Assembly (NCBI GenBank): GCA_026125665.1
Contig: JAHCKS010000011.1
Coordinates: 21,436-85,435 of the forward strand
Source: Rubrivivax sp.
Lineage (GTDB): Bacteria; Pseudomonadota; Gammaproteobacteria; Burkholderiales; Burkholderiaceae_C
Direction of reading: 5' to 3'
DNA length: 64,000 nucleotides
The position numbers and the translations under genes were made by a program. Below are positions 1-64,000 of the stretch, piece by piece. Within the stretch, counting starts at the first letter, position 1, and each line of letters opens with the position of its first letter. A model generated the notes under the pieces. It saw only the letters and a list, made by a program, of their open reading frames with translations, did not search any database and had not been told where the DNA came from.

Positions 1-1819
1 GCAGCGAGCGCGGCGACGCGCCCGCGTGCTCGACGCCGACCCGCACCCCCAGCCGCCGCCAGGCCGGCACCGCCTCGCGCAGCGCCGCACCGGTGGCGGC
101 ATCGGGCAGGTCGGACCACTCGATCGACAGCCGCGCGGCGTGCGCGCCACCGGCCTTCAGCCGGGCCAGCAACGCGCGCGCGAAGCCGGGGCTGGCCAAC
201 GAACGCGGCGACACGTGCACGCAGCGCGGCTGGGCGTCCTCGGCGATGGCGGCCAGCGCCAGGTTCACCGCCGAGAGGTCAACCATCGGCATGAGGCGGC
301 TGCGCGCGGCCATCGCCAGCCAGCGCCGCGCGACGAGGAACTCGCCGCCGCGCTCGACCTGCACGCGCAGCGGGCACTCGAGGTGGATGAGGCGGCCTTG
401 CGCATCGACGACCGGGAAGGCCCCCAGGCGCACGTGCGACTCGTCCAGCGCCGCGGCGAGCAGCTCGCGCCAGGCGCGTGCGCCGGTCGTGCCGGGCTCG
501 GGGCGGTCCTCGACGACGCAGTCCTCTCCCGCTTCGGCGCGCGCGAGCGCCGAGTCGGCGGCAGCCAGCGCCGCGCTGGCCGACAGGCCGCGCAGGCCGT
601 CGCAGCCGCCGACCACGACGCGCACGCCGGGCAGGCGCGCCGCCGGGGCCGCGGCCAGCGCCGCCTGGATGGCCGCAGCCGTCTCGCGAGCCGCGCCCGC
701 AGCCGGCAGCGCGAGCGCGAAGTCCGCACCGGCCAGGCGACCGGCGGCCGCCCCGGGAATGCGCTCGACGTAGGTGAGCAGCACGTCCGCCACGGCGGCC
801 AGCAGGCGGTCGGCCACCTCGCGGCCATGGCGCTCGTTCAGGCCGGCGAGGTCGGGTATGCGCACCAGCAGCAAGGAAGCGGCCGGCAGCCGTGCGTCGG
901 CCAGCAGGTCCGCCAGGCGCGAGACGAAGAAGCCGCGCAGCGGCAGGCCGCTGACAGCGTCGGTCTGCGCCTGCCGCTGCAGCGCCGCCACCTGCTCGGC
1001 CTGCGCCGCCACCTGTTCGCGCAGGCGCCGCACGACGGCGTTCAGCGCGCGGGTCAGCTGGCCCAGTTCGGGCCAGCGCGGCTCGGGCGCCTCGACGAAC
1101 TGCAACTGCGCCAGCCCCTGCGCCTGCGCCACGGCGGCCCGAAGCGAACGCTGCCAGCGCCGACCCAACCAGACCAGGGCCGCCACCACGAGCAACGTCG
1201 CTGCGGCGCACGCCAGCGCGACGCCGCGCACGACCTGCCAGGCCAGGCGCTGCAGGTCGGCAGCCCGTGCCTGCACGAGCACATCGACGCGCAAGGTGGG
1301 TGATGGGCCGATCCCGGCCGCCGCGGGCGCGGCTGGCGCCGCCGCGGTGGCTTCGGCGGGCACCGAAGGCACGTCGGCGCCGCCAGGCCCGGCCGCACCA
1401 GACGGCGCGAGCGGCGCGAGCGGCGCGGCTTCTGCCGACGCCACGGGTGCCGGCAACGGAGCCGCCGCCTCGGCTGCCGTGGGCAGCAGCGCGGCGAACC
1501 AGGCCGGCACGTCGCCCGGCGCGGCGGAGGCGGCATCGCGGCGATGCTCCACCAGCGTGGCATGGGGCGCGCCGCGCAGTGCCAGCAGTTGCAGGTCGCC
1601 GCGCGCGAAGCGCGTCGCGAGCCACTGCCGGCGCGAGTCGCCCTCGGCAGGCAGGCGGGCCAGGGCGGTCGCGCTCGCAGCTGCCTCGGCTCGGTTGCGC
1701 TCGGCCCACAGGCGTGCCTGCGCATCACCGGCCAGCCACGCGGCCACTCCCAGTGCAAAAGCGGCAACCAGCAACCAGACGCCGACCAGCCACAGCACGA
1801 CGCGCGGAGTCAGGCTCAA
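1..1819 (-). CDS. LapD-type degenerate GGDEF-EAL receptor (partial)
   Basis: Inner-membrane protein whose 3' end runs off the window; about 606 residues are visible. A TTG start at 1819 preceded by GGGAG is chosen because it opens directly into an N-terminal membrane helix (VVLWLVGVWLLVAAFALGV). A periplasmic LapD/MoxY-type domain follows (VPAWFAALLP is typical), then a second helix with a HAMP-like linker, a GGDEF-like domain and the start of an EAL-like domain. Both enzymatic motifs look broken: AGADF stands where GGDEF should be and ECP where EAL should be. In the LapD family such proteins bind cyclic di-GMP with the dead EAL domain and control a periplasmic protease (LapG) that releases adhesins. 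That role is inferred here, as no lapG is visible. The leftward neighbour lies outside the window. Confidence 0.75.
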   Translation of the reverse strand, partial: MSLTPRVVLWLVGVWLLVAAFALGVAAWLAGDAQARLWAERNRAEAAASATALARLPAEGDSRRQWLATRFARGDLQLLALRGAPHATLVEHRRDAASAAPGDVPAWFAALLPTAAEAAAPLPAPVASAEAAPLAPLAPSGAAGPGGADVPSVPAEATAAAPAAPAAAGIGPSPTLRVDVLVQARAADLQRLAWQVVRGVALACAAATLLVVAALVWLGRRWQRSLRAAVAQAQGLAQLQFVEAPEPRWPELGQLTRALNAVVRRLREQVAAQAEQVAALQRQAQTDAVSGLPLRGFFVSRLADLLADARLPAASLLLVRIPDLAGLNERHGREVADRLLAAVADVLLTYVERIPGAAAGRLAGADFALALPAAGAARETAAAIQAALAAAPAARLPGVRVVVGGCDGLRGLSASAALAAADSALARAEAGEDCVVEDRPEPGTTGARAWRELLAAALDESHVRLGAFPVVDAQGRLIHLECPLRVQVERGGEFLVARRWLAMAARSRLMPMVDLSAVNLALAAIAEDAQPRCVHVSPRSLASPGFARALLARLKAGGAHAARLSIEWSDLPDAATGAALREAVPAWRRLGVRVGVEHAGASPRSL

Positions 1820-2039
1820 GGCACTCCCAGGACACTCCGTTGCGCGCGATTATCATCGCCGCGCCCGCGCCGCAGGATGGCGTCATGCCCGTGCCGCGCA
1901 GACCACGGTGCGCGTCGGCATGTCGGCGGCAACCCTGTCGGCCCAGCCGGCCCGGGCCCCGTTGACGACGGTGTTGCCGCCCGGCGGGCGCAGGCCCCCG
2001 TCGGCGACCGACTTCCTTCCAACCACGGAGCTTTGACGC

Positions 2040-2348
2040 ATGACCTCACGCCGCCGCTTCATCCAGATCGTGCCCGTCGCGGGCGCCGCCTTGCTGGGCG
2101 CACACACCGCCTCGGCGCAGGCCGACATGGTCAGCGAGAAGGACCCGCAGGCCGTGGCCCTCGGCTACGTGGCCGACGCCACGAAGGCCGACAAGGCGAA
2201 GTTCAAGCAGTACGCGGCCGGCCAGACCTGCTTCAATTGCGCCCTGTACCAGGGCAAGGCCACCGATGCCGTCGCCGGCTGCCCGCTCTTCGGCACGAAG
2301 AAGGTGGCCGGCAAGGGCTGGTGCTCGGCCTGGGCGAAGAAGGCCTGA
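2040..2348 (+). CDS. High-potential iron-sulfur protein (HiPIP)
   Basis: Small periplasmic electron carrier of 102 residues. It begins with a Tat-type leader (RRRFIQ followed by a hydrophobic stretch, probable cleavage after ASA near residue 26). The four cluster-binding cysteines are at C64, C67, C81 and C95 (TCFNC, GCPLF and GWCSAW), the HiPIP arrangement for one [4Fe-4S] cluster. Members shuttle electrons from the cytochrome bc1 complex to photosynthetic reaction centres or terminal oxidases. Which partner applies here cannot be seen. It appears to be a single-gene unit, closed by two hairpins downstream. Confidence 0.93.
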   Translation: MTSRRRFIQIVPVAGAALLGAHTASAQADMVSEKDPQAVALGYVADATKADKAKFKQYAAGQTCFNCALYQGKATDAVAGCPLFGTKKVAGKGWCSAWAKKA

Positions 2349-2360
2349 GAGGGCCGAGCA

Positions 2361-2420
2361 AGGCCCCGCCGGACTTCCCGGGGCCTGCAAGAAGAAGGGC
2401 CCGCAATCGGCGGGCCCTTT
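2361..2420 (+). terminator. Tandem hairpins after HiPIP
   Basis: Two successive perfect stems follow the HiPIP stop codon. The first pairs 2361-2368 with 2379-2386. The second pairs 2397-2404 with 2410-2417 around a 5-nt loop and is followed by a TTT tract, the form of a rho-independent terminator. Confidence 0.8.
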
Positions 2421-2467
2421 CTCTGTTGGGCGGCTTCTCGCCGGGCCAGCAGCACCCGGCAACCGGC

Positions 2468-3691
2468 TCAGGCGTGCGCCGCGCGCAGCTTGAACGAGAA
2501 CTCCTGCAACGCGGCGATACCGCTCTCCTCGGCGCGACGGCACCAGGCCTGCAGCTCGGCCACCAGCTGCTCGGCCGACACGTTGGTGCGCGTCCACAGC
2601 GAACGCAACTCCTCGCGCATGGCCACGAGCTTGGCCAGCTTGGGGCTGACGTGCAGCACCTGTGCGAGCTGCGGCTTCAGACGCTTCGGGATCTTGTCCT
2701 CGTCGCGGTGCAGCCACTGGCGGGCGGCACGCAGGCTGGCCCAGCTGGCCGGATTCGGCATGCCCTGCGCCTTCAGGTGCCGCATCTCGGCCACGACGGC
2801 GCGTTTCATCTCGGCGGCATAACGCGCCATCACCTCGTAGCGGTTGGCGATCAGCGCCTCCAGCGTCTGGTTGTCCGCCACCGGCTTCACGGCGCCGAGC
2901 GCCAGCCGCGGCGGCGTCTTGCGCACCTTGGCCAGCCCCAGCATCTCGAGGCCGCGGATGTACATCCAGCCGATGTCGAACTCGTAGGGCTTCACCGACA
3001 GCTTGGCCGACGTGGGATACGTGTGGTGGTTGTTGTGCAGTTCCTCGCCGCCGATGACGATGCCCCACGGCGAGATGTTCGTCGAGGCGTCGGGCGCCTC
3101 GAAGTTGCGGTAGCCCCACCAGTGGCCCAGCCCGTTGATGATGCCGGCCGCGGTGACCGGGATCCACGCCATCTGCACCGCCCACACGGCGGCACCGGCG
3201 GCGCCGAACAGCACGAGGTCGAGGATGAGCGCCAGCCCCACGCCCTGCCACGTGTAGCGGCTGTAGACGTGGCGCTCGAGCCAGTCGTCGGGCGTGTTGT
3301 GGCCGTACTTGGCGAGCGTCGCGGCCACCTTGGCTTCGGCGCGGTACAGCTCGCTGCCCTGCAGCAGCACGGTGCGGATGCCGCGCGTCACCGGGCTGTG
3401 CGGGTCGTCCTCGGTCTCGCACTTGGCGTGGTGCTTGCGGTGGATGGCCACCCACTCCTTCGTGACCATGCCGGTGAACAGCCACAGCCACAGGCGGAAG
3501 AAGTGCGAGGGCAGCGCGTGCAGCTCGAGCGCCCGGTGCGCCTGCGCACGGTGCAGGAAGATCGTGACCGAGGCGATCGTCACGTGCGTCGTCGCCAGCG
3601 TGAAGAGCACGATGCCCCACCACGGCCAATCGACGAGGCCGTTGGCGAGCCAGTCCACGAGAGCGTCGGCAGCGAGCCAGAGTTGTTCCAT
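2468..3691 (-). CDS. Acyl-CoA/lipid fatty acid desaturase
   Basis: Integral membrane di-iron desaturase of 407 residues. The three histidine boxes of the delta-9 family are present: HRAQAH at 47-52, HRKHH at 84-88 and HNNHH at 219-223. Hydrophobic segments flank them (about 22-45, 65-80 and 150-190). Members introduce a double bond into acyl chains at the cytoplasmic face and adjust membrane fluidity. The protein has a C-terminal extension of about 150 polar residues that is longer than in minimal bacterial desaturases. It is transcribed alone, converging on the HiPIP terminator. Confidence 0.92.
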   Translation of the reverse strand: MEQLWLAADALVDWLANGLVDWPWWGIVLFTLATTHVTIASVTIFLHRAQAHRALELHALPSHFFRLWLWLFTGMVTKEWVAIHRKHHAKCETEDDPHSPVTRGIRTVLLQGSELYRAEAKVAATLAKYGHNTPDDWLERHVYSRYTWQGVGLALILDLVLFGAAGAAVWAVQMAWIPVTAAGIINGLGHWWGYRNFEAPDASTNISPWGIVIGGEELHNNHHTYPTSAKLSVKPYEFDIGWMYIRGLEMLGLAKVRKTPPRLALGAVKPVADNQTLEALIANRYEVMARYAAEMKRAVVAEMRHLKAQGMPNPASWASLRAARQWLHRDEDKIPKRLKPQLAQVLHVSPKLAKLVAMREELRSLWTRTNVSAEQLVAELQAWCRRAEESGIAALQEFSFKLRAAHA

Positions 3692-3797
3692 CGAGTTCCG
3701 ATCCGCAGGATCGGCAGTTGAGAATCGGATCCGGCAATTCTACCGGCGCGCCTGACACGGCCATTGCGGCTGATCCGGAGAGGAACGAGGCAAAACG

Positions 3798-3815
3798 CCC
3801 CCGATTTGCCGGGGG
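3798..3815 (-). terminator. Rho-independent terminator of purN-rsmB
   Basis: A perfect 6-bp G/C stem (3798-3803 with 3810-3815, loop of six) lies about 50 nt past the rsmB-like stop. Read on the minus strand it is followed by CGTTTTG, so it suits the leftward purN-rsmB transcript. Confidence 0.7.
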
Positions 3816-3866
3816 TCAAGGTCCTCGCCGCTGCCGCCCTGCCCGCGGTCTTGGGGTCCGGCGGCC

Positions 3867-5141
3867 TCAGTCGCGCCGGCGCCAGGCCGCGGCGAAGAAG
3901 CCGTCGGTGCCATGCCGATGCGGCCACAGGCGCAGCCAGGGACCGGCCACCAGCTCGTCGGCCTTCGGCACCTGCGCCTGGCGCAGCAACTCGGCCGCCG
4001 CGAGCGGCTCGAAGTCGCGGGCCATCTCGGCGTCGAAGCCTTGCACGACCTCTTCGTTCTCGGCCGCCAGCAGGCTGCAGGTGGCATAGACGAGTCGGCC
4101 ACCGGGCTTCAGCAGGCGCGCCGCGCCGGCGAGGATGGCGCGCTGCCTGCCCTGCAGTTCGGCCACCGCCTTCGGCGACTGCCGCCACTTGAGGTCGGGG
4201 TTGCGGCGCAGCGTCCCCAGCCCCGAGCACGGCGCATCGACGAGCACGCGGTCGATCTTGCCGGCCAGCCGCTTGACGCGCTCGTCGCGCTCGTGCGCGA
4301 TCTGCGCCGGATGCACGTTGGCCAGGCCGCTGCGCGCCAGGCGCGGCTTCAGCTCGGCCAGCCGGTGACCCGACGTGTCGAAGGCGTACAGGCGCCCGGT
4401 GTTGCGCATCGACGCGCCGAGCGCCAGCGTCTTGCCGCCGGCGCCGGCGCAGAAGTCCACCACCATCTCGCCGCGCCTGGCGTCGGTGAGCAACGCCAGC
4501 AGCTGGCTGCCCTCGTCCTGGACTTCGACGCGGCCGTCGAGGAAGGGCGCCGCCTTGTTCAGCGCCGGCTTGCCCTCGACCCGCAGGCCCCACGGTGAAT
4601 AGGGCGTCGGCGCCGCGGAGATGCCCGCTTCGGCCAGTGCCGCCCGGGCTTCGTCGCGCTTGCACTTCAGCACGTTGACCCGCAGGTCCAGCGACGCCGG
4701 CTGGCCGAGCGCCTCGACGAGCGGCCAGAACTCGCCGGCGCACGCCTGCCCCAGCGACTCGCGCAGCGCGGCGGCCAGCCAGTCCGGAAGGTTGTGGCGC
4801 AGCTTCTCTGGCAGGGCGGTGCGATCGATCTTCGTCACTTCGTCGAGCCAGGCCTGCTCGCGCGGCCCGATCGCCCCGCGCAGGAACTGCGGGGTCCCCT
4901 GCCACGCCAGCATGGCGAGGCGGCGCTCGAGTGCGCCGCTGCCGCTTTGGGCCAGGTGCTGGAACAGCAGCCGCTGCCGCAGCAAGGTGTAAGTCGTCTC
5001 GGCCAGCGTGTGGCGCTCCCGCGCGCCGAGCGCCCGATGCCGGCGGAAGAACGCCGACAGCACCGCGTCGGCCGGCTGGTCGAGCTTCAGCACCGCGCGC
5101 AGCAGCTCGGTGGCCAGGTCGAGCAGCGCGCCCGGATGCAT
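3867..5141 (-). CDS. rsmB: RsmB-like rRNA (cytosine-C5) methyltransferase
   Basis: A 424-residue SAM-dependent RNA methyltransferase of the NOL1/NOP2/Sun class. The N-terminal 60-70 residues resemble the NusB-like RNA-binding domain of RsmB. The SAM-binding motif is VDFCAGAGGKTLAL (about 230). The catalytic motifs are DAPCSGLGTLRRNPD (about 300) and YATCSLLAAENE (about 350), which supply the two cysteines of m5C methyltransferases. RsmB modifies 16S rRNA C967; the exact target is inferred from the family. The gene starts 18 nt after purN and is probably cotranscribed with it. An RsmF-type enzyme is the alternative. Confidence 0.82.
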   Translation of the reverse strand: MHPGALLDLATELLRAVLKLDQPADAVLSAFFRRHRALGARERHTLAETTYTLLRQRLLFQHLAQSGSGALERRLAMLAWQGTPQFLRGAIGPREQAWLDEVTKIDRTALPEKLRHNLPDWLAAALRESLGQACAGEFWPLVEALGQPASLDLRVNVLKCKRDEARAALAEAGISAAPTPYSPWGLRVEGKPALNKAAPFLDGRVEVQDEGSQLLALLTDARRGEMVVDFCAGAGGKTLALGASMRNTGRLYAFDTSGHRLAELKPRLARSGLANVHPAQIAHERDERVKRLAGKIDRVLVDAPCSGLGTLRRNPDLKWRQSPKAVAELQGRQRAILAGAARLLKPGGRLVYATCSLLAAENEEVVQGFDAEMARDFEPLAAAELLRQAQVPKADELVAGPWLRLWPHRHGTDGFFAAAWRRRD

Positions 5142-5159
5142 GACGGCTCGCGTGTCGGG

Positions 5160-5786
5160 TCAGGCGAGCAGCTGCGACGCGCCGCGCTTGTGGCGCACCA
5201 GCGCACCTTCGCGCTGCAGCTCGTCGTCGACGAACCAGCGCACGGCCAGCGGGTAGATGACGTGCTCGCTTGCCAGCACGCGCGCGGCCAGCGTCGCCTC
5301 GTCGTCGCCGGCGCGAACCGGCACGACGCTTTGCATCACGATCGGCCCGTGGTCGAGCTCGGGTGTCACGAAGTGCACGGTGGCACCGGTCACCTTGCAG
5401 CCGGCCTCCAGGGCACGCCGATGCGTGTGCAGGCCCGGGAACGCCGGCAGCAGCGACGGGTGGATGTTCATCATCCGCCCTTCGTAGCGGCGCACGAGGT
5501 CGGCACCCAGGATGCGCATGAAGCCGGCCAGCAGCACGAGGTGCGGCGAATGGCGGTCGATCGCCGCGGCCAGCGCGTGGTCGAACTCGGCGCGCCCGGC
5601 ATGGGCCCGATGGTCGACCACGGCGGTGGCGATGCCCCGCTGCGCGGCCCAGGCCAGCCCCGCCGCGTCGGGCCGGTTGGCGATGACGGCGGCGACGCGC
5701 GCAGGCCACTGCTCGGCCGCGCAGTGCTCGACGATGGCCTGCATGTTGGAGCCGCGGCCCGAGATCAGCACGACGATTGACTTCAC
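5160..5786 (-). CDS. purN: Phosphoribosylglycinamide formyltransferase
   Basis: De novo purine synthesis enzyme that transfers a formyl group from 10-formyl-THF to GAR; 208 residues, full length for PurN. The substrate loop SGRGSN is at 9-14, catalytic N107 and H109 are in MMNIHPSLLPAF, and the conserved aspartate is D145 in PELDHGP. The start is a GTG at 5786, since in-frame upstream sequence lacks PurN similarity and the protein then opens with the usual KSIVVLISGRGSN. It is followed closely by the rsmB-like gene. Confidence 0.95.
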   Translation of the reverse strand: MKSIVVLISGRGSNMQAIVEHCAAEQWPARVAAVIANRPDAAGLAWAAQRGIATAVVDHRAHAGRAEFDHALAAAIDRHSPHLVLLAGFMRILGADLVRRYEGRMMNIHPSLLPAFPGLHTHRRALEAGCKVTGATVHFVTPELDHGPIVMQSVVPVRAGDDEATLAARVLASEHVIYPLAVRWFVDDELQREGALVRHKRGASQLLA

Positions 5787-5856
5787 GCAAGCAGTGTAGC
5801 CAGCGCGCCTGGACAGAATCGCGGCGCTGGCGTGGCCGGCGAACGCGACACGCACG

Positions 5857-7116
5857 ATGCATCCGATCGCTCGACGCACCTTCGGCCTGCTTGCGCTGGG
5901 GGCATCGGGCCTGTTCGGCCTGCTGGCGCTGCTGCTGCTGGCCATGCTCGTGGTGTATCCGACCGAGTACGTTCGCCGCACGACGCTGTGGCTGGAGTCC
6001 GACGTCGACGACCGCTTCCGCTTCCCGGCGCGCGAGGTGGCCGCGCGGGCCGGCGCGCGCGAGCTGCCGGCCGACCCGCAGACGGCGCGCGTCCGGGCGG
6101 CCTTCGCCGCGGCCAGACCCGGCGTGGACCTCGATGCGTGGATGGCACGGCAGCACACGATGGGCCTGGTGGCGCTGCAGCACGGGCGCGTGCTCTTCGA
6201 GGGCTACTACAACGGCCACCGGCGCGACGAGCGCGCAACCTCGTTCTCCGCCGGCAAGTCGGTGCTCTCGACTCTCGTCGTCGCCGCGGCCGACGACGGC
6301 CTGCTCGACCTCGACGAGCCGGTGACGAAGCGCCTGCCGGAGCTGCGCGGGCGCGATCCGCGCTTCGAGCGATTCACTCTGCGCCACCTGCTCGGCATGC
6401 GCACGGGCATCCGCTACCGCGAGACCGGGCTGCCGAGCGGCGACGATGCAAAGACCTACTACTGGCCCGACCTGCGCGCGCTCGCGCTCGAGCACACCCG
6501 GATCGCCAGCGAGCCGGGCCCGGACTGGCTCTACAGCAACTACCACCCGCTGCTGGTGGGGCTGGCGCTCGAACGCGCCACTGGCATGCCGGTGGCGAAG
6601 TATCTCGAGCGGCGCCTGTGGCAGCCGGCCGGCATGGCGGCCGGCGCGAGCTGGAGCCTGGACAGCGAGGCGAGCGGCTTCGAGAAGATGGAAAGCGGCG
6701 TCAACGCGCGCACGCTCGACTTCGCGCGCCTCGGTCAGCTGATGCTCGACCGCGGCGTGGCCACCGACGGCCAGCGCGTGCTGAGCGAACGCTCGGTGCA
6801 GTGGCTCACCCACCCCGACGGCGCGGCCAGGCTCGACCATCGCCTGCCGGGGCAGTACTACCAGCTCTTCTGGTGGGGCCGGCGCGACTTACAGCAAGGC
6901 GGCCACGACTTCTACGCGCACGGCAAGTACGGCCAGTTCATCTACGTCTCGCCCCCGAACGGCGTCGTCATTGCGCGCAACGGGCGCCTTTACGGCGTGC
7001 CGGCGGCGGAGTGGATCGAGCTCTTCGGGCGCATGGCGAGCGAGCTCGGTCGCGCCGCCCCGCCTGCGGCCCGGCCGCCGCCGATCGCCCCGGCTGCGAG
7101 CAGGCCCGCCTCGTAG
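5857..7116 (+). CDS. Membrane-anchored beta-lactamase-fold serine hydrolase
   Basis: A 419-residue class C beta-lactamase/penicillin-binding-protein-fold hydrolase. An N-terminal helix at about 8-33 anchors or exports it. The catalytic SxxK is S131-A-G-K134, the second motif YSN is 226-228, and an HGKYGQ segment near 360 stands in for the KTG box. This pattern matches the family of 6-aminohexanoate-oligomer hydrolases and esterase EstB rather than true beta-lactamases. The substrate is unknown. The C-terminus is a proline/alanine-rich tail. It precedes trpS by 12 nt and may be cotranscribed with it. Confidence 0.82.
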   Translation: MHPIARRTFGLLALGASGLFGLLALLLLAMLVVYPTEYVRRTTLWLESDVDDRFRFPAREVAARAGARELPADPQTARVRAAFAAARPGVDLDAWMARQHTMGLVALQHGRVLFEGYYNGHRRDERATSFSAGKSVLSTLVVAAADDGLLDLDEPVTKRLPELRGRDPRFERFTLRHLLGMRTGIRYRETGLPSGDDAKTYYWPDLRALALEHTRIASEPGPDWLYSNYHPLLVGLALERATGMPVAKYLERRLWQPAGMAAGASWSLDSEASGFEKMESGVNARTLDFARLGQLMLDRGVATDGQRVLSERSVQWLTHPDGAARLDHRLPGQYYQLFWWGRRDLQQGGHDFYAHGKYGQFIYVSPPNGVVIARNGRLYGVPAAEWIELFGRMASELGRAAPPAARPPPIAPAASRPAS

Positions 7117-7128
7117 AATCGCGCCCCC

Positions 7129-8337
7129 ATGCGAACCCGCGTCCTCTCCGGCATGCGCCCCACCGGCAGCATGCACCTCGGCCACTACCTCGGCGCGCTG
7201 AAGAACTGGGTGCGCCTGCAGGACGAGCACGAGTGCTTCTTCTTCGTCGCCGACTGGCACGCGCTGACCACGCACTACGACGAACGCGAGATCATCGGCC
7301 AGAGCGTCTACGAGATGGTGATCGACTGGCTCGCCGCGGGCCTCGACCCCGAGCGCAGTACCATCTTCCTGCAAAGCCGCCTGCCCGAACACGCCGAGCT
7401 CTTCACGCTGCTGGCCATGGGCACGCCGCTCGGCTGGCTCGAGCGCGTGCCGACCTACAAGGACCAGATGGAGAAGCTGAAGGACCGCGACCTCGCGACC
7501 TACGGCTTCCTCGGCTACCCGCTGCTGCAGGCGGCCGACATCCTCATCTACAAGGCCACCTACGTGCCGGTGGGCGAGGACCAGGCGAGCCACGTCGAGC
7601 TCACGCGCGAGGTGGCGCGCCGCTTCAACCACCTCTACGGCCGTGGCGCCGGCTTCGAGGACCACGTGGCCGCCGCGCTCGAGAAGCTCTCGAAGGACGA
7701 CCAGCGTTACTACGAGCGCCAGCGCAAGGCCTTCGGCGAGACCGGCTCGCACGAGGCGTGGGCCAAGGGCGAGGCGCTGGTGCGACGCAACGCCGCGGCG
7801 ATCGCCGGCTGGACCGACACCGAGACCGAGCTCCTGCTCGGCCACCTGAAGGGCAGCGGCCGCAGCGTGCTCGTCGAGCCGCAGGCCTTGCACACCGAGG
7901 TGCTGCGCCTGCCCGGCCTGGACGGCGCGAAGATGAGCAAGAGCTACGGCAACGCCATCCTGATGCGCGACGACGCAGAGACGGTGACGAAGAAGATCCG
8001 CGGCATGGCCACCGACCCCGCCCGCGTGCGCCGCACCGACCCCGGCGACCCGGCCAAGTGCCCGGTGTGGGATTTCCACGTCGCCTACAGCGACGAGGCG
8101 ACGAAGGACTGGGTGGTCAAGGGCTGCAAGAGCGCGGGCATCGGCTGCCTGGACTGCAAGCAGCCGGTGATCGACGCCGTCGTCGCGCAGCAGAAGCCGT
8201 GGCGCGAGCGGGCCGCGGCGCTGATGGCCGAGCCGAAGAAGGTGCACTGGATCGTCGAGACCGGCACCGAGCGCGCCCGCACGGTGGCGCGCCAGACGAT
8301 GAAGGACGTGCGGGCAGCAATGGGGCTCGACTACTGA
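7129..8337 (+). CDS. trpS: Tryptophanyl-tRNA synthetase with Fe-S motif
   Basis: Class I aminoacyl-tRNA synthetase of 402 residues that charges tRNA-Trp in the cytosol. The HIGH signature is H16-L-G-H19 and the KMSKS loop starts at K268. It is longer than the roughly 330-residue E. coli enzyme. The extra C-terminal region holds cysteines at 311, 333, 340 and 343 (C-x21-C-x6-C-x2-C), close to the motif that binds a [4Fe-4S] cluster in the Thermotoga-type TrpRS. The cluster is inferred from this spacing. No second trpS is visible. Confidence 0.95.
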   Translation: MRTRVLSGMRPTGSMHLGHYLGALKNWVRLQDEHECFFFVADWHALTTHYDEREIIGQSVYEMVIDWLAAGLDPERSTIFLQSRLPEHAELFTLLAMGTPLGWLERVPTYKDQMEKLKDRDLATYGFLGYPLLQAADILIYKATYVPVGEDQASHVELTREVARRFNHLYGRGAGFEDHVAAALEKLSKDDQRYYERQRKAFGETGSHEAWAKGEALVRRNAAAIAGWTDTETELLLGHLKGSGRSVLVEPQALHTEVLRLPGLDGAKMSKSYGNAILMRDDAETVTKKIRGMATDPARVRRTDPGDPAKCPVWDFHVAYSDEATKDWVVKGCKSAGIGCLDCKQPVIDAVVAQQKPWRERAAALMAEPKKVHWIVETGTERARTVARQTMKDVRAAMGLDY

Positions 8338-8412
8338 GGGCGCGCACTGTGCCGTGACGCAGGCACTCGGCGCCGGATGGTTCGCATGCGCGCGCCTCGG
8401 GCGCAGGGGCGC

Positions 8413-9786
8413 TCAGCGGATCCGCCGCGCCTCGACGTAGTACCTCTTCTCGTGCGCCTCGCCCATCGAGAAGGTCTTGCGCGGCAGCGGGCCCTCGGCG
8501 AGCACGCGCTTCAGCAGCTCGCCCTTGCCCACGGTGGGGAGGTGGAAGCCGGCCTGGCCCGGCTGCTGCGCCAGGCGCACGAGCGCCTCGTCGCCGTGCA
8601 CGTAGTCGACGTCCGAGGCGCCACGCCGCGCGATGAAGTCGTCGGCGAACGCCTGCACGGTGCCCACGGCGAGCGTCGCCGGCGGCTCGGCGATGCGCAC
8701 CACCGCAAAGCGCGGGCCGGGCTCGACCAGGCCGAACGCCTGCATCGGCCTCGTCGCAGCGGCCGATCCGGCGCCCGGCGCGCCCGCGGCGTCGGCCTCG
8801 GCCGCCCGCAGCAGGGCCTGCATGGCCTCGGCGCTCGGCACTTCCTCCAGCACGAGGCGGTGGCCGAAGGCCGCAGCCAGCGCGGCCCGCACATCGGCCC
8901 GCACGCCCACCAGCAGCCGGTGGATCGGCGCGAAGTGCAGCGCCGCGTCGTGGATGTTCTCCACCTCGACGAGCGCGAAGCGCGCCGGGTGGTCCGCAGA
9001 GGCGCCTTCGGCCTTCATCTGCTGCCAGATCGACTTCGCCGTGGCCAGCGAGTGATTGCCGTCGCCGACGGCGAAGAGCATCGGCGGCGTGTCGGGCGGC
9101 ATGCCGTACCGGCGCGCCATCGCCGCGGGTGTGCCCAGCGCCGCCAGCGCCGCCGCCACGGCCGCGGCACGCGGCGCGTCCACCGCGCAACCTGCCACGT
9201 GGCCGCCGCCCATCATCAGCTCGGTCTCGTACATCTGCGACAGCTGCGCGCGCGCCGCGGCGATCGGCTCGATCACCGTGCCCTCGCGGTCGTCGATCAG
9301 CACCAGGACATGCGGCAGCTCGAGCTCGGCGCCGCGCCGCACCTCGATGCGCGGGGCCAGGCGCGCGACGATCGTGCCTTCGGTCGGGCGCACGAGGCTC
9401 GTCGAGTGGGGCGAGAAGTCGTAGTGCTCGAGGTCGAGCTCGAGCATCAGGCCGCGCCGCGTGCGGCCGTCCACCGTGCGCTCGACGAGCACCGGGCCGG
9501 CGTGCTCGACGAGCAGCCCATCGGCCAGGTAGCGCCGCATCGTCGCCTGGATGCGCGCGACGCGCTGCGCCCGGTCGCCGGCTTCGAGGTGCACCTCGGG
9601 GAAGATCAGGTGCAGCGTCGAAGGTGCATCACCCACCACCTGTTCGACCTGCTGCCAGTAGGCGGGCTCCGCGGTGTGCTGGTCGCAGGCGATGACGGCC
9701 CACCTGGCCAGGTCGAGCCCGGGCCGCGGCAGCAGCAGGCGCGGCAGGCGGAAGCCGGCGGGTGCCGGCTCTGGCGCTCGCACCAT
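8413..9786 (-). CDS. DUF1015 family protein
   Basis: A 457-residue protein of the DUF1015 family, recognised from the conserved blocks HVLVLIDDR (about 160) and FAVGDGNHSLATAK (about 245), where the GDGNHS motif looks like a nucleotide- or metal-binding loop. No catalytic function is established for the family. No signal peptide or membrane helix is visible. Its start overlaps the stop of the upstream DUF3297 gene by one base, so the two form a leftward two-gene unit. It converges on trpS. Confidence 0.85.
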   Translation of the reverse strand: MVRAPEPAPAGFRLPRLLLPRPGLDLARWAVIACDQHTAEPAYWQQVEQVVGDAPSTLHLIFPEVHLEAGDRAQRVARIQATMRRYLADGLLVEHAGPVLVERTVDGRTRRGLMLELDLEHYDFSPHSTSLVRPTEGTIVARLAPRIEVRRGAELELPHVLVLIDDREGTVIEPIAAARAQLSQMYETELMMGGGHVAGCAVDAPRAAAVAAALAALGTPAAMARRYGMPPDTPPMLFAVGDGNHSLATAKSIWQQMKAEGASADHPARFALVEVENIHDAALHFAPIHRLLVGVRADVRAALAAAFGHRLVLEEVPSAEAMQALLRAAEADAAGAPGAGSAAATRPMQAFGLVEPGPRFAVVRIAEPPATLAVGTVQAFADDFIARRGASDVDYVHGDEALVRLAQQPGQAGFHLPTVGKGELLKRVLAEGPLPRKTFSMGEAHEKRYYVEARRIR

Positions 9787-10058
9787 CAGCCCTCCCCTTC
9801 GCCGCCGGCCGGGCGGTAGAAGGCCTCGACCTTGCCCTTCAGCTTGATCAGCAGCGGGTTGCCGCGGCGGTCCACGGTCTTGCCCGAGGGCACCCTCACC
9901 CAGCCTTCGCTGATGCAGTACTCGGCCACGTCGTGGCGCTCGCGGTCGTTGAAGCGGATGCCCACATCGTGCTCCAGCACCGCGGCCACGTAGTGCGGGC
10001 TCGTCGGGTCGGTGCTCAGCCGGTCGGGCATCGGTGGCTTCGGCGTGGCGTCGTTCAT
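9786..10058 (-). CDS. DUF3297 family small protein
   Basis: A 90-residue cytosolic protein matching the proteobacterial DUF3297 family (PDRLSTDPTSPHY near the start, then GIRFNDRERHDVAEYCISEG and a Lys-rich segment KTVDRRGNPLLIKLKGKVE). The function is not known. The C-terminus is a short Gly/Glu tail that overlaps the DUF1015 gene start. The gene is divergent from the carboxylesterase gene at 10214. Confidence 0.85.
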   Translation of the reverse strand: MNDATPKPPMPDRLSTDPTSPHYVAAVLEHDVGIRFNDRERHDVAEYCISEGWVRVPSGKTVDRRGNPLLIKLKGKVEAFYRPAGGEGEG

Positions 10059-10213
10059 CGCGTGCTTCCTCTTCTCGCCTCGGTGCCGGGCGTTCGCAGG
10101 GGCGGGGCGCGATTCTGCGGCACCGCGCGCGCGGACCGGGAGCCGCCGGCCGAACGCACGCAGCGGCGAGGCGGCGGCGCGCCCGCCACCGGCATCGCCG
10201 CTAGCATCGCCGC

Positions 10214-10897
10214 ATGACCCCGCCCGAAACGCTCGAGCTTCACCCTGGCGAGCCGCCGCGCGCCAGCGTCGTCATCCTGCACGGCCTGGGCGCCGACGGC
10301 ACCGATTTCCTGCCCTTCGCCGACGAGCTCGATCTGGCGGCCGTCGGGCCGGTGCGCTTCGTCTTCCCGCGCGCGCCGGTGCGGCCGGTGACGGCCAACG
10401 GCGGCCACCGCATGCGCGCCTGGTACGACATCGTCGAGTTCGGCGCCAAGGCCGGCGCGGCCGCGGAGGACGAAGCCGGCCTGCGCGCCAGCTTCGCCGC
10501 CGTGCATGCGCTGCTCGAGCGCGAGGTGGCGCGCGGCATCCCGGCCTCGCGCATCGTGCTCGCCGGCTTCTCGCAGGGCTGCGCCATCACGCTGGGGGCC
10601 GGGCTGCGCTACGGGCAGCGGCTCGCCGGGCTCGTCGGCATGTCGGGCTACCTGCCGCTGGCCGGCACCACCGCCGGCGAACGCCACACGGCGAACGCAC
10701 GGACGCCCGTGCTGCTGGCGCACGGCACACGCGACCCCGTGGTCGGCGTGGCGCGCGGCCAGGCCTCGCACGAGGCGCTGGCCGCGCTCGGCCAGCCGGT
10801 GGAGTGGCACGACTACCCGATGGAGCACTCGGTGTGCATCGAGGAGCTGCGCGAAGTCGAGCGGTTCCTGCGCCGCGTGCTCGCGCCCGTCACGTGA
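10214..10897 (+). CDS. Carboxylesterase/phospholipase-type alpha/beta hydrolase
   Basis: A 227-residue cytosolic alpha/beta hydrolase of the carboxylesterase/acyl-protein-thioesterase group. The oxyanion segment is ILHGLGADGTDF near 20. The nucleophile elbow is GFSQGCA (about 115-121). The acid is in AHGTRDPVVG and the histidine in MEHSVC near the end, completing Ser-Asp-His. It hydrolyses short-chain esters in characterised relatives; the natural substrate here is unknown. The next gene starts on a GTG overlapping this stop codon (GTGA), implying translational coupling. Confidence 0.9.
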   Translation: MTPPETLELHPGEPPRASVVILHGLGADGTDFLPFADELDLAAVGPVRFVFPRAPVRPVTANGGHRMRAWYDIVEFGAKAGAAAEDEAGLRASFAAVHALLEREVARGIPASRIVLAGFSQGCAITLGAGLRYGQRLAGLVGMSGYLPLAGTTAGERHTANARTPVLLAHGTRDPVVGVARGQASHEALAALGQPVEWHDYPMEHSVCIEELREVERFLRRVLAPVT

Positions 10898-11976
10898 GCG
10901 AGCCGCCGCCCGCAGCCGCGGCGGCGCCGGCGCTGCCGCCGCTGCGCCTCGTCCGGCCGCAGGCCGTGCACCTCGCGGCCTATCGCGCCGCGCTCGAGCG
11001 CGGCTACAGCCCGGACAACGTGCGCGGCGCCGCTGCGGCACGCGAGCAGCTCGAGGAGATCGCGCGCGACCCCCAGGCGTTCCTCGCGCAGATGGACGAC
11101 CCCGAGGCGAAAGGCCCGCCGGTGACGATGCCCGACGGCAGCACGCGGCCGCGCATTCCGGGCCTGCGCCGCTGGATGTGGCTGGGGCCCGACGACGCAC
11201 CCGACGGGTTTGTCGGCAGCGTCGGCCTGCGCTGGACCGCCGACGGCTCGCCGCTGCCGCCGCACGTGCTGGGCCACATCGGCTACGCGGTCGTGCCGTG
11301 GCAGCAGCGGCGCGGCCACGCCACGCGTGCACTGGCGCTGACCCTCGAACTGGCCGCCGCGCGGGGCCTCGCGGAAGTGCAGATCACGACCGACCCGGAC
11401 AACATCGCGTCGCAGCGCGTCATCGAAGCCAACGGCGGCCGCCTCGTCGAGCGCTTCGACAAGGGTGCGGTCTACGGCCACGCGGAAGGCCTGCGCTACC
11501 TCATCACGCTCGGAGACAGCACCATGCTCGAAGGCACCTGCCACTGCGGCGCCGTGCGCATCCGCATCCCGCACCGCCCGGCCGAGATCACCAACTGCAA
11601 CTGCTCGATCTGCCGGCGGCTGGGCGCGCTGTGGGCCTACTACGACGTGGGCACGGTGGCGTTCGCGGGCCACCCGGAGAACACCGAGGAGTACATCCAG
11701 GGCGACCGCACGCTGCGCACCGTGCGTTGCCGCACCTGCGGCTGCACGACACACTGGGAGCCGCTGGACCCGGCCAAGCACCCGCGCATGGGCGTGAACA
11801 TCCGCAACTTCGATCCGCACGCCATCGGCGACGTGCGCATCCGCCTCTTCGACGGCGCCGACACCTGGCGCGCGTACACCTGGGAGGAACTGCAGCGACC
11901 TCGCCAGGCGGCAACGTCACGGCGCGAGGCGCCGCGCAAGGGCGCGGCCCGCAAACGCACGGCCCCAGCGCGGTGA
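10894..11976 (+). CDS. GNAT acetyltransferase fused to GFA/CENP-V domain
   Basis: One uninterrupted 360-residue frame carries two domains. Residues 1 to about 205 are a GNAT N-acetyltransferase: the acetyl-CoA segment is near VVPWQQRRGHATRAL, followed by ASQRVIEANGGRLV. From M211 a GFA-type zinc domain follows (CHCGAV, CNCSICRR and CRTCGCTTHW), the glutathione-dependent formaldehyde-activating-enzyme fold. The C-terminus is a basic Arg/Lys/Ala tail. The two parts are usually separate proteins. An ATG at 11524 with GGAG upstream could also start the GFA domain alone. The substrates of both parts are unknown. The GTG start at 10894 overlaps the esterase stop. Confidence 0.8.
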   Translation: MSEPPPAAAAAPALPPLRLVRPQAVHLAAYRAALERGYSPDNVRGAAAAREQLEEIARDPQAFLAQMDDPEAKGPPVTMPDGSTRPRIPGLRRWMWLGPDDAPDGFVGSVGLRWTADGSPLPPHVLGHIGYAVVPWQQRRGHATRALALTLELAAARGLAEVQITTDPDNIASQRVIEANGGRLVERFDKGAVYGHAEGLRYLITLGDSTMLEGTCHCGAVRIRIPHRPAEITNCNCSICRRLGALWAYYDVGTVAFAGHPENTEEYIQGDRTLRTVRCRTCGCTTHWEPLDPAKHPRMGVNIRNFDPHAIGDVRIRLFDGADTWRAYTWEELQRPRQAATSRREAPRKGAARKRTAPAR

Positions 11977-12078
11977 CGCCGCGCCCCAAAGCGAGGCGCC
12001 CGGGTTTGCGCTTGGTGCGCCCCGTTGCCGGCGCCGCAGAATGCGCGCTGGCATCGCCCTTGCTGCTGGCCCCCCGAG

Positions 12079-12381
12079 ATGGAACTGACTCCGCGCGAGA
12101 AGGACAAGCTGCTCGTCTTCACCGCCGCCCTTCTGGCCGAGCGCCGGCGCGCGCGCGGGCTGAAGCTCAACTACCCGGAAGCGGTGGCCTTCATCAGCGC
12201 CGCCATCCTCGAAGGCGCGCGCGACGGCAAGACGGTGGCGCAGCTGATGAGCGAAGGCCAGCAGGTGCTCACCCGCGCCGACGTGATGGAAGGTGTGCCG
12301 GAGATGATCCCCGAGATCCAGGTCGAGGCCACGTTCCCCGATGGCACGAAGCTCGTCACCGTGCACCACCCGATCGCCTGA
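12079..12381 (+). CDS. ureA: Urease subunit gamma
   Basis: A 100-residue structural subunit of nickel urease, which splits urea to ammonia and carbamate. It is full length and begins [20 protein letters not shown], the standard UreA opening, which fixes the start at 12079. The closing VTVHHPI is also typical. First gene of the operon ureA-(small gene)-ureB-ureC-ureF-ureG-ureD. No accessory gene precedes it, unlike the common ureD-first order. Confidence 0.97.
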
Positions 12382-12406
12382 ACCCCGCCCGAGCGAGAAA
12401 GGACCG

Positions 12407-12595
12407 ATGAAGACGACGCTGACCGCCGCCCTGCTTGCCGCTGTCGCCGCCGCACCGGCGCTGGCCCATCCCGGGCACGGCGCGCCGCCGCTGCACCTGC
12501 ACGAGGCCGAGTGGTTCGGCCTCGTCGCGCTCGGTGCACTGGCCGCCGCCGTGGCGGGCGGGCTCGCGTGGCTGTGGCTGCGCGGCCGCCGCTGA
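12407..12595 (+). CDS. Small His-rich single-helix protein in urease operon
   Basis: A 62-residue protein starting at ATG 12407, with GAGAAAGG upstream. It has an N-terminal signal-like segment ending in ALA (about residue 20), then a histidine cluster [16 protein letters not shown], then one hydrophobic helix (about 40-57) and an Arg-rich end. The AHPGH motif resembles the start of HupE/UreJ nickel-permease-type proteins, but only one helix follows, so it is not a permease. I do not recognise a named family. Its position between ureA and ureB suggests a periplasmic metal-binding or membrane accessory role, which is inference. Confidence 0.7.
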
Positions 12596-12611
12596 ACCCG
12601 ACGGGCCACCC

Positions 12612-12917
12612 GTGATCCCCGGCGAACTGCTGCCCGCCGCAGGCGAGCATGAGCTCAACCCCGGCTGCACGACGCTGACGCTGCGCGTGGCCAATACCGG
12701 CGAGCGCCCGATCCAGGTCGGTTCGCACTACCACTTCGCCGAGACGAACGCCGCGCTCGACTTCGACCGCACCGCCGCCCGCGGCATGCGCCTGAACATC
12801 CCGAGCGGCACCGCGGTGCGCTTCGAGCCGGGGCAGGCGCGCACCGTCGAGCTCGTCGCCTTCGCCGGCGCGCGGCGCGTGTTCGGCTTCCGTGCGCAAG
12901 TGCAGGGGGACCTCTGA
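12612..12917 (+). CDS. ureB: Urease subunit beta
   Basis: A 101-residue structural subunit. The chosen GTG start at 12612 gives the canonical opening IPGELLPA; there is no ATG in that position. The conserved [13 protein letters not shown] and [15 protein letters not shown] segments are intact. It lies 16 nt after the small His-rich gene. A 377-nt stretch containing palindromic repeats separates it from ureC, where a gap of only a few dozen bases is usual. Confidence 0.96.
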
Positions 12918-12942
12918 GATGAAACCTGTGCAGGTGGTGGCG

Positions 12943-13068
12943 GGATCGGGCCGGCGGGGTGCCCTGCTCCGCGAATGTCCTCTTTCGGCGGCCCTGCTCC
13001 GCAAGCTGCGCAGGGCCCCCGAACGCCCCCTTGATTTCGCTGCGCAGGGCACCCCGCCGGCCCGATCC
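12943..13068. repeat. Palindromic element A between ureB and ureC
   Basis: A perfect 25-bp inverted repeat (12943-12967 with 13044-13068) encloses about 76 nt. Inside are two core blocks, 12968-12987 and 13025-13041, that reappear in reverse complement in element B. There is no coding potential. It could fold into a long hairpin in the urease mRNA. Confidence 0.88.
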
Positions 13069-13111
13069 GGCACCGGCAGTGGCGCACCATCGAAGACAAA
13101 CCACGGTGCCA

Positions 13112-13226
13112 CGCCAAGGACGGCGGGTGGTCGGCGTAGCGAAATCAAGGGGGCATTCGAGCGCCCAGCGAAGCTGGTCGCTCGAAAGAGGACATTCGCG
13201 GAGGCGACCACCCGGCGGCCTTGGCG
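13112..13226. repeat. Palindromic element B between ureB and ureC
   Basis: Imperfect inverted arms of about 23 bp (13112-13134 with 13204-13226) enclose inverted copies of the element A cores: 13138-13154 is the exact reverse complement of 13025-13041, and 13183-13202 is that of 12968-12987. A and B are therefore two copies of one mobile-looking palindrome family in opposite orientation, separated by about 43 nt. Confidence 0.85.
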
Positions 13227-13294
13227 CGCCACGACCTCGATCGTGTCGAGATTCATGGATCGCCGTTCGCGCGGCGCGCGCTGGAGCGACTGAC

Positions 13295-15022
13295 ATGGCG
13301 AAGATCGGCCGCCGCGCCTACGCCGAGATGTACGGCCCCACGGTCGGCGACCGGCTGCGCCTCGCGGACACCGCGCTCGTCATCGAGGTCGAAGAGGACC
13401 ACACGCTGAAGGCCGGCGGCTACGGCGAAGAAGTGAAGTTCGGCGGCGGCAAGACCATCCGCGACGGCATGGGCCAGAGCCAGCGCGCCAACGGCCCGGG
13501 CGCCGACGACGCCGTGGACACCGTCGTCACCAACGCCGTCATCGTCGACCACTGGGGCATCGTCAAGGCCGACATCGGCATCCGCGGCTGCCGCATCGCC
13601 GCCATCGGCAAGGCCGGCAACCCCGACGTGCAGCCGGGCGTGGACATCGTCATCGGCCCGGGCACCGAGGTCATCGCGGGCGAGGGCATGATCGTCACCG
13701 CCGGCGCCATCGATTCGCACATCCACTTCATCTGCCCGCAGCAGATCGACGAGGCGCTGGCCAGCGGCGTGACGACGATGTTCGGCGGCGGCACGGGCCC
13801 GGCCACCGGCACGCTCGCCACCACCTGCACGCCGGGGCCGGCGAACCTGGCGCAGATGCTGCGCGCCGCCGACGCCTTCCCGATGAACCTGGGCTTCCTC
13901 GGCAAGGGCAACGCATCGCGGCCGCAGGCGCTGATGCAGCAGGTCGAAGCCGGCGCCGTCGGCCTGAAGCTGCACGAGGACTGGGGCACCACGCCGTCGG
14001 CCATCGACACGTGCCTGGGCGTGGCCGAAGCCACCGACACGCAGGTGTCGATCCACTCCGACACGCTGAACGAATCGGGCTTCGTCGAGGACACGATCGC
14101 CGCGACGAAGGGCCGCACGCTGTGCGCCTTCCACACCGAAGGCGCCGGCGGCGGGCACGCGCCGGACATCCTGCGCGTGGTGGGCGAGGCGAACTTCCTG
14201 CCCTCCTCCACCAACCCGACGATGCCGTACACCGCCAACACGGTGGACGAGCACCTGGACATGCTGATGGTCTGCCACCACCTCGATGCGTCGATCGCCG
14301 AGGACCTGGCCTTCGCCGAGAGCCGCATCCGCAAGGAGACGATCGCCGCCGAGGACGTGCTGCACGACCTGGGCGCCATCAGCATGATGAGCAGCGACAG
14401 CCAGGCGATGGGCCGCGTCGGCGAAGTCATCATCCGCACCTGGCAGACGGCGCACAAGATGAAGGTGCAGCGCGGTGCGCTGCCGGGGGACGGGCCGCAC
14501 AACGACAACGCGCGCGTCAAGCGCTACGTCGCCAAGATCGGCATCAACCCGGCGCTGGCCAACGGCCTGGCGCACGAGGTCGGCAGCATCGAGGTGGGCA
14601 AGTGGGCCGACCTCGTGCTGTGGAAGCCGGCGCTCTTCGGCGTCAAGCCGAGCCTGGTGCTGAAGGGCGGCTTCATCGCGCTGGCGGCGATGGGCGACGC
14701 CAACGCCAGCATCCCGACGCCGCAGCCGGTGCACTACCGGCCGATGTTCGGCAGCTACGGCGGCGCGGTGGCGCGCGGCTCGCTCACGTTCATGAGCCAG
14801 GCGGCGGTGGCCGCGAGCGTCGCTCAACGGCTGAAGCTGCAGAAGACGGTGAGCGCCGTGCGCGGCTGCCGCACGGTGAAGAAAGCCGACATGGTGCTGA
14901 ACGCCTACACGCCGCGCATGGAGATCGACGCCCAGACCTACGAGGTGCGCGCCGACGGCATCCTGCTCGGCTGCGAGCCGGCCACGGAGCTGCCGATGGC
15001 GCAGCGGTACTTCCTGTTCTGA
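13295..15022 (+). CDS. ureC: Urease subunit alpha (catalytic)
   Basis: The 575-residue catalytic subunit. Nickel-site motifs are all present: [10 protein letters not shown] (two metal histidines), [12 protein letters not shown] (the lysine that is carbamylated to bridge the nickels), [10 protein letters not shown] and [15 protein letters not shown] (further histidines, with the flap following) and [10 protein letters not shown] (aspartate ligand). ATG 13295 with GGAG 9 nt upstream gives the normal [19 protein letters not shown] opening. It follows the palindrome pair and is followed by ureF. Confidence 0.98.
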
Positions 15023-15065
15023 GAGGCCGGGCGGACGCTCGTCCAACGGCTTGCCGGGTGCTGTG

Positions 15066-15770
15066 ATGTCGCGTGTGCTGCTGCACCTGCTGTGGCTCGC
15101 CTCGCCCGCCCTGCCGGTGGGCGCGTTCAGCTACTCCGAGGGCCTGGAGTGGGCGGTGCACGAAGGCACGGTGCACGACGAGGCGAGCGCGCGCGAGTGG
15201 CTCGTCAACCAGCTCGCGCTGGTGGTGGCGCGCTCGGAGCTGCCGGTGATGGCGCGCGCCTTCGCGGCGGCCCATCGTGGCGACAGCGGCGACGCAGAGG
15301 CGCTCGCCGAGCTCAACCGCTGGGTGTGCGAGACGCGCGAAGCCGCCGAGCCGCTGGCGCAGGCGCAGCAGATGGGGCGCAGCCTGGTCGCGTGGATCGA
15401 GTCGCTGCAAGGCGACGCCCCCGCCGCGCCGGCGTCGCCCTGCCCCACCTTGGCGGTGCTGCGTTCCCTGCAGCCTGCGCCGACCTGGCCGGTGGTTCTG
15501 GGGTGCGTGGCCGCGTGGCGCGACGCGCCGCTGGACGACGCGCTCGCCGCCGCCGCCTTCGGCTGGGCCGAGAACCTCGTGCAGGCGGCCGTGCGCGCCG
15601 TCCCGCTCGGCCAGAGCGCCGGGCAGCGGCTGCTGGCGCGCCTGGTGGACGTGATTCCCGGCGCCGTGAGCACGGCGCTGGCGGCCGACGAACCGGTGGC
15701 CTTCGCGCCGCGGCTGGCGATTGCCAGTGCACGGCACGAGGTCCAGTATTCGCGGCTCTTCCGCTCCTGA
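15066..15770 (+). CDS. ureF: Urease accessory protein UreF
   Basis: A 234-residue helical accessory protein. With UreD and UreG it loads nickel into apo-urease and acts as a fidelity factor for UreG GTP hydrolysis. The signature [24 protein letters not shown] sits near the N-terminus, which supports the start at 15066. It follows ureC directly, where ureE would normally be found. The ureG start lies 7 nt beyond its stop. Confidence 0.94.
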
Positions 15771-15777
15771 CGAGATC

Positions 15778-16428
15778 ATGAACACGCAGCTGCATCACAT
15801 CGCCCATCGCACGAAGAAGCTGCCGCCGCTGCGCGTGGGCGTCGGCGGGCCCGTCGGCTCGGGCAAGACGACACTGGTCGAGATGCTGTGCAAGGCGATG
15901 CGCGAGCGCTGGGACCTGGTCGTCGTCACGAACGACATCTACACGAAGGAGGACCAGCGGCTGCTCACGGTGGCCGGCGCGTTGCCGGCCGAGCGCATCA
16001 TGGGCGTGGAGACGGGCGGCTGCCCGCACACGGCGATCCGCGAGGACGCCTCGATCAACCTCGAGGCGGTGGACCGGATGCTCGAGAAGTTCCCGGACGC
16101 CGACATCGTGTTCATAGAGAGCGGCGGCGACAACCTGGCCGCGACCTTCAGCCCGGAGCTCTCGGACCTGACGATCTACGTCATCGACGTCGCCGCCGGC
16201 GAGAAGATTCCGAGGAAGGGCGGCCCCGGCATCACGAAGAGCGACCTCTTCGTCATCAACAAGACCGACCTCGCGCCGCACGTCGGCGCCAGCCTCGACG
16301 TGATGCGCGCCGACACCGAGCGCATGCGCCCCAACCGCCCGTGGGTGATGACGAACCTGAAGACGCGCGAAGGGCTGGCGGAGGTGGTGCGCTTCATCGA
16401 GCGCAAGGGCCTGCTCGTTGAGGCGTGA
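15778..16428 (+). CDS. ureG: Urease accessory GTPase UreG
   Basis: A 216-residue SIMIBI-class GTPase that drives nickel insertion. The P-loop GGPVGSGKT is at 23-31, the CPH nickel motif lies in [14 protein letters not shown] (VETGGCPHT here), and the base-recognition motif is NKTD. The usual N-terminal His stretch is reduced to LHHIAHR, so nickel storage by UreG itself should be small. ATG 15778 is chosen because the extra in-frame residues upstream are not UreG-like. Confidence 0.96.
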
Positions 16429-16435
16429 CGACGCG

Positions 16436-17353
16436 ATGGCGGTGCCGGCCGCAGCGGCCCCGGCGCGCCCCGGCTGGGCCGCGCGGCTGGCGCTGCGCGT
16501 CTGGCGCGACGGGCCGGCCACGCGCGTGCACGCAGCGCACGAAGGGCCCCTTCGGCTGCTGAAGGCGCTGCACCCCGAGGGGCCGGGCATCGCGCACGCG
16601 GTGTTGCTGCACCCGCCGGGCGGGCTCGTCGGCGGCGACCGGCTCGACGTGGAACTGCAGGTCGAGGCCGGTGCGCATCTGCTCGTCACGACCCCGGCGG
16701 CGAGCCGCTTCTACCGCAGCGTCGCGGGCGAGGCGGCGCAGGTGATGCAGGCGAAGGTGGCCGAAGGGGCGCGGCTCGAGTGGTTGCCGCAGGAGACGCT
16801 GGCCTACGACGGCTGCGACGCGCGCAACGCCTGGCAGGTGCAGCTCTCGCCGCGCGCTTCGCTGATGGCGACGGAGGTGCTGGCGCTCGGCCTCGGTGCG
16901 GCGGGGCGCCCCTTCGCGCAGGGGCGGTTCGTGCAGCAGCTGGCCATCGAGGGACTGTGGCGCGAGCGCGGCGTCATCGACGCAGCCGACGCGGCGCTGC
17001 TCGACGGACCCTGCGGGCTGGCAGGTCGGCACGTGCTCGGCACGCTGCTGCTCGCGGCGGCCGAGGCTTTGTCGCCGCAGGTGGCCGAGCATGCGCTTGC
17101 CGCGGCCCGGCAGGCGATCGACGCGGCCACGAGCACCCTGCCGGGCGAGAGGTCCGCCCAGGTGCACGGCGGTGTGCCCGGCAGCGAGCCGATGCTCGCC
17201 GGCGCGACGCTGCTGCAGGGCCGATTGCTGCTGCTGCGGGCGCTGGCGCACGACGTGCAGCCGCTCGCGCGGCTGCTGCGCGACGTGCGCGGCCACTGGC
17301 GCCGCGCCGTGTGGGGCCTCGGCGCGAACGAACCGCGCCTGTGGGCGCTGTGA
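16436..17353 (+). CDS. ureD: Urease accessory protein UreD
   Basis: A 305-residue accessory protein that scaffolds UreF and UreG on apo-urease. Recognised by ARLALRVWRDGPATRV near the start, LHPPGGLVGGDRLDVEL, TTPAASRFYRS and EWLPQETLAYDGC. ATG 16436 lies 8 nt past the ureG stop with GAGG upstream; a TTG at 16418 would add six residues. Last gene of the operon, followed by a strong inverted repeat. Confidence 0.93.
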   Translation: MAVPAAAAPARPGWAARLALRVWRDGPATRVHAAHEGPLRLLKALHPEGPGIAHAVLLHPPGGLVGGDRLDVELQVEAGAHLLVTTPAASRFYRSVAGEAAQVMQAKVAEGARLEWLPQETLAYDGCDARNAWQVQLSPRASLMATEVLALGLGAAGRPFAQGRFVQQLAIEGLWRERGVIDAADAALLDGPCGLAGRHVLGTLLLAAAEALSPQVAEHALAAARQAIDAATSTLPGERSAQVHGGVPGSEPMLAGATLLQGRLLLLRALAHDVQPLARLLRDVRGHWRRAVWGLGANEPRLWAL

Positions 17354-17702
17354 CGGCGACGGCGCTGCTCTCGCGAGAAGCTGAACCTTGCTTCGTGCGG
17401 ACTCGCGGCGCGCAAGTCCGAGGCGCTCGTGGTCTTGACGCGCGAACACTCGAACGGCGGCACGGCGCTGCGAGTCCCCGCCCGCCCGGGCGCCACCCAC
17501 GTACGTCGAGGGCCGATGCCGTGGGGCCGCTCAGGGCGTGGCACCCGAGGCGCGGCGGCGGCGGTGACGTTCGCTTGGACCTTCGTCGTGTGTTCGGGTG
17601 CCATGCCCTGAGTGGCCCCACGGCATCGGCCCGGCGCGCCCGAATCGTGCGGCGCCCACCGCTTCTTCGCGAACGCCGGGCGCAGTCGCGGGCCTGGAAT
17701 GC
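17354..17702. other. Non-coding gap with large inverted repeat
   Basis: This 349-nt stretch between ureD and the DUF4340-LuxR gene holds no supported gene. It contains a short GGACT/AGTCC inverted repeat near 17400-17420 and the 39-bp inverted repeat at 17510-17632. The small frames here follow the arms of the palindrome and lack family similarity. Confidence 0.7.
17510..17632. repeat. 39-bp inverted repeat after ureD
   Basis: The left arm 17510-17548 and right arm 17594-17632 match as reverse complements at 37 of 39 positions around a 45-nt loop. It could act as an intrinsic stop for the urease transcript and for the leftward gene, or be a REP-like element. No T tract follows, so pure rho-independent termination is uncertain. 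Confidence 0.85.
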
Positions 17703-19241
17703 TCAGGCGCGCCCGGCGAGCAGCTTGTGCACCAGCTCCGGTGTGGTCGCCGCGCCGGTCTTGCGCATCAGCCGTGCGCGGTACACGTCGACCGTGCGCG
17801 GGCTCACCGCCAGGCGCCGGCCGATGCCCTTGCTGGTGAGGCCCTCGATCAGCAGCGCGGCGATCTCGCGCTCGCGTGGCGTGAACTCGACGCGCAGGAC
17901 ACGCTGCGACGAGAGATCCTCGAAGGCCCAGATGCCTTGCGCATGCGGCTGATCGGGGTCGAGCGCGCGGCCGGAGACATGGCACCAGAAGAGCTCGCCG
18001 GCCACCGCGCCGCCGAAGGGACCCAGGCGCTTCATCACCCGTTCGTCGCTGTAGCGGCCTTCGCCGTCGAGCTGCGCGCCGATGCGCTCGGCGATGCGCG
18101 CGCCGGTGCGCTCGAACTCCACCGCCGTGGGGTAGAGCAGCTCGAAGCTGCGGCCCACCAGCATCTCGCGCGTGGCGCCGAACATCTTCAGCAGCTCGCG
18201 GTTGACGTCGACCATCAGCCGCTCGCGGGAGATGACGAGCCCCACCGGGGCCATCTCGAAGGCGACGCGGTGGTCGAGCGTCGCCGGCGCGGCGACCGAC
18301 GTGCCAGGCGCTCGGCTCGCCCAGGCCCCGGCGCGCGCCGCTTCGTCGCGGCCGCGCAGGCCCGTGAAGCCGAGCTCGGCGATCGCCTGCGCGCCGCTCG
18401 GCGGCGCCGTCGAGCTTGCGCCTGCGGGCAGCCCGCTCGCCTGCCACGCGGCGCCGGCAGCGGAGTGCGTGGCAGCACCCGCCGCCGGGGCACTGCCCGC
18501 GCCATCGGCCGCCGTCCCGCTGGCCGCCGCCGCCGGGTCGGCCACGGCCGAAGCCGCAGCCCCCGCGGCCGGTGCCACTGCGGCGCGCGCCAGGCGCAGC
18601 CCGTCGATCTCGATCGCGTCGATCTCGGCCCGCGGCACGCGCAGCGCGTTCTTGTCGAGCCATTCGTCGGGCTTGGCCGGCAGGTCGTAGGTCGGCCAGT
18701 CCACGCTCAGCACGGCCGCTTCGCCGGCCTTGCGCGCGTGCGTGCGGCGTGCGCCCTGCGAAGTGCCGAGCAGCAGCGTGGCCACCACCTTGCCGCCGGC
18801 CCCTTGGGCCCCTTGGGCCTCTTGGGCCCCTTGGGCCACTTCGGCCTGCACGCGGCGCTCGAAGCCCTGGTCGGCGACCTTGAAGCGTTCGATCGCCTCG
18901 GCGCTCGTGGCCACCGGGTCGCCGGCCTTCAGGCCGTGCAGCTTGTCGATCACTTGGCGCACGCGCGCCGCATCGGCCGGGAAGTCGCCGGCATCGGCGA
19001 CGACCCAGGCGGCCTCTGCGCCCGCGCCGCGCCGCCGCAGCTCGACGCGCGCGTTGTCCGGGCCCTCGATCACCAGCCGCTGCACGGCCACCACGTCGAA
19101 CGTGAAGAGCGCGCGCGGCTCGCCGCCGCCGCTCGTGCGCCCCTGCCACCAGGCCAGGGCCGCGGCCAGCGCCAGCTGCGCCGCCAGCAGCAGCGCCAGG
19201 CCGCGCAGCGGCGCGTTCGTCTTCATCGCGAGGGTGGTCAT
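17703..19241 (-). CDS. DUF4340 domain fused to PAS-LuxR regulator
   Basis: A single 512-residue frame joining two unrelated parts. Residues 1 to about 300 are the first half of a DUF4340 protein of Gld-type ABC loci: a membrane helix (12-31), then the domain with ARRTHARKAGEAAVLSVDWPTYDLP, and an Ala-rich stretch. From about 318 comes a PAS domain (APVGLVISRERLMVDVNRELL) and from about 445 a LuxR-type HTH (FTPREREIAALLIEGLTSKGIGRRL, then RTVDVYRARLMRKTG). No second membrane helix is visible between them, so the halves should sit on opposite sides of the membrane. No good internal start precedes the PAS domain. A deletion or rearrangement seems likely. Confidence 0.7.
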   Translation of the reverse strand: MTTLAMKTNAPLRGLALLLAAQLALAAALAWWQGRTSGGGEPRALFTFDVVAVQRLVIEGPDNARVELRRRGAGAEAAWVVADAGDFPADAARVRQVIDKLHGLKAGDPVATSAEAIERFKVADQGFERRVQAEVAQGAQEAQGAQGAGGKVVATLLLGTSQGARRTHARKAGEAAVLSVDWPTYDLPAKPDEWLDKNALRVPRAEIDAIEIDGLRLARAAVAPAAGAAASAVADPAAAASGTAADGAGSAPAAGAATHSAAGAAWQASGLPAGASSTAPPSGAQAIAELGFTGLRGRDEAARAGAWASRAPGTSVAAPATLDHRVAFEMAPVGLVISRERLMVDVNRELLKMFGATREMLVGRSFELLYPTAVEFERTGARIAERIGAQLDGEGRYSDERVMKRLGPFGGAVAGELFWCHVSGRALDPDQPHAQGIWAFEDLSSQRVLRVEFTPREREIAALLIEGLTSKGIGRRLAVSPRTVDVYRARLMRKTGAATTPELVHKLLAGRA

Positions 19242-19257
19242 CGCATCGGCCTCCTCG

Positions 19258-22188
19258 TCATGCCGCCTGCAGCACGAGCTGCGCGCGGCGGTCGTCGGCG
19301 CGGCGCACCCAGCGCCGCCAGCCCCACACCGCGGCCAGCGCCGCCAGCGCGGCCAGGTAGTTGCCCATCTCCCAGCGGCGCTGCGCGCCTTCGGGCAGTG
19401 CCTCGAGCGTGCGCGCGAGCTGCGTGCGCCCGCGCAGCTCGAGCAGCGCCGGGTCCTCGAGCGCCCAGTCGATCGTGTTCTGCAGGAACTCCAGCGGCTT
19501 CGTGTACAGCGTCTGCAGCCCCTGCGACGCGAGGTCGATCGCGAGGTCGGAAGCGAACGTGTTGCTGGCCACCAGCACGAGCCGCGCCGTGGCCGGCGAC
19601 TGCTCGATGACGCTCGTGGGCCGGCTGTCCTCGGCCGCTGCGGGCGCCGACGCCGCGGCCCCGCGGGCCGAGGCGGCCGGCCCGGCCGCCGCCAGCGGCG
19701 AGGGCTTGCCCTTGTAGAACGACGTGAAGCGCCCCTGCAGCGCCACCGCGAGCGGCCGCGGCGCCGCCTCGCCCTCGAGCTTGAAGCCGAGCGGCGGCTG
19801 ACCGCGCGTGTCGGGCACGAGCTGCAGGTCCTTCGACAGCCGGCTGCCGGCCGAGCTGCGCAACAGCTCGGTCACCGCGAGCCCCTGCGCCTTGGCCGGG
19901 TCGACCCTGACCGGCGAGGCCCAGTTCAGCGTCAGCTGCTGCAGCGAGCGCGTGATGGGGCTGTCGCCGTCGAGCGACTCGCCGCGCAGGTCGGCGAAGT
20001 GCGGGTACTTCAGCAGCCGGATCTCGCGCACGGGCAGGCCGCCAAGCGTGCGCTCCACGGGCACGGGCAGCGCGGCGCTGCGCGGATCGACCACCATCGC
20101 CTCGTCGATCGTGACGCCGAAGCCGGCCAGCCACTCCTCCAGGCCCGAGGCCTGCTTCACCGCGTCGATGCCCGAGCCCATGCGCACGTCGAAGGGCGAT
20201 GTCGCGAGCACGACGGGGCCGCCGCGCATCAGGAACTGGTCGATCGCGAAGCGCTGCCGGTCGGTGAGCGCGCGCGGCGCGGCCACGAGCAGCAGGTCCA
20301 CGTCGTCGGGCACGCGGCCGTCGGCGAGGTCGGCGTAGCGCAGCCGCGTGCCCTCGCCCAGCACCTGCTCCAGCCGCTGGTAGCTCGGGCCGGGCGGCGC
20401 CATGCCCGGCGGCATGCCGGGCAGCGCGGGCGTGGCCGGTGGCGACACCAGCCCCACCGTCCTCAGGAAACCCGGCGCCATGCGCTTGAGCGCCGACTGC
20501 AGCGTGCGCTCGAGCGCGGGCCGGTCCAGCGTGTCGGGAAGCGGCACCTGCACGAGCTCGGCGCCGTCGTCCAGCAGCATCGTGAACCAGAACGGCTGCG
20601 GGTCCGCAAGGCTCGCGATCTGCGGCGCGAGGCCGTACTTCTGGCGCAGCTCGCGCGCGAGGGCACCGCCGTCGGCGTCGGGGTCGGCGAAGCGCACCTC
20701 GAGCTTGCCGCCGCTCTTGCCGCGCTGCTCGTCGAGCACCGCCTGCAGCTCGGCGCGCAGCCGGCGCAGCGGCGCGGGCAGCCGCGCGTCGGGCGAGACG
20801 TAACCCCTGAACGTGACAGGCCGCGCGAGCGTCTGGAACGCATTGCCGCCGGCCTGGTACGCGCCCACGGCCTTGCGGATGGCGCGCGTGATCGCGTACT
20901 CGGGGTTCTTCAGCACGACGGTGAGCGCCTCCTCGCCGCGGCCCTTCACCTCGATCAGGTCGCGGAAGCCGAGCTTCTCCACCTGGTCGCCGTAGCTCAC
21001 GACGACGTCGAAGTACGAGCTCACCACCGCGGCCTGGTAGCGGTCGGCGGTCTGGAACGGCACCGGGCGCACGCCGTAGCGGCTCGCGGCCTCCTCCTCG
21101 GCGGCGCGGTCGCGCGTCGGGTCGACGATCTCCACCCGCGCGCGCGGACCGGCCGCCGCGGCGTACTCGCGCAGGAGGTCCTGCAGGCGCGGCACGAGCG
21201 GCGCCAGGTACGGGTGCGTGCGGGCCGAGAAGTAGCCGCGGATGACCAGCGGCTCGCGCAGCCCCTGCAGCTGCGTGCGCGTGGCCGGCGAGAGAGTGAA
21301 GCCGCGCTCGGCCGTCAGGTCCAGCCGCAGCCACGGCACGGCGGCCAGCCACAGGTTCACCGCCGCGAGGTTGGCCGCCAGCAGCGCCGCGAGCGCCGTG
21401 CGCGCATGGTGGCGAGGGCTCGCGGGGTTGCCGGCCCAGCGCAGCCGCTCCAGGCTGTAGACGTTGAGCACGAGGAACAGGCCGGCGAGCGTCGCGAAGT
21501 AGGCCAGGTCGCGCAGGTCGAGCACGCCGCGCGTGATGGCCTCGAAGCGCGCGCCGGTGCCCAGCGCCTCGAGCCAGCGGCCCATCGGCTGGCCCACGAG
21601 CGAGGTCAGCACGGGCGAGCCCACGAAGTGCAGCAGCGCGCACACCACCACCGTGCCGATGAGGGCGATGATGGGGTTGTCGCTGCGCGCGCTCACTGCC
21701 AGGCCGATGGCCGCGTAGGCGGCGGCCAGCAGCAGCGTGGCGACGTAGCCGCCAGCCACCGGGCCCCAGTCCAGCGGCCCGAGCAGCGCCACCGTCAGCG
21801 GCAGCGGCAGCGTCAGCAGGAGCGCCAGCGCCACCAGCGCCAGCACGGCGAGGAACTTGCCCAGCACCAGCGACCACGGCGCCACCGGCGCGGTGAGCAG
21901 GCTCTCCAGCGTGCCCATGCGCCGCTCGTCGCTCCACGAGCGCATCGTCAGCGCCGCGACGAGGAAGACGAGCAGCAGCGGCAGCCAGCGGAACAGCGGC
22001 CGCGCGTCGGCGATGTTGCGCGCGAAGAAGGTGTCGATCCAGAAGAAGGCGAACAGCACCGCGGCCAAGAAGGCGCCGAGGAATAGGTAGGCCGCGGGCG
22101 AGGCGAAGAAGGCGCGGAACTCCTTGCGCGCCACGCGCAGCGCCGTGGGCCACGGCGCGAGCTTGCGCCCGAGGGCGGGTTCAGGCAT
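19258..22188 (-). CDS. Gld-type ABC permease fused to GldG-like protein
   Basis: A 976-residue membrane protein. The N-terminal 250 residues form a multi-helix ABC-2 permease (GldF-like) starting with ARKEFRAFFASPAAYLFLG. A second helix near 275-300 leads into a large GldG-type extracytoplasmic domain (LTAERGFTLSPATR onward, with DLLLVAAPRALTDRQRFAIDQFLMRGGPVV-type core). A final helix lies near 945-960. It pairs with the ATPase upstream, overlapping it by 8 nt, and with the DUF4340 gene downstream. Such loci are named from gliding genes but occur in non-gliding bacteria with unknown cargo. Confidence 0.85.
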   Translation of the reverse strand: MPEPALGRKLAPWPTALRVARKEFRAFFASPAAYLFLGAFLAAVLFAFFWIDTFFARNIADARPLFRWLPLLLVFLVAALTMRSWSDERRMGTLESLLTAPVAPWSLVLGKFLAVLALVALALLLTLPLPLTVALLGPLDWGPVAGGYVATLLLAAAYAAIGLAVSARSDNPIIALIGTVVVCALLHFVGSPVLTSLVGQPMGRWLEALGTGARFEAITRGVLDLRDLAYFATLAGLFLVLNVYSLERLRWAGNPASPRHHARTALAALLAANLAAVNLWLAAVPWLRLDLTAERGFTLSPATRTQLQGLREPLVIRGYFSARTHPYLAPLVPRLQDLLREYAAAAGPRARVEIVDPTRDRAAEEEAASRYGVRPVPFQTADRYQAAVVSSYFDVVVSYGDQVEKLGFRDLIEVKGRGEEALTVVLKNPEYAITRAIRKAVGAYQAGGNAFQTLARPVTFRGYVSPDARLPAPLRRLRAELQAVLDEQRGKSGGKLEVRFADPDADGGALARELRQKYGLAPQIASLADPQPFWFTMLLDDGAELVQVPLPDTLDRPALERTLQSALKRMAPGFLRTVGLVSPPATPALPGMPPGMAPPGPSYQRLEQVLGEGTRLRYADLADGRVPDDVDLLLVAAPRALTDRQRFAIDQFLMRGGPVVLATSPFDVRMGSGIDAVKQASGLEEWLAGFGVTIDEAMVVDPRSAALPVPVERTLGGLPVREIRLLKYPHFADLRGESLDGDSPITRSLQQLTLNWASPVRVDPAKAQGLAVTELLRSSAGSRLSKDLQLVPDTRGQPPLGFKLEGEAAPRPLAVALQGRFTSFYKGKPSPLAAAGPAASARGAAASAPAAAEDSRPTSVIEQSPATARLVLVASNTFASDLAIDLASQGLQTLYTKPLEFLQNTIDWALEDPALLELRGRTQLARTLEALPEGAQRRWEMGNYLAALAALAAVWGWRRWVRRADDRRAQLVLQAA

Positions 22189-23212
22189 CGGCCACCTCCT
22201 TCACGGCGGCGGCCGCGGGGGCCGCCGATGCGGCTTCGTGGGCGGGCACGGCGCCGGCATGCGCCGGCGCCTCGTTGACGCGGGCGAAGACGGTCTCCAG
22301 GTCCTGCCGCGCGGGCTGCAGCGCGTGCAGCGGCAGGCCGGCGCGCGCCAGGGCCTGCACGAGCTGCGGCGCCAGCGTGCGCTCGGCCTGCACGTGGTAG
22401 TGGCGCAGCCCGGCGGGCGCGGCTGCCGCACCGGGCTCGCGGCCCGCGTCGGCGCCCGGCTCGGGGCCGAGTTCCTGCACGGCCTGCACGCCGTGCACGC
22501 CGGCCAGCACGGCGCGGGCGTCGCCGGCCACGGTGAGCCGCAGCCCGTCGTCGTGCGCCAGATCGGCCAGCCGCGCGTCGACGACGAGGCGGCCGCCGCG
22601 CATGATGAGCGCGCGCTGGCACACCGCCTGCACCTCCTGCAGGATGTGCGTGGAGACGATGACGGTGGCGTGGGCGGCGAGCTCGCGGATGAGGTCGCGC
22701 ATGTGCCGGATCTGCGTCGGATCGAGCCCGTTGGTGGGCTCGTCGAGGATCAGGATGTCCGGCGCATGCAGCAGCGCCTGCGCCACGCCGACGCGCTGCC
22801 GGTATCCGCGCGACAGCATGCCGATCTGCGCCGTGGCCCGGCTGCCGAGCTCGGTGCGGCGCACGGCGCGCGCCACTGCGCCGTCGCGCTCGTGCGCCGG
22901 CACGCCGTGCAGCGCCGCCTGGTAGTCCAGGTACTCCAGCACCGTCATCTCGGGCCACACCGGGCAGTTCTCCGGCAGGTAGCCGATGCGCCGCCGCGTC
23001 GCCGCGGACTCCGGCCGCACCTCCTCGCCGTCGATCAGCACGCGGCCCGAAGTCGGCTCGAGGTAGCCGGTCATCATCTTCATGATCGTCGTCTTGCCGG
23101 CGCCGTTGTGCCCGAGCAAGCCGACGATCTCGCCGCGGCCGATGTGGAAGCTCACGTCGTCCACGGCCACCAGGTCGCCGTAGCGCCTGCACAGCTGCTG
23201 TGCATCGATCAT
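22181..23212 (-). CDS. ABC transporter ATP-binding protein (GldA-like)
   Basis: A 343-residue ATPase that energises the fused permease downstream. Walker A is GHNGAGKT (34-41), the signature is LSRGYRQRVG and Walker B is ILILDEPTNGLD. This order and the YLPENCPVWPEMTV Q-loop region match the ABC-2 exporter subfamily. The C-terminal 120 residues form an extension with an Ala/Pro-rich tail. ATG 23212 opens directly into MIDAQQLCRRYG. First gene of the three-gene unit ATPase, permease-GldG, DUF4340-LuxR. Confidence 0.9.
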   Translation of the reverse strand: MIDAQQLCRRYGDLVAVDDVSFHIGRGEIVGLLGHNGAGKTTIMKMMTGYLEPTSGRVLIDGEEVRPESAATRRRIGYLPENCPVWPEMTVLEYLDYQAALHGVPAHERDGAVARAVRRTELGSRATAQIGMLSRGYRQRVGVAQALLHAPDILILDEPTNGLDPTQIRHMRDLIRELAAHATVIVSTHILQEVQAVCQRALIMRGGRLVVDARLADLAHDDGLRLTVAGDARAVLAGVHGVQAVQELGPEPGADAGREPGAAAAPAGLRHYHVQAERTLAPQLVQALARAGLPLHALQPARQDLETVFARVNEAPAHAGAVPAHEAASAAPAAAAVKEVADA

Positions 23213-23430
23213 GGTTGCCAGTCCCGATGTCAAGGTCGCGCGCAGGCTCGCGGCGCGGCGACGCCCGCCGGCCCGCGTGCGCGAATCCCGTGGCCACGAA
23301 AGCCCGGGCGCGCGCGAAATGCGGGCGGCCGCGGGCGTTTCAAGGGCCCCCTGGCCCGGCTCCGGGCGACGTTGCAGTGATGCCCGGCGGTGCGTGACGG
23401 CGATGCTCCGGCCACGCTCCCCGGCGCGCC

Positions 23431-23850
23431 TCAGGCACGGTGGTGCGACGGCGGCGCGGAGGCGGGCGCGGACGGCGGCGCGGACGGAGGGAAGCGGCCC
23501 GCGGCCTGCAGCCGCTTGCGCACCGGCGTGAACGCCCACCAGTCGAGTGCCTCGCCGGTGCGCGCCTGATGGATGACGGCGGCGAAGACGTCCCACACGC
23601 AGGGATCCTGCCGCCGGCCGGTGCGCGCCTGCAGCGCCGCGTAGAGCGCATCGGGCTCGCAGGCGGCAAGCTGCTCGAGCGTGTCGACGCCCAGCAGCGC
23701 GAGGTCGGCGCGCATCGCCGGCCCGATGTTGCGCAGCCCGCTCAGAGCGTCGTGGGTCATGGGGCGGCGCGGGCCGCGGCGCGCGCCGGCAGGTGAGGCG
23801 GACGGCGAGGCGGGCGAGGGAACCGGAGCACGGGCGGCACGGGTCTTCAT
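23431..23850 (-). CDS. Helix-hairpin-helix (Cdd1-like) protein in imu operon
   Basis: A 139-residue protein. After a low-complexity Ala/Pro/Arg N-terminus, residues 38-110 carry a helix-hairpin-helix of the pathogenicity-locus (Cdd1) type: LRNIGPAMRADLALLGV, then DPCVWDVFAAVIHQA and WWAFTPVRKRL. The tail is Pro/Ser/Ala-rich. The fold usually contacts DNA without sequence specificity. ATG 23850 is chosen for the AAGGAG 7 nt upstream; an internal ATG at 23760 would remove the low-complexity region. It starts 16 nt after imuB. Confidence 0.78.
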   Translation of the reverse strand: MKTRAARAPVPSPASPSASPAGARRGPRRPMTHDALSGLRNIGPAMRADLALLGVDTLEQLAACEPDALYAALQARTGRRQDPCVWDVFAAVIHQARTGEALDWWAFTPVRKRLQAAGRFPPSAPPSAPASAPPSHHRA

Positions 23851-23866
23851 GCGAGTCTCCTTTCCT

Positions 23867-25546
23867 TCATGCAAACCTCCCTTGCAGCATCCACTGCACG
23901 TCAGTCGTCGCGGCTGCGCCCCCACCTCCTGGCCCGGCCGCAGAGGGCAGGCGTTGGCGCCACACCCACACCAGCGAGCCGTCGGCGGCCAGCGCGATGA
24001 AGTAGTCGCGCGCTGCGGGTTCGCCGTCCCACCAGCCGGCCTCGATGCGCTCGGGGCCTCTCACCAGCTGCAACGGCTGGCCTTCCAGCAGCGGCAGGCC
24101 GTGGCGCTCGGGCAGCGGCAGCGGCTCGGGCAGGAGCCACACCGGGCGATGCAGCGGCAGCGCCCGGTCTTTGGGAGGAACCTTGCGATGCAGCGGCAGC
24201 GCCCGGCCTTCGCGCGGGCTCGCTCCGGCGGTGTCCGACCTGCCGGCACGCTCGGCGCGCTGAGGGCGCCTGCCTGCCAGCGGCGCAGCCGAACGCGCCA
24301 CCGCCGCGCTGCCGGACAGCGCAGGCAGGCTGCGGCTGGCGCGCTCGGGTCGGTGGTCGGCGACAGGCTCGAGCCGCTGCACCTGTGCATCGCCCAGGCG
24401 CGCGCGCAAGCGCTCGAGCAGGCGCGCCAGGCCCAGCGACTCGCTGCCGCGCGTGGGAAACAGCTCGGCGTTGGGCGGCGCGCAAGCCACGGTGTCGCGG
24501 CAGCGCAGGTGCAGCTCCAGCGTCGGCGCGGCGAGCTGCACGTGTGCCAGGCGTTCGCGCAGCAGCAGCTGCAGGTGCGCCGGGTCGAGCGCCGGTTCGG
24601 CCAGCTCGATGCGCAACACGGTGGCCGGCGGCGTGCCGCCTCTTTCGCGGTGGCGTGGCTCGTGCTGCATCGACAGCGTGAAGGCGGCGATGCGCACCTG
24701 CCGCGCGCCGGCCCACGCGACGAGGCGCGCCAGCAGCACGGAGGCGGCCACGAGCACCTGCTCGGCATGGTCGGCACGCTGGTGCAGCTCGAGCCTCGCC
24801 TCGAAGGCGGCTGGCAGCTCGATCCAGCGCCGCGGGTCAGGCGCGCGGCCGAAGGCGCGGTCGAGCTCGTCGAGCAGCCCTTCGCCGAAGCGGCGCGCCA
24901 GGCCGGCACGAGGCAGGTCGCGCAGGTCGGCCAGCGTGTGCAGGCCCATGCCCTGCAGGGCTTCCCAGTGCTCGCGCCCGGGACCGAGCAGCCACACCGG
25001 CGCGGCGGCAAGCAGCTGAACGAGCGCGGGCAGGCGGGTGGCGTGCGGGCCGAGCACCGGGTCGAAGGACGCGCTGGCCGCCGCGCCCTTCCCCCAGCGC
25101 GCCAGCAGGGCCGCACCGAGTGCCGTGGGCGCCGCAGCGATGCGCACGCGGTGTGCCAGAGGCGCCAGCGCCGCGCGCAGCTGCTCTACGAGCTGCGCCA
25201 CGCCTCCGTACAGCCTCAAGCTCGCGCGGACCTCCATCAGCACGCAGGGCTGGCCGTCGTGCAGCGCGACGGCGGGCGTGAAGGCGAGCGCGGTGAAGGC
25301 CACGGCCTGCAGCGCCGCGGCGTCACGCGCGGCGTCGGCTTCGCCAAGCAGCAGCTCGCGGGCGAGTGCCAGCGCGGTGGCGCGTTTCATGCCCGCACGC
25401 ACGCCGCGCGCCGCCGCAGCGGCGTTGACGGCCGTGATGCGGTGCTCGGCCAGCAGCGCCACCGGGCCCTGCGCTGCCCCGGGCGGCAGCGTGGCGCAGA
25501 AGGCCTCCAGCGAGAGCAGCGGCAGATGCAGGGCCAGCCACAACAT
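23867..25546 (-). CDS. imuB: ImuB, inactive Y-family polymerase homologue
   Basis: A 559-residue Y-family polymerase-like protein of the SOS mutasome. The palm/finger region begins LWLALHLPLLSLEAF; the acidic catalytic residues of true polymerases are not evident, as usual for ImuB. The little-finger region follows from about 230. Near the C-terminus the RALPLHR heptad occurs twice, from a 22-nt direct repeat (24146-24167 and 24185-24206). In other bacteria ImuB docks on the beta clamp and recruits DnaE2. No dnaE2 follows it here. imuA lies 69 nt upstream. Confidence 0.88.
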   Translation of the reverse strand: MLWLALHLPLLSLEAFCATLPPGAAQGPVALLAEHRITAVNAAAAARGVRAGMKRATALALARELLLGEADAARDAAALQAVAFTALAFTPAVALHDGQPCVLMEVRASLRLYGGVAQLVEQLRAALAPLAHRVRIAAAPTALGAALLARWGKGAAASASFDPVLGPHATRLPALVQLLAAAPVWLLGPGREHWEALQGMGLHTLADLRDLPRAGLARRFGEGLLDELDRAFGRAPDPRRWIELPAAFEARLELHQRADHAEQVLVAASVLLARLVAWAGARQVRIAAFTLSMQHEPRHRERGGTPPATVLRIELAEPALDPAHLQLLLRERLAHVQLAAPTLELHLRCRDTVACAPPNAELFPTRGSESLGLARLLERLRARLGDAQVQRLEPVADHRPERASRSLPALSGSAAVARSAAPLAGRRPQRAERAGRSDTAGASPREGRALPLHRKVPPKDRALPLHRPVWLLPEPLPLPERHGLPLLEGQPLQLVRGPERIEAGWWDGEPAARDYFIALAADGSLVWVWRQRLPSAAGPGGGGAAATTDVQWMLQGRFA

Positions 25547-25615
25547 GGGCGGGAACCGGAAGAGGAGCGCGAAGAGGGCGGCAGTGGCACAGCGGCATGA
25601 CAGGCCGGTCAGGCA

Positions 25616-26509
25616 TCACGCCCACGACCCTTGCGGTTGCTGCGGCTGCTGTGGCGGCTGAGGCCGTTGCGGCAGCGGGAACGGCGGCGCTGCCACGACC
25701 TCCCATCCTGCCTGCGCCGGCCAGGCACCCGCCAAGGCAACCCCTTCGACCTTGTCGGCCACCGTGCCGGCAAGCGCGCGAGCCTGCGCCGGCGCAGCAA
25801 GCACCGGCTGCAACTGCAGCAGCAGAGGATGAGACGGAGGGGGGCCGCGCCGCTTGAGCACATGCACGCGCAGCCAGTCGGGTGCGGCAGCGCAGAGCTG
25901 CAGGCGCAGCGGAGCCGGGCTCGCCTGGCGCGCCGCTTCGTCGCCGCGCAACACGAATGCCGGTCCCGCGTGCGCCTGCACTGCCAGCTGCAGGCGGCGC
26001 AGGGCATCGGTCGGCAGACGCGCCGGCAACCACGCCAGCACGGCGCCTGCATGGCCGCTCTTCAGCGCGTGTTCCAGCGCCCACAGCACAGGAAGCTGCC
26101 GAACACGCTGTCGGCCAGGACCCGACACCCCGCTCCGAGGCGAGCCTGAACCTGGCCCCTGGCCGAAGCCCGAGCGCACCAGCACCATCTGCGCTGCAAC
26201 GAGGCCGAGCTCCTCGATCGCCCAGGGGCAGGGAAGCGCCGGCGGGTCGAACCACATCACGCAGCGGCCGGCCGGCTCGTCAGGGCACTCCTGCTGCAGC
26301 CGCGCCAGCACCGGCGCAAGCAGCCGCAGTTCACCCACGCCAGGGTGAGGCAGCAGCAGCTCGGTCAGCACACCGGACGGCCAACCTCCTCCGGGCAGCA
26401 AGGCATCGAGCGCTGCAAAGCCGCTCGGATAGGCGCTCGCCCGCGGCCTGCCGAGCTGGCTGGCGCGCCAGAGGGCGGGGTGCAGGGCTTCGGCGGACGT
26501 GGGGAGCAC
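25616..26509 (-). CDS. imuA: ImuA, SOS translesion synthesis protein
   Basis: A 297-residue RecA-like accessory protein of the ImuA/SulA-related family. It opens with the GTG at 26509 (LPTSAEALHPALWRASQL) and contains YPSGFAALDALLPGGGWPSG, typical of proteobacterial ImuA. Later segments include GHAGAVLAWLPARLPTDALRRLQ. The C-terminus is a Pro/Gln-rich run. Promoter elements and a LexA operator lie just upstream, so it is the damage-inducible head of imuA-imuB-HhH. Confidence 0.88.
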   Translation of the reverse strand: MLPTSAEALHPALWRASQLGRPRASAYPSGFAALDALLPGGGWPSGVLTELLLPHPGVGELRLLAPVLARLQQECPDEPAGRCVMWFDPPALPCPWAIEELGLVAAQMVLVRSGFGQGPGSGSPRSGVSGPGRQRVRQLPVLWALEHALKSGHAGAVLAWLPARLPTDALRRLQLAVQAHAGPAFVLRGDEAARQASPAPLRLQLCAAAPDWLRVHVLKRRGPPPSHPLLLQLQPVLAAPAQARALAGTVADKVEGVALAGAWPAQAGWEVVAAPPFPLPQRPQPPQQPQQPQGSWA

Positions 26510-26541
26510 GGGGCAGAGCCGGCTGGCATGGACCGGCGATA

Positions 26542-26557
26542 CTGTATGAATATACAG
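26542..26557 (-). promoter_or_regulatory. LexA (SOS) box of the imu operon
   Basis: CTGT-N8-ACAG with an AT-rich centre (CTGTATGAATATACAG) matches the gammaproteobacterial LexA consensus. It overlaps the likely -10 of the imuA promoter and lies 33 nt upstream of the GTG start. Confidence 0.92.
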
Positions 26558-26579
26558 ATATCGCCGGCTCCCGTGTCAA
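26549..26579 (-). promoter_or_regulatory. imuA sigma70-type promoter
   Basis: On the minus strand a perfect -35 TTGACA (26579-26574) is followed by TGTATA at 17 nt or TATATT at 19 nt, inside the LexA box. Repressor binding would block the -10 directly. Confidence 0.75.
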
Positions 26580-26631
26580 CCGGTCTGCGGGTCCTGCCCT
26601 GTTCCGGCCCCCTCTGCGTCGTCTTCCGCGC

Positions 26632-28005
26632 CTAAGCCGAACTCTCCAGCCAGCGCATCGTGTCGCCCATCGCCAGCTCGAACTTCGCCAGCAGCTCGTC
26701 GATCTCGGCCTCGGTGATGACGAGTGGCGGCGAGAAGGCGATGATGTCGCCGGCCATCACGCGCACGATGAGGCCGTGCTCCTGCGCCGCCTTCGCGAGG
26801 TAGGCACCCACCCCTCGCGCGGCATCGAAGGGCTTGCGCACCTTCGGGTCGGCGGCCAGCTCGACGGCGCCGATGAGGCCGATGCCGCGCACGTCGCCGA
26901 CGATCGGGTGCCCCGCGTACTTGCGCAGCCCCGCCTGCAGGCGCGGGCCGACGCGCTGCACGTGCTCGACGATGCGGTCGCTCTCGTAGATGCGCAGCGT
27001 CTCCAGCGCCACCGCGCAGGCCACCGGGTGGCCGCTGTAGGTGTAGCCGTGGCCGAAGGTGCCCACGCTCGCCGCCGCGTCGGCGATGGCCTGGTAGACC
27101 TTGTCGTTGATGAAGAGCGCCGACATCGGCACGTAGGCGCTCGTCATCATCTTCGCCACGGTGATGAGGTCGGGCTGCAGGCCGAAATACTGCGTGCCGA
27201 AGTTCGTGCCCAGGCGGCCGAAGCCGGTGATGACCTCGTCGGCGATGAACAGCAGGTCGTACTTGCGCAGCACGGCCTGCACGCGCTCGAAGTAGCCGGG
27301 CGGCGGCACGATGACGCCGCCGGCGCCCTGAACCGGCTCGGCGATGAAGGCGGCCACCGTGTCCGGGTCTTCCTTCAGGATCGTCTGCTCGAGCTCGTCC
27401 GCGAGACGGGCGGCGAAGGCCTCGGGCGACTCACCGTCCTTCGCGAACTGGTACGCGTGCGGGCAACCGACGCGCACCACGTCGGGCAGCGGCAGGTCGA
27501 AGTGCTGGTGCATCACCGGGATGCCGCTCATCGACGCGGCGGCGACGGTGACGCCGTGGTAGCCCTTGACGCGTGCCAGGATCTTCTTCTTCCTCGGCAG
27601 CCCACGCGCGTTGTTGTACATGCGCACGAGCTTGTAGGCGGTGTCGTTGCTCTCCGAGCCCGAGTTGGCGAACAGCACGCGCGCCATCGGCACCGGCGCC
27701 CAGCGCATCAGCGCCTCCACCAGCTCGGCCACCGGCCCCGGCACCTTGCCCGAGAACGCGTGGTAGTACGGCAGCACGTTCATCTGCCGCGCCGCCGCGT
27801 CGGCCAGGCGCTTCTCGGAGAAGCCGAGCGAGGCGCACCACAGGCCCGCCATCGCCTCGAGGTACTTGCGGCCGTCCTCGCCATGGACGTAGACGCCTTC
27901 GCCGCGCGTGATGACGAGCGGACCCTCGCGCTCGAGCTGCCGCGGCTGCGTGTACGGGTGCAGGTGGTAGCGGGTGTCGGCGAGCGCGGTGGCGGTGAGC
28001 GTCAT
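26632..28005 (-). CDS. Class III (omega) aminotransferase
   Basis: A 457-residue PLP enzyme of the omega-amino acid:pyruvate/putrescine transaminase group. Seen are LFANSGSESNDTAYKL (cofactor phosphate region), KGYHGVTVAAASMSG, FIADEVITGFGRLG (PLP aspartate) and DLITVAKMMTSAYVPMSA with the Schiff-base lysine. It moves an amino group from an omega-amine or beta-alanine-like donor to a keto acid; the donor cannot be told from sequence. ATG 28005 is chosen; the longer frame upstream is a run of low-similarity Arg/Gly codons. Confidence 0.9.
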   Translation of the reverse strand: MTLTATALADTRYHLHPYTQPRQLEREGPLVITRGEGVYVHGEDGRKYLEAMAGLWCASLGFSEKRLADAAARQMNVLPYYHAFSGKVPGPVAELVEALMRWAPVPMARVLFANSGSESNDTAYKLVRMYNNARGLPRKKKILARVKGYHGVTVAAASMSGIPVMHQHFDLPLPDVVRVGCPHAYQFAKDGESPEAFAARLADELEQTILKEDPDTVAAFIAEPVQGAGGVIVPPPGYFERVQAVLRKYDLLFIADEVITGFGRLGTNFGTQYFGLQPDLITVAKMMTSAYVPMSALFINDKVYQAIADAAASVGTFGHGYTYSGHPVACAVALETLRIYESDRIVEHVQRVGPRLQAGLRKYAGHPIVGDVRGIGLIGAVELAADPKVRKPFDAARGVGAYLAKAAQEHGLIVRVMAGDIIAFSPPLVITEAEIDELLAKFELAMGDTMRWLESSA

Positions 28006-28118
28006 GGGCGGTCCGTCGGATCCTCGTGCGGCACCGTGCCGACGAGTGCAGTTGCACAGCAGCGGCGAATGTAGCGTGGCCCCCGCCGCGGTGCTGCGGC
28101 GAGTTCTTTCCAGCCTGT

Positions 28119-30032
28119 TCAGCCCTGCTGCAGCAGGCCGGCGACGCGCTCGCGCAGCAGCGCCGGCGACACCTCGGCCGCCGGCACCGCCGGCCCGGCC
28201 GCCAGCCCCACCGGCGTGAACAAGCCGCGGCGGAAGGGTTTCACCATCGCCACGCCCTTCTCGACGCGCGAGAAGAACGAGCCCCACAGGTTCGTGAGCG
28301 CCAGCGGCACGACCGGCACCGGGTGCGTGGCCAGCACCTTCATCACGCCGCCCTTGAACTCGGCCAGCTCGCCGTCGCGCGTCAGGCCGCCTTCGGGGAA
28401 GATGCACAGCAGGTCACCTTCGTCGAGCACCTTGCGCGCCTCGGCGAACGCGCGTTCGTAGGTCGCCGGGTCCTCGCGTTGCGGCGCGATCGGGATCGCC
28501 TTGCCGAGCCTGAACAGCCAGCCGAGCACGGGAATCGCGAAGATGCGGTGGTCCATGATGAAGCGGATCGGCCGCGGGCTCGCCGCCATCAGCAGCACCG
28601 CGTCGACGAAGCTGACGTGGTTGCTGACGAGGATCGCCGCGCCCTCGGCGGGGATGTGCGCCTCGCCGCGCACGCGGAAGCGGTAGACGAGGTGCGTCAG
28701 CACCCAAGCGAGGAAACGCAGCAGGTACTCCGGCACGAGCAGGAAGATGTACACGGCGACGACGGCGTTCAGCAGCCCGACGACGAGGAAGACCTCGGGA
28801 ATGGTGAAGCCGAGCTTGAGCAGCAGCCCGACGCCGAGCGCGCTGGCGATCATGAACAGCGCATTGAGGATGTTGTTCGCGGCGATGATGCGCGCGCGGT
28901 GCGACGGCTGCGCGCGCAGCTGGATCAGCGCGTACATCGGCACGCTGTACAGGCCGGCGAAGAGGGCGAGCAGCGCCAGGTCCATCAGCACGCGCCAGTG
29001 CGCCCAGGCCTCGGGGCCGGCCGTGAACTGGCCGATCGTCCACGCTGCGGCCGGCGCCGGCAGCCCGCGCGCCGCGAAGTAGAGATCGACCGCGAAGACC
29101 GTCATGCCGAACGCGCCCACTGGCACGAGGCCGATCTCCACGTGCCGGCGGCTCAGCGTCTCGCACAGCAGCGAGCCGATGCCGATGCCCACCGAGAACA
29201 CCACCAGCAGCAGCGACGCGACGTGCTCGTTGCCGTGCAGCACGTCCTTCGCGAAGGCCGGGAAGAGGCTCAGGAAGGCCGCGCCGAAGAACCACATCCA
29301 CGAGATGCCGAGGATGGAGCGGAAGAGCACCACCTGCTCGTGCGCAAGCTTGAGGTTGCGCCAGGTCTCCGAGAACGGGTTCCAGTTGACGACGAGCCCC
29401 GGCGCCGTGGCCGCCGTGGCCGGGATCCACTGCGCCACCACGCGCCCGGCCACCGCGAGTGCCAGGCTCGCGAAGGCCACCGCCCTGGCGCTCGGCAGCC
29501 AGTGGTCCTCGGGCAGCGAGACGAGGATGCCACCCACCACGTTGCCGAGCAGGATGGCGACGAAGGTCCCCATCTCGATCATGCCGTTGCCGCCGGTGAG
29601 CTCGCGCTCGCCGAGGTGCTGCGGCAGGTAGGCGTACTTCACCGGGCCGAAGAGCGTGCTGTGCAGCCCGAGGCCGAAGATGCAGAACAGCAGCAGCGGC
29701 ACGTTCGTCGTGAACAGGCCCGCGGCGCCCAGCACCATGATGCCGATCTCGAGGTTCTTCACCATGCGCGCGAGCATCGCCTTGTCGTACTTGTCGGCGA
29801 GCTGCCCGGCGGTGGCCGAGAAGAGCAGGAACGGCGCGATGAAGACGGCGCCGATGACGAGCCCGGCCATGGCCGGCGGCATCCAGCTCACGCTCAACCG
29901 GTAGGTCACCAGCATCGTGAACGCGAACTTGAACACGTTGTCGTTGGCCGCGCCGAGGAACTGCGTCCAGAAGAACGGCGCGAAGCGGCGCTGCGACAGC
30001 AGCGCGAACTGGTTCGGGTGCGGGTCGGCCAT
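28119..30032 (-). CDS. LplT-type MFS transporter fused to PlsC acyltransferase
   Basis: A 637-residue inner-membrane fusion. Residues 1-430 are a 12-helix major facilitator of the lysophospholipid transporter (LplT) type. The C-terminal 200 residues are a 1-acyl-glycerol-phosphate acyltransferase with the HX4D motif in NHVSFVD (about 470) and FPEGGLTRDG. It resembles the N-terminal two-thirds of E. coli-type Aas/LplT systems but lacks the acyl-ACP synthetase domain. The likely role is flipping and reacylation of lysophospholipids, inferred from the family. It is 113 nt from the aminotransferase. Confidence 0.87.
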   Translation of the reverse strand: MADPHPNQFALLSQRRFAPFFWTQFLGAANDNVFKFAFTMLVTYRLSVSWMPPAMAGLVIGAVFIAPFLLFSATAGQLADKYDKAMLARMVKNLEIGIMVLGAAGLFTTNVPLLLFCIFGLGLHSTLFGPVKYAYLPQHLGERELTGGNGMIEMGTFVAILLGNVVGGILVSLPEDHWLPSARAVAFASLALAVAGRVVAQWIPATAATAPGLVVNWNPFSETWRNLKLAHEQVVLFRSILGISWMWFFGAAFLSLFPAFAKDVLHGNEHVASLLLVVFSVGIGIGSLLCETLSRRHVEIGLVPVGAFGMTVFAVDLYFAARGLPAPAAAWTIGQFTAGPEAWAHWRVLMDLALLALFAGLYSVPMYALIQLRAQPSHRARIIAANNILNALFMIASALGVGLLLKLGFTIPEVFLVVGLLNAVVAVYIFLLVPEYLLRFLAWVLTHLVYRFRVRGEAHIPAEGAAILVSNHVSFVDAVLLMAASPRPIRFIMDHRIFAIPVLGWLFRLGKAIPIAPQREDPATYERAFAEARKVLDEGDLLCIFPEGGLTRDGELAEFKGGVMKVLATHPVPVVPLALTNLWGSFFSRVEKGVAMVKPFRRGLFTPVGLAAGPAVPAAEVSPALLRERVAGLLQQG

Positions 30033-30060
30033 GCGGGTTCCCTCGGCGGCGTGTCTTCTT

Positions 30061-30888
30061 CTACGGGCGGACGATTGTCGGGGCAGCGTCGCCGAGGCGG
30101 CTGCGCGCCAGCCACTCGAACACCGAGTCGGCCGTCACGGTCTCGATGCGATCGGCGAAGCGCTTCGCGTTCGGGTGGTCGTCGAAGGCGACATGCGCCA
30201 TGCCGACGCGCGCCCCCAGGCGCGTCAGCGCGCCCAGGCGCAGTGCGTGCGGCTGGTAGCCCATCACCCCCAGCCACACCTGCGCCTGCGCACGCGCATG
30301 AGGGCTGCGCGCGGCCACCGGGTCCAGCGCGCCGGCCATCGTCTCGATGACCCACTGGTTGCTCTGCTGGTACTTCGTCGCCCAGGGGTAGGCCACCATG
30401 CTGTAGCGCGGCTCGTGCCAGCGTGCGACCTCGTGGTTGCTGCGCAGCACCGGCAGCAGCGTCGCCTGCGCCCCGGGCGCCAGCGGCACGAAAGCCGCCT
30501 CGTAGCGATGCGGCCGGTCGAGGAAGAACTCGCCCAGGCCCTGGCGATAGACGGCACCCTCGGCCGTGCCGCAGTGGTTGAGCTTGTGCACGACGCGCCA
30601 GTGGGAGGCCGCGCCATCGCCGCTCTTGTAGGCGAAGCCGATGTGCGACCACTGCAGCCGGTAGCGCGCCAGGTCCTGGCCGGCGCGCGCCAGCACCACC
30701 ACCTGCGCGCCGCTCGCGTCCAGCGCGCGCGCCGTCGCGTCGGCAAGGGCCATGCCTTGCGCCACCTCGTCGGCGGTGGCCGGCTGCTGGTCGCAGGGCC
30801 GGCCGGCACGGGCCGGGGCGGCCGCCGTGCCCAGCGCCGCCACCAGCGCCAGCGCGGCGGCGGTGCGGCGTGCGGCAGCCGCGTTCAT
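30061..30888 (-). CDS. DUF2145 family secreted protein
   Basis: A 275-residue exported protein: the N-terminal leader ends in APARA near residue 30. It matches DUF2145 (YRLQWSHIGFAYK, KLNHCGTAEGAVYRQGLGEFFLD, QSNQWVIETMAGAL and GYQPHALRLGALTRLGARV). No function is established for the family. Its ATG overlaps the stop of the upstream membrane gene (ATGA at 30885-30888), so they are coupled. Confidence 0.85.
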   Translation of the reverse strand: MNAAAARRTAAALALVAALGTAAAPARAGRPCDQQPATADEVAQGMALADATARALDASGAQVVVLARAGQDLARYRLQWSHIGFAYKSGDGAASHWRVVHKLNHCGTAEGAVYRQGLGEFFLDRPHRYEAAFVPLAPGAQATLLPVLRSNHEVARWHEPRYSMVAYPWATKYQQSNQWVIETMAGALDPVAARSPHARAQAQVWLGVMGYQPHALRLGALTRLGARVGMAHVAFDDHPNAKRFADRIETVTADSVFEWLARSRLGDAAPTIVRP

Positions 30889-31373
30889 CGCGTGATCCGC
30901 TCGTTGTGCAGCAGCGCGCGCCCCAGCTCGTTCGGGATGAAGGCCAGCGCTGCGCCGGCGGCCGAGATCACCCAGCCGGTGGCCAAGGCGCTGACGACGA
31001 CCGCCGTGCCCACCGAAGCCGCGACGTGCCCGGCGAAGTGCACGCTCGCGCGAACGCCGTCGCTGGCGCGCTCGAGCACCCACACCGTGCCGGTGGTCGA
31101 GGCCTCGACGGCGACGATCGTGAAGGCTGCGCTGCCGGCCGCCAGCAGCAGCGGCGCGGCGACCGACACCGCCACCGGCAACGACAGCGACAGCGAGCTT
31201 GCCTCCGACGGATTCGCGCCGTGGGCGCGCGCCGGCGTCGTGGCGGCGAGCACCAGCGCCGATGCGGCAGCGAGCGCGCCGAGGCGCGTGGCGAAGGACG
31301 GCGAGCACGCCTGCCTCCAGGAGGGTGCGGCGGGCACGGAAGGCACGGAGGGGATCGAACGGATCGTGGACAT
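30885..31373 (-). CDS. Exported membrane protein paired with DUF2145
   Basis: A 162-residue protein with a signal-like hydrophobic stretch ending in ARA (about 50) and two further hydrophobic segments (about 65-90 and 115-150). The mature part is rich in Ala, Ser and Val. I do not recognise a named family. It is translationally coupled to the DUF2145 gene, which suggests a shared task at the membrane or periplasm. Confidence 0.7.
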   Translation of the reverse strand: MSTIRSIPSVPSVPAAPSWRQACSPSFATRLGALAAASALVLAATTPARAHGANPSEASSLSLSLPVAVSVAAPLLLAAGSAAFTIVAVEASTTGTVWVLERASDGVRASVHFAGHVAASVGTAVVVSALATGWVISAAGAALAFIPNELGRALLHNERITR

Positions 31374-31476
31374 GCGTGGCTCCTTGACGGCCGCGTTGGC
31401 GGGCGGCCGCGTTGATCGCGTGGAGGGGACGGGAGGGAAGTCGCGCGCCGCCGCGGCGCGCCGTCGGGGCCGGTGC

Positions 31477-31968
31477 TCAGCCGCCCTGGCCGCGGCCTTC
31501 GGCCGGGGCCGCCAGCGTGCCGGCGCGGCCCGCCCGGCCGGCGAGGTGCGCCTCGGCCAGGTCGGCCTCGTGCTTGTCGCGCAGCGTCTTGGCCAGCGTG
31601 AACACGGTCGAGATCAGGAACAGCCAGCTCACGAGCAGGAAGCTCTTGTAGGCGGGGTTGATGTCCATGCGCGCGAGGCCCCACCCTGTGAGGCCCATCG
31701 CGACAAGGAAGCCGCCCCAGACGACGGCCGAGAACATCGGCGTGTCGACCTTGCGGCGTTCGTTGTCGCGCACGAACTTGGCGAGCGCGAACGCCGCCGA
31801 CATGCAGAACACGTAGCCCATGACCATGAAGGTGCGGTCGAGGTCGTCGCCCGGCAGCCAGGCCAGGCCCACCGCGCACAGCGTCACCGCGACACCGAAG
31901 GAGAGCCACACCTGGATCTGCCAGGCGCGGGTGTCGCGCTTCACCAGCATGGGAACTTGTTCGTTCAT
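31477..31968 (-). CDS. YiaA/YiaB family inner membrane protein
   Basis: A 163-residue membrane protein with the duplicated YiaAB two-helix unit: helices near 20-40, 47-68, 83-103 and 112-130, with the repeated pattern of a short charged loop (KFVRDNERRK and KTLRDKHEAD) after each pair. The C-terminus is a Gly/Ala tail. Function is unknown; E. coli yiaA and yiaB are envelope-stress linked. ATG 31968 with AGGGA upstream is preferred over ATG codons at 31995 and 32004. Confidence 0.8.
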   Translation of the reverse strand: MNEQVPMLVKRDTRAWQIQVWLSFGVAVTLCAVGLAWLPGDDLDRTFMVMGYVFCMSAAFALAKFVRDNERRKVDTPMFSAVVWGGFLVAMGLTGWGLARMDINPAYKSFLLVSWLFLISTVFTLAKTLRDKHEADLAEAHLAGRAGRAGTLAAPAEGRGQGG

Positions 31969-32085
31969 CGAATCCCTCGCAGGGCTGTTGGACATGGCGG
32001 CCATTCTGCGAAGCGGCCTCGTGCACCGTCAAAGCGAAAGCCGCGCGTGGCGCAACGGCGGCCCGCCGGTATCGGCCGGCGCGCC

Positions 32086-33468
32086 CTACTTCCGGGGGGA
32101 GGGTGGCGGCCGTGTGGCGCCCGTCACGGCCGGCGCCGGCAGCGCGGCCGACGACGCACCGAAGTGCCGCCGCGTCGCGAACACCGCGCCCGCCAGCCCG
32201 GCCCCGCCACGCGGGCGCAGGCAGCGCTTGAGCGCCAGGTCGAACAGCAGCGGGTTGTGCTCGCGCAGCTGCGCGAGCGGCGCCTCGTCGGCCTCGGCCA
32301 GCAGCCCGGCCGCAACGAGCCGCGGCAGGCTCGTCAGCCACTTCAGCCCCGGCAGTGGGTGGTCCGATCCGTGCAGCACGCGCGCCGCCCACGGCCCGCC
32401 GGACGCGGCGCGTTCCAGCAGCGCGCGCCACACCTCGGGCTCGCGGTTGCGCTGGAACACGGCGGAGATGTCGCCGAACAGCCGGCCCTCGAACGTGCGC
32501 TCGGCCATCAGGCGCGTGAAAAGCTCGAACGCCGGCGCCTTCGGCGCCGAGCGCCGGTCGAGGTCCGCCGCGTGGCCGAGCGACGCGCAGTGCGCGACGA
32601 CCACGCACACGCCGCGCTCGAGCAGCGGCCGCACGTGCAGCGGGTTGACGAGATCCTCGCGCTGCGCACCGGGCACCGCCTTCTCCTCGCCGCAGTGCAC
32701 GACGAGCGGCAGGCCGAGCGCCGTGGCCGCTTCGCCGAAGGCGAGGCTGCGCGGCTCGCGCAGGTCGATGTTCATCGAGCTCGGCAGCCACTTCACGGCC
32801 AAGGCCCCGTTGGCATGCGCGCTGCGCAGCGCCGCCAGCGCATCGGGCCGGTAGGGGTGGATCGACGCCACCCAGGCGAAACGCAGCGCGTGCGCCGACG
32901 CCACCTGCGCCGCGTACGCGTCGGGCACGTGCACCGTCGTGCGCTCGGGTTGCACACGGCCGGCGTCGTCGTGCGCCTGCTCGAACGCGAAGAGCAGCCA
33001 GCGCGCGCCGGGTGGAAAGGCCTCGGCCAGCGCCGCGAGCCGCTGCACGTAGGCCCGGTCGACCGACGGGCTGCCGCCATCGACACACGCGGCGTCGAGG
33101 ATGACCCGGCGGCGCAGCCGCTCGACGACGTCGAAGCCGCTGGTCAGGCTCGGGTGCAGATAGCAGCCCGAGCTGCTGTCGCCGGTGCCGAGCAGGTGGC
33201 AGTGCATGTCCCACAGCTGCGCGGCATCGAGCCCGTCGAAGGCGCGTGCCAGCAGCGCATCGGCGCCGGCGGGCAGCGCCGGGCGGCACTCGCTGGCCCA
33301 GGGCCCGGCGGCGCGCGCTTGGCGCGGCGTCAGCGCGAGGCCGCCGAAGAGGCCCGCGGCGGCCGCGCCGCAGCAGCACAGGAACGCACGGCGACCGCGG
33401 CCACGAACGATCGCCGCGTCGCGGCATGCGGGAGCGGCATCGCGGCGGGCAGGGGTGGACGGCTTCAT
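32086..33468 (-). CDS. Tat-exported amidohydrolase family protein
   Basis: A 460-residue metal-dependent hydrolase. The N-terminus has a twin-arginine-like leader (RGRRAFLCCCGAAAAGLFGG). The mature part carries the amidohydrolase motifs DMHCHLLG (first metal pair), AVKWLPSSMNID, LPLVVHCGEEKAV and VVVAHCASLGHA, and a closing HGSDHPLPGL with the catalytic aspartate. This set fits the amidohydrolase-2 group (decarboxylase/lactonase-like). Substrate unknown. ATG 33468 is preferred because it places the RR motif close to the start. It is divergent from the HTH regulator gene. Confidence 0.8.
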   Translation of the reverse strand: MKPSTPARRDAAPACRDAAIVRGRGRRAFLCCCGAAAAGLFGGLALTPRQARAAGPWASECRPALPAGADALLARAFDGLDAAQLWDMHCHLLGTGDSSSGCYLHPSLTSGFDVVERLRRRVILDAACVDGGSPSVDRAYVQRLAALAEAFPPGARWLLFAFEQAHDDAGRVQPERTTVHVPDAYAAQVASAHALRFAWVASIHPYRPDALAALRSAHANGALAVKWLPSSMNIDLREPRSLAFGEAATALGLPLVVHCGEEKAVPGAQREDLVNPLHVRPLLERGVCVVVAHCASLGHAADLDRRSAPKAPAFELFTRLMAERTFEGRLFGDISAVFQRNREPEVWRALLERAASGGPWAARVLHGSDHPLPGLKWLTSLPRLVAAGLLAEADEAPLAQLREHNPLLFDLALKRCLRPRGGAGLAGAVFATRRHFGASSAALPAPAVTGATRPPPSPRK

Positions 33469-33616
33469 CGGCAGGGGCACCGCGGCATGCTGCACGAAGG
33501 GCGCACTGGCCTGTCTCGCCCGTTCCGCGGCAAGTTCACGACGGGGCACGATGCTGCCGCGCCGCGGCGCCGCGCGCCAGCCCAGGCCACACGGGCGCTG
33601 CTAGAGTGCGCCGCCC

Positions 33617-33633
33617 GTATCACGCGGCGATAC
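33617..33633. promoter_or_regulatory. Inverted repeat upstream of XRE-type regulator
   Basis: GTATC (33617-33621) and GATAC (33629-33633) form a short palindrome 37 nt upstream of the regulator start, extended by one C-G pair. It could be an autoregulatory operator. Support is limited to symmetry and position. Confidence 0.4.
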
Positions 33634-33669
33634 GCGCGCACTTCCGGCGGCCCTTCGCCCTCACTGCCC

Positions 33670-34422
33670 ATGTCCACCACGCGCGACCTCGTCGATGCCC
33701 TGAAGACCGAGCTGAAGGCCGCTGGCGTCACCTACGCCGAGCTGGCCGAGCACCTCGGCATGGCCGAGAGCAGCATCAAGCGCATGTTCTCGCATGCCGA
33801 CATGCCGCTCACGCGCATCGACGAGGTGCTGCGTGTGCTGCGCATGGACTTCGCCGAGCTGGCGCGGCGCGTCGCCGACACGCCGCCGCTGCGCCGCGAG
33901 CTCAGCGACGAGCAGGAGCGCGCCGTCGTCGCCGACCGCAAGCTGCTGCTGGTGGCCATCTGCTGCATGAGCCAGTGGACCTTCGAGCAGATGCTGGCCA
34001 CGTACACGCTGGCCGAGCCCGAGCTGGTGGGCCACCTGCTCAGGCTCGACAAGCTCGGCGTCATCGAGCTCAGGCCGCTCAACCGCTACCGCCTGCTCGT
34101 CGACAAGACCTTCCGCTGGCGCCCCGACGGCCCGTTGATGCGCTACTTCCGCGAGCAGGTGGTGGGCGACTACTTCAGCGGCGGCTTCGACGGCGACGGC
34201 GAGATGCTGATGCTCGTGCACGGGCAGATCGGCCAGAGCCTGGCCAACGCCTTCAACGAGCGCCTGGCGCGGCTGGCGCAGGACTTCGCGCGCCAGCACC
34301 TGGCGGACCAGAAGCTGCCCGCCGCGCACAAGCGGCCGTACACGCTCGTGCTCGGCATGCGCTCGTGGCTGTTCGCGGCCTTCCGCGACCTGAAGCGCGA
34401 CGAAGGCGCGGCGCCGCGCTGA
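33670..34422 (+). CDS. XRE-type helix-turn-helix transcriptional regulator
   Basis: A 250-residue DNA-binding protein. The N-terminal HTH (VTYAELAEHLGMAESSIKRMFS, about 20-41) is XRE-like. The remaining 170 residues form a helical domain seen in a family of proteobacterial regulators (LLVAICCMSQWTFEQML, GVIELRPLNRYRLLVDK, FRWRPDGPLMRYFREQ). No ligand motif is recognisable. It stands alone between the divergent amidohydrolase gene and a convergent hydrolase gene. Confidence 0.85.
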   Translation: MSTTRDLVDALKTELKAAGVTYAELAEHLGMAESSIKRMFSHADMPLTRIDEVLRVLRMDFAELARRVADTPPLRRELSDEQERAVVADRKLLLVAICCMSQWTFEQMLATYTLAEPELVGHLLRLDKLGVIELRPLNRYRLLVDKTFRWRPDGPLMRYFREQVVGDYFSGGFDGDGEMLMLVHGQIGQSLANAFNERLARLAQDFARQHLADQKLPAAHKRPYTLVLGMRSWLFAAFRDLKRDEGAAPR

Positions 34423-34484
34423 GAGGGCCCGGCGATGCCGACGGCGGGCCGCCGAGAGGAGCTGCCGAGAGGAGGCGCAGAGGC

Positions 34485-35444
34485 TCAGCCCGCCGCACCC
34501 CAGCACTGGCGCAGCCACGCGCCAGCCAGCGCCACCGCGCTGAGCGCCTCGTCGATGACGCGGCTCATCGTGATGAACCCGTGCACCTGGCGTTCGAAGC
34601 AGACGTACTGCACGCGGTTGCCGGCGGCCGACAGCGCATCGGCGTACTGCCGCCCTTCGTCGCGCAGCGGGTCGAAGCCGGCCGTGAGCACCAGCGCCTG
34701 CGGCAGGCGCGCGTGGTCCTTGGCCAGCAGCGGCGAGGCACGCCAGTCGCTCCAGTTCGCGGCCTCGGGCAGGTAGTGGCCGCGGTAGTAGGCGATGCTG
34801 TCGGCGGTGAGCAGGTAGCCCTGCGCGTTCGTCTGGTGCGAAGGAGCGAGGGCGCGCTGATCCGTGGCCGGGTAGATCAGCAGCTGCGCGGCGAGCGGCG
34901 GCACGCCTGCGGCGTCGCGCTCGACGATCGACACCACGGCCGCGAGGTTGCCGCCGGCACTGTCGCCGCCCACGGCGATGCGCGCCGCGTCGATGCCGAG
35001 CACGCCGGCCTCCTGTCGCGCCCAGCGTGTGGCGGCCACGCAGTCGTCCACCGCGGCCGGGAACCGATGCTCCGGCGCGAGGCGGTAGTGCACGGCGAGC
35101 ACGGCGCAGCCGCCGGCCAGCGCCAGCTGGCGGCACAGCACGTCGTGCGTGTCGAGGTCGCCGATGGTCCAGCCGCCGCCATGGAAGTAGACGAGCAGCG
35201 GCATCGGCGCGCCCCCTGCCACCGCACCCGCGGCCTGCGGCCGGTACAGCCGCAGCGGCAGCGACCCGCCCGGGCCGGGCATCGTCAGGTCACGCACCTC
35301 GGCCATCGGCGGTGGCTCGGGCTGCGTGAACGTGCGGCGTTCCAGGTACAGCCGGCGGGCCTCGGCCGGCGCCAGCGTGTGCACGGGGGGCACGCGGCGC
35401 TCGACCATCAGGTCGATGAGTGCACGGGCTTGCGGGTCGAGCAT
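34485..35444 (-). CDS. HSL-family alpha/beta hydrolase (esterase/lipase)
   Basis: A 319-residue cytosolic esterase of the hormone-sensitive lipase family. It shows the oxyanion motif HGGG in LLVYFHGGGWTIGD (about 90), the nucleophile elbow GDSAGG (about 160), the acid in TAGFDPLRDEG and the histidine in QVHGFITM. Members cleave short or medium acyl esters. ATG 35444 has AGGAG six bases upstream. No operon partner is evident. Confidence 0.9.
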   Translation of the reverse strand: MLDPQARALIDLMVERRVPPVHTLAPAEARRLYLERRTFTQPEPPPMAEVRDLTMPGPGGSLPLRLYRPQAAGAVAGGAPMPLLVYFHGGGWTIGDLDTHDVLCRQLALAGGCAVLAVHYRLAPEHRFPAAVDDCVAATRWARQEAGVLGIDAARIAVGGDSAGGNLAAVVSIVERDAAGVPPLAAQLLIYPATDQRALAPSHQTNAQGYLLTADSIAYYRGHYLPEAANWSDWRASPLLAKDHARLPQALVLTAGFDPLRDEGRQYADALSAAGNRVQYVCFERQVHGFITMSRVIDEALSAVALAGAWLRQCWGAAG

Positions 35445-35664
35445 GGGGTCTCCTGCGGCGGCGGTCACCGTGCCTGGCGGATGACGGCTTCGGTGACGGC
35501 CGTGGACGCGGAGTCTACGGGGCGGGTTCGCCGCGTCGCCGGTCGGGCCTGGCAGGAGGCGGCCGGTGCCGGCCCGGCCACCCCGGCCACCCTGGCCGCT
35601 TGCCGGTCGGCGGGTCGCGGCGCCCTGCCGCGCAGACGCGCCGTGCTCCGCGGCCCGCGGCCCG

Positions 35665-35686
35665 TGCCAAATACTTGCCTTTGGCA
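35665..35686 (+). promoter_or_regulatory. Palindrome upstream of MarR-GNAT gene
   Basis: TGCCAAA (35665-35671) and TTTGGCA (35680-35686) are exact reverse complements 8 nt apart, about 24 nt before the ATG. MarR proteins bind such palindromes, so it is a candidate autoregulatory operator. Confidence 0.6.
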
Positions 35687-35709
35687 ACTGTTTGCCCGAT
35701 GCTGCACGC

Positions 35710-36753
35710 ATGCACACCTCCCCCGCCGTCGAGCGCGCGCAGGCCCTGCGCGCCTTCAACCGCTTCTACACGCGCCGCATCGGCGTCGTCGGTGAACGCG
35801 TGCTGGGCTCGCCGTTCTCGCTCGCCGAGACACGCGTGCTGTGGGAGATCGCGCACGACGGCGCCGGGGGGCGCGCCGCCCACGCGGACGGCACCATCAC
35901 GCCACGCGGCAGCGGCCCGACGGCGAGCTCGCTCGCGCGCGCGCTCGAGCTCGACGCCGGCTACCTGAGTCGCCTGCTCGCGAGCCTGCGCCGGCGCGGG
36001 CTCGTGCAGGCCGTCGTCGACGCGGCCGATCGCCGGCAGCGCCACCTGCGCCTCACCGCGGCCGGCCGGCGCGCCTTCGCGCCGCTGGAGCGGCGTTCGC
36101 AGCAGCAGATGCAGGCCCTGCTGGCGCCGCTGTCCGACGCGCAGCAGCGCGAAGTGCTCGCGGCGGCCGAGCGGCTCGGCACGCTGCTCGGCGAACGCGG
36201 GCGCCAAGCCGCGGGGCCGGGGCGCGAGCCGCTCACCCCCATTCACCTGCGCCCGCCGCGGCCCGGCGACATCGGCTGGGTCGTCTCGCGCCACGGCGCG
36301 CTGTACGCCGACGAGTACGGCTGGGACTGGACCTTCGAGGCGCTGGTGGCGCGCATCGCCGCCGACTTCGTCGAGCGCTTCGACGCGTCGCGCGAGGCCT
36401 GCTGGATCGCCGAACGCGAGGGCCCCGCCGGCCCCGAGCGAGCGGGCTGCGTCTTCCTCGTGCAGGCGCGGCACGAGAAGACCGGCGAGGTCGAGCCCGG
36501 CATTGCGCAGCTGCGCATGCTGATCGTCGAGCCGGCGGCGCGCGGCCACGGCCTCGGCCGCCGGCTGGTGCAGGAGTGCGAGCGCTTCGCGCGCGAGCGC
36601 CGCTACCGGCTCATCCGCCTGTGGACCAACAGCGTGCTGCTCGCCGCGCGCGCCATCTACGAGGCCGAGGGCTACCGGCTCGTGGCGCGGGAGAAGCACC
36701 GGAGCTTCGGCAAGAAGCTCGTCGGCGAGACGTGGGAGAAGGCGCTGCCGTAG
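35710..36753 (+). CDS. Bifunctional MarR regulator / GNAT acetyltransferase
   Basis: A 347-residue protein with a MarR winged-helix domain (residues 1-150; SLAETRVLWEIAH, SLARALELDAGYLSRLLASLRRRGLV and DAADRRQRHLRLT, the recognition helix and wing) followed by a GNAT domain (about 180-347; LRMLIVEPAARGHGLGRRLVQECERFA is the acetyl-CoA loop and ARAIYEAEGYRLV the distal motif). The fusion is a known family. The small molecule sensed or acetylated is unknown. ATG 35710 is chosen because the residues before it have no MarR similarity. Confidence 0.9.
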   Translation: MHTSPAVERAQALRAFNRFYTRRIGVVGERVLGSPFSLAETRVLWEIAHDGAGGRAAHADGTITPRGSGPTASSLARALELDAGYLSRLLASLRRRGLVQAVVDAADRRQRHLRLTAAGRRAFAPLERRSQQQMQALLAPLSDAQQREVLAAAERLGTLLGERGRQAAGPGREPLTPIHLRPPRPGDIGWVVSRHGALYADEYGWDWTFEALVARIAADFVERFDASREACWIAEREGPAGPERAGCVFLVQARHEKTGEVEPGIAQLRMLIVEPAARGHGLGRRLVQECERFARERRYRLIRLWTNSVLLAARAIYEAEGYRLVAREKHRSFGKKLVGETWEKALP

Positions 36754-36765
36754 CCGCCGGCGCGC

Positions 36766-37842
36766 TCAGCCGAAACGCACGGCGGCGATCGGCGGCAGGT
36801 TCGACGACACCACCGACCAGCTGTCGCCGGCATCGCCACTGGCCCACAGGTTGCCGGTGGTGCTGCCCATCATCAGCGAGCGGCCGTCGGCGGCCACGTC
36901 GAGGCCGTGCCGGTACACGAGGTCATAGCAGTCCTTCTGGGGCAACCCCTCGCGCAGCGTCTCGAAGGTCCTGCCGCCGTCGCGCGTGCGGTTGACGACG
37001 AGCGCACCGTCCACCGGCACGCGCCGCTCGTCCTTCACCGCGGGCACGAACCAGGCCGTATCGGCATCGCCCGGGTGCACCGCTACGGCGAAGCCGAAGC
37101 TCGACGCCGGCGCGGCCACCTCCTGCCAGCTGGCGGCGTTGTCGGTGCTGCGCCAGATGCCGCAATGGTGCTGGCACCACAGCACCTCGGGCCGCGCGGC
37201 GCAGCGCACGATGCGGTGCGGGTCCTGCGTGTTCTCGTCCTCGGCCTTCTCCGGCGGCATGAAGTCGGCACGCATGCCCTTGGCGCGCGAGTGCCAGCCT
37301 GCGCCGCCGTCGGTGCTGCGCCACGCACCACCGCAGCTGATGCCGAGCAACAACTCGCTCTCGTCGTGCGGATGCGGGCAGATCGAATGGATGCCCGGCG
37401 CGTCGTAGCCGCCGCCGAACCACTCCAGCCGCTCGGGCTTGTGCCACAGCGACTCGACGAGCTGCCAGCTCGCGCCGCGGTCGGTGCTGCGGAAGAGGCC
37501 GCCGGGAATCGTGCCGGCCCACAGCGCCCCCGCGGCACGCTCGAGCGACCAGATCAGCACCATCTTCCAGGCCGGGCCTGCCGCATCCTTGGGTTGCTCG
37601 GGGTAGACGGGCGTCGGCAGCTCTCGCCACGTGGCGCCGGCATCTTCGCTGGCGTGCAGCTTCACGCCGAAGTGGCCGAGGTTCAGCGCCGCGAGCATCA
37701 GGTTGTCGCCGTCGGCAGGCGGCAGCAGCATCGTCACCGGGTCGCCGAGGAAGCTCGTGCGCTCTACGCCCCAGCGCGCGCCGCGCCGGCGCAACTCGAC
37801 GAGGCCCTTGCGCGTGGCGGCCCAGGCACGGTCGTGGTTCAT
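36766..37842 (-). CDS. Asp-box (BNR/sialidase-like) beta-propeller protein
   Basis: A 358-residue cytosolic propeller with at least six Asp-box repeats: SEDAGATW (about 65), STDRGASW (about 122), STDGGAGW (about 178), STDNAASW (about 230), TRDGGRTF (about 287) and SGDAGDSW (about 335). No signal peptide is present, and the catalytic residues of true sialidases were not found, so enzymatic activity is doubtful. It directly precedes a ThiS/MoaD-like gene. The pair may form a functional unit of unknown purpose. Confidence 0.8.
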   Translation of the reverse strand: MNHDRAWAATRKGLVELRRRGARWGVERTSFLGDPVTMLLPPADGDNLMLAALNLGHFGVKLHASEDAGATWRELPTPVYPEQPKDAAGPAWKMVLIWSLERAAGALWAGTIPGGLFRSTDRGASWQLVESLWHKPERLEWFGGGYDAPGIHSICPHPHDESELLLGISCGGAWRSTDGGAGWHSRAKGMRADFMPPEKAEDENTQDPHRIVRCAARPEVLWCQHHCGIWRSTDNAASWQEVAAPASSFGFAVAVHPGDADTAWFVPAVKDERRVPVDGALVVNRTRDGGRTFETLREGLPQKDCYDLVYRHGLDVAADGRSLMMGSTTGNLWASGDAGDSWSVVSSNLPPIAAVRFG

Positions 37843-37873
37843 GCGAGCTTCTCCTTCGTCTTCTTGGTGCCGT

Positions 37874-38146
37874 TCAGCCGCCCGACAGCGCCTGCAGCAC
37901 GTGCACCGTGCTGTCCGGGGCCAGCCGCTCCTCGTCCAGGCGCATGCGCTCGGTGCTGCGGCGCCCGTCGACGAAGACGACGACGTTGGGTCGCAGGTGC
38001 CCCTGGTCGTCGAGCACGTAGCCGCGCAGCATCGGGTTCAGTTCGAACGCCTCGTCCAGCAGCGCGCGCAGCGTCACCGCGCCACTGGCGAGCTCGGGCG
38101 TGCTCGTGAAGCGGCGCAGCTGCGGCGTGAAGACGAGGCGCGGCAT
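37874..38146 (-). CDS. MoaD/ThiS-like ubiquitin-fold protein
   Basis: A 90-residue beta-grasp protein (PRLVFTPQLRRF, then HLRPNVVVFVDGRR and HVLQALSGG). The C-terminal Gly-Gly is as in MoaD and ThiS, where it is adenylated and thiocarboxylated to donate sulfur. No partner E1-like enzyme or molybdopterin gene is in the window. ATG 38146 gives a normal MoaD length; upstream codons are low-similarity. It lies 31 nt before the Asp-box gene on the same strand. Confidence 0.82.
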   Translation of the reverse strand: MPRLVFTPQLRRFTSTPELASGAVTLRALLDEAFELNPMLRGYVLDDQGHLRPNVVVFVDGRRSTERMRLDEERLAPDSTVHVLQALSGG

Positions 38147-38190
38147 CGCCAGCCGATGATGGAAGATCGCGCTGCCGAGAACCAAGCGGG

Positions 38191-39522
38191 TCAACCCGCG
38201 GCCGCCCCGGCCTCGACGTCGGGGGACGCGGCGGCCGCGGCGCCGCCGCGCAGCCCGCGCAGCCGCCACGCCGCGAACAGCGCAGCCGCTGCCAGCACGG
38301 CGGCGCAGGCGGCGAGCACGGCACGTGCGCCGAAGGCATTGCCCGCGGCGCCGCCGGCCAGCGCGCCGGCCAGCGTGGCCGCCTGGCCGATGCCGCGCAG
38401 GCCGGCATCGGTGCGTGCCAGCAGGGCCGGTGCGACGCTGGTCTGTCGCAACGTGCGGTCGTGCACCGCGAACAGCGTGTGCCCGGCGTCGCCGACGATC
38501 TGGTGCGCGACGAGCAGCGCGATGGCGAGCAAGCCGGCGCCCGCCGCGAGCGGAATGAACGCTGCGCCGAGCGCCGCGGCGGCGAGGCCGAGCGCCATCG
38601 TGCGGCCGGCACCGAAGCGTCGCGCCGCCGGCGCGGCAAGGCGCGCGCCGACGAGCGCGCCCAGGCCGCCGAGGGCGAAGACCACACCGAGCTGGCCGGT
38701 GGGAATGGCGAGGTCGCGCGCCACGTAGATCATGTAGTTCGCGCCGGCCAGGCTGCCGGCCAGCGCCAGCAGCACCTCGAGCACGGCCAGCGCACGCAGT
38801 GCGGGGTGACGCGCGACGGCGGCGACACCGGCGGTCGTCTCGCGCCACATCGCTCGCGCGGCGGCCACCGGGCGCGCGGCAGGCGCGGCCGCGCCATCGG
38901 CCGCGCCCGGCGAGGAGGCCGACGCACCGGCCGGCCGCTCCTCGGCCGCAGGCACTTCGCGCACGCCGCGCAGGCACAGCGCCGACGCGAGATACGACAC
39001 CGCGTCGGCCACCAGCGCCGCCGCGGCCCCGAGCCACTGGAACAACCAGCCGCCGAACGCGAAGGCCGCCGTCTCCGACAGGCTCGTGGCGGTTTGCATC
39101 TGCGCGTTGCGGCGCACGAGCTCGCCGGCCGCAAGGCGCTGCGCCATCCAAGCCGAGCGCGCCACCTCGAAGGCCATCGTCAGCATGCCGTTGGCCGCCG
39201 CCGCCAGCGCAAGCGTCGCCATGCCCCACGGGCCGGCGAGCCCGCCGCGCCAGGCGAGCCCTGCCAGCGCGCCGAGCACGAGCGCGCGCGCCACGTCGCA
39301 CGCCAGCATCACGGCCCGCTTGCCGTGCCGCTCGACCCAGGCACCGAGCAGCAGTGCACCGACCGCCGCCGCGGCCACGTCGGCCACGAGCAGTGCCGCC
39401 ATCTCGAGCGGCGTGGCTTCGAGCACCAGCGCCGCCAGCCACGGGATGGCCAGGCGGCTCAGCATTGCGCCGAAGTTGGAGATGCCCTCGGCGGCGAGCA
39501 GGCGGTGGAACTCGTGCCTCAC
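38191..39522 (-). CDS. MFS transporter
   Basis: A 443-residue major facilitator with about 12 hydrophobic helices, opening at GTG 39522 with RHEFHRLLAAEGISNFGAMLSRLAIPW. This start resembles the drug/enterobactin-exporter-type MFS branch (EntS/YfiS-like). A central Ala/Pro-rich loop (about 195-225) separates the two halves. The cargo is not predictable. It is divergent from the SDR gene at 39620, with which it shares a 97-nt intergenic region. Confidence 0.85.
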   Translation of the reverse strand: MRHEFHRLLAAEGISNFGAMLSRLAIPWLAALVLEATPLEMAALLVADVAAAAVGALLLGAWVERHGKRAVMLACDVARALVLGALAGLAWRGGLAGPWGMATLALAAAANGMLTMAFEVARSAWMAQRLAAGELVRRNAQMQTATSLSETAAFAFGGWLFQWLGAAAALVADAVSYLASALCLRGVREVPAAEERPAGASASSPGAADGAAAPAARPVAAARAMWRETTAGVAAVARHPALRALAVLEVLLALAGSLAGANYMIYVARDLAIPTGQLGVVFALGGLGALVGARLAAPAARRFGAGRTMALGLAAAALGAAFIPLAAGAGLLAIALLVAHQIVGDAGHTLFAVHDRTLRQTSVAPALLARTDAGLRGIGQAATLAGALAGGAAGNAFGARAVLAACAAVLAAAALFAAWRLRGLRGGAAAAASPDVEAGAAAG

Positions 39523-39619
39523 GCCGCGATGATGCAGCGTCGGGGTCGCAGCGGCGTCCGCGCGGGCGGGCGCGCGGGCGCCCACGGCGGCTCGCCGGCC
39601 AACGCATAGCATCGCCGGC

Positions 39620-40432
39620 ATGACCTCCCCCACCTCCGGCGGCGCCGGTGCCGCGCCGAGCGGCCTCGCCGCCTTCCGCCTCGACGGCCGCACGGCCGCC
39701 ATCACCGGCGGCGCGAACGGCATCGGGCTGGCCTGCGCGCGCCTCTTCACCGAAGCCGGCGCGAAGGTGCTGCTGCTGGACCGCGACGCCGACGCGCTGG
39801 CCGCCGCCGTGCGCACGCTGCCCGGCAGCGCTGGCCGCGTGCTCGACGTCGCCGACGCGCCGGCGGTGGAACGTGCCTTCGCCGAGCTGGCGGCCGAACA
39901 CGGGCCACTGCACGTGCTGGTGAACAACGCCGGCCGCGCCATCCGCCGGCCCTCGCTCGAGCTCGACGTGGCCGACTGGAACGAGGTGATCGCCGTCAAC
40001 CTGACCGGTGCGTTCCTCTGCGCGCGCGCCGCGGCACGCCACATGCCGCCCGCCGTGCCGGGCAGCGCGCTGGCGCCCGCGATCGTCAACACCGCGTCGA
40101 TGATGGGGCTGTCGGGTGGCGGCCTGTACCCGAACATCTCGTACCAGGCGAGCAAGGGCGGCCTCGTCAACATGACCCGCGCGCTGGCCGTCGAGTGGGC
40201 CGAGCGCGGCATCCGCGTCAACGCCGTCGCGCCGACCTGGACGCGCACCGGCTTCATCGGCCAGCTCCAGGCGCAGCCGGAGCTGATGGCGCGCATCCGC
40301 GCCGTCACGCCACTCGGCCGGCTGGCCGAACCCGAGGAGGTGGCGGCCGCGGTGCTCTACCTGGCCGGCCCCGCGTCGTGCATGGTCACCGGGCACGTGC
40401 TGGCCGTGGACGGCGGCTTCCTCGCGCAATAG
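39620..40432 (+). CDS. Short-chain dehydrogenase/reductase
   Basis: A 270-residue NAD(P)-dependent oxidoreductase of the classical SDR family. The Rossmann motif is TGGANGIG (about 29-36), the adenine-ring motif NNAG, the catalytic serine in NTASMMG, and YxxxK in SYQASKGG. The C-terminal GGF motif is present (AVDGGFLAQ). Substrate is unknown; the length and GxxxGIG spacing fit 3-oxoacyl-ACP reductase-like or sugar dehydrogenase members. Confidence 0.92.
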   Translation: MTSPTSGGAGAAPSGLAAFRLDGRTAAITGGANGIGLACARLFTEAGAKVLLLDRDADALAAAVRTLPGSAGRVLDVADAPAVERAFAELAAEHGPLHVLVNNAGRAIRRPSLELDVADWNEVIAVNLTGAFLCARAAARHMPPAVPGSALAPAIVNTASMMGLSGGGLYPNISYQASKGGLVNMTRALAVEWAERGIRVNAVAPTWTRTGFIGQLQAQPELMARIRAVTPLGRLAEPEEVAAAVLYLAGPASCMVTGHVLAVDGGFLAQ

Positions 40433-40502
40433 GCGCCGCGCCGGCCTCGCACCGCACCGCCTCCACCGCTGCCCGCTCCCGCAGCGCCGGAGCGGCCGAC
40501 GA

Positions 40503-41084
40503 TCAGCGCAGGTCCCCGGCCAGGCTGGCCAGCGTCTCCGGCGGCACCATCACGTGAGCCGGGTAGTTCGTGTGATCGCAGCCGATCTTCACCGCCGCGC
40601 CGGCGCGCACCGCCTCGCGCATCGGCTTCGTGAGCTCGAAGCGCACGAAGTGCACCGAGGAGGTCTTCTCGTCGTTCTCGCGGTCGAGGTCCTCGTCGGC
40701 GATGGCGTAGACGCGCTTGTCGCCTTCCACCTCGACGAACAGGCGGTCCTCGATGCCGATCAGCCGCGCCAGCTCGCGCTTGCGCTCGTGCGGGTCGGGG
40801 TACTCGATGAGCATCGTCGCCTTCCAGTTCGTGCCGTCCGGGATCAGCGGCGCGTAGGCGTCGATCTCCGACTGGATGCCGTCCTCGTCGAAGATCTTCT
40901 CGATCAGCAGCATCTCCTGGATCTGGCGGCGGACCGTCTGCTCGTCCTCGAACTGCAGCGTCACGTGCTCGCCGAGGTGCACCGTGCGCAGCCGCCGGTG
41001 CGCGATGGCCTCGGCGCGGCTCGTCTTGCGGATCTTCGAGTAGGCCTCCAGCGTGAGCAGGCTGTCGCGGGCGATGGTCACCAT
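40503..41084 (-). CDS. DUF3501 family protein
   Basis: A 193-residue cytosolic protein of the DUF3501 family (RLRTVHLGEHVTLQFEDEQTV, EMLLIEKIFDEDGIQSEIDAYAPLIPDGTNWKATML-type core). Biochemistry is unknown. It is consistently found beside an Fe-S CCG-domain protein and a rubrerythrin, as here, where it starts 7 nt after the Fe-S gene stop. The context points to a redox or peroxide-stress role. Confidence 0.88.
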   Translation of the reverse strand: MVTIARDSLLTLEAYSKIRKTSRAEAIAHRRLRTVHLGEHVTLQFEDEQTVRRQIQEMLLIEKIFDEDGIQSEIDAYAPLIPDGTNWKATMLIEYPDPHERKRELARLIGIEDRLFVEVEGDKRVYAIADEDLDRENDEKTSSVHFVRFELTKPMREAVRAGAAVKIGCDHTNYPAHVMVPPETLASLAGDLR

Positions 41085-41091
41085 CGTGGGG

Positions 41092-42438
41092 TCACTCCAT
41101 TCCGTAGGCGTAGCGAACGAGCGAGAGCGGATGCTGCAGCGCCCTGGCCGGCGTGCCGGCCTGCGCCATGCCCTGCGCGATGTGGTGGCCGGCGAGCGCG
41201 CAGTCGCTGCTGATGAAGTCGGGCTCGTCCTTGGCCATGGCCTTGAAGACGGGACGGCCGATCTTCATCGCCACCGCGTGCGTCGCCGTCTTCACGCCGT
41301 AGGTGCCGGCGTGGCCCGAGCAGCGCTCCACCGTGTTGAGCTTCACCTCGACGCTCCTGCCGATGAGCTTGAACATCTCCTCGGTCTTGCGGCCGATGTT
41401 CTGCACCCGGCCGTGGCAGGGGATGTGGTAGCTGACCTTGCCGAGCGCCTGCTTGAAGTCGGTCTTCAGCAGGCCGTCCTTGTGCCGCGCCACGAGGTAC
41501 TCGAACGGGTCCCACATCGCCTCCTTCACGAGCTGCGTGTCGGCATCCTGCGGGAACATCAGCGGCAGCTCCTGCTTGAACATCAGCGTGCACGAGGGCA
41601 CCGCCGAGAGGATCGCGTAACCCTCGCGCGCGTAACGCGCCAGCACCGGGATGTTGGCTTCCTTCGCCTTCGCCACCGAGGCGAGGTCGCCGAGCTCGAA
41701 CTTCGGCATGCCGCAGCACTGCTCCTTCTCGACGATCTCGTACGGGATGGCGTTGTGCTCCAGCACCTTCAGCAGGTCCTCGCCGATGCCCGGCTCGTTG
41801 TAGTTGACGTAGCAGGTGGCGAAGATGGCCACCTTGCCCGGCGTGCGCTCGCCGTTCGTCACGACACGCGCATTGCCGTTCATCGCGCGGCCCCAGCGGA
41901 AGCGCTGCTCGGCGAGGCCCGGCATCCACGCCTGGGCGTTCACGCCGAGGCGGCCCTGCAACAGCTTGCGTATCGGCCGCATCGAGTTCACCTTGTTCAC
42001 GGCCTGCACGACGATGGGGATGCCGGCGAACTGCCCGTGCACGTCGGTGGAGGCGAGCAGCCTCTCCTTCGCCGTCACCTCGCCCTTGCTGAACTTGAAG
42101 GCCTTGGCGCGCAGCATGAGATGCGGGAAGTCGAGGTTCCACTCGTGCGGCGGCGTGTACGGACACTTCGTCATGTAGCACAGGTCGCACAGGTAGCACT
42201 GTTCGACGACCTTCCAGTAGTCGGGCTTGGCCACGCCGTGCAGCTCGCCGTCGTCGGTGGCGTCGACCAGGTCGAACAGGTTCGGGAAGCTCTGGCACAG
42301 GCTCACGCAGCGGCGGCAGCCGTGGCAGATGTCGAACACCCGCTCCATCTCGGCGAAGAGCTTGGCCTCGTGGAGGAAGTCGGGGCTCTGCCAATCGACA
42401 GGGTGGCGGGTGGGGGCTTCGAGGTTGCCTTCGCGCAT
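41092..42438 (-). CDS. HdrD/GlpC-like Fe-S binding protein
   Basis: A 448-residue protein with two ferredoxin-type clusters near the N-terminus: C38-x2-C41-x2-C44-x3-C48 and C81-x2-C84-x2-C87-x4-C92. Two cysteine-rich CCG-type domains follow, one with the canonical EQCCGMPKFE and one with a deviating ERCSGHAGTYG. The layout is that of the heterodisulfide reductase/glycolate oxidase Fe-S subunit family. It probably transfers electrons in the cytoplasm to or from the rubrerythrin. It lies between the rubrerythrin and DUF3501 genes. Confidence 0.88.
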   Translation of the reverse strand: MREGNLEAPTRHPVDWQSPDFLHEAKLFAEMERVFDICHGCRRCVSLCQSFPNLFDLVDATDDGELHGVAKPDYWKVVEQCYLCDLCYMTKCPYTPPHEWNLDFPHLMLRAKAFKFSKGEVTAKERLLASTDVHGQFAGIPIVVQAVNKVNSMRPIRKLLQGRLGVNAQAWMPGLAEQRFRWGRAMNGNARVVTNGERTPGKVAIFATCYVNYNEPGIGEDLLKVLEHNAIPYEIVEKEQCCGMPKFELGDLASVAKAKEANIPVLARYAREGYAILSAVPSCTLMFKQELPLMFPQDADTQLVKEAMWDPFEYLVARHKDGLLKTDFKQALGKVSYHIPCHGRVQNIGRKTEEMFKLIGRSVEVKLNTVERCSGHAGTYGVKTATHAVAMKIGRPVFKAMAKDEPDFISSDCALAGHHIAQGMAQAGTPARALQHPLSLVRYAYGME

Positions 42439-42496
42439 GGCGGGTCGCGGTGGGGTTGAGCGGCTGGCCGGGAACGGCAGCGTGCTGCAGAAACGG

Positions 42497-42519
42497 ACAA
42501 GGGGCGCTGAGCCCCTTGT
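42497..42519 (-). terminator. Hairpin between rubrerythrin and Fe-S genes
   Basis: A perfect 9-bp stem (42497-42505 with 42511-42519, loop of five) follows the rubrerythrin stop on the minus strand, with only a weak T stretch after it. It may reduce read-through, giving more rubrerythrin than Fe-S protein. Confidence 0.6.
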
Positions 42520-42541
42520 CGCGCGGACGGCCGGCTTGCGA

Positions 42542-42961
42542 TCAGTCGACCAGCTGATCCAGCGCCTTCTGGTAGCGGTTGGCGTGCGAGCGCTCGGCCT
42601 TGGCCAGCGTCTCGAACCAGTCGGCGATCTCGTCGAAGCCTTCGGCGCGCGCCGTCTTGGCCATGCCCGGGTACATGTCGGTGTACTCGTGCGTCTCGCC
42701 GGCGACGGCGGCCTTGAGGTTGTCGCGCGTGGCGCCGATCGGCAGGCCGGTGGCGGGGTCGCCCACCTGCTCGAGGAACTCGAGGTGGCCGTGCGCATGC
42801 CCGGTCTCGCCTTCGGCCGTGCTGCGGAAGAGCGCCGCCACGTCGTTCTGGCCCTCGACGTCCGCCTTGTTCGCGAAGTAGAGGTAACGGCGGTTCGCCT
42901 GCGACTCGCCGGCGAAGGCGTCCTTCAGGTTCTGCTCGGTCTTCGAGCCCTTCAAGCCCAT
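42542..42961 (-). CDS. Rubrerythrin-like di-iron protein
   Basis: A 139-residue ferritin-fold protein with the di-iron ligand pattern FAGES (E19), [18 protein letters not shown] and [11 protein letters not shown]. It lacks the C-terminal rubredoxin domain of full rubrerythrins, so it needs an external electron source, for which the adjacent Fe-S protein is the obvious candidate. The family reduces hydrogen peroxide. A strong palindrome sits about 100 nt upstream. Confidence 0.92.
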
Positions 42962-43059
42962 GGATTGCTCCTCATCTGCGGTTGGGGGAACGATCGGTCT
43001 CAGCGTCATGCACCCGCGCGGCGGGCGCGACGGGGCGGAACGGTAGCAGAGCCTCCCAC

Positions 43060-43081
43060 TTGACCCAATCGATTGGATCAA
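43060..43081 (-). promoter_or_regulatory. 22-bp palindromic operator before rubrerythrin
   Basis: A TTGA...TCAA palindrome with the perfect 12-bp core CCAATCGATTGG; 20 of 22 positions are symmetric. It is much more AT-rich than its surroundings and lies about 100 nt upstream of the rubrerythrin start. The regulator is unknown; peroxide- or iron-responsive repressors and FNR-type proteins are options. Confidence 0.7.
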
Positions 43082-43155
43082 TACGGCCGATAGCCTGGAA
43101 CCGGCGCGCCGTGGCGCGGCGCCACGCCGGCGGGCACGGCCTGCGTGGCCCGTCC

Positions 43156-44034
43156 TCAGCGCAGCCCGAGCAGCCGCAGCGCCAGGTCGTGCAGCCGCCC
43201 CTGCGGATCGACCAGGCTCTCCAGCACCGAGAAGTGGTTCTTGCCGGGCACCGTCTCGCACACCGGCACGGCAGTCGGTCCCCAGACATCGCGGATGAGC
43301 GTGTTCTGGCGCAGGAACTCCGAGCTCTCGTCCAGGCCGACGGTGGTGTACAGCTTGCCGGCCTTCGGGCGCGGGAAGAACGCGGGGCTCAGCCGCGCCA
43401 CCTGCAGCGGCGTCAGCCGCAGGTCGGCCTGCAGGAACGGCACGTGGCGCAGCGGCTCCAGGTCGTACAGGCCCGAGATCGAGAGCCCGCCGGCCAGCGG
43501 CTGCGCCGGCATCTCGAGGCCGCGCTGCGCGCCCACGTCCTTCCAGCGGCAGGACAGCAGCATCGCCACCAGGTGCCCGCCGGCCGAGTGCCCGGCCACG
43601 GCGATGCGCTGCGGATCGCCGCCGTGCTCGGCGGCGTGCTGCCAGGTCCACGCCACCGCCTCGGTCATCTGCAGCGCGATGTCCTCCACCGAGACGGCCG
43701 GGCACAGGTCGTAGTTCGGCACGACGACGAGCGCGCCGTCGGCGGTGAACGACGGCGCGACGAACGAGAAGTCGCTCTTGTCGAGCGAGCGCCAGTAGCC
43801 GCCGTGGATGAAGATCAGCACCGGCGCACCGCCGGCAGCAGCGGCGTCGGTGGGGAAGAGGTCGAGCGTGGACTTCGGCGCGTCGCCGTAGCGAAGGTCG
43901 AGCACGCAGCGCGCCTGCGCGCGCACCAGCGCCGAAGCCTCGGCCCAGCGGGCGAAGAACTGCGGGTGCTCGGGCACCAGCGCGCGGTTGTTGTACTGGG
44001 CCTCGAGCCAGGCCGGGTCGGTGCGGGGGCGCAT
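43156..44034 (-). CDS. Arylformamidase-like alpha/beta hydrolase
   Basis: A 292-residue hydrolase with the HGGYW signature (H77-W81) typical of eukaryote-like kynurenine formamidases, nucleophile S150 in AGHSAGG, and the closing histidine in GKNHFSVLE. It would hydrolyse N-formylkynurenine to kynurenine in tryptophan breakdown, but no other kyn genes are nearby, so another ester or amide is possible. ATG 44034 is chosen as the first start in register with family length. Confidence 0.82.
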   Translation of the reverse strand: MRPRTDPAWLEAQYNNRALVPEHPQFFARWAEASALVRAQARCVLDLRYGDAPKSTLDLFPTDAAAAGGAPVLIFIHGGYWRSLDKSDFSFVAPSFTADGALVVVPNYDLCPAVSVEDIALQMTEAVAWTWQHAAEHGGDPQRIAVAGHSAGGHLVAMLLSCRWKDVGAQRGLEMPAQPLAGGLSISGLYDLEPLRHVPFLQADLRLTPLQVARLSPAFFPRPKAGKLYTTVGLDESSEFLRQNTLIRDVWGPTAVPVCETVPGKNHFSVLESLVDPQGRLHDLALRLLGLR

Positions 44035-44172
44035 GGACGGTCTCCTCGGCGATGTGGGGGGCGCAGGCGTCGGATCGGCGAACGACCGGGGCGCGACGAT
44101 AGCGCAGCCGCCGCCGCGGGCGCGCCTGGCGCCGTGAGGGCGGGACGCTGCGCTAGAATGCGCGCCGCTCGT

Positions 44173-44248
<76 letters not shown>

Positions 44249-44288
44249 GTCACTACCAATGCGCCGTCTTCATCCGATCGGCGAACCG

Positions 44289-44504
44289 ATGTCCATCGTC
44301 GTCCACTACTGCGCCGCTTGAGGCTACAAACCCGAAGCCCTCCGTGTGAAGGCTTGGTTTGAGTCCCACGGGCGCGGCCCCGTCGACGTGCAGGTCGGCA
44401 AGTCCGGCCAGTTCGACGTCGTCGTCGACGGCCGGCTCGCCTACTCGCGCTACGAGACGGGACGGTTCCCTTCGGAGGCGGACCTGCAGAAGCTGGGCGG
44501 CTGA
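44289..44504 (+). CDS. Selenoprotein W-like (Rdx family) with in-frame UGA
   Basis: A 71-residue Rdx-family thioredoxin-fold protein interrupted at codon 11 by TGA (44319-44321). Read as selenocysteine, it gives YCAAUGYKPEA with the CxxU redox motif at C8-U11, which lines up with CGAUGYK of mammalian SELENOW. After the TGA the same frame keeps the family core GKSGQFDVVVDG (43-54) and SRYETGRFPSEADL up to a TGA stop at 44502. The AT-richer bases after the TGA form a hairpin (bSECIS candidate). It would act in thiol-redox defence in the cytosol. The start could also be ATG 44259, in frame. It needs SelA, SelB, SelC and SelD, not visible here. The alternative is a pseudogene by Cys-to-stop change, less likely given the exact CxxU position. 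Confidence 0.85.
44327..44361 (+). promoter_or_regulatory. Bacterial SECIS-like hairpin
   Basis: Starting five nt after the in-frame TGA, 44327-44332 pairs with 44356-44361 and 44335-44339 with 44351-44355, with a 2-nt CG bulge. The 11-nt apical loop CTCCGTGTGAA contains G and GU in the position SelB recognises. The loop G is about 23 nt from the TGA, inside the usual bSECIS window. A computed fold was not run. Confidence 0.7.
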
Positions 44505-44907
44505 CGCCCGCGCCCGGCGCCGGCACTGCGCCCGCACCGCGCAGCCGGCCCTGCAGTTGGCGCCGATCGCGCGAGCTGCAGCGAATATCATCAGCGCGTT
44601 GGTGCTCGTCGCGGCGGCTCTTCGCCAAGACAGTTCAACGGGAATCAGGGAGGGCCGGCGCCAACCGCCACGGCCCCAACCTGAGCTGCCCCCGCAACGG
44701 TAAGCGGACGGGAGCGCTCTTCGGTGCTCCCCGCTCGTGTCTGCAGGCCACTGGGTGGCGGTCGCTTCTGCGGCTGCGCCTGGGAAGGCGACACGGGTGG
44801 TCTCCGCCAGCCCGGATACCGGCCAACGAGGTGGCGCGCCGCTCGCGGCGTGCCGTGAGGTGCCGGCCGCGGGGAAGCGGCGGGCGCGCCTTTCGAGCCT
44901 TGTTCCC
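44505..44907 (+). other. Leader region of the btu operon
   Basis: This 403-nt gap between the selenoprotein gene and btuB has no supported protein. It contains the cobalamin riboswitch (44597-44828), then a GC-rich stretch with mutually complementary GGCGCGCC-like segments (about 44832 and 44881) that could be the expression platform. Confidence 0.8.
44597..44828 (+). promoter_or_regulatory. Cobalamin (adenosylcobalamin) riboswitch
   Basis: The P1 stem pairs CGTTGG (44597-44602) with CCAACG (44823-44828). Conserved parts in order: GGAATCAGGG near 44641, the B12 box CTGCCCCCGCAACGGTAAGC at 44686-44705, GCCACTGGG near 44748, GGGAAGGCG-ACACGGG near 44783 and AGCCCGGATACCGGCC at 44809-44824. It should turn down btuB and the following transport genes when cobalamin is plentiful. 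Confidence 0.95.
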
Positions 44908-46845
44908 ATGCACTCCCTGACCTCGCCTCGTGCGGCGGCGCGCGATCTCGATCACCACCGCCACGATCCATCCCGCCCGCGCCCTGCAGGGCGCCGGCTT
45001 CGCCGAGCACGCCGGCCCGCCCGGCTCGCCGCAGCGTTGCTGTTCACGGTGGCGCTCGCATCCGCGGCGCATGCGCAGACCACTGCCGCCACCGCCGCAG
45101 CCGAGACCATCGTCGTCACCGCCGGCCGCACGCCGCAACCGCTGTCGTCGGTGCTGGCCGATGTCTCGGTGCTGGACCGCACCGCCATCGAGCGCAGCGG
45201 TGCCGTCGGTGTCGCCGAGCTGCTGGCACGCCTGCCGGGCATCGAGTTCGCGCGCAACGGCGGCCCCGGCACGGCGACGACCGTCTTCATCCGCGGCAGC
45301 GAGACGCGCCACGCCGCGCTGTACATCGACGGCATGCGCGTCGACGCGCAGGGCACCGGCGGCGCGCTGTGGGAGCAGGTCCCGCTGGAGCAGATCGAGC
45401 GCATCGAGGTGCTGCGCGGCCCGGCCGCCGCGGTGTACGGCTCCGATGCCGTCGGCGGCGTCGTTCAGCTGTTCACGCGGCGCGGCAGCGGCCCGCCGCG
45501 GGCCACTGCGTCGGCGGGCGTCGGCTCGCACGACACGGCCCGCGTGCAGGCGGGCCTCAGCGGCTCGGCCGATGCCTTCGACTACTCGCTGTCGGCCTCG
45601 CACGGCCGCAGCGAAGGCTTCAGCGCACGCACGCCGGCCGTCGCCAACCCCGACGACGACGGCTGGCGCCGCAGCGCCGCGCAGGCGCGGGCGGGCTGGC
45701 AGCTCACGCCCGCGCACCGCGTCGACGCCTCGCTGCTGGCCAGCCGCCTGCGCGCGCAGGTCGACGTGTTCGACCCGGTGGCCGACGAGCTGGCGTTCCA
45801 CTCGCTGCACACCGCCAGCCTCGCCTGGCAGGGCCGCTGGTCGGCCGACACGACGAGCCGGCTGCAGGCCGGGCGCACGAAGAGCACCTACGAGTCGCAG
45901 CCGTTCTTCTTCCGCACCGAGACCACGCTGACCGACGCGACGCTGCAGCACGAGCAGCGGCTCGGCGGCCACGTGCTGACCGGCACGCTCGAGCGGCGCG
46001 AAGACGAGTTGCTGAACCCGGCGACGGCCTTCGACCCCGAGCTCGCCGGCCGGCGCCGGCAGCACGGCGTGGCATTCGGCTGGCGCACCGACCTCGGCGA
46101 CCATGGCGTGCAGCTGCACGCGCGCCACGACGACGACAGCGAATTCGGTGGCCACGCCACCGGCAGCGTCGCCTGGGGCTGGCGTTTCCTGCCGCAGTGG
46201 CGGGTCAGTGCTTCGGCAGCGACGTCGTTCCGTGTGCCGACGCTCTACCAGCGCTTCAGCGCCTTCGGCAACCCGGCGCTCGTGCCGGAGACCGGCCGCA
46301 ACGTCGAGCTGGCGCTGCGCTGGGCGGCCAGCGAGTCGCTCGACCTGGCGCTGACGGCCTGGCGCAACACGGTCAGCCGCCTCATCAACTTCGGCCCGCC
46401 CGGGCCCTGCGCCGACCCGTTCGGCTGCTACGAGAACGTCGGCCGCGCCCGGCTGCAGGGCGCGACGCTGTCGGGGCGCGCGCCCCTGGGCGGGTTCGCG
46501 CTGCGCGGCTCGTTCGACTGGCACGACCCGCGCAACCTCGACACCGACACCGTGCTGGCCCGGCGCGCGCGCCGCCTGGCCACCTTCGGCGCCGACGGCC
46601 AGTGGGCCGGCTTCGCGCTCGGCGCCGAGGTGCAGGCCGCCGGCGCGCGCTTCGAAGACGCGGCCAACCGGCAGCGCATGGGCGGCTACGCGTTGCTCAA
46701 CCTTTCCGTCGGTCGGGCCCTGATGCCGGGCCTCGTGCTCGAGGGCCGCATCGACAATGCGCTCGACAAGGCCTACGAGCTGACACAGACGTTCCAGACG
46801 GCCGGCCGCACGGCCCAGCTGACGTTGCGCTGGGTGCAGCCTTGA
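44908..46845 (+). CDS. btuB: TonB-dependent cobalamin receptor
   Basis: A 645-residue outer-membrane receptor. The leader (LAAALLFTVALASAAHAQ) is preceded by a long basic N-region. The TonB box is ETIVVTAGR, then the plug domain (VAELLARLPGIEF, VFIRGSETRHAALYIDGMRV and RIEVLRGPAAAVYGSDAVGGVV) and a 22-strand barrel to the C-terminal aromatic-type end TLRWVQP. The cobalamin riboswitch directly upstream identifies the substrate as a corrinoid. It is followed by periplasmic, permease and ATPase genes. Confidence 0.93.
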   Translation: MHSLTSPRAAARDLDHHRHDPSRPRPAGRRLRRARRPARLAAALLFTVALASAAHAQTTAATAAAETIVVTAGRTPQPLSSVLADVSVLDRTAIERSGAVGVAELLARLPGIEFARNGGPGTATTVFIRGSETRHAALYIDGMRVDAQGTGGALWEQVPLEQIERIEVLRGPAAAVYGSDAVGGVVQLFTRRGSGPPRATASAGVGSHDTARVQAGLSGSADAFDYSLSASHGRSEGFSARTPAVANPDDDGWRRSAAQARAGWQLTPAHRVDASLLASRLRAQVDVFDPVADELAFHSLHTASLAWQGRWSADTTSRLQAGRTKSTYESQPFFFRTETTLTDATLQHEQRLGGHVLTGTLERREDELLNPATAFDPELAGRRRQHGVAFGWRTDLGDHGVQLHARHDDDSEFGGHATGSVAWGWRFLPQWRVSASAATSFRVPTLYQRFSAFGNPALVPETGRNVELALRWAASESLDLALTAWRNTVSRLINFGPPGPCADPFGCYENVGRARLQGATLSGRAPLGGFALRGSFDWHDPRNLDTDTVLARRARRLATFGADGQWAGFALGAEVQAAGARFEDAANRQRMGGYALLNLSVGRALMPGLVLEGRIDNALDKAYELTQTFQTAGRTAQLTLRWVQP

Positions 46846-47053
46846 CCCCCTGACGCCATCACCCCATGCCCCGTGAACCCGGCGAGCGCGCCTGACGGCC
46901 GACAGGACCCACGCATGTCACCGACGACGACGCGCCATCACCGCTGCCGGTCACCGGCCGGGCCGCCGGTGCGCCGGCGCGTGGCGCGGCTGCGCGCGGC
47001 CGCTCCTGGCCGGCGCGCGGCCGCCGCTCGGCGGCGCGGGGCCCGCGCCGGCC

Positions 47054-47875
47054 GTGGCGCAGCCGCTCGTCGTGCAGGACGACCGCGGCACCGAGCACCG
47101 CTTCACCGTGCTGCCGCAACGCATCGTGACGATGATGCCTTCGCTCAGCGAAGCGGCCTGGGTGCTCGGTGCCGGCCCGCGGCTCGTCGGCGTCGACCGC
47201 TTCTCCAACTGGCCGGCCGAGGTGGCACGCCTGCCGCGCCTGGGCGGCCTCGAAGACGCGCAGATCGAGGCCATCGTCGCACTGAATCCCGACCTCGTGC
47301 TCGCCTCGACCTCGGCGCGTTCGCTCGACCGGCTCGAGCAGCTCGGCCTGCGCGTGCTGCGCCTGCGCTCGCAGACGCACGACGACGTGCGCCGCACGCT
47401 CGCGCTCGTCGCCGCGCTGCTCGGCACGCCGGCGCGCGGCGCCGAGGTCTGGGCGGGCATCGAGCGCGAGCTCGCCGTGGCCGCGGCGCGCGTGCCGGCC
47501 TCGCTGCGCGGCGCCAGCGTCTACTTCGAGATCGGCGGCGGCCCGCATGCCGCCGGGGCGCAGTCGTTCATCGGCCAGACGCTGGCGCGGCTGGGTCTCG
47601 TCAACATCGTCGCGCCGGAGCTCGGGCCGTTCCCGAGGCTGAACCCGGAGGTCGTCGTGCGCGCGCAGCCGCAGGTCGTGATGGGGCTGGCACGCGAACA
47701 GGCGGCGCTGGTCGAGCGGCCCGGCTGGTCGGCGCTGGCCGCGGTGCGCGAGCGGCGCCTGTGCGGCTTCAGCGAGCCGGACTACGAGATGCTCGTGCGC
47801 CCGGGGCCGCGCCTCGGCGCAGCCGCCGCGCGGCTGGCCGACTGCCTGCGCCAGCTCGAGCGGGGGCGCGATTGA
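47054..47875 (+). CDS. btuF: Cobalamin-binding periplasmic protein BtuF-like
   Basis: A type III substrate-binding protein; the mature domain of about 270 residues opens with AQPLVVQDDRGTE and contains RIVTMMPSLSEAAWVLGAG, a typical BtuF motif (MMPS), then ALNPDLVLASTS and FEIGGGPHAAG. The frame extends back over a plausible signal-peptide core (CARPLLAGARPPLGGAG-PAPAVA) but has no ATG, GTG or TTG start before the stop at 46874; the ATG at 46915 is in another frame. Only a GTG at 47054 remains, which would leave it without a leader. A frameshift in the leader is likely. btuC starts on its stop codon. Confidence 0.8.
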   Translation: MAQPLVVQDDRGTEHRFTVLPQRIVTMMPSLSEAAWVLGAGPRLVGVDRFSNWPAEVARLPRLGGLEDAQIEAIVALNPDLVLASTSARSLDRLEQLGLRVLRLRSQTHDDVRRTLALVAALLGTPARGAEVWAGIERELAVAAARVPASLRGASVYFEIGGGPHAAGAQSFIGQTLARLGLVNIVAPELGPFPRLNPEVVVRAQPQVVMGLAREQAALVERPGWSALAAVRERRLCGFSEPDYEMLVRPGPRLGAAAARLADCLRQLERGRD

Positions 47876-48894
47876 GGCCCGGCAGCGACCGGCAGCGCCG
47901 CCTGCGGCTGGCCGCCGCGCTGGCCGCACTGCTGCTCGCCGGGCTCGCCGCGGGCCTGGTCACCGGCGCGCAAGGCTTCTCGCCGAGCGCCTTCTGGGCC
48001 GACCTGCACAACGAGCAGACCTGGCTCATCGTCACCGGCATCCGCGCCCCGCGCACGGTCGGCGCGGCGCTGGCCGGCGCCCTGCTCGGCCTGGCCGGGG
48101 CCATCGCACAGGGGCTCTTCCGCAATCCGCTGGCCGACCCCTACCTGCTCGGCTCGGCCGCCGGCGCCGGGCTCGGTGTCGTGCTGGTGCTCGCCGCGGC
48201 CACGCTGCCCGGTGCCGCGGCGAGCTCGGCCACGCTCGCCTGGATCGAGCAGGTCGGCCTGGTCTCCGCGGCCTTCGTCGGTGCCGTGGCCGGCATCGGG
48301 CTCACGGTGGCGCTGGCCGGCGGCGCGCTGCACACGCTGCGGCTGCTGCTGGCCGGCGTCGTCGTCGGCGTGCTGCTCGGCGCGGCCAGCGACCTCGTCA
48401 CCGTGCTGTCGCCCGAGGCGCTGCGCGGCAAGCAGGCCTTCATGCTCGGCAGCACGAGCTTCCTGGGGCCACCGGCGCTGGCGCTGATGGCCGGCGGCCT
48501 GGTGGTGGTGGCCTGGCCGGCGTGGCGCCACGCCCGTGCGCTCGACGCGCTGACGCTCGGCGAGGACAGCGCCGCCAGCCTCGGCCTCGACCTGGCGCGC
48601 GTGCGCCTCGTGCTCGTGCTGCTGCTGGCCGGCGCCACGGCGCTGGCGGTGTCGCAGGCCGGCCTGGTGGCCTTCGTCGGCCTCGTCGCGCCGCATCTGG
48701 TGCGCCGGCATGCGCCGGGCGCCCACGGCTGGCTGCTGGCGGCCAGCGCCGGCATGGGCGCGGCGCTGCTGCTCGCCGCCGACGTGCTCTCGCGCGCCGT
48801 CATCGCGCCGCAGGAGCTGCCTGTGGGCGTCGTCACCGCGGTGCTGGGCGGCATCTACCTCTTCGTGCTGCTGCGGCGAAGGACGATGGCGTGA
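47872..48894 (+). CDS. btuC: Cobalamin ABC permease (FecCD family)
   Basis: A 340-residue inner-membrane permease with about ten helices. The TTG at 47872 overlaps the btuF TGA (TTGA), which gives the correct N-terminus before the first helix (LAAALAALLLAGLAAGL). Family motifs: RAPRTVGAALAGALLGLAGAIAQGLFRNPLADPYLLGSAAGAGL and GLVAFVGLVAPHLVRR (each seen in pieces). It forms the channel for vitamin B12 entering from BtuF. Coupled to btuD by GTGA. Confidence 0.92.
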   Translation: MRPGSDRQRRLRLAAALAALLLAGLAAGLVTGAQGFSPSAFWADLHNEQTWLIVTGIRAPRTVGAALAGALLGLAGAIAQGLFRNPLADPYLLGSAAGAGLGVVLVLAAATLPGAAASSATLAWIEQVGLVSAAFVGAVAGIGLTVALAGGALHTLRLLLAGVVVGVLLGAASDLVTVLSPEALRGKQAFMLGSTSFLGPPALALMAGGLVVVAWPAWRHARALDALTLGEDSAASLGLDLARVRLVLVLLLAGATALAVSQAGLVAFVGLVAPHLVRRHAPGAHGWLLAASAGMGAALLLAADVLSRAVIAPQELPVGVVTAVLGGIYLFVLLRRRTMA

Positions 48895-49733
48895 ACGCGG
48901 ACATGGCGCCGCTGCGCGCGCACGGCCTCGTCGTGCGGCTCGGCGGGCGCGAGGTGCTGCACGGCGTCGATGTCGAGGTCGGCCGCGGCTGGACCGCGCT
49001 CGTCGGGCCCAACGGCGCCGGCAAGTCCACGCTGCTGCGCGCGCTGGCGGGGCTGCAGCGCGCCGACGCCGGCGAGGTGCAGCTGGACGGCGCCGACCTG
49101 CGCACGCTGCGCCCGGCGGCACGGGCGCGCCGCCTCGCGTGGCTGGCCCAGCAGGGTGAGGTCAGCGGCGAGCTCACGGTGCAGGAGACGGTGGAGCTCG
49201 GCCGCATCCCGCACCTCGGCCTCATCGGCACGCCCGGCCCCGAAGACAGCGCGGCCGTGGCGCGCGCGATGGCGCTCACCGAGTGCACGTCCTGGGCCGG
49301 GCGGCGGCTGCACGAGCTCTCGGGCGGCGAGCGCCAGCGCGTGCTGCTGGCGCGCGCGCTGGCCACCGAGGCGCCGCTGCTGCTGCTCGACGAGCCGACG
49401 ACGCACCTCGACGCGCCGCACCAGGTGGCGCTGGCGCGCCTGTTCGGGCACCTGGCACGCGACGCGACGCGCGCCCACAGCGTGGTGACGGTGCTGCACG
49501 ACCTGCCGATCGCGCTGGCGGCCGACCGCCTGCTCGTGCTGGCCGATGGCCGCCTCGTTGCCGCCGGCGCACCGCATGAGCGCACGGTTCAGGCGGCGCT
49601 GGTGCAGGTGTTCGAGGGGGCGATCCGCATCGAGCCCGGCACGGTGGGGCGGCCCGGCGTGACGCTGGCCCTCGACGCGCCTGATGCGCCGCAAGGTGGT
49701 TCCCGGCCACCTCGGCCGACGCAGCCGCCTTGA
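48891..49733 (+). CDS. btuD: Cobalamin ABC transporter ATPase
   Basis: A 280-residue ATPase. Walker A is GPNGAGKST (about 42-50), the signature LSGGERQRV and Walker [13 protein letters not shown], and the switch histidine lies in TVLHDLP. GTG 48891 overlaps the btuC stop; ATG 48904 is out of that frame, so the GTG start holds. The C-terminus has an extra Pro/Arg tail. Completes btuB-F-C-D under the riboswitch. Confidence 0.92.
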
Positions 49734-49755
49734 GAATGGCAGGCAGCCCCCGAGG

Positions 49756-49769
49756 TTGCGCCGCGTCAA
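49756..49769 (+). promoter_or_regulatory. FNR/FixK-like box before alcohol dehydrogenase
   Basis: TTGCGCCGCGTCAA, a 14-bp near-palindrome with TTG and TCAA ends like an FNR/FixK site, 36 nt upstream of the dehydrogenase start. Similar boxes occur at 58527, 60069 and 62949. Confidence 0.55.
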
Positions 49770-49805
49770 GCGCACCGTCAGGCTTCGGCACTAGGGTTGT
49801 CGTCG

Positions 49806-50833
49806 ATGAACACGGTCATGCCCTCGCCCACGCTGCCGGGTCGCTACCGGGCCATGGCGCTGACTCGCCCGGGCGGGGCGGTGCTGCAGCCGCTCGAGCG
49901 CGAGCTCGCGCTGCCCGGCCCCGGGCAGGTCCTGCTGCGCGTGCACATGTGCGGCGTGTGCCGCACCGACCTGCATGTCGTCGACGGCGACCTGCCGCTG
50001 GCCGAACGGCCGCGCGTGCCCGGGCACGAGGTCGTCGGCACCGTCGTCGCCGCGGGCGCCGGCAGCACACGCTTCGCGCCGGGCACGCGCGTCGGCGTGC
50101 CGTGGCTGCACGACACCTGCGGCACCTGCCGCTGGTGCGGCAGCGAGCGCGAGAACCTGTGCGAGCAGGCCCGCTTCACCGGCTGGACGGTGGACGGCGG
50201 CTACGCCGAGTACCTGAGCGCCGACGAGCGCTTCTGCTTCGCGTTGCCCCCCGGGTACAGCGACGAGCAGGCGGCGCCGCTGCTGTGCGCCGGCCTGATC
50301 GGCTGGCGCGCGCTCGGCATGGCGGGCGAGTCGCGCACGCTCGGCCTCTACGGCTTCGGCGCCGCCGGGCACCTCGTGGCGCAAGTGGCCTTGCAGCAGG
50401 GGCGGCAGGTCTACGCCTTCACGCGCCCGGGCGACAGCGCGGCGCAGGCGCTGGCCCGGACGCTCGGCGTGCACTGGGCCGGCGGCTCCGACGAGGCACC
50501 ACCCACGGCGACCGACGGGGCGCTGATCTTCGCGCCGGTGGGCTCGCTCGTGCCGGTGGCATTGGCGCACAGCGAGCCGGGCAGCACCATCGTCTGTGCC
50601 GGCATCCACATGAGCGACATTCCGCCGATGCCCTATTCGCTGCTTTGGAAGGAACGGGTCGTGCGCTCGGTGGCCAACCTCACGCGCGCCGACGGAGAGA
50701 GCTTCTTCGCCTGGGCGGCGGCGCACCACATCGAGAGCACGACCGAGCGCTTCGCGCTGGCCGACGCGAACGAGGCGCTGGCGCGGCTGCGCGACGGCCG
50801 CCTCACCGGCGCCGCGGTGCTGGACTGCCGCGC

Positions 50834-50837
<4 letters not shown>
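49806..50837 (+). CDS. Zinc-dependent alcohol dehydrogenase
   Basis: A 343-residue MDR oxidoreductase of the AdhP/AdhA type. The catalytic zinc site is [13 protein letters not shown] and GHEVVG; the structural zinc site is [19 protein letters not shown] with four cysteines. The NAD-binding fold starts at [16 protein letters not shown] (GxGxxG). It interconverts primary alcohols and aldehydes, plausibly for fermentation under oxygen limitation. ATG 49806 is preferred over TTG 49797. The ABC ATPase gene begins on its stop codon (GTGA). Confidence 0.93.
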
Positions 50838-51580
<743 letters not shown>

Positions 51581-51613
51581 CCGCCGGCCCGGACCGACGG
51601 CACGGACGCCACG

Positions 51614-54001
<2,388 letters not shown>

Positions 54002-54022
54002 ACCCCTTCGAGGACGACGACG

Positions 54023-55352
54023 ATGCAATCAAAGACCTGGATGCTGGCCGGCGGCGGCGCCGTCGCGCTGGTGGCGCTGCTCGCCTGGGCCTTCGCGCCG
54101 CGCCCGGTGCCGGTGGAGGTGGCGCCGGTGACCGAGGGTCGCTTCGAGGCGACGATCGACGAGGACGCACGCACGCGGCTCGTCGAGCGCTACGTCGTCT
54201 CGGCGCCGCTGGCCGGGCGGCTGGCGCGCATCACGCTGCGCGAGGGCGACGCCGTGCCGGCGGGGCACCCGGTGGCCATGCTGACGCCGGTGCTGCCGGC
54301 GATGCTGGACGAGCGCACGCAGCGCGAGCTGCGCGCCCGCGTCGCCGCGGCCGAGGACAACGTGCAGCGCGCCGCCTCGCGCAGCGAACGTGCCAAGGTG
54401 GCGCTGGAGCAGGCGCGGGCCGAGGAGAAGCGCAGCCAGCAGCTGGCGCAGCAGGGCTTCATCGCGCCGACGAAGCTCGAGACCGACCGCCTGGCGGTGC
54501 AGGCCGCCGAGCGAGAGGTCGAAGGGGCCGCCGCCGAGCGGCGCATGGCCGCCCACGAGGTCGAGCAGGCCCGCGCTGCGCTGGGCGCCGCGCGTTCGGT
54601 GGACACGGCGCTGGGCGCCGCGCGTTCGGCGGACCGGCGCTGGCCGCGTTCGGCGGACCCGGCGTCGGGCGCCGCGTTCGTCTGCCGGCACCGCCGCCGG
54701 CCGCGCGTTCGCCGTGCGTGCCCCGGTGGCCGGCCGCGTGCTGCGCGTGCTGCAGCCGAGCGAGACGACGGTTGCGCTCGGCACGCCGCTGATCGAGCTC
54801 GGCGACACCGCGCACCTGGAGATCGTGGCCGAGCTGCTGACCCCCGACGCGCTGGCCGCGCGCCCGGGCAGCCGCGTGCACGTCGAGCGCTGGGGCGGCC
54901 CGACCACGCTCGAAGGCATCGTGCGCACCGTCGAGCCGGCCGCCTTCACGAAGGTGTCCGCGCTCGGTGTCGAGGAGCAGCGGGTGCGCGTGCTGATCGA
55001 CCTGACGAGCCCGCGCGCGCAGTGGAGCTCGCTCGGCGACGCCTACCGCGTCGGTGTGCGCATCGTCACGCTGGCCCAGGACCGCGCAGTGCAGGTACCG
55101 GCCAGCGCCGTGTTCCCGATGCCGGCGGACGAGGCCGCGGCCGCGGCCGACCGGCCCGCAGACGGCGCAGCGGCAGCACACGCCGTGTTCGTCGTCGAGG
55201 ACGGCCGGGCTCGGCTGCGGCCGGTCGAGCTCGGGGCGCGCAACGGCGGCGCAGCCTGGGTGCGGCAGGGGCTCACGCCCGGCCAGCAGGTCATCGTGTA
55301 CCCGGGCGCCGCCGTGCACGACGGCGTGCGCGTCTCGGCTCGCAGCGTGTGA
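54023..55352 (+). pseudogene. HlyD-family adaptor, frameshifted in a tandem repeat
   Basis: The membrane-fusion adaptor of the ABC exporter, split over two frames. From ATG 54023 the frame has a membrane helix (8-26), a lipoyl-like half (VSAPLAGRLARITLREGDAVPAG) and a coiled coil (about 95-190) and then loses similarity near 54610. The rest (RAPVAGRVLRVLQPSETTVALGTPLIELGD and a beta-barrel, ending QVIVYPGAAVHDGVRVSARSV) is in another frame, to TGA 55350. Between them lie imperfect copies of a 25-30 bp unit (54578-54688). It may be a sequencing error, a recent break or phase variation. Confidence 0.82.
54578..54688 (+). repeat. Degenerate tandem repeat at the adaptor frameshift
   Basis: Four decaying copies of GCGCTGGGCGCCGCGCGTTC-like units: 54578-54607 (30 nt), 54608-54636 (29 nt), 54637-54661 (25 nt) and 54662-54688 (27 nt). 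The unequal lengths break the reading frame of the HlyD-like gene. Confidence 0.85.
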
Positions 55353-55468
55353 GGCACCACGCGCCGCCCGCACTCGCAGACCGGCACCGCGGCGCGGCGT
55401 TGCGCAGGCTCAACGGCCGACGCGGCCGGCGCGCGACCATCGTCGTGCTCCGAAAGGCACGGCAAGGC

Positions 55469-56212
55469 ATGGACACCAGCGCGACAGCGAACCCGGTTGA
55501 ACGCGGCTCGCGGCGCGTGGGCGTCGTGCGCCGGGTGCGCGTCGGGCGCAGCGGCTTCGTGGGCCAGCTGGCGACCGCGCCCGGGGCGCGCGGCGTCGTG
55601 GCCTGTGTGTCGCTCGGCGCGGCCTCGCGCCGGCCTCGGCTCGAGGCGCATGCGGCAGCGGCGGGGCCGGGCAGGCCGAGACACGAGGTGCGACAGCAAT
55701 TCGTGCGCGTGCTCCGGCAGCACGGGTTCGCCACCCTGCACGTCGAGTTGCTGGCGGCCTCCGAGGCCGGCAATGCCGAGCTCGCGCACGACGTGGCGCT
55801 GCTGGCCGAGCGCATCGCCGAGGTGCTGGACTGGGCCGCCGAGCGCGAGGACATCGGCCACCTGCGGGTCGGGCTGTGCGCGGCCGACGTGGCCGCCGCG
55901 GCGGCGCTGTGCGCGGCCACGCTGCGGCCGGCGCGCGTGGTGGCCGTCGTGGCGCGCAGCGGCCGTCCCGATCTCGCCGGCGCCGCACTCGCGCGCGTGT
56001 CGGCCCCGACGCTGCTCGTGGTGGGCGGCGCGGACCCCGAACGCGTGCAGCTGAACCGCGCGGCCATGCCGGTGCTCGCCTGCGAGAAGCGGCTGGAGGT
56101 GGTGCCCGGCGCGACCCGCGGGTTCGACGAGCCCGGCACGCGAGAGGCCGTGCTGCACCTGGCCGGCGCGTGGTTCGCCAATCACCCGGCCGCCGCGCCC
56201 ACGCCGAACTGA
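55469..56212 (+). CDS. Dienelactone-hydrolase-like alpha/beta hydrolase
   Basis: A 247-residue alpha/beta fold protein of the group often found with phosphoribosyltransferases in stress loci. It has FATLHVELLAASEAGN, then LRVGLCAADVAAAAAL where relatives have a G-x-S-x-G nucleophile elbow, and SAPTLLVVGGADP. No serine is in the expected place, so classic hydrolase activity is doubtful. The N-terminal 65 residues are Arg-rich. ATG 55469 is the first start after the adaptor stop. The role is unclear. Confidence 0.65.
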   Translation: MDTSATANPVERGSRRVGVVRRVRVGRSGFVGQLATAPGARGVVACVSLGAASRRPRLEAHAAAAGPGRPRHEVRQQFVRVLRQHGFATLHVELLAASEAGNAELAHDVALLAERIAEVLDWAAEREDIGHLRVGLCAADVAAAAALCAATLRPARVVAVVARSGRPDLAGAALARVSAPTLLVVGGADPERVQLNRAAMPVLACEKRLEVVPGATRGFDEPGTREAVLHLAGAWFANHPAAAPTPN

Positions 56213-56248
56213 AGCTCGCCGCTGTCGCCCGCCGCCGCGGGCACCGGG

Positions 56249-56923
56249 TCAACGCACGGGCTCGCCGGCGGTCAGCCCCTGTTCCATGCCGTAGCGCACC
56301 AGCGCCGCCGTCGTCGGCAGGCCGAGCTTGTCCTGGATGCGCCGCTTGTGCGTGCTGACGGTCTTGATCGAGAGGTGCAGGGCCTGCGCGATGTCGCTCG
56401 GGCGCTCGCCGCCGGCGAGGCGGCGCAGCACCTCCATCTCGCGGTCGGACAGCTGTGCGTGCGCCGGCGCCACGCCGGTGCCGTTGAGCTGCTGCACGAC
56501 ACGGGCCGCCAGGCTGTCGGTGACGTGGGCGCCGCCGCGCGCCACCTTCAGCACCGCATCGACGAGCTCGGCCCCGGCACGGTCCTTCGTCACGTAGCCG
56601 GCGGCCCCGGCCTTGAAGGCCCGCAGCGCGTACTGCTCCTCGGCATGCATGCTCAGCACCAGCACGGCGGTGGCGGGAAACTCGCTGCGGATGCGGCGGA
56701 TGAGGTCCAGACCGTTCATGCCGGGCATCGAGAGGTCGACGATCGCCAGGTCCGCCGCGTGGCGACGCAGCCACTCCAGCGCCTGGAAGCCGCTGCTCGC
56801 TTCGGCGACGCGGAAGCCGCGCCCGGTGGCCTCGAGGATGCGCACCAAGCCCTCGCGCACCACCGCGTGGTCGTCGACGACGAGGATGTCGAGGCCCTTC
56901 ACGCCCTGCGCCGCTGCGTTCAT
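56249..56923 (-). CDS. NarL/FixJ-type response regulator
   Basis: A 224-residue regulator. The receiver has the acidic pair in ILVVDDH, phosphoacceptor in LAIVDLSMPGMNG (about D63) and the switch lysine in GYVTKDRAG. The C-terminal LuxR-type HTH is LSDREMEVLRRLAGGERPSDIAQAL with TVSTHKRRIQDKL. It starts on ATG 56923, overlapping the stop of the histidine kinase gene (56920), so the pair is coupled. Confidence 0.93.
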   Translation of the reverse strand: MNAAAQGVKGLDILVVDDHAVVREGLVRILEATGRGFRVAEASSGFQALEWLRRHAADLAIVDLSMPGMNGLDLIRRIRSEFPATAVLVLSMHAEEQYALRAFKAGAAGYVTKDRAGAELVDAVLKVARGGAHVTDSLAARVVQQLNGTGVAPAHAQLSDREMEVLRRLAGGERPSDIAQALHLSIKTVSTHKRRIQDKLGLPTTAALVRYGMEQGLTAGEPVR

Positions 56924-58419
56924 CGCGTCCTCCGGCCCTGGCGCCGCCAGGGCATGCGCACCGTCAGCCGCGCCCCGCCGCCGGCCACGTTCTGCATCTC
57001 CAGGCTGCCGCCGAGCATCGCGGCGCGCTCGCGCATGCCGAGCAGCCCGTAGGCGTCGTCGCGCAGCGTGCCGGCCTCGGGCAGGCCGACGCCATCGTCG
57101 GCCACGCTCAGCACGACCGCGCCGCGCTGCTGCCGCAGCTGCACCTCGACGTGCCGCGCCTGCGCGTGCCGGATCACGTTCGTCAGGCCCTCCTGCACCA
57201 TGCGATAGAGCGCCGTCGCCAGCCGGTTGTCGGGCGGTTCGGCGAGCTCGCCCAGCTGCACCTCCACCTCGATGCCCGTGCGGCGGGCCGTGTCGCGCGC
57301 CAGCCACTCGATGGCGGCGTTGAGCCCGAGGTCGTCCAGCATCAGCGGCCGCAGGTCGGAGGCGATGCGCCGCACCGCCGCCACGGTCTCGTCGAGCATC
57401 ACCAGCATGCCGGCCAGCGGCGCCTCGTGCGCTGGCAGGCCGGCCCGCGCCGCCAGAGCGCCGACCTCCATCTTCAGCGCGCTCAGGCGCTGGCCGAGCT
57501 CGTCGTGCAGCTCGCGCGCGATGCGCCGCCGTTCCTCCTCGCGCGCCTCGACGACGTTGGCCTGCAGGCGGCGCAGCTCGCGGCCCGAGCGCTCGAGCTC
57601 GGCCGAGGCCCGGCGGCGCTCGGTGACGTCCTCGAGCACCATCTGCACCACCGCATGCCCATGGTCGGGCAGCGGCGCGACCACGGCCTCGATCTCGCGC
57701 AGCGCGCCGCCCCGCTGCCGCAACTGGCCGGCCACGCGCACGGTGGGGCCCGTCTCGCCGCCTCGTCGTGCGGCACGCAGCGCCAGCAGCGTGGGCTCGG
57801 TCAGCCAGTCGCCGAGGCGGCGCCCGTGCAGCGCCGCGGCGTCGGCCTCGCCGACCAGGTGCGCCGCGATCGCGTTGGCATAGAAGATGTGTTCGTCCTC
57901 GGCGATCCACACCGCCACCGGCGTCGCGTCGAGCGCGGCGTAGAGGCGCCGCGTCAGCGTGTCGATCTCGCCGCGCAGCGAATCCTCGAGCGTCAGGTCG
58001 CGCAGCAGCGCGGCGCTCCAGTGACGCATGACCCCATCGACCATCACGTCGACGCGCGACAGCGTCACCTCGACCGGGACCTCGTGGCCGTCGCCATGCA
58101 GCGCCATGACGCGGCGGCCCGGCGCCATGCGCCGCCGCACGTCGGCCGAGTCGGTGAAGCGCCGCACCTGCCCGGCATGTGCGGCACGCGCCGCGACGGG
58201 CACGAAGCGCTCGAGCGGCCGGCCCAGCGCGCTCGAGGCCCGGCAGCCGAGCAGCGCCTCGGCCGCATGGTTGAAGCCGATGACCTTCTGCGCGTCATCG
58301 ACGAGCAGGATGGCCTCGTGCACCACCGACAGCAGTGTGCACAGAGGCCCGCCCATCAGCCTGGCCGCCGCGACGAGCGACGCGCCGGCAGGTTTCGGGA
58401 TTCGCGAAGGCTTCGACAT
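56920..58419 (-). CDS. PAS sensor histidine kinase (HisKA_3)
   Basis: A 499-residue cytoplasmic kinase with no membrane helix. Two PAS-like sensing units (about 25-140 and 165-280) precede the HisKA_3 helix RRRIARELHDELGQRLSALK, whose histidine is phosphorylated, and an HATPase domain (VADDGVGLPEAG; YGLLGMRERAAMLGG). It phosphorylates the overlapping response regulator. The signal is unknown; PAS domains in such loci often sense redox or gas ligands, which is inference. It is divergent from the Crp/Fnr gene. Confidence 0.92.
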   Translation of the reverse strand: MSKPSRIPKPAGASLVAAARLMGGPLCTLLSVVHEAILLVDDAQKVIGFNHAAEALLGCRASSALGRPLERFVPVAARAAHAGQVRRFTDSADVRRRMAPGRRVMALHGDGHEVPVEVTLSRVDVMVDGVMRHWSAALLRDLTLEDSLRGEIDTLTRRLYAALDATPVAVWIAEDEHIFYANAIAAHLVGEADAAALHGRRLGDWLTEPTLLALRAARRGGETGPTVRVAGQLRQRGGALREIEAVVAPLPDHGHAVVQMVLEDVTERRRASAELERSGRELRRLQANVVEAREEERRRIARELHDELGQRLSALKMEVGALAARAGLPAHEAPLAGMLVMLDETVAAVRRIASDLRPLMLDDLGLNAAIEWLARDTARRTGIEVEVQLGELAEPPDNRLATALYRMVQEGLTNVIRHAQARHVEVQLRQQRGAVVLSVADDGVGLPEAGTLRDDAYGLLGMRERAAMLGGSLEMQNVAGGGARLTVRMPWRRQGRRTR

Positions 58420-58526
58420 TCGTGCGATCCGCCCTGACACTCCGACCCACTTTGGCAGCGGGCGGCATGCCCGCCACCGCACCATTTCATCCTATGCGCC
58501 GCTTCGCCATCGCGGCGGCCGCGAGC

Positions 58527-58540
58527 TTGATGCCGCTCAA
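58527..58540 (+). promoter_or_regulatory. FNR/FixK-like box in kinase-crp intergenic region
   Basis: TTGATGCCGCTCAA matches the FNR consensus TTGAT-N4-ATCAA at nine of ten fixed positions. It lies between the divergent kinase and Crp/Fnr genes and could control either or both, including autoregulation. Confidence 0.65.
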
Positions 58541-58704
58541 GGGTCGCGCCGAAACTCCGATCCCCCGTAGGAGTTCTCCCACAACCCGCGGCGCCCGGGG
58601 CGCACGCAACGTGCGCGCCCGGCCGATTGCCGCGGGCCCGGCGGCCGCGGAAGCTCTGCCGACGGCCCGGAACGAGCAAAGGCCGGCCGAGGAGAGTCAT
58701 CACC

Positions 58705-59571
58705 ATGGGACAAGCATCGTGCTGCGGGTCGCCGTCGATCCCGCCGCACCCTGGATCGGTCGCGGTGCGTGGATTCGCGCCGGCACAGGTTCCGCCGCCG
58801 GACCTGCTGGATACGTTGCTCGCCCTGCCGGGCGCGCCCATGGAGGCCGGGTCGCCGGCCGCGCGGCCGCCGCTGCGCCAGCGCGTGGCTGCCGGGACGA
58901 CGCTGCTGCACGAAGGTGCACCGGCACGCCAGATCTGCATCGTGCATGCCGGCACCTTCAAGAGCGTGAAGACGGGCGAGGACGGCTACGAGCAGGTGCT
59001 CGGCTTCTCGTTGCGCGGCGACGTGCTCGGCTTCGACGGCCTGGCCGGCGGGCGCTATGCCAGCGCGGCCGTCGCGCTCGAGGACAGCGCCGTCTTCGTG
59101 TTCACACCGCCGGAACTCGACGCGCTGCGGCGCACCTGCCCGCCGCTCGACCATGCGCTGCAGGCGGCCCTGTCGAGCCAGCTCGCACACGCCATCGAGC
59201 TGGCCGCGCTGATGTCGGCCGTGGCAGCCGAGGCGCGCCTGGCCCGCTTCGTCCTGCAATTCGCGGCCCGCCTGGCGGCGCAGGGCCAGTCATCGCGGCG
59301 GCTGCGGCTGCGCATGAACCGGCGCGAGATCGCCAGCCACCTGGGCGTGGCGCACGAAACCGTCAGCCGGTCGTTCAGCCTGCTGGCGCAGCGCGGCGCG
59401 CTGCGTGTCGACAACCGGGAGATCGAGGTGCTGGACCCCGAGCGCCTGCGCGCGCTGGCCCACTGCACGCGCGGGCCGCTGGAGGAGGCACCGCGCGCTG
59501 CCGCGGCGCCTGCGGCGCTCACTCCACCTTCACGGTACGGCTCGCGCTCTCGGTGGCGCGTGGCAGCCTGA
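58705..59571 (+). CDS. Crp/Fnr-family transcriptional regulator
   Basis: A 288-residue regulator. A cyclic-nucleotide-binding-type beta-roll (about 60-165; GTFKSVKTGEDGYEQVLGFSLRGDVLGFDGL) is followed by a dimer helix and the winged-helix motif MNRREIASHLGVAHETVSRSFSLL (about 207-230), whose ETVSR recognition helix is of the FNR/FixK class, reading TTGAT-type sites. The spaced N-terminal cysteines of oxygen-sensing FNR are missing (only CC at 5-6). ATG 58705 has GGAGAG upstream. The C-terminal end overlaps the Hsp20 gene by 53 nt. Confidence 0.88.
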   Translation: MGQASCCGSPSIPPHPGSVAVRGFAPAQVPPPDLLDTLLALPGAPMEAGSPAARPPLRQRVAAGTTLLHEGAPARQICIVHAGTFKSVKTGEDGYEQVLGFSLRGDVLGFDGLAGGRYASAAVALEDSAVFVFTPPELDALRRTCPPLDHALQAALSSQLAHAIELAALMSAVAAEARLARFVLQFAARLAAQGQSSRRLRLRMNRREIASHLGVAHETVSRSFSLLAQRGALRVDNREIEVLDPERLRALAHCTRGPLEEAPRAAAAPAALTPPSRYGSRSRWRVAA

Positions 59572-59968
59572 GCACGAGCACGCCGTTGTCGAGCTTGGCG
59601 CTGGCGCCCTTGGCATCCACCTCGTGCGGCAGCGTGAAGCTGCGCGAGGCGCTGCCGTAGTACAGCTCGCGCACCAGCGTGCGCTTGCCGGCGGCGCCCT
59701 TGCCTTCCCCCTTGCCCTCGGTCTTCTCCTCGCGCTCCTCCCTCATCTCGGTGCTGATGCTGACGACGTTGCCGTCGACGGCGACGCGGATGTCCTCCTT
59801 CTTCGCCCCGGGCACCTCGGCGCGCACCTCGTAGCCCTTGTCGTCCTCCTTCACGTCGATGCGGATGTCGGCCGGCCCTTCGGCCAGCGCCGGCATGCGC
59901 GGGAAGCGGCGGAAGAGCTCGGGGAAGAACTCGTCGAAGAATCGGTCGCGGCGGGTCAATGCGTTCAT
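59519..59968 (-). CDS. Small heat-shock protein (Hsp20/alpha-crystallin)
   Basis: A 149-residue ATP-independent chaperone. The alpha-crystallin domain spans about 35-140 (YEVRAEVPGAKKEDIRVAVDGNVVSIS, RSFTLPHEVDA and the closing GVLVLRLPR as the GVL motif). A Lys/Glu/Gly insert (residues 78-92) enlarges the loop between strands. AGGAG precedes ATG 59968. Its 3' end runs into the Crp/Fnr gene on the other strand. An FNR/FixK-like box lies about 100 nt upstream. Confidence 0.93.
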   Translation of the reverse strand: MNALTRRDRFFDEFFPELFRRFPRMPALAEGPADIRIDVKEDDKGYEVRAEVPGAKKEDIRVAVDGNVVSISTEMREEREEKTEGKGEGKGAAGKRTLVRELYYGSASRSFTLPHEVDAKGASAKLDNGVLVLRLPRATESASRTVKVE

Positions 59969-60068
59969 GTGCGGCTCCTCGATGTGACGGACAGCTCGCC
60001 GCGCGCTGCAAGTGCCGCTCGCCGGCGCGTGGCGTCTCGTCAATCTAGGCCGGCGGACGATGCCTGCA

Positions 60069-60082
60069 TTGCGCCCGATCAA
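60069..60082 (-). promoter_or_regulatory. FNR/FixK-like box before Hsp20
   Basis: TTGCGCCCGATCAA, about 100 nt upstream of the hsp20 start, one of four related 14-bp sites in this region. Its ATCAA half is the full FNR half-site. Confidence 0.5.
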
Positions 60083-60162
60083 GGCGTCGGCCGGTCGGCC
60101 CGAGGCAGGCGCAGTCCGCGCCCGAAGGCGACGCCGCCTGGCGGCGGCGACCGCCTGCGCCC

Positions 60163-60624
60163 TCAGGGGTGGCGCGCCGACGTGGCCAGCCGCGCCGCGA
60201 TCGTCACCTCGTCCAGGCCCGTGTAGTCGGCGGCGAGCGTGCGCAGCACCGCCTTCTCCGCCCGCGCCCCGAGGTGCGACCTGAGCACGCCCAGGAACGG
60301 GTGCGACGCCACCAGCACGATGCCGGCGCAGCGCCCTTCGGCGATGCCGCCTTCGAGCAGGCGTGCCAGCTCGAGCGCGAAGTGCTCGCGCTCGCGCTCG
60401 TGCGGGTCGGTGCGCGGCACGAACTTGGCGCTGCCGAGCCCGTGGCCGGTGCCGGCCACGCGGCCCGGGCGGTCGGCGGCCAGTTGCGATCCCTTCTGCC
60501 GCCCTGCCGGATGCACGAGGTCGGCCACGTGCACGTAGCGGGGTGCCGCTTGGCCGGTGCCCGCATCCGCTTCCTCGAGCACGCGGGCACGCGCCGCGTT
60601 CGCCACGACGATCCAGTTCTTCAT
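60163..60624 (-). CDS. Host attachment family protein
   Basis: A 153-residue cytosolic protein of the family named from an Agrobacterium attachment protein: NWIVVANAARARVLEE at the start, HEREREHFALELARLLEGG, and GIVLVASHPFLGVLRSHL. The fold is release-factor-like. Direct function is unproven and the name need not mean host interaction. Its ATG (60624) overlaps the CBS-protein stop (60621), so the two are coupled. Confidence 0.87.
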   Translation of the reverse strand: MKNWIVVANAARARVLEEADAGTGQAAPRYVHVADLVHPAGRQKGSQLAADRPGRVAGTGHGLGSAKFVPRTDPHEREREHFALELARLLEGGIAEGRCAGIVLVASHPFLGVLRSHLGARAEKAVLRTLAADYTGLDEVTIAARLATSARHP

Positions 60625-61196
60625 GGCGCCAGCCCCTTCTGCGCCGGCCAGCCGGCCGTGCCCATCGACGGCACGCGCAGGCGTGGCCGTGGCGGTGAAG
60701 GTGGCGCGGCCGGGTCGGCGCGCGTGGCCGCCACCGCGGGCCGGGCGGCCTGCGCCGCCTCTTCGCGCTCGCGGCCCTCGGCCAGCACCGCGGCCAGCCC
60801 GGCGATCTGCGCGCCACACACGCGCAGCAGGTCGTCGAACGACAGCACGCCCACCAGGTGCCCTTCGTCGTCGTGCACGAGCAGGCGGCGCACGCCGCCC
60901 TTGCGCATCAGCGCGATCGCTTCACCCAGGTCGGCGCTTTCGGGCACGGCGAGCAGCGGGCCGCTCGCGAGCAGCGCCGCCACCGGCAGGGCCGCGCCCT
61001 CGATGCCGCGCGCCAGGGCCTCGATGACGAGGTCGCGGTCGGTGACGAGGCCGACGATGCGTTGGCCTTCGCCCTGCGCCTCGGTGACGACGACGGTGCC
61101 GACGTGGTGTTCGCGCATCAGCCGCGCCGCCTGCGTCAGCGGGGCTTCGCGCGGCACGCTGACGATGTCGCGCGAGCAGATGGAGGCCACGGTCAT
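60621..61196 (-). CDS. CBS domain pair protein
   Basis: A 191-residue protein with two CBS units (residues 8-60 and 72-127; TVASICSRDIVSVPREAPL, GLVTDRDLVIEALARG and GVRRLLVHDDEGHLVGVLSFDDLL). CBS pairs bind adenine nucleotides such as AMP or ATP and report energy state. The C-terminal 60 residues are a Pro/Ala/Arg linker with no fold. It sits between groEL2 and the attachment-protein gene and is presumably part of the same stress operon. Confidence 0.88.
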   Translation of the reverse strand: MTVASICSRDIVSVPREAPLTQAARLMREHHVGTVVVTEAQGEGQRIVGLVTDRDLVIEALARGIEGAALPVAALLASGPLLAVPESADLGEAIALMRKGGVRRLLVHDDEGHLVGVLSFDDLLRVCGAQIAGLAAVLAEGREREEAAQAARPAVAATRADPAAPPSPPRPRLRVPSMGTAGWPAQKGLAP

Positions 61197-61259
61197 GGTG
61201 CTTCCGTTTCGAGAGGGTGAGGGTTGAACGAGAGCGGCTCGTGCCGACGACAGCGCCGC

Positions 61260-64000
<2,741 letters not shown>

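Follow-up and report, generated by a model that had tools for sequence, protein, structure and literature searches.

SelW-like selenoproteins with a CxxU motif have been an established bacterial family since 2005 (excerpts of PMC1088965, PMC1794560 and PMC2398784). The bacterial members share this motif and a SECIS element that lies right after the UGA codon and has a G in its small apical loop. A 2006 survey recorded SelW-like proteins in Deltaproteobacteria, Clostridia and Symbiobacterium, and gave FdhA as the only selenoprotein of Alphaproteobacteria, Betaproteobacteria and Pseudomonadales, beside selA-selB-selC operons (excerpts of PMC1794560). The SelW of Campylobacter jejuni is, like the protein reported here, encoded by a small gene with UGA; the Campylobacter gene had been unannotated, and its read-through is shown by ribosome profiling and proteomics (excerpts of PMC11955535). 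SelW genes of Epsilonproteobacteria have been overlooked in genome annotation (excerpts of PMC4607533). Mammalian SELENOW and MIEN1 are homologous to the protein described below; eukaryotic SECIS elements are located in the 3' UTR, unlike the hairpin of the present gene (excerpts of PMC1088965). Word searches for 'SelW' in PMC5029168, PMC9312934, PMC13188914 and PMC12013277 returned no hit, and we found no literature on SelW selenoproteins in Burkholderiales; most subscription papers lay outside this search, so we do not claim that such genes are unpublished.

A further SelW-like gene with an in-frame TGA (EYCTS-TGA-GY) is located on the Thermomicrobium roseum plasmid NC_011961.1 at 408173-408391 (L144). 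The corresponding RefSeq protein, WP_012642931.1 (Rdx family protein), begins after the TGA, and its CxxU site is cut off. The initial annotation of the DNA studied here, which had been made from the sequence alone, predicted that standard gene calling would miss or truncate such genes; in this one relative, truncation has indeed occurred.

We analysed a stretch of 64,000 nucleotides from Rubrivivax sp. (contig JAHCKS010000011.1, positions 21,436 to 85,435), referred to in full as the window. Rubrivivax belongs to the Burkholderiales, which are part of the Betaproteobacteria in the older scheme. On the forward strand, the window contains a reading frame for a 71-residue protein (44289-44504) with ATG at 44289, an in-frame TGA as codon 11 (44319-44321) and a TGA stop at 44502-44504, exactly as the initial annotation had placed it. 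When read through, the frame encodes MSIVVHYCAAUGYKPEALRVKAWFESHGRGPVDVQVGKSGQFDVVVDGRLAYSRYETGRFPSEADLQKLGG, in which the annotated motif YCAAUGYK is followed by a complete Rdx/SelW core after the TGA. The Cys of the CxxU motif is codon 8 (44310-44312), and the TGA occupies the final position of the motif. With C replacing U in the query, the protein scored above the cut-offs of both Pfam Rdx PF10262 (48.6 bits, E 9.8e-13; cut-off 22.6) and TIGR02174 CXXU_selWTH (42.1 bits, E 8.1e-11; cut-off 34.2), which indicates that the frame is more than a chance opening. The score against the Campylobacter equivalog NF041051 SelTWH_Campy was 59.2 bits and did not reach the cut-off of 88. Among proteins of solved structure, those closest in sequence were C17orf37/MIEN1 (2ljk, E 2.5e-8) and mouse SelW (2npb, E 1.1e-4); the alignment with the latter paired ACGYKP with ACGYKP. 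An alternative in-frame ATG lies upstream at 44259, and comparison with the homologues favours 44289 as the probable start. No clear ribosome-binding site was seen by eye ahead of the gene, and neither a sigma-70-like promoter nor a terminator was found in window positions 44040-44700.

Among 150 genomes of the GTDB family, the window's own genome was the sole match (1/150), with no further copy at E ≤ 0.001. When the Rdx profile was run against 300 genomes of the order, 65 of them yielded 68 matches in all. One in-frame TGA was present in 13 of these matches (13 genomes, including the Rubrivivax genome itself), in each case inside YCxxUxY, and the other 55 matches were TGA-free. All 12 TGA genes besides that of the window read YC-x-x-TGA-x-Y followed by the remaining Rdx domain; they had been selected by their TGA flag, and their agreement is no test of TGA conservation. 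A scan of the contigs of named genomes was unbiased towards TGA, using two peptide patterns of which one requires Cys and the other is located after the TGA site. It yielded eight loci, three of them new, and all eight carried TGA at the site. These loci stem from metagenome-assembled genomes named Rubrivivax sp., Burkholderiales bacterium (five), Nitrosomonadales bacterium and Burkholderiaceae bacterium. Five of them (L098, L099, L101, L102 and L103) duplicate the records G250, G207, G203, G154 and G284 and were counted once, so that order search and scan together gave 16 distinct TGA-containing SelW-like sequences, that of the window included. Across 13 sequences, Y7, C8, position 11 and Y13, which surround and include the CxxU site after the first strand, are invariant. 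In a class draw of 369 genomes, a TGA match occurred in two of the 51 Rdx-bearing genomes, one being the Rubrivivax genome and the other G532, which is outside the 16-sequence set.

At the position of the TGA, 28 TGA-free Rdx genes of the order carry Cys; these controls are 28 of 30 loci fetched from the 55, the remaining two not fitting the motif search. The initial annotation had asked whether homologues carry unrelated residues at this site, and the answer is TGA in all eight scan loci and Cys in the 28 remoter genes. The Cys-type genes share the Pfam family with the window gene and have CxxC in place of CxxU. In the sequences examined, they differ from it by a YCT[QGR]C-W motif and by a C-terminal tail that is longer. 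A tree built from 45 short proteins has a single branch (support 95/96) that separates the 28 Cys rows from 17 Sec rows, the latter being the 16 sequences and that of Thermomicrobium roseum. The drawing of the tree roots six Sec rows (L048-L053) together with the Cys rows, and a single origin of Sec is therefore not shown by it. Each of the 15 pairwise comparisons among the six nearest of the 16 sequences gave a lower pN than pS for the stretch after the TGA (pN 0.13-0.24, pS 0.31-0.69); in these six, the stretch is under purifying selection.

Directly 3' of the TGA, the window sequence can form a hairpin resembling a bacterial SECIS element (44322-44365, forward strand). Its apical stem pairs 44337-44342 with 44348-44353, with one C.A mismatch, and closes an apical loop CGUGU (44343-44347). 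The 45 bases after the TGA folded with -17.6 kcal/mol (z -3.09; equalled by 1 of 200 shuffles). The same folding applied to five relatives gave z values of -0.25, -3.63, -1.66, -4.03 and -2.20; the first of these, L096, thus folds no better than its shuffles. A six-pair apical stem with a five-base loop could be placed at a constant distance from the TGA in all 16 sequences. Five or six of the six pairs are formed in every one of them, in total 86 of 96 cells, which is the best of 270 stem placements. Resampling of synonymous codons gave a mean of 65.7 paired cells (sd 3.1) and none of 1000 resamplings reached 86, the stem having been placed after inspection of these sequences and the null run at that placement only. 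The 28 Cys controls pair at only two to four of the six positions.

The apical stem also covaries. The covariation score over the 16 sequences was 0.264; shuffles gave 0.099, and none of 500 reached the observed value. Sliding the stem arms lowered the score to 0.131 or less. One pair is G-C in five, C-G in four and unpaired in seven sequences, and it is at this pair that the C.A mismatch of the window falls. Another is U-A in ten and C-G in six, and the outermost pair is unpaired in three of the 16. Two weaker measures gave less: changes on both sides occurred at 3 pairs versus 2.0 in shuffles (27 of 500 as high), and further pair types numbered 3 versus 3.0 (461 of 500 as high). The second loop place is G in all 16 sequences, and places 2-3 are GU in 13; the G is non-specific, being shared by all 28 Cys controls through a TGG codon. 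A location right after UGA and a small apical loop that holds a G are the features by which bacterial SECIS elements are defined (excerpts of PMC1088965), and the window hairpin has both.

These observations bear on whether the TGA is genuine. The assembly of the Rubrivivax genome is fragmentary (6.28 Mb in 268 contigs, 88.6% complete) and selA is missing from it, as might be expected if the frame were a pseudogene or a sequencing error in which the Cys codon of an Rdx gene had turned into TGA in this assembly. However, the identical TGA is found in 15 other distinct homologues, the sequence after it bears signs of selection, and a covarying hairpin occupies the position of a SECIS element. 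We therefore regard a pseudogene or an error as very improbable. The initial annotation had also raised the possibility that reads would show TGC or TGT; the recurrence of TGA in 15 further genomes or records makes a read error implausible.

We searched the genomes for the selenocysteine machinery. In the Rubrivivax assembly, contig C66 ends within selB, of which it holds the 3' half, and directly downstream of selB lies a tRNA-Sec gene (73.4 bits) with the anticodon UCA. The genome also encodes selD (426 bits). The search for sel genes suggested by the initial annotation was thus successful for tRNA-Sec, selD and part of selB, but selA gave no match in this 88.6% complete assembly. A second gene with in-frame TGA encodes the formate dehydrogenase alpha subunit (contig C32:3032-6138; L104, L107); the codon is embedded in TQARI-TGA-HAPTV, the Sec site of the enzyme, and folding without a shuffle control predicted a hairpin after it. 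Two profile matches place the last part of this formate dehydrogenase in another frame, which may reflect a frameshift or an assembly error.

For comparison, we chose 24 genomes: the 13 with a TGA gene, the genus mate G094, seven with Cys-type Rdx genes and three without an Rdx match. Each of the 13 TGA-gene genomes has selA or selB. In ten of them selA was above cut-off, one had a weak 22-bit piece, and two, the Rubrivivax genome and G250, had no match; G250 is 97% complete and yet contains a close TGA homologue. The SelB wing domain was found in 12 of the 13, the exception being G207. Only one (G381) of the seven genomes with a Cys-type gene alone had selA above cut-off together with SelB. 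Across the order draw, a SelB domain was present in 88 of 300 genomes, and these 88 include 10 of the 52 genomes whose Rdx matches are all TGA-free. Of the 15 genomes searched that have selA above cut-off, 12 carry selA and the SelB wing domain on one strand, with the end of selA 1.7-1.9 kb upstream of the domain, a spacing to be expected of neighbouring genes; the exceptions are G094 and G159, with the genes on different contigs, and G207, with selA and no selB match. At the usual spacing, selA of the Rubrivivax genome would fall off contig C66, and it therefore likely lies in an assembly gap, with the reservation that its genus mate G094 is among the spacing exceptions. The selB of G250 is contig-internal and preceded by a frame that looks like thioredoxin reductase by eye, so that selA of G250 must be elsewhere or absent. 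An Rfam search found tRNA-Sec in 14 of 16 selB- or selA-region loci and missed it in G250 and in G284, whose locus has about 120 bases before the contig end. In G250, a frame resembling a P4-type integrase by eye (L094:4008-5195) is situated directly downstream of selB, at the usual place of tRNA-Sec.

The absence of selA from the matches in the Rubrivivax genome, together with reports of tRNA-Sec-like tRNAs with Cys identity in other bacteria (excerpts of PMC7609411), could be taken to mean that the selenocysteine machinery is not what decodes UGA here, and that, for example, a suppressor tRNA inserts Cys or Trp. We consider this hardly credible, because the genome's own tRNA scores 73.4 bits as tRNA-Sec with the anticodon UCA, selD is present, and selA was detected above cut-off in ten of the 13 genomes with a TGA gene.

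An AlphaFold2 model of the window protein based on nine sequences had a pLDDT of 96.0 and a pTM of 0.84. Foldseek returned 22 PDB matches at E ≤ 0.001, including the SelW and SelW-related structures 2fa8, 2p0g and 2npb (mouse SelW), the putative Se-binding protein 2obk and MIEN1 (2ljk). The matches 2ojl, 3dex and 2oka, which bear structural-genomics names, we take to be of the same family. Ordinary thioredoxins appeared at E 0.018 and above. The predicted structure therefore matches the thioredoxin-like Rdx fold. In the model, strand 1 comprises residues 3-7 and the Cys-x-x-Sec pair is located at its end, which points to a small thiol/selenol redox protein; a redox role was likewise argued from the CXXU motif in the 2005 Sargasso paper (excerpts of PMC1088965). 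That the gene consists of the stretch after the TGA only, with an internal start and an untranslated CxxU part, as RefSeq annotates the Thermomicrobium roseum homologue, is the least probable explanation of all, since Y7, C8 and Y13, on either side of the TGA, do not vary among 13 sequences, and since the product would lack two elements of the predicted fold, strand 1 and the CxxU site.

Taken together, the recurrent TGA, the selection after it, the covarying SECIS-like hairpin, the presence of tRNA-Sec, selD and partial selB, the second TGA-containing selenoprotein gene and the predicted fold lead us to infer that the window gene almost certainly encodes a 71-residue SelW-like (Rdx) selenoprotein in which UGA is read as selenocysteine, as the initial annotation had proposed. 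In the mechanism we envisage, SelB would bind both Sec-tRNA-Sec (anticodon UCA) and the hairpin that directly follows the UGA, and the complex would insert selenocysteine at codon 11, so that termination would be avoided. The product would then adopt the thioredoxin-like Rdx fold, with Cys-x-x-Sec as its active site, and would serve as a small thiol/selenol redox protein.

In the 150-genome family draw, the genus of the window is represented by one further genome, G094, which has selA and selB and gave no match to a SelW gene with UGA. Directly downstream of its selB lies a tRNA-Sec (L095:7806-7898; RF01852, 67.9 bits). The anticodon of this tRNA is GCA, which reads Cys codons, instead of the expected UCA, and ARAGORN called it tRNA-Cys. 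A formate dehydrogenase gene near selB of G094 has TGC at the Sec site, and none of 57 matches of this enzyme in 300 genomes contained an in-frame stop. The SECIS-like hairpin after the TGC folded with -7.6 kcal/mol. The comparison with its homologues covered 34 stretches (32 loci; two are stray motif matches), and 12 of the other 33 folded better. Neither result singles out this formate dehydrogenase as the target of the GCA tRNA. Transfer RNAs for Sec with other anticodons, and tRNA-Cys resembling tRNA-Sec, are known elsewhere (excerpts of PMC7609411 and PMC10778597). Since the window species has tRNA-Sec with UCA and TGA in both SelW and formate dehydrogenase, while G094 has GCA and no UGA SelW, the Sec codon could conceivably have changed within one GTDB genus, with G094 inserting Sec at chosen Cys codons. 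We regard this as a doubtful, tentative reading. If it were true, the codon switch would have entailed the loss or relocation of genes, and the SelW-like Sec sub-family would count among these.

The surroundings of the window gene appear unrelated to it. A tRNA-Ala gene (CGC; 44173-44248, forward strand; ARAGORN and Rfam tRNA) precedes the ATG by 40 nt, as annotated. The examined flanks of 20 homologue loci, which amount to about 15 distinct places since five are second record copies, contained no tRNA, and with the arrangement not conserved a functional link to tRNA-Ala was rejected. Downstream, a cobalamin riboswitch (44583-44841, forward strand; Rfam RF00174, 59.1 bits) precedes an open reading frame named TonB-receptor-like by eye (44737-46845). 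From its position, the riboswitch would belong to this frame and not to the SelW-like gene, and we rejected a link of the latter to either. Frames resembling ABC transporters by eye follow this region (44583-46845). Elsewhere in the window, Rfam matched 5_ureB_sRNA (13456-13754, 110.3 bits) and Bcj11 (29238-29359, 78.2 bits) on the reverse strand. Inspection by eye of L096 and L097 revealed no conserved gene neighbourhood.

The gene described here adds to a known family; its host group, which differs from those of the SelW-like selenoproteins in the 2006 survey (excerpts of PMC1794560), is all that is new, and knowledge of the mechanism of selenocysteine insertion is unchanged by it. Its 16-sequence set provides a compact, covarying collection of SECIS elements. 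It is a further small selenoprotein gene of the kind that is missed or cut in public annotation, as in the Epsilonproteobacteria (excerpts of PMC4607533) and in Thermomicrobium roseum. Finally, it adds Sec-containing SelW-like genes to a group of bacteria for which FdhA had been the sole reported selenoprotein (excerpts of PMC1794560).
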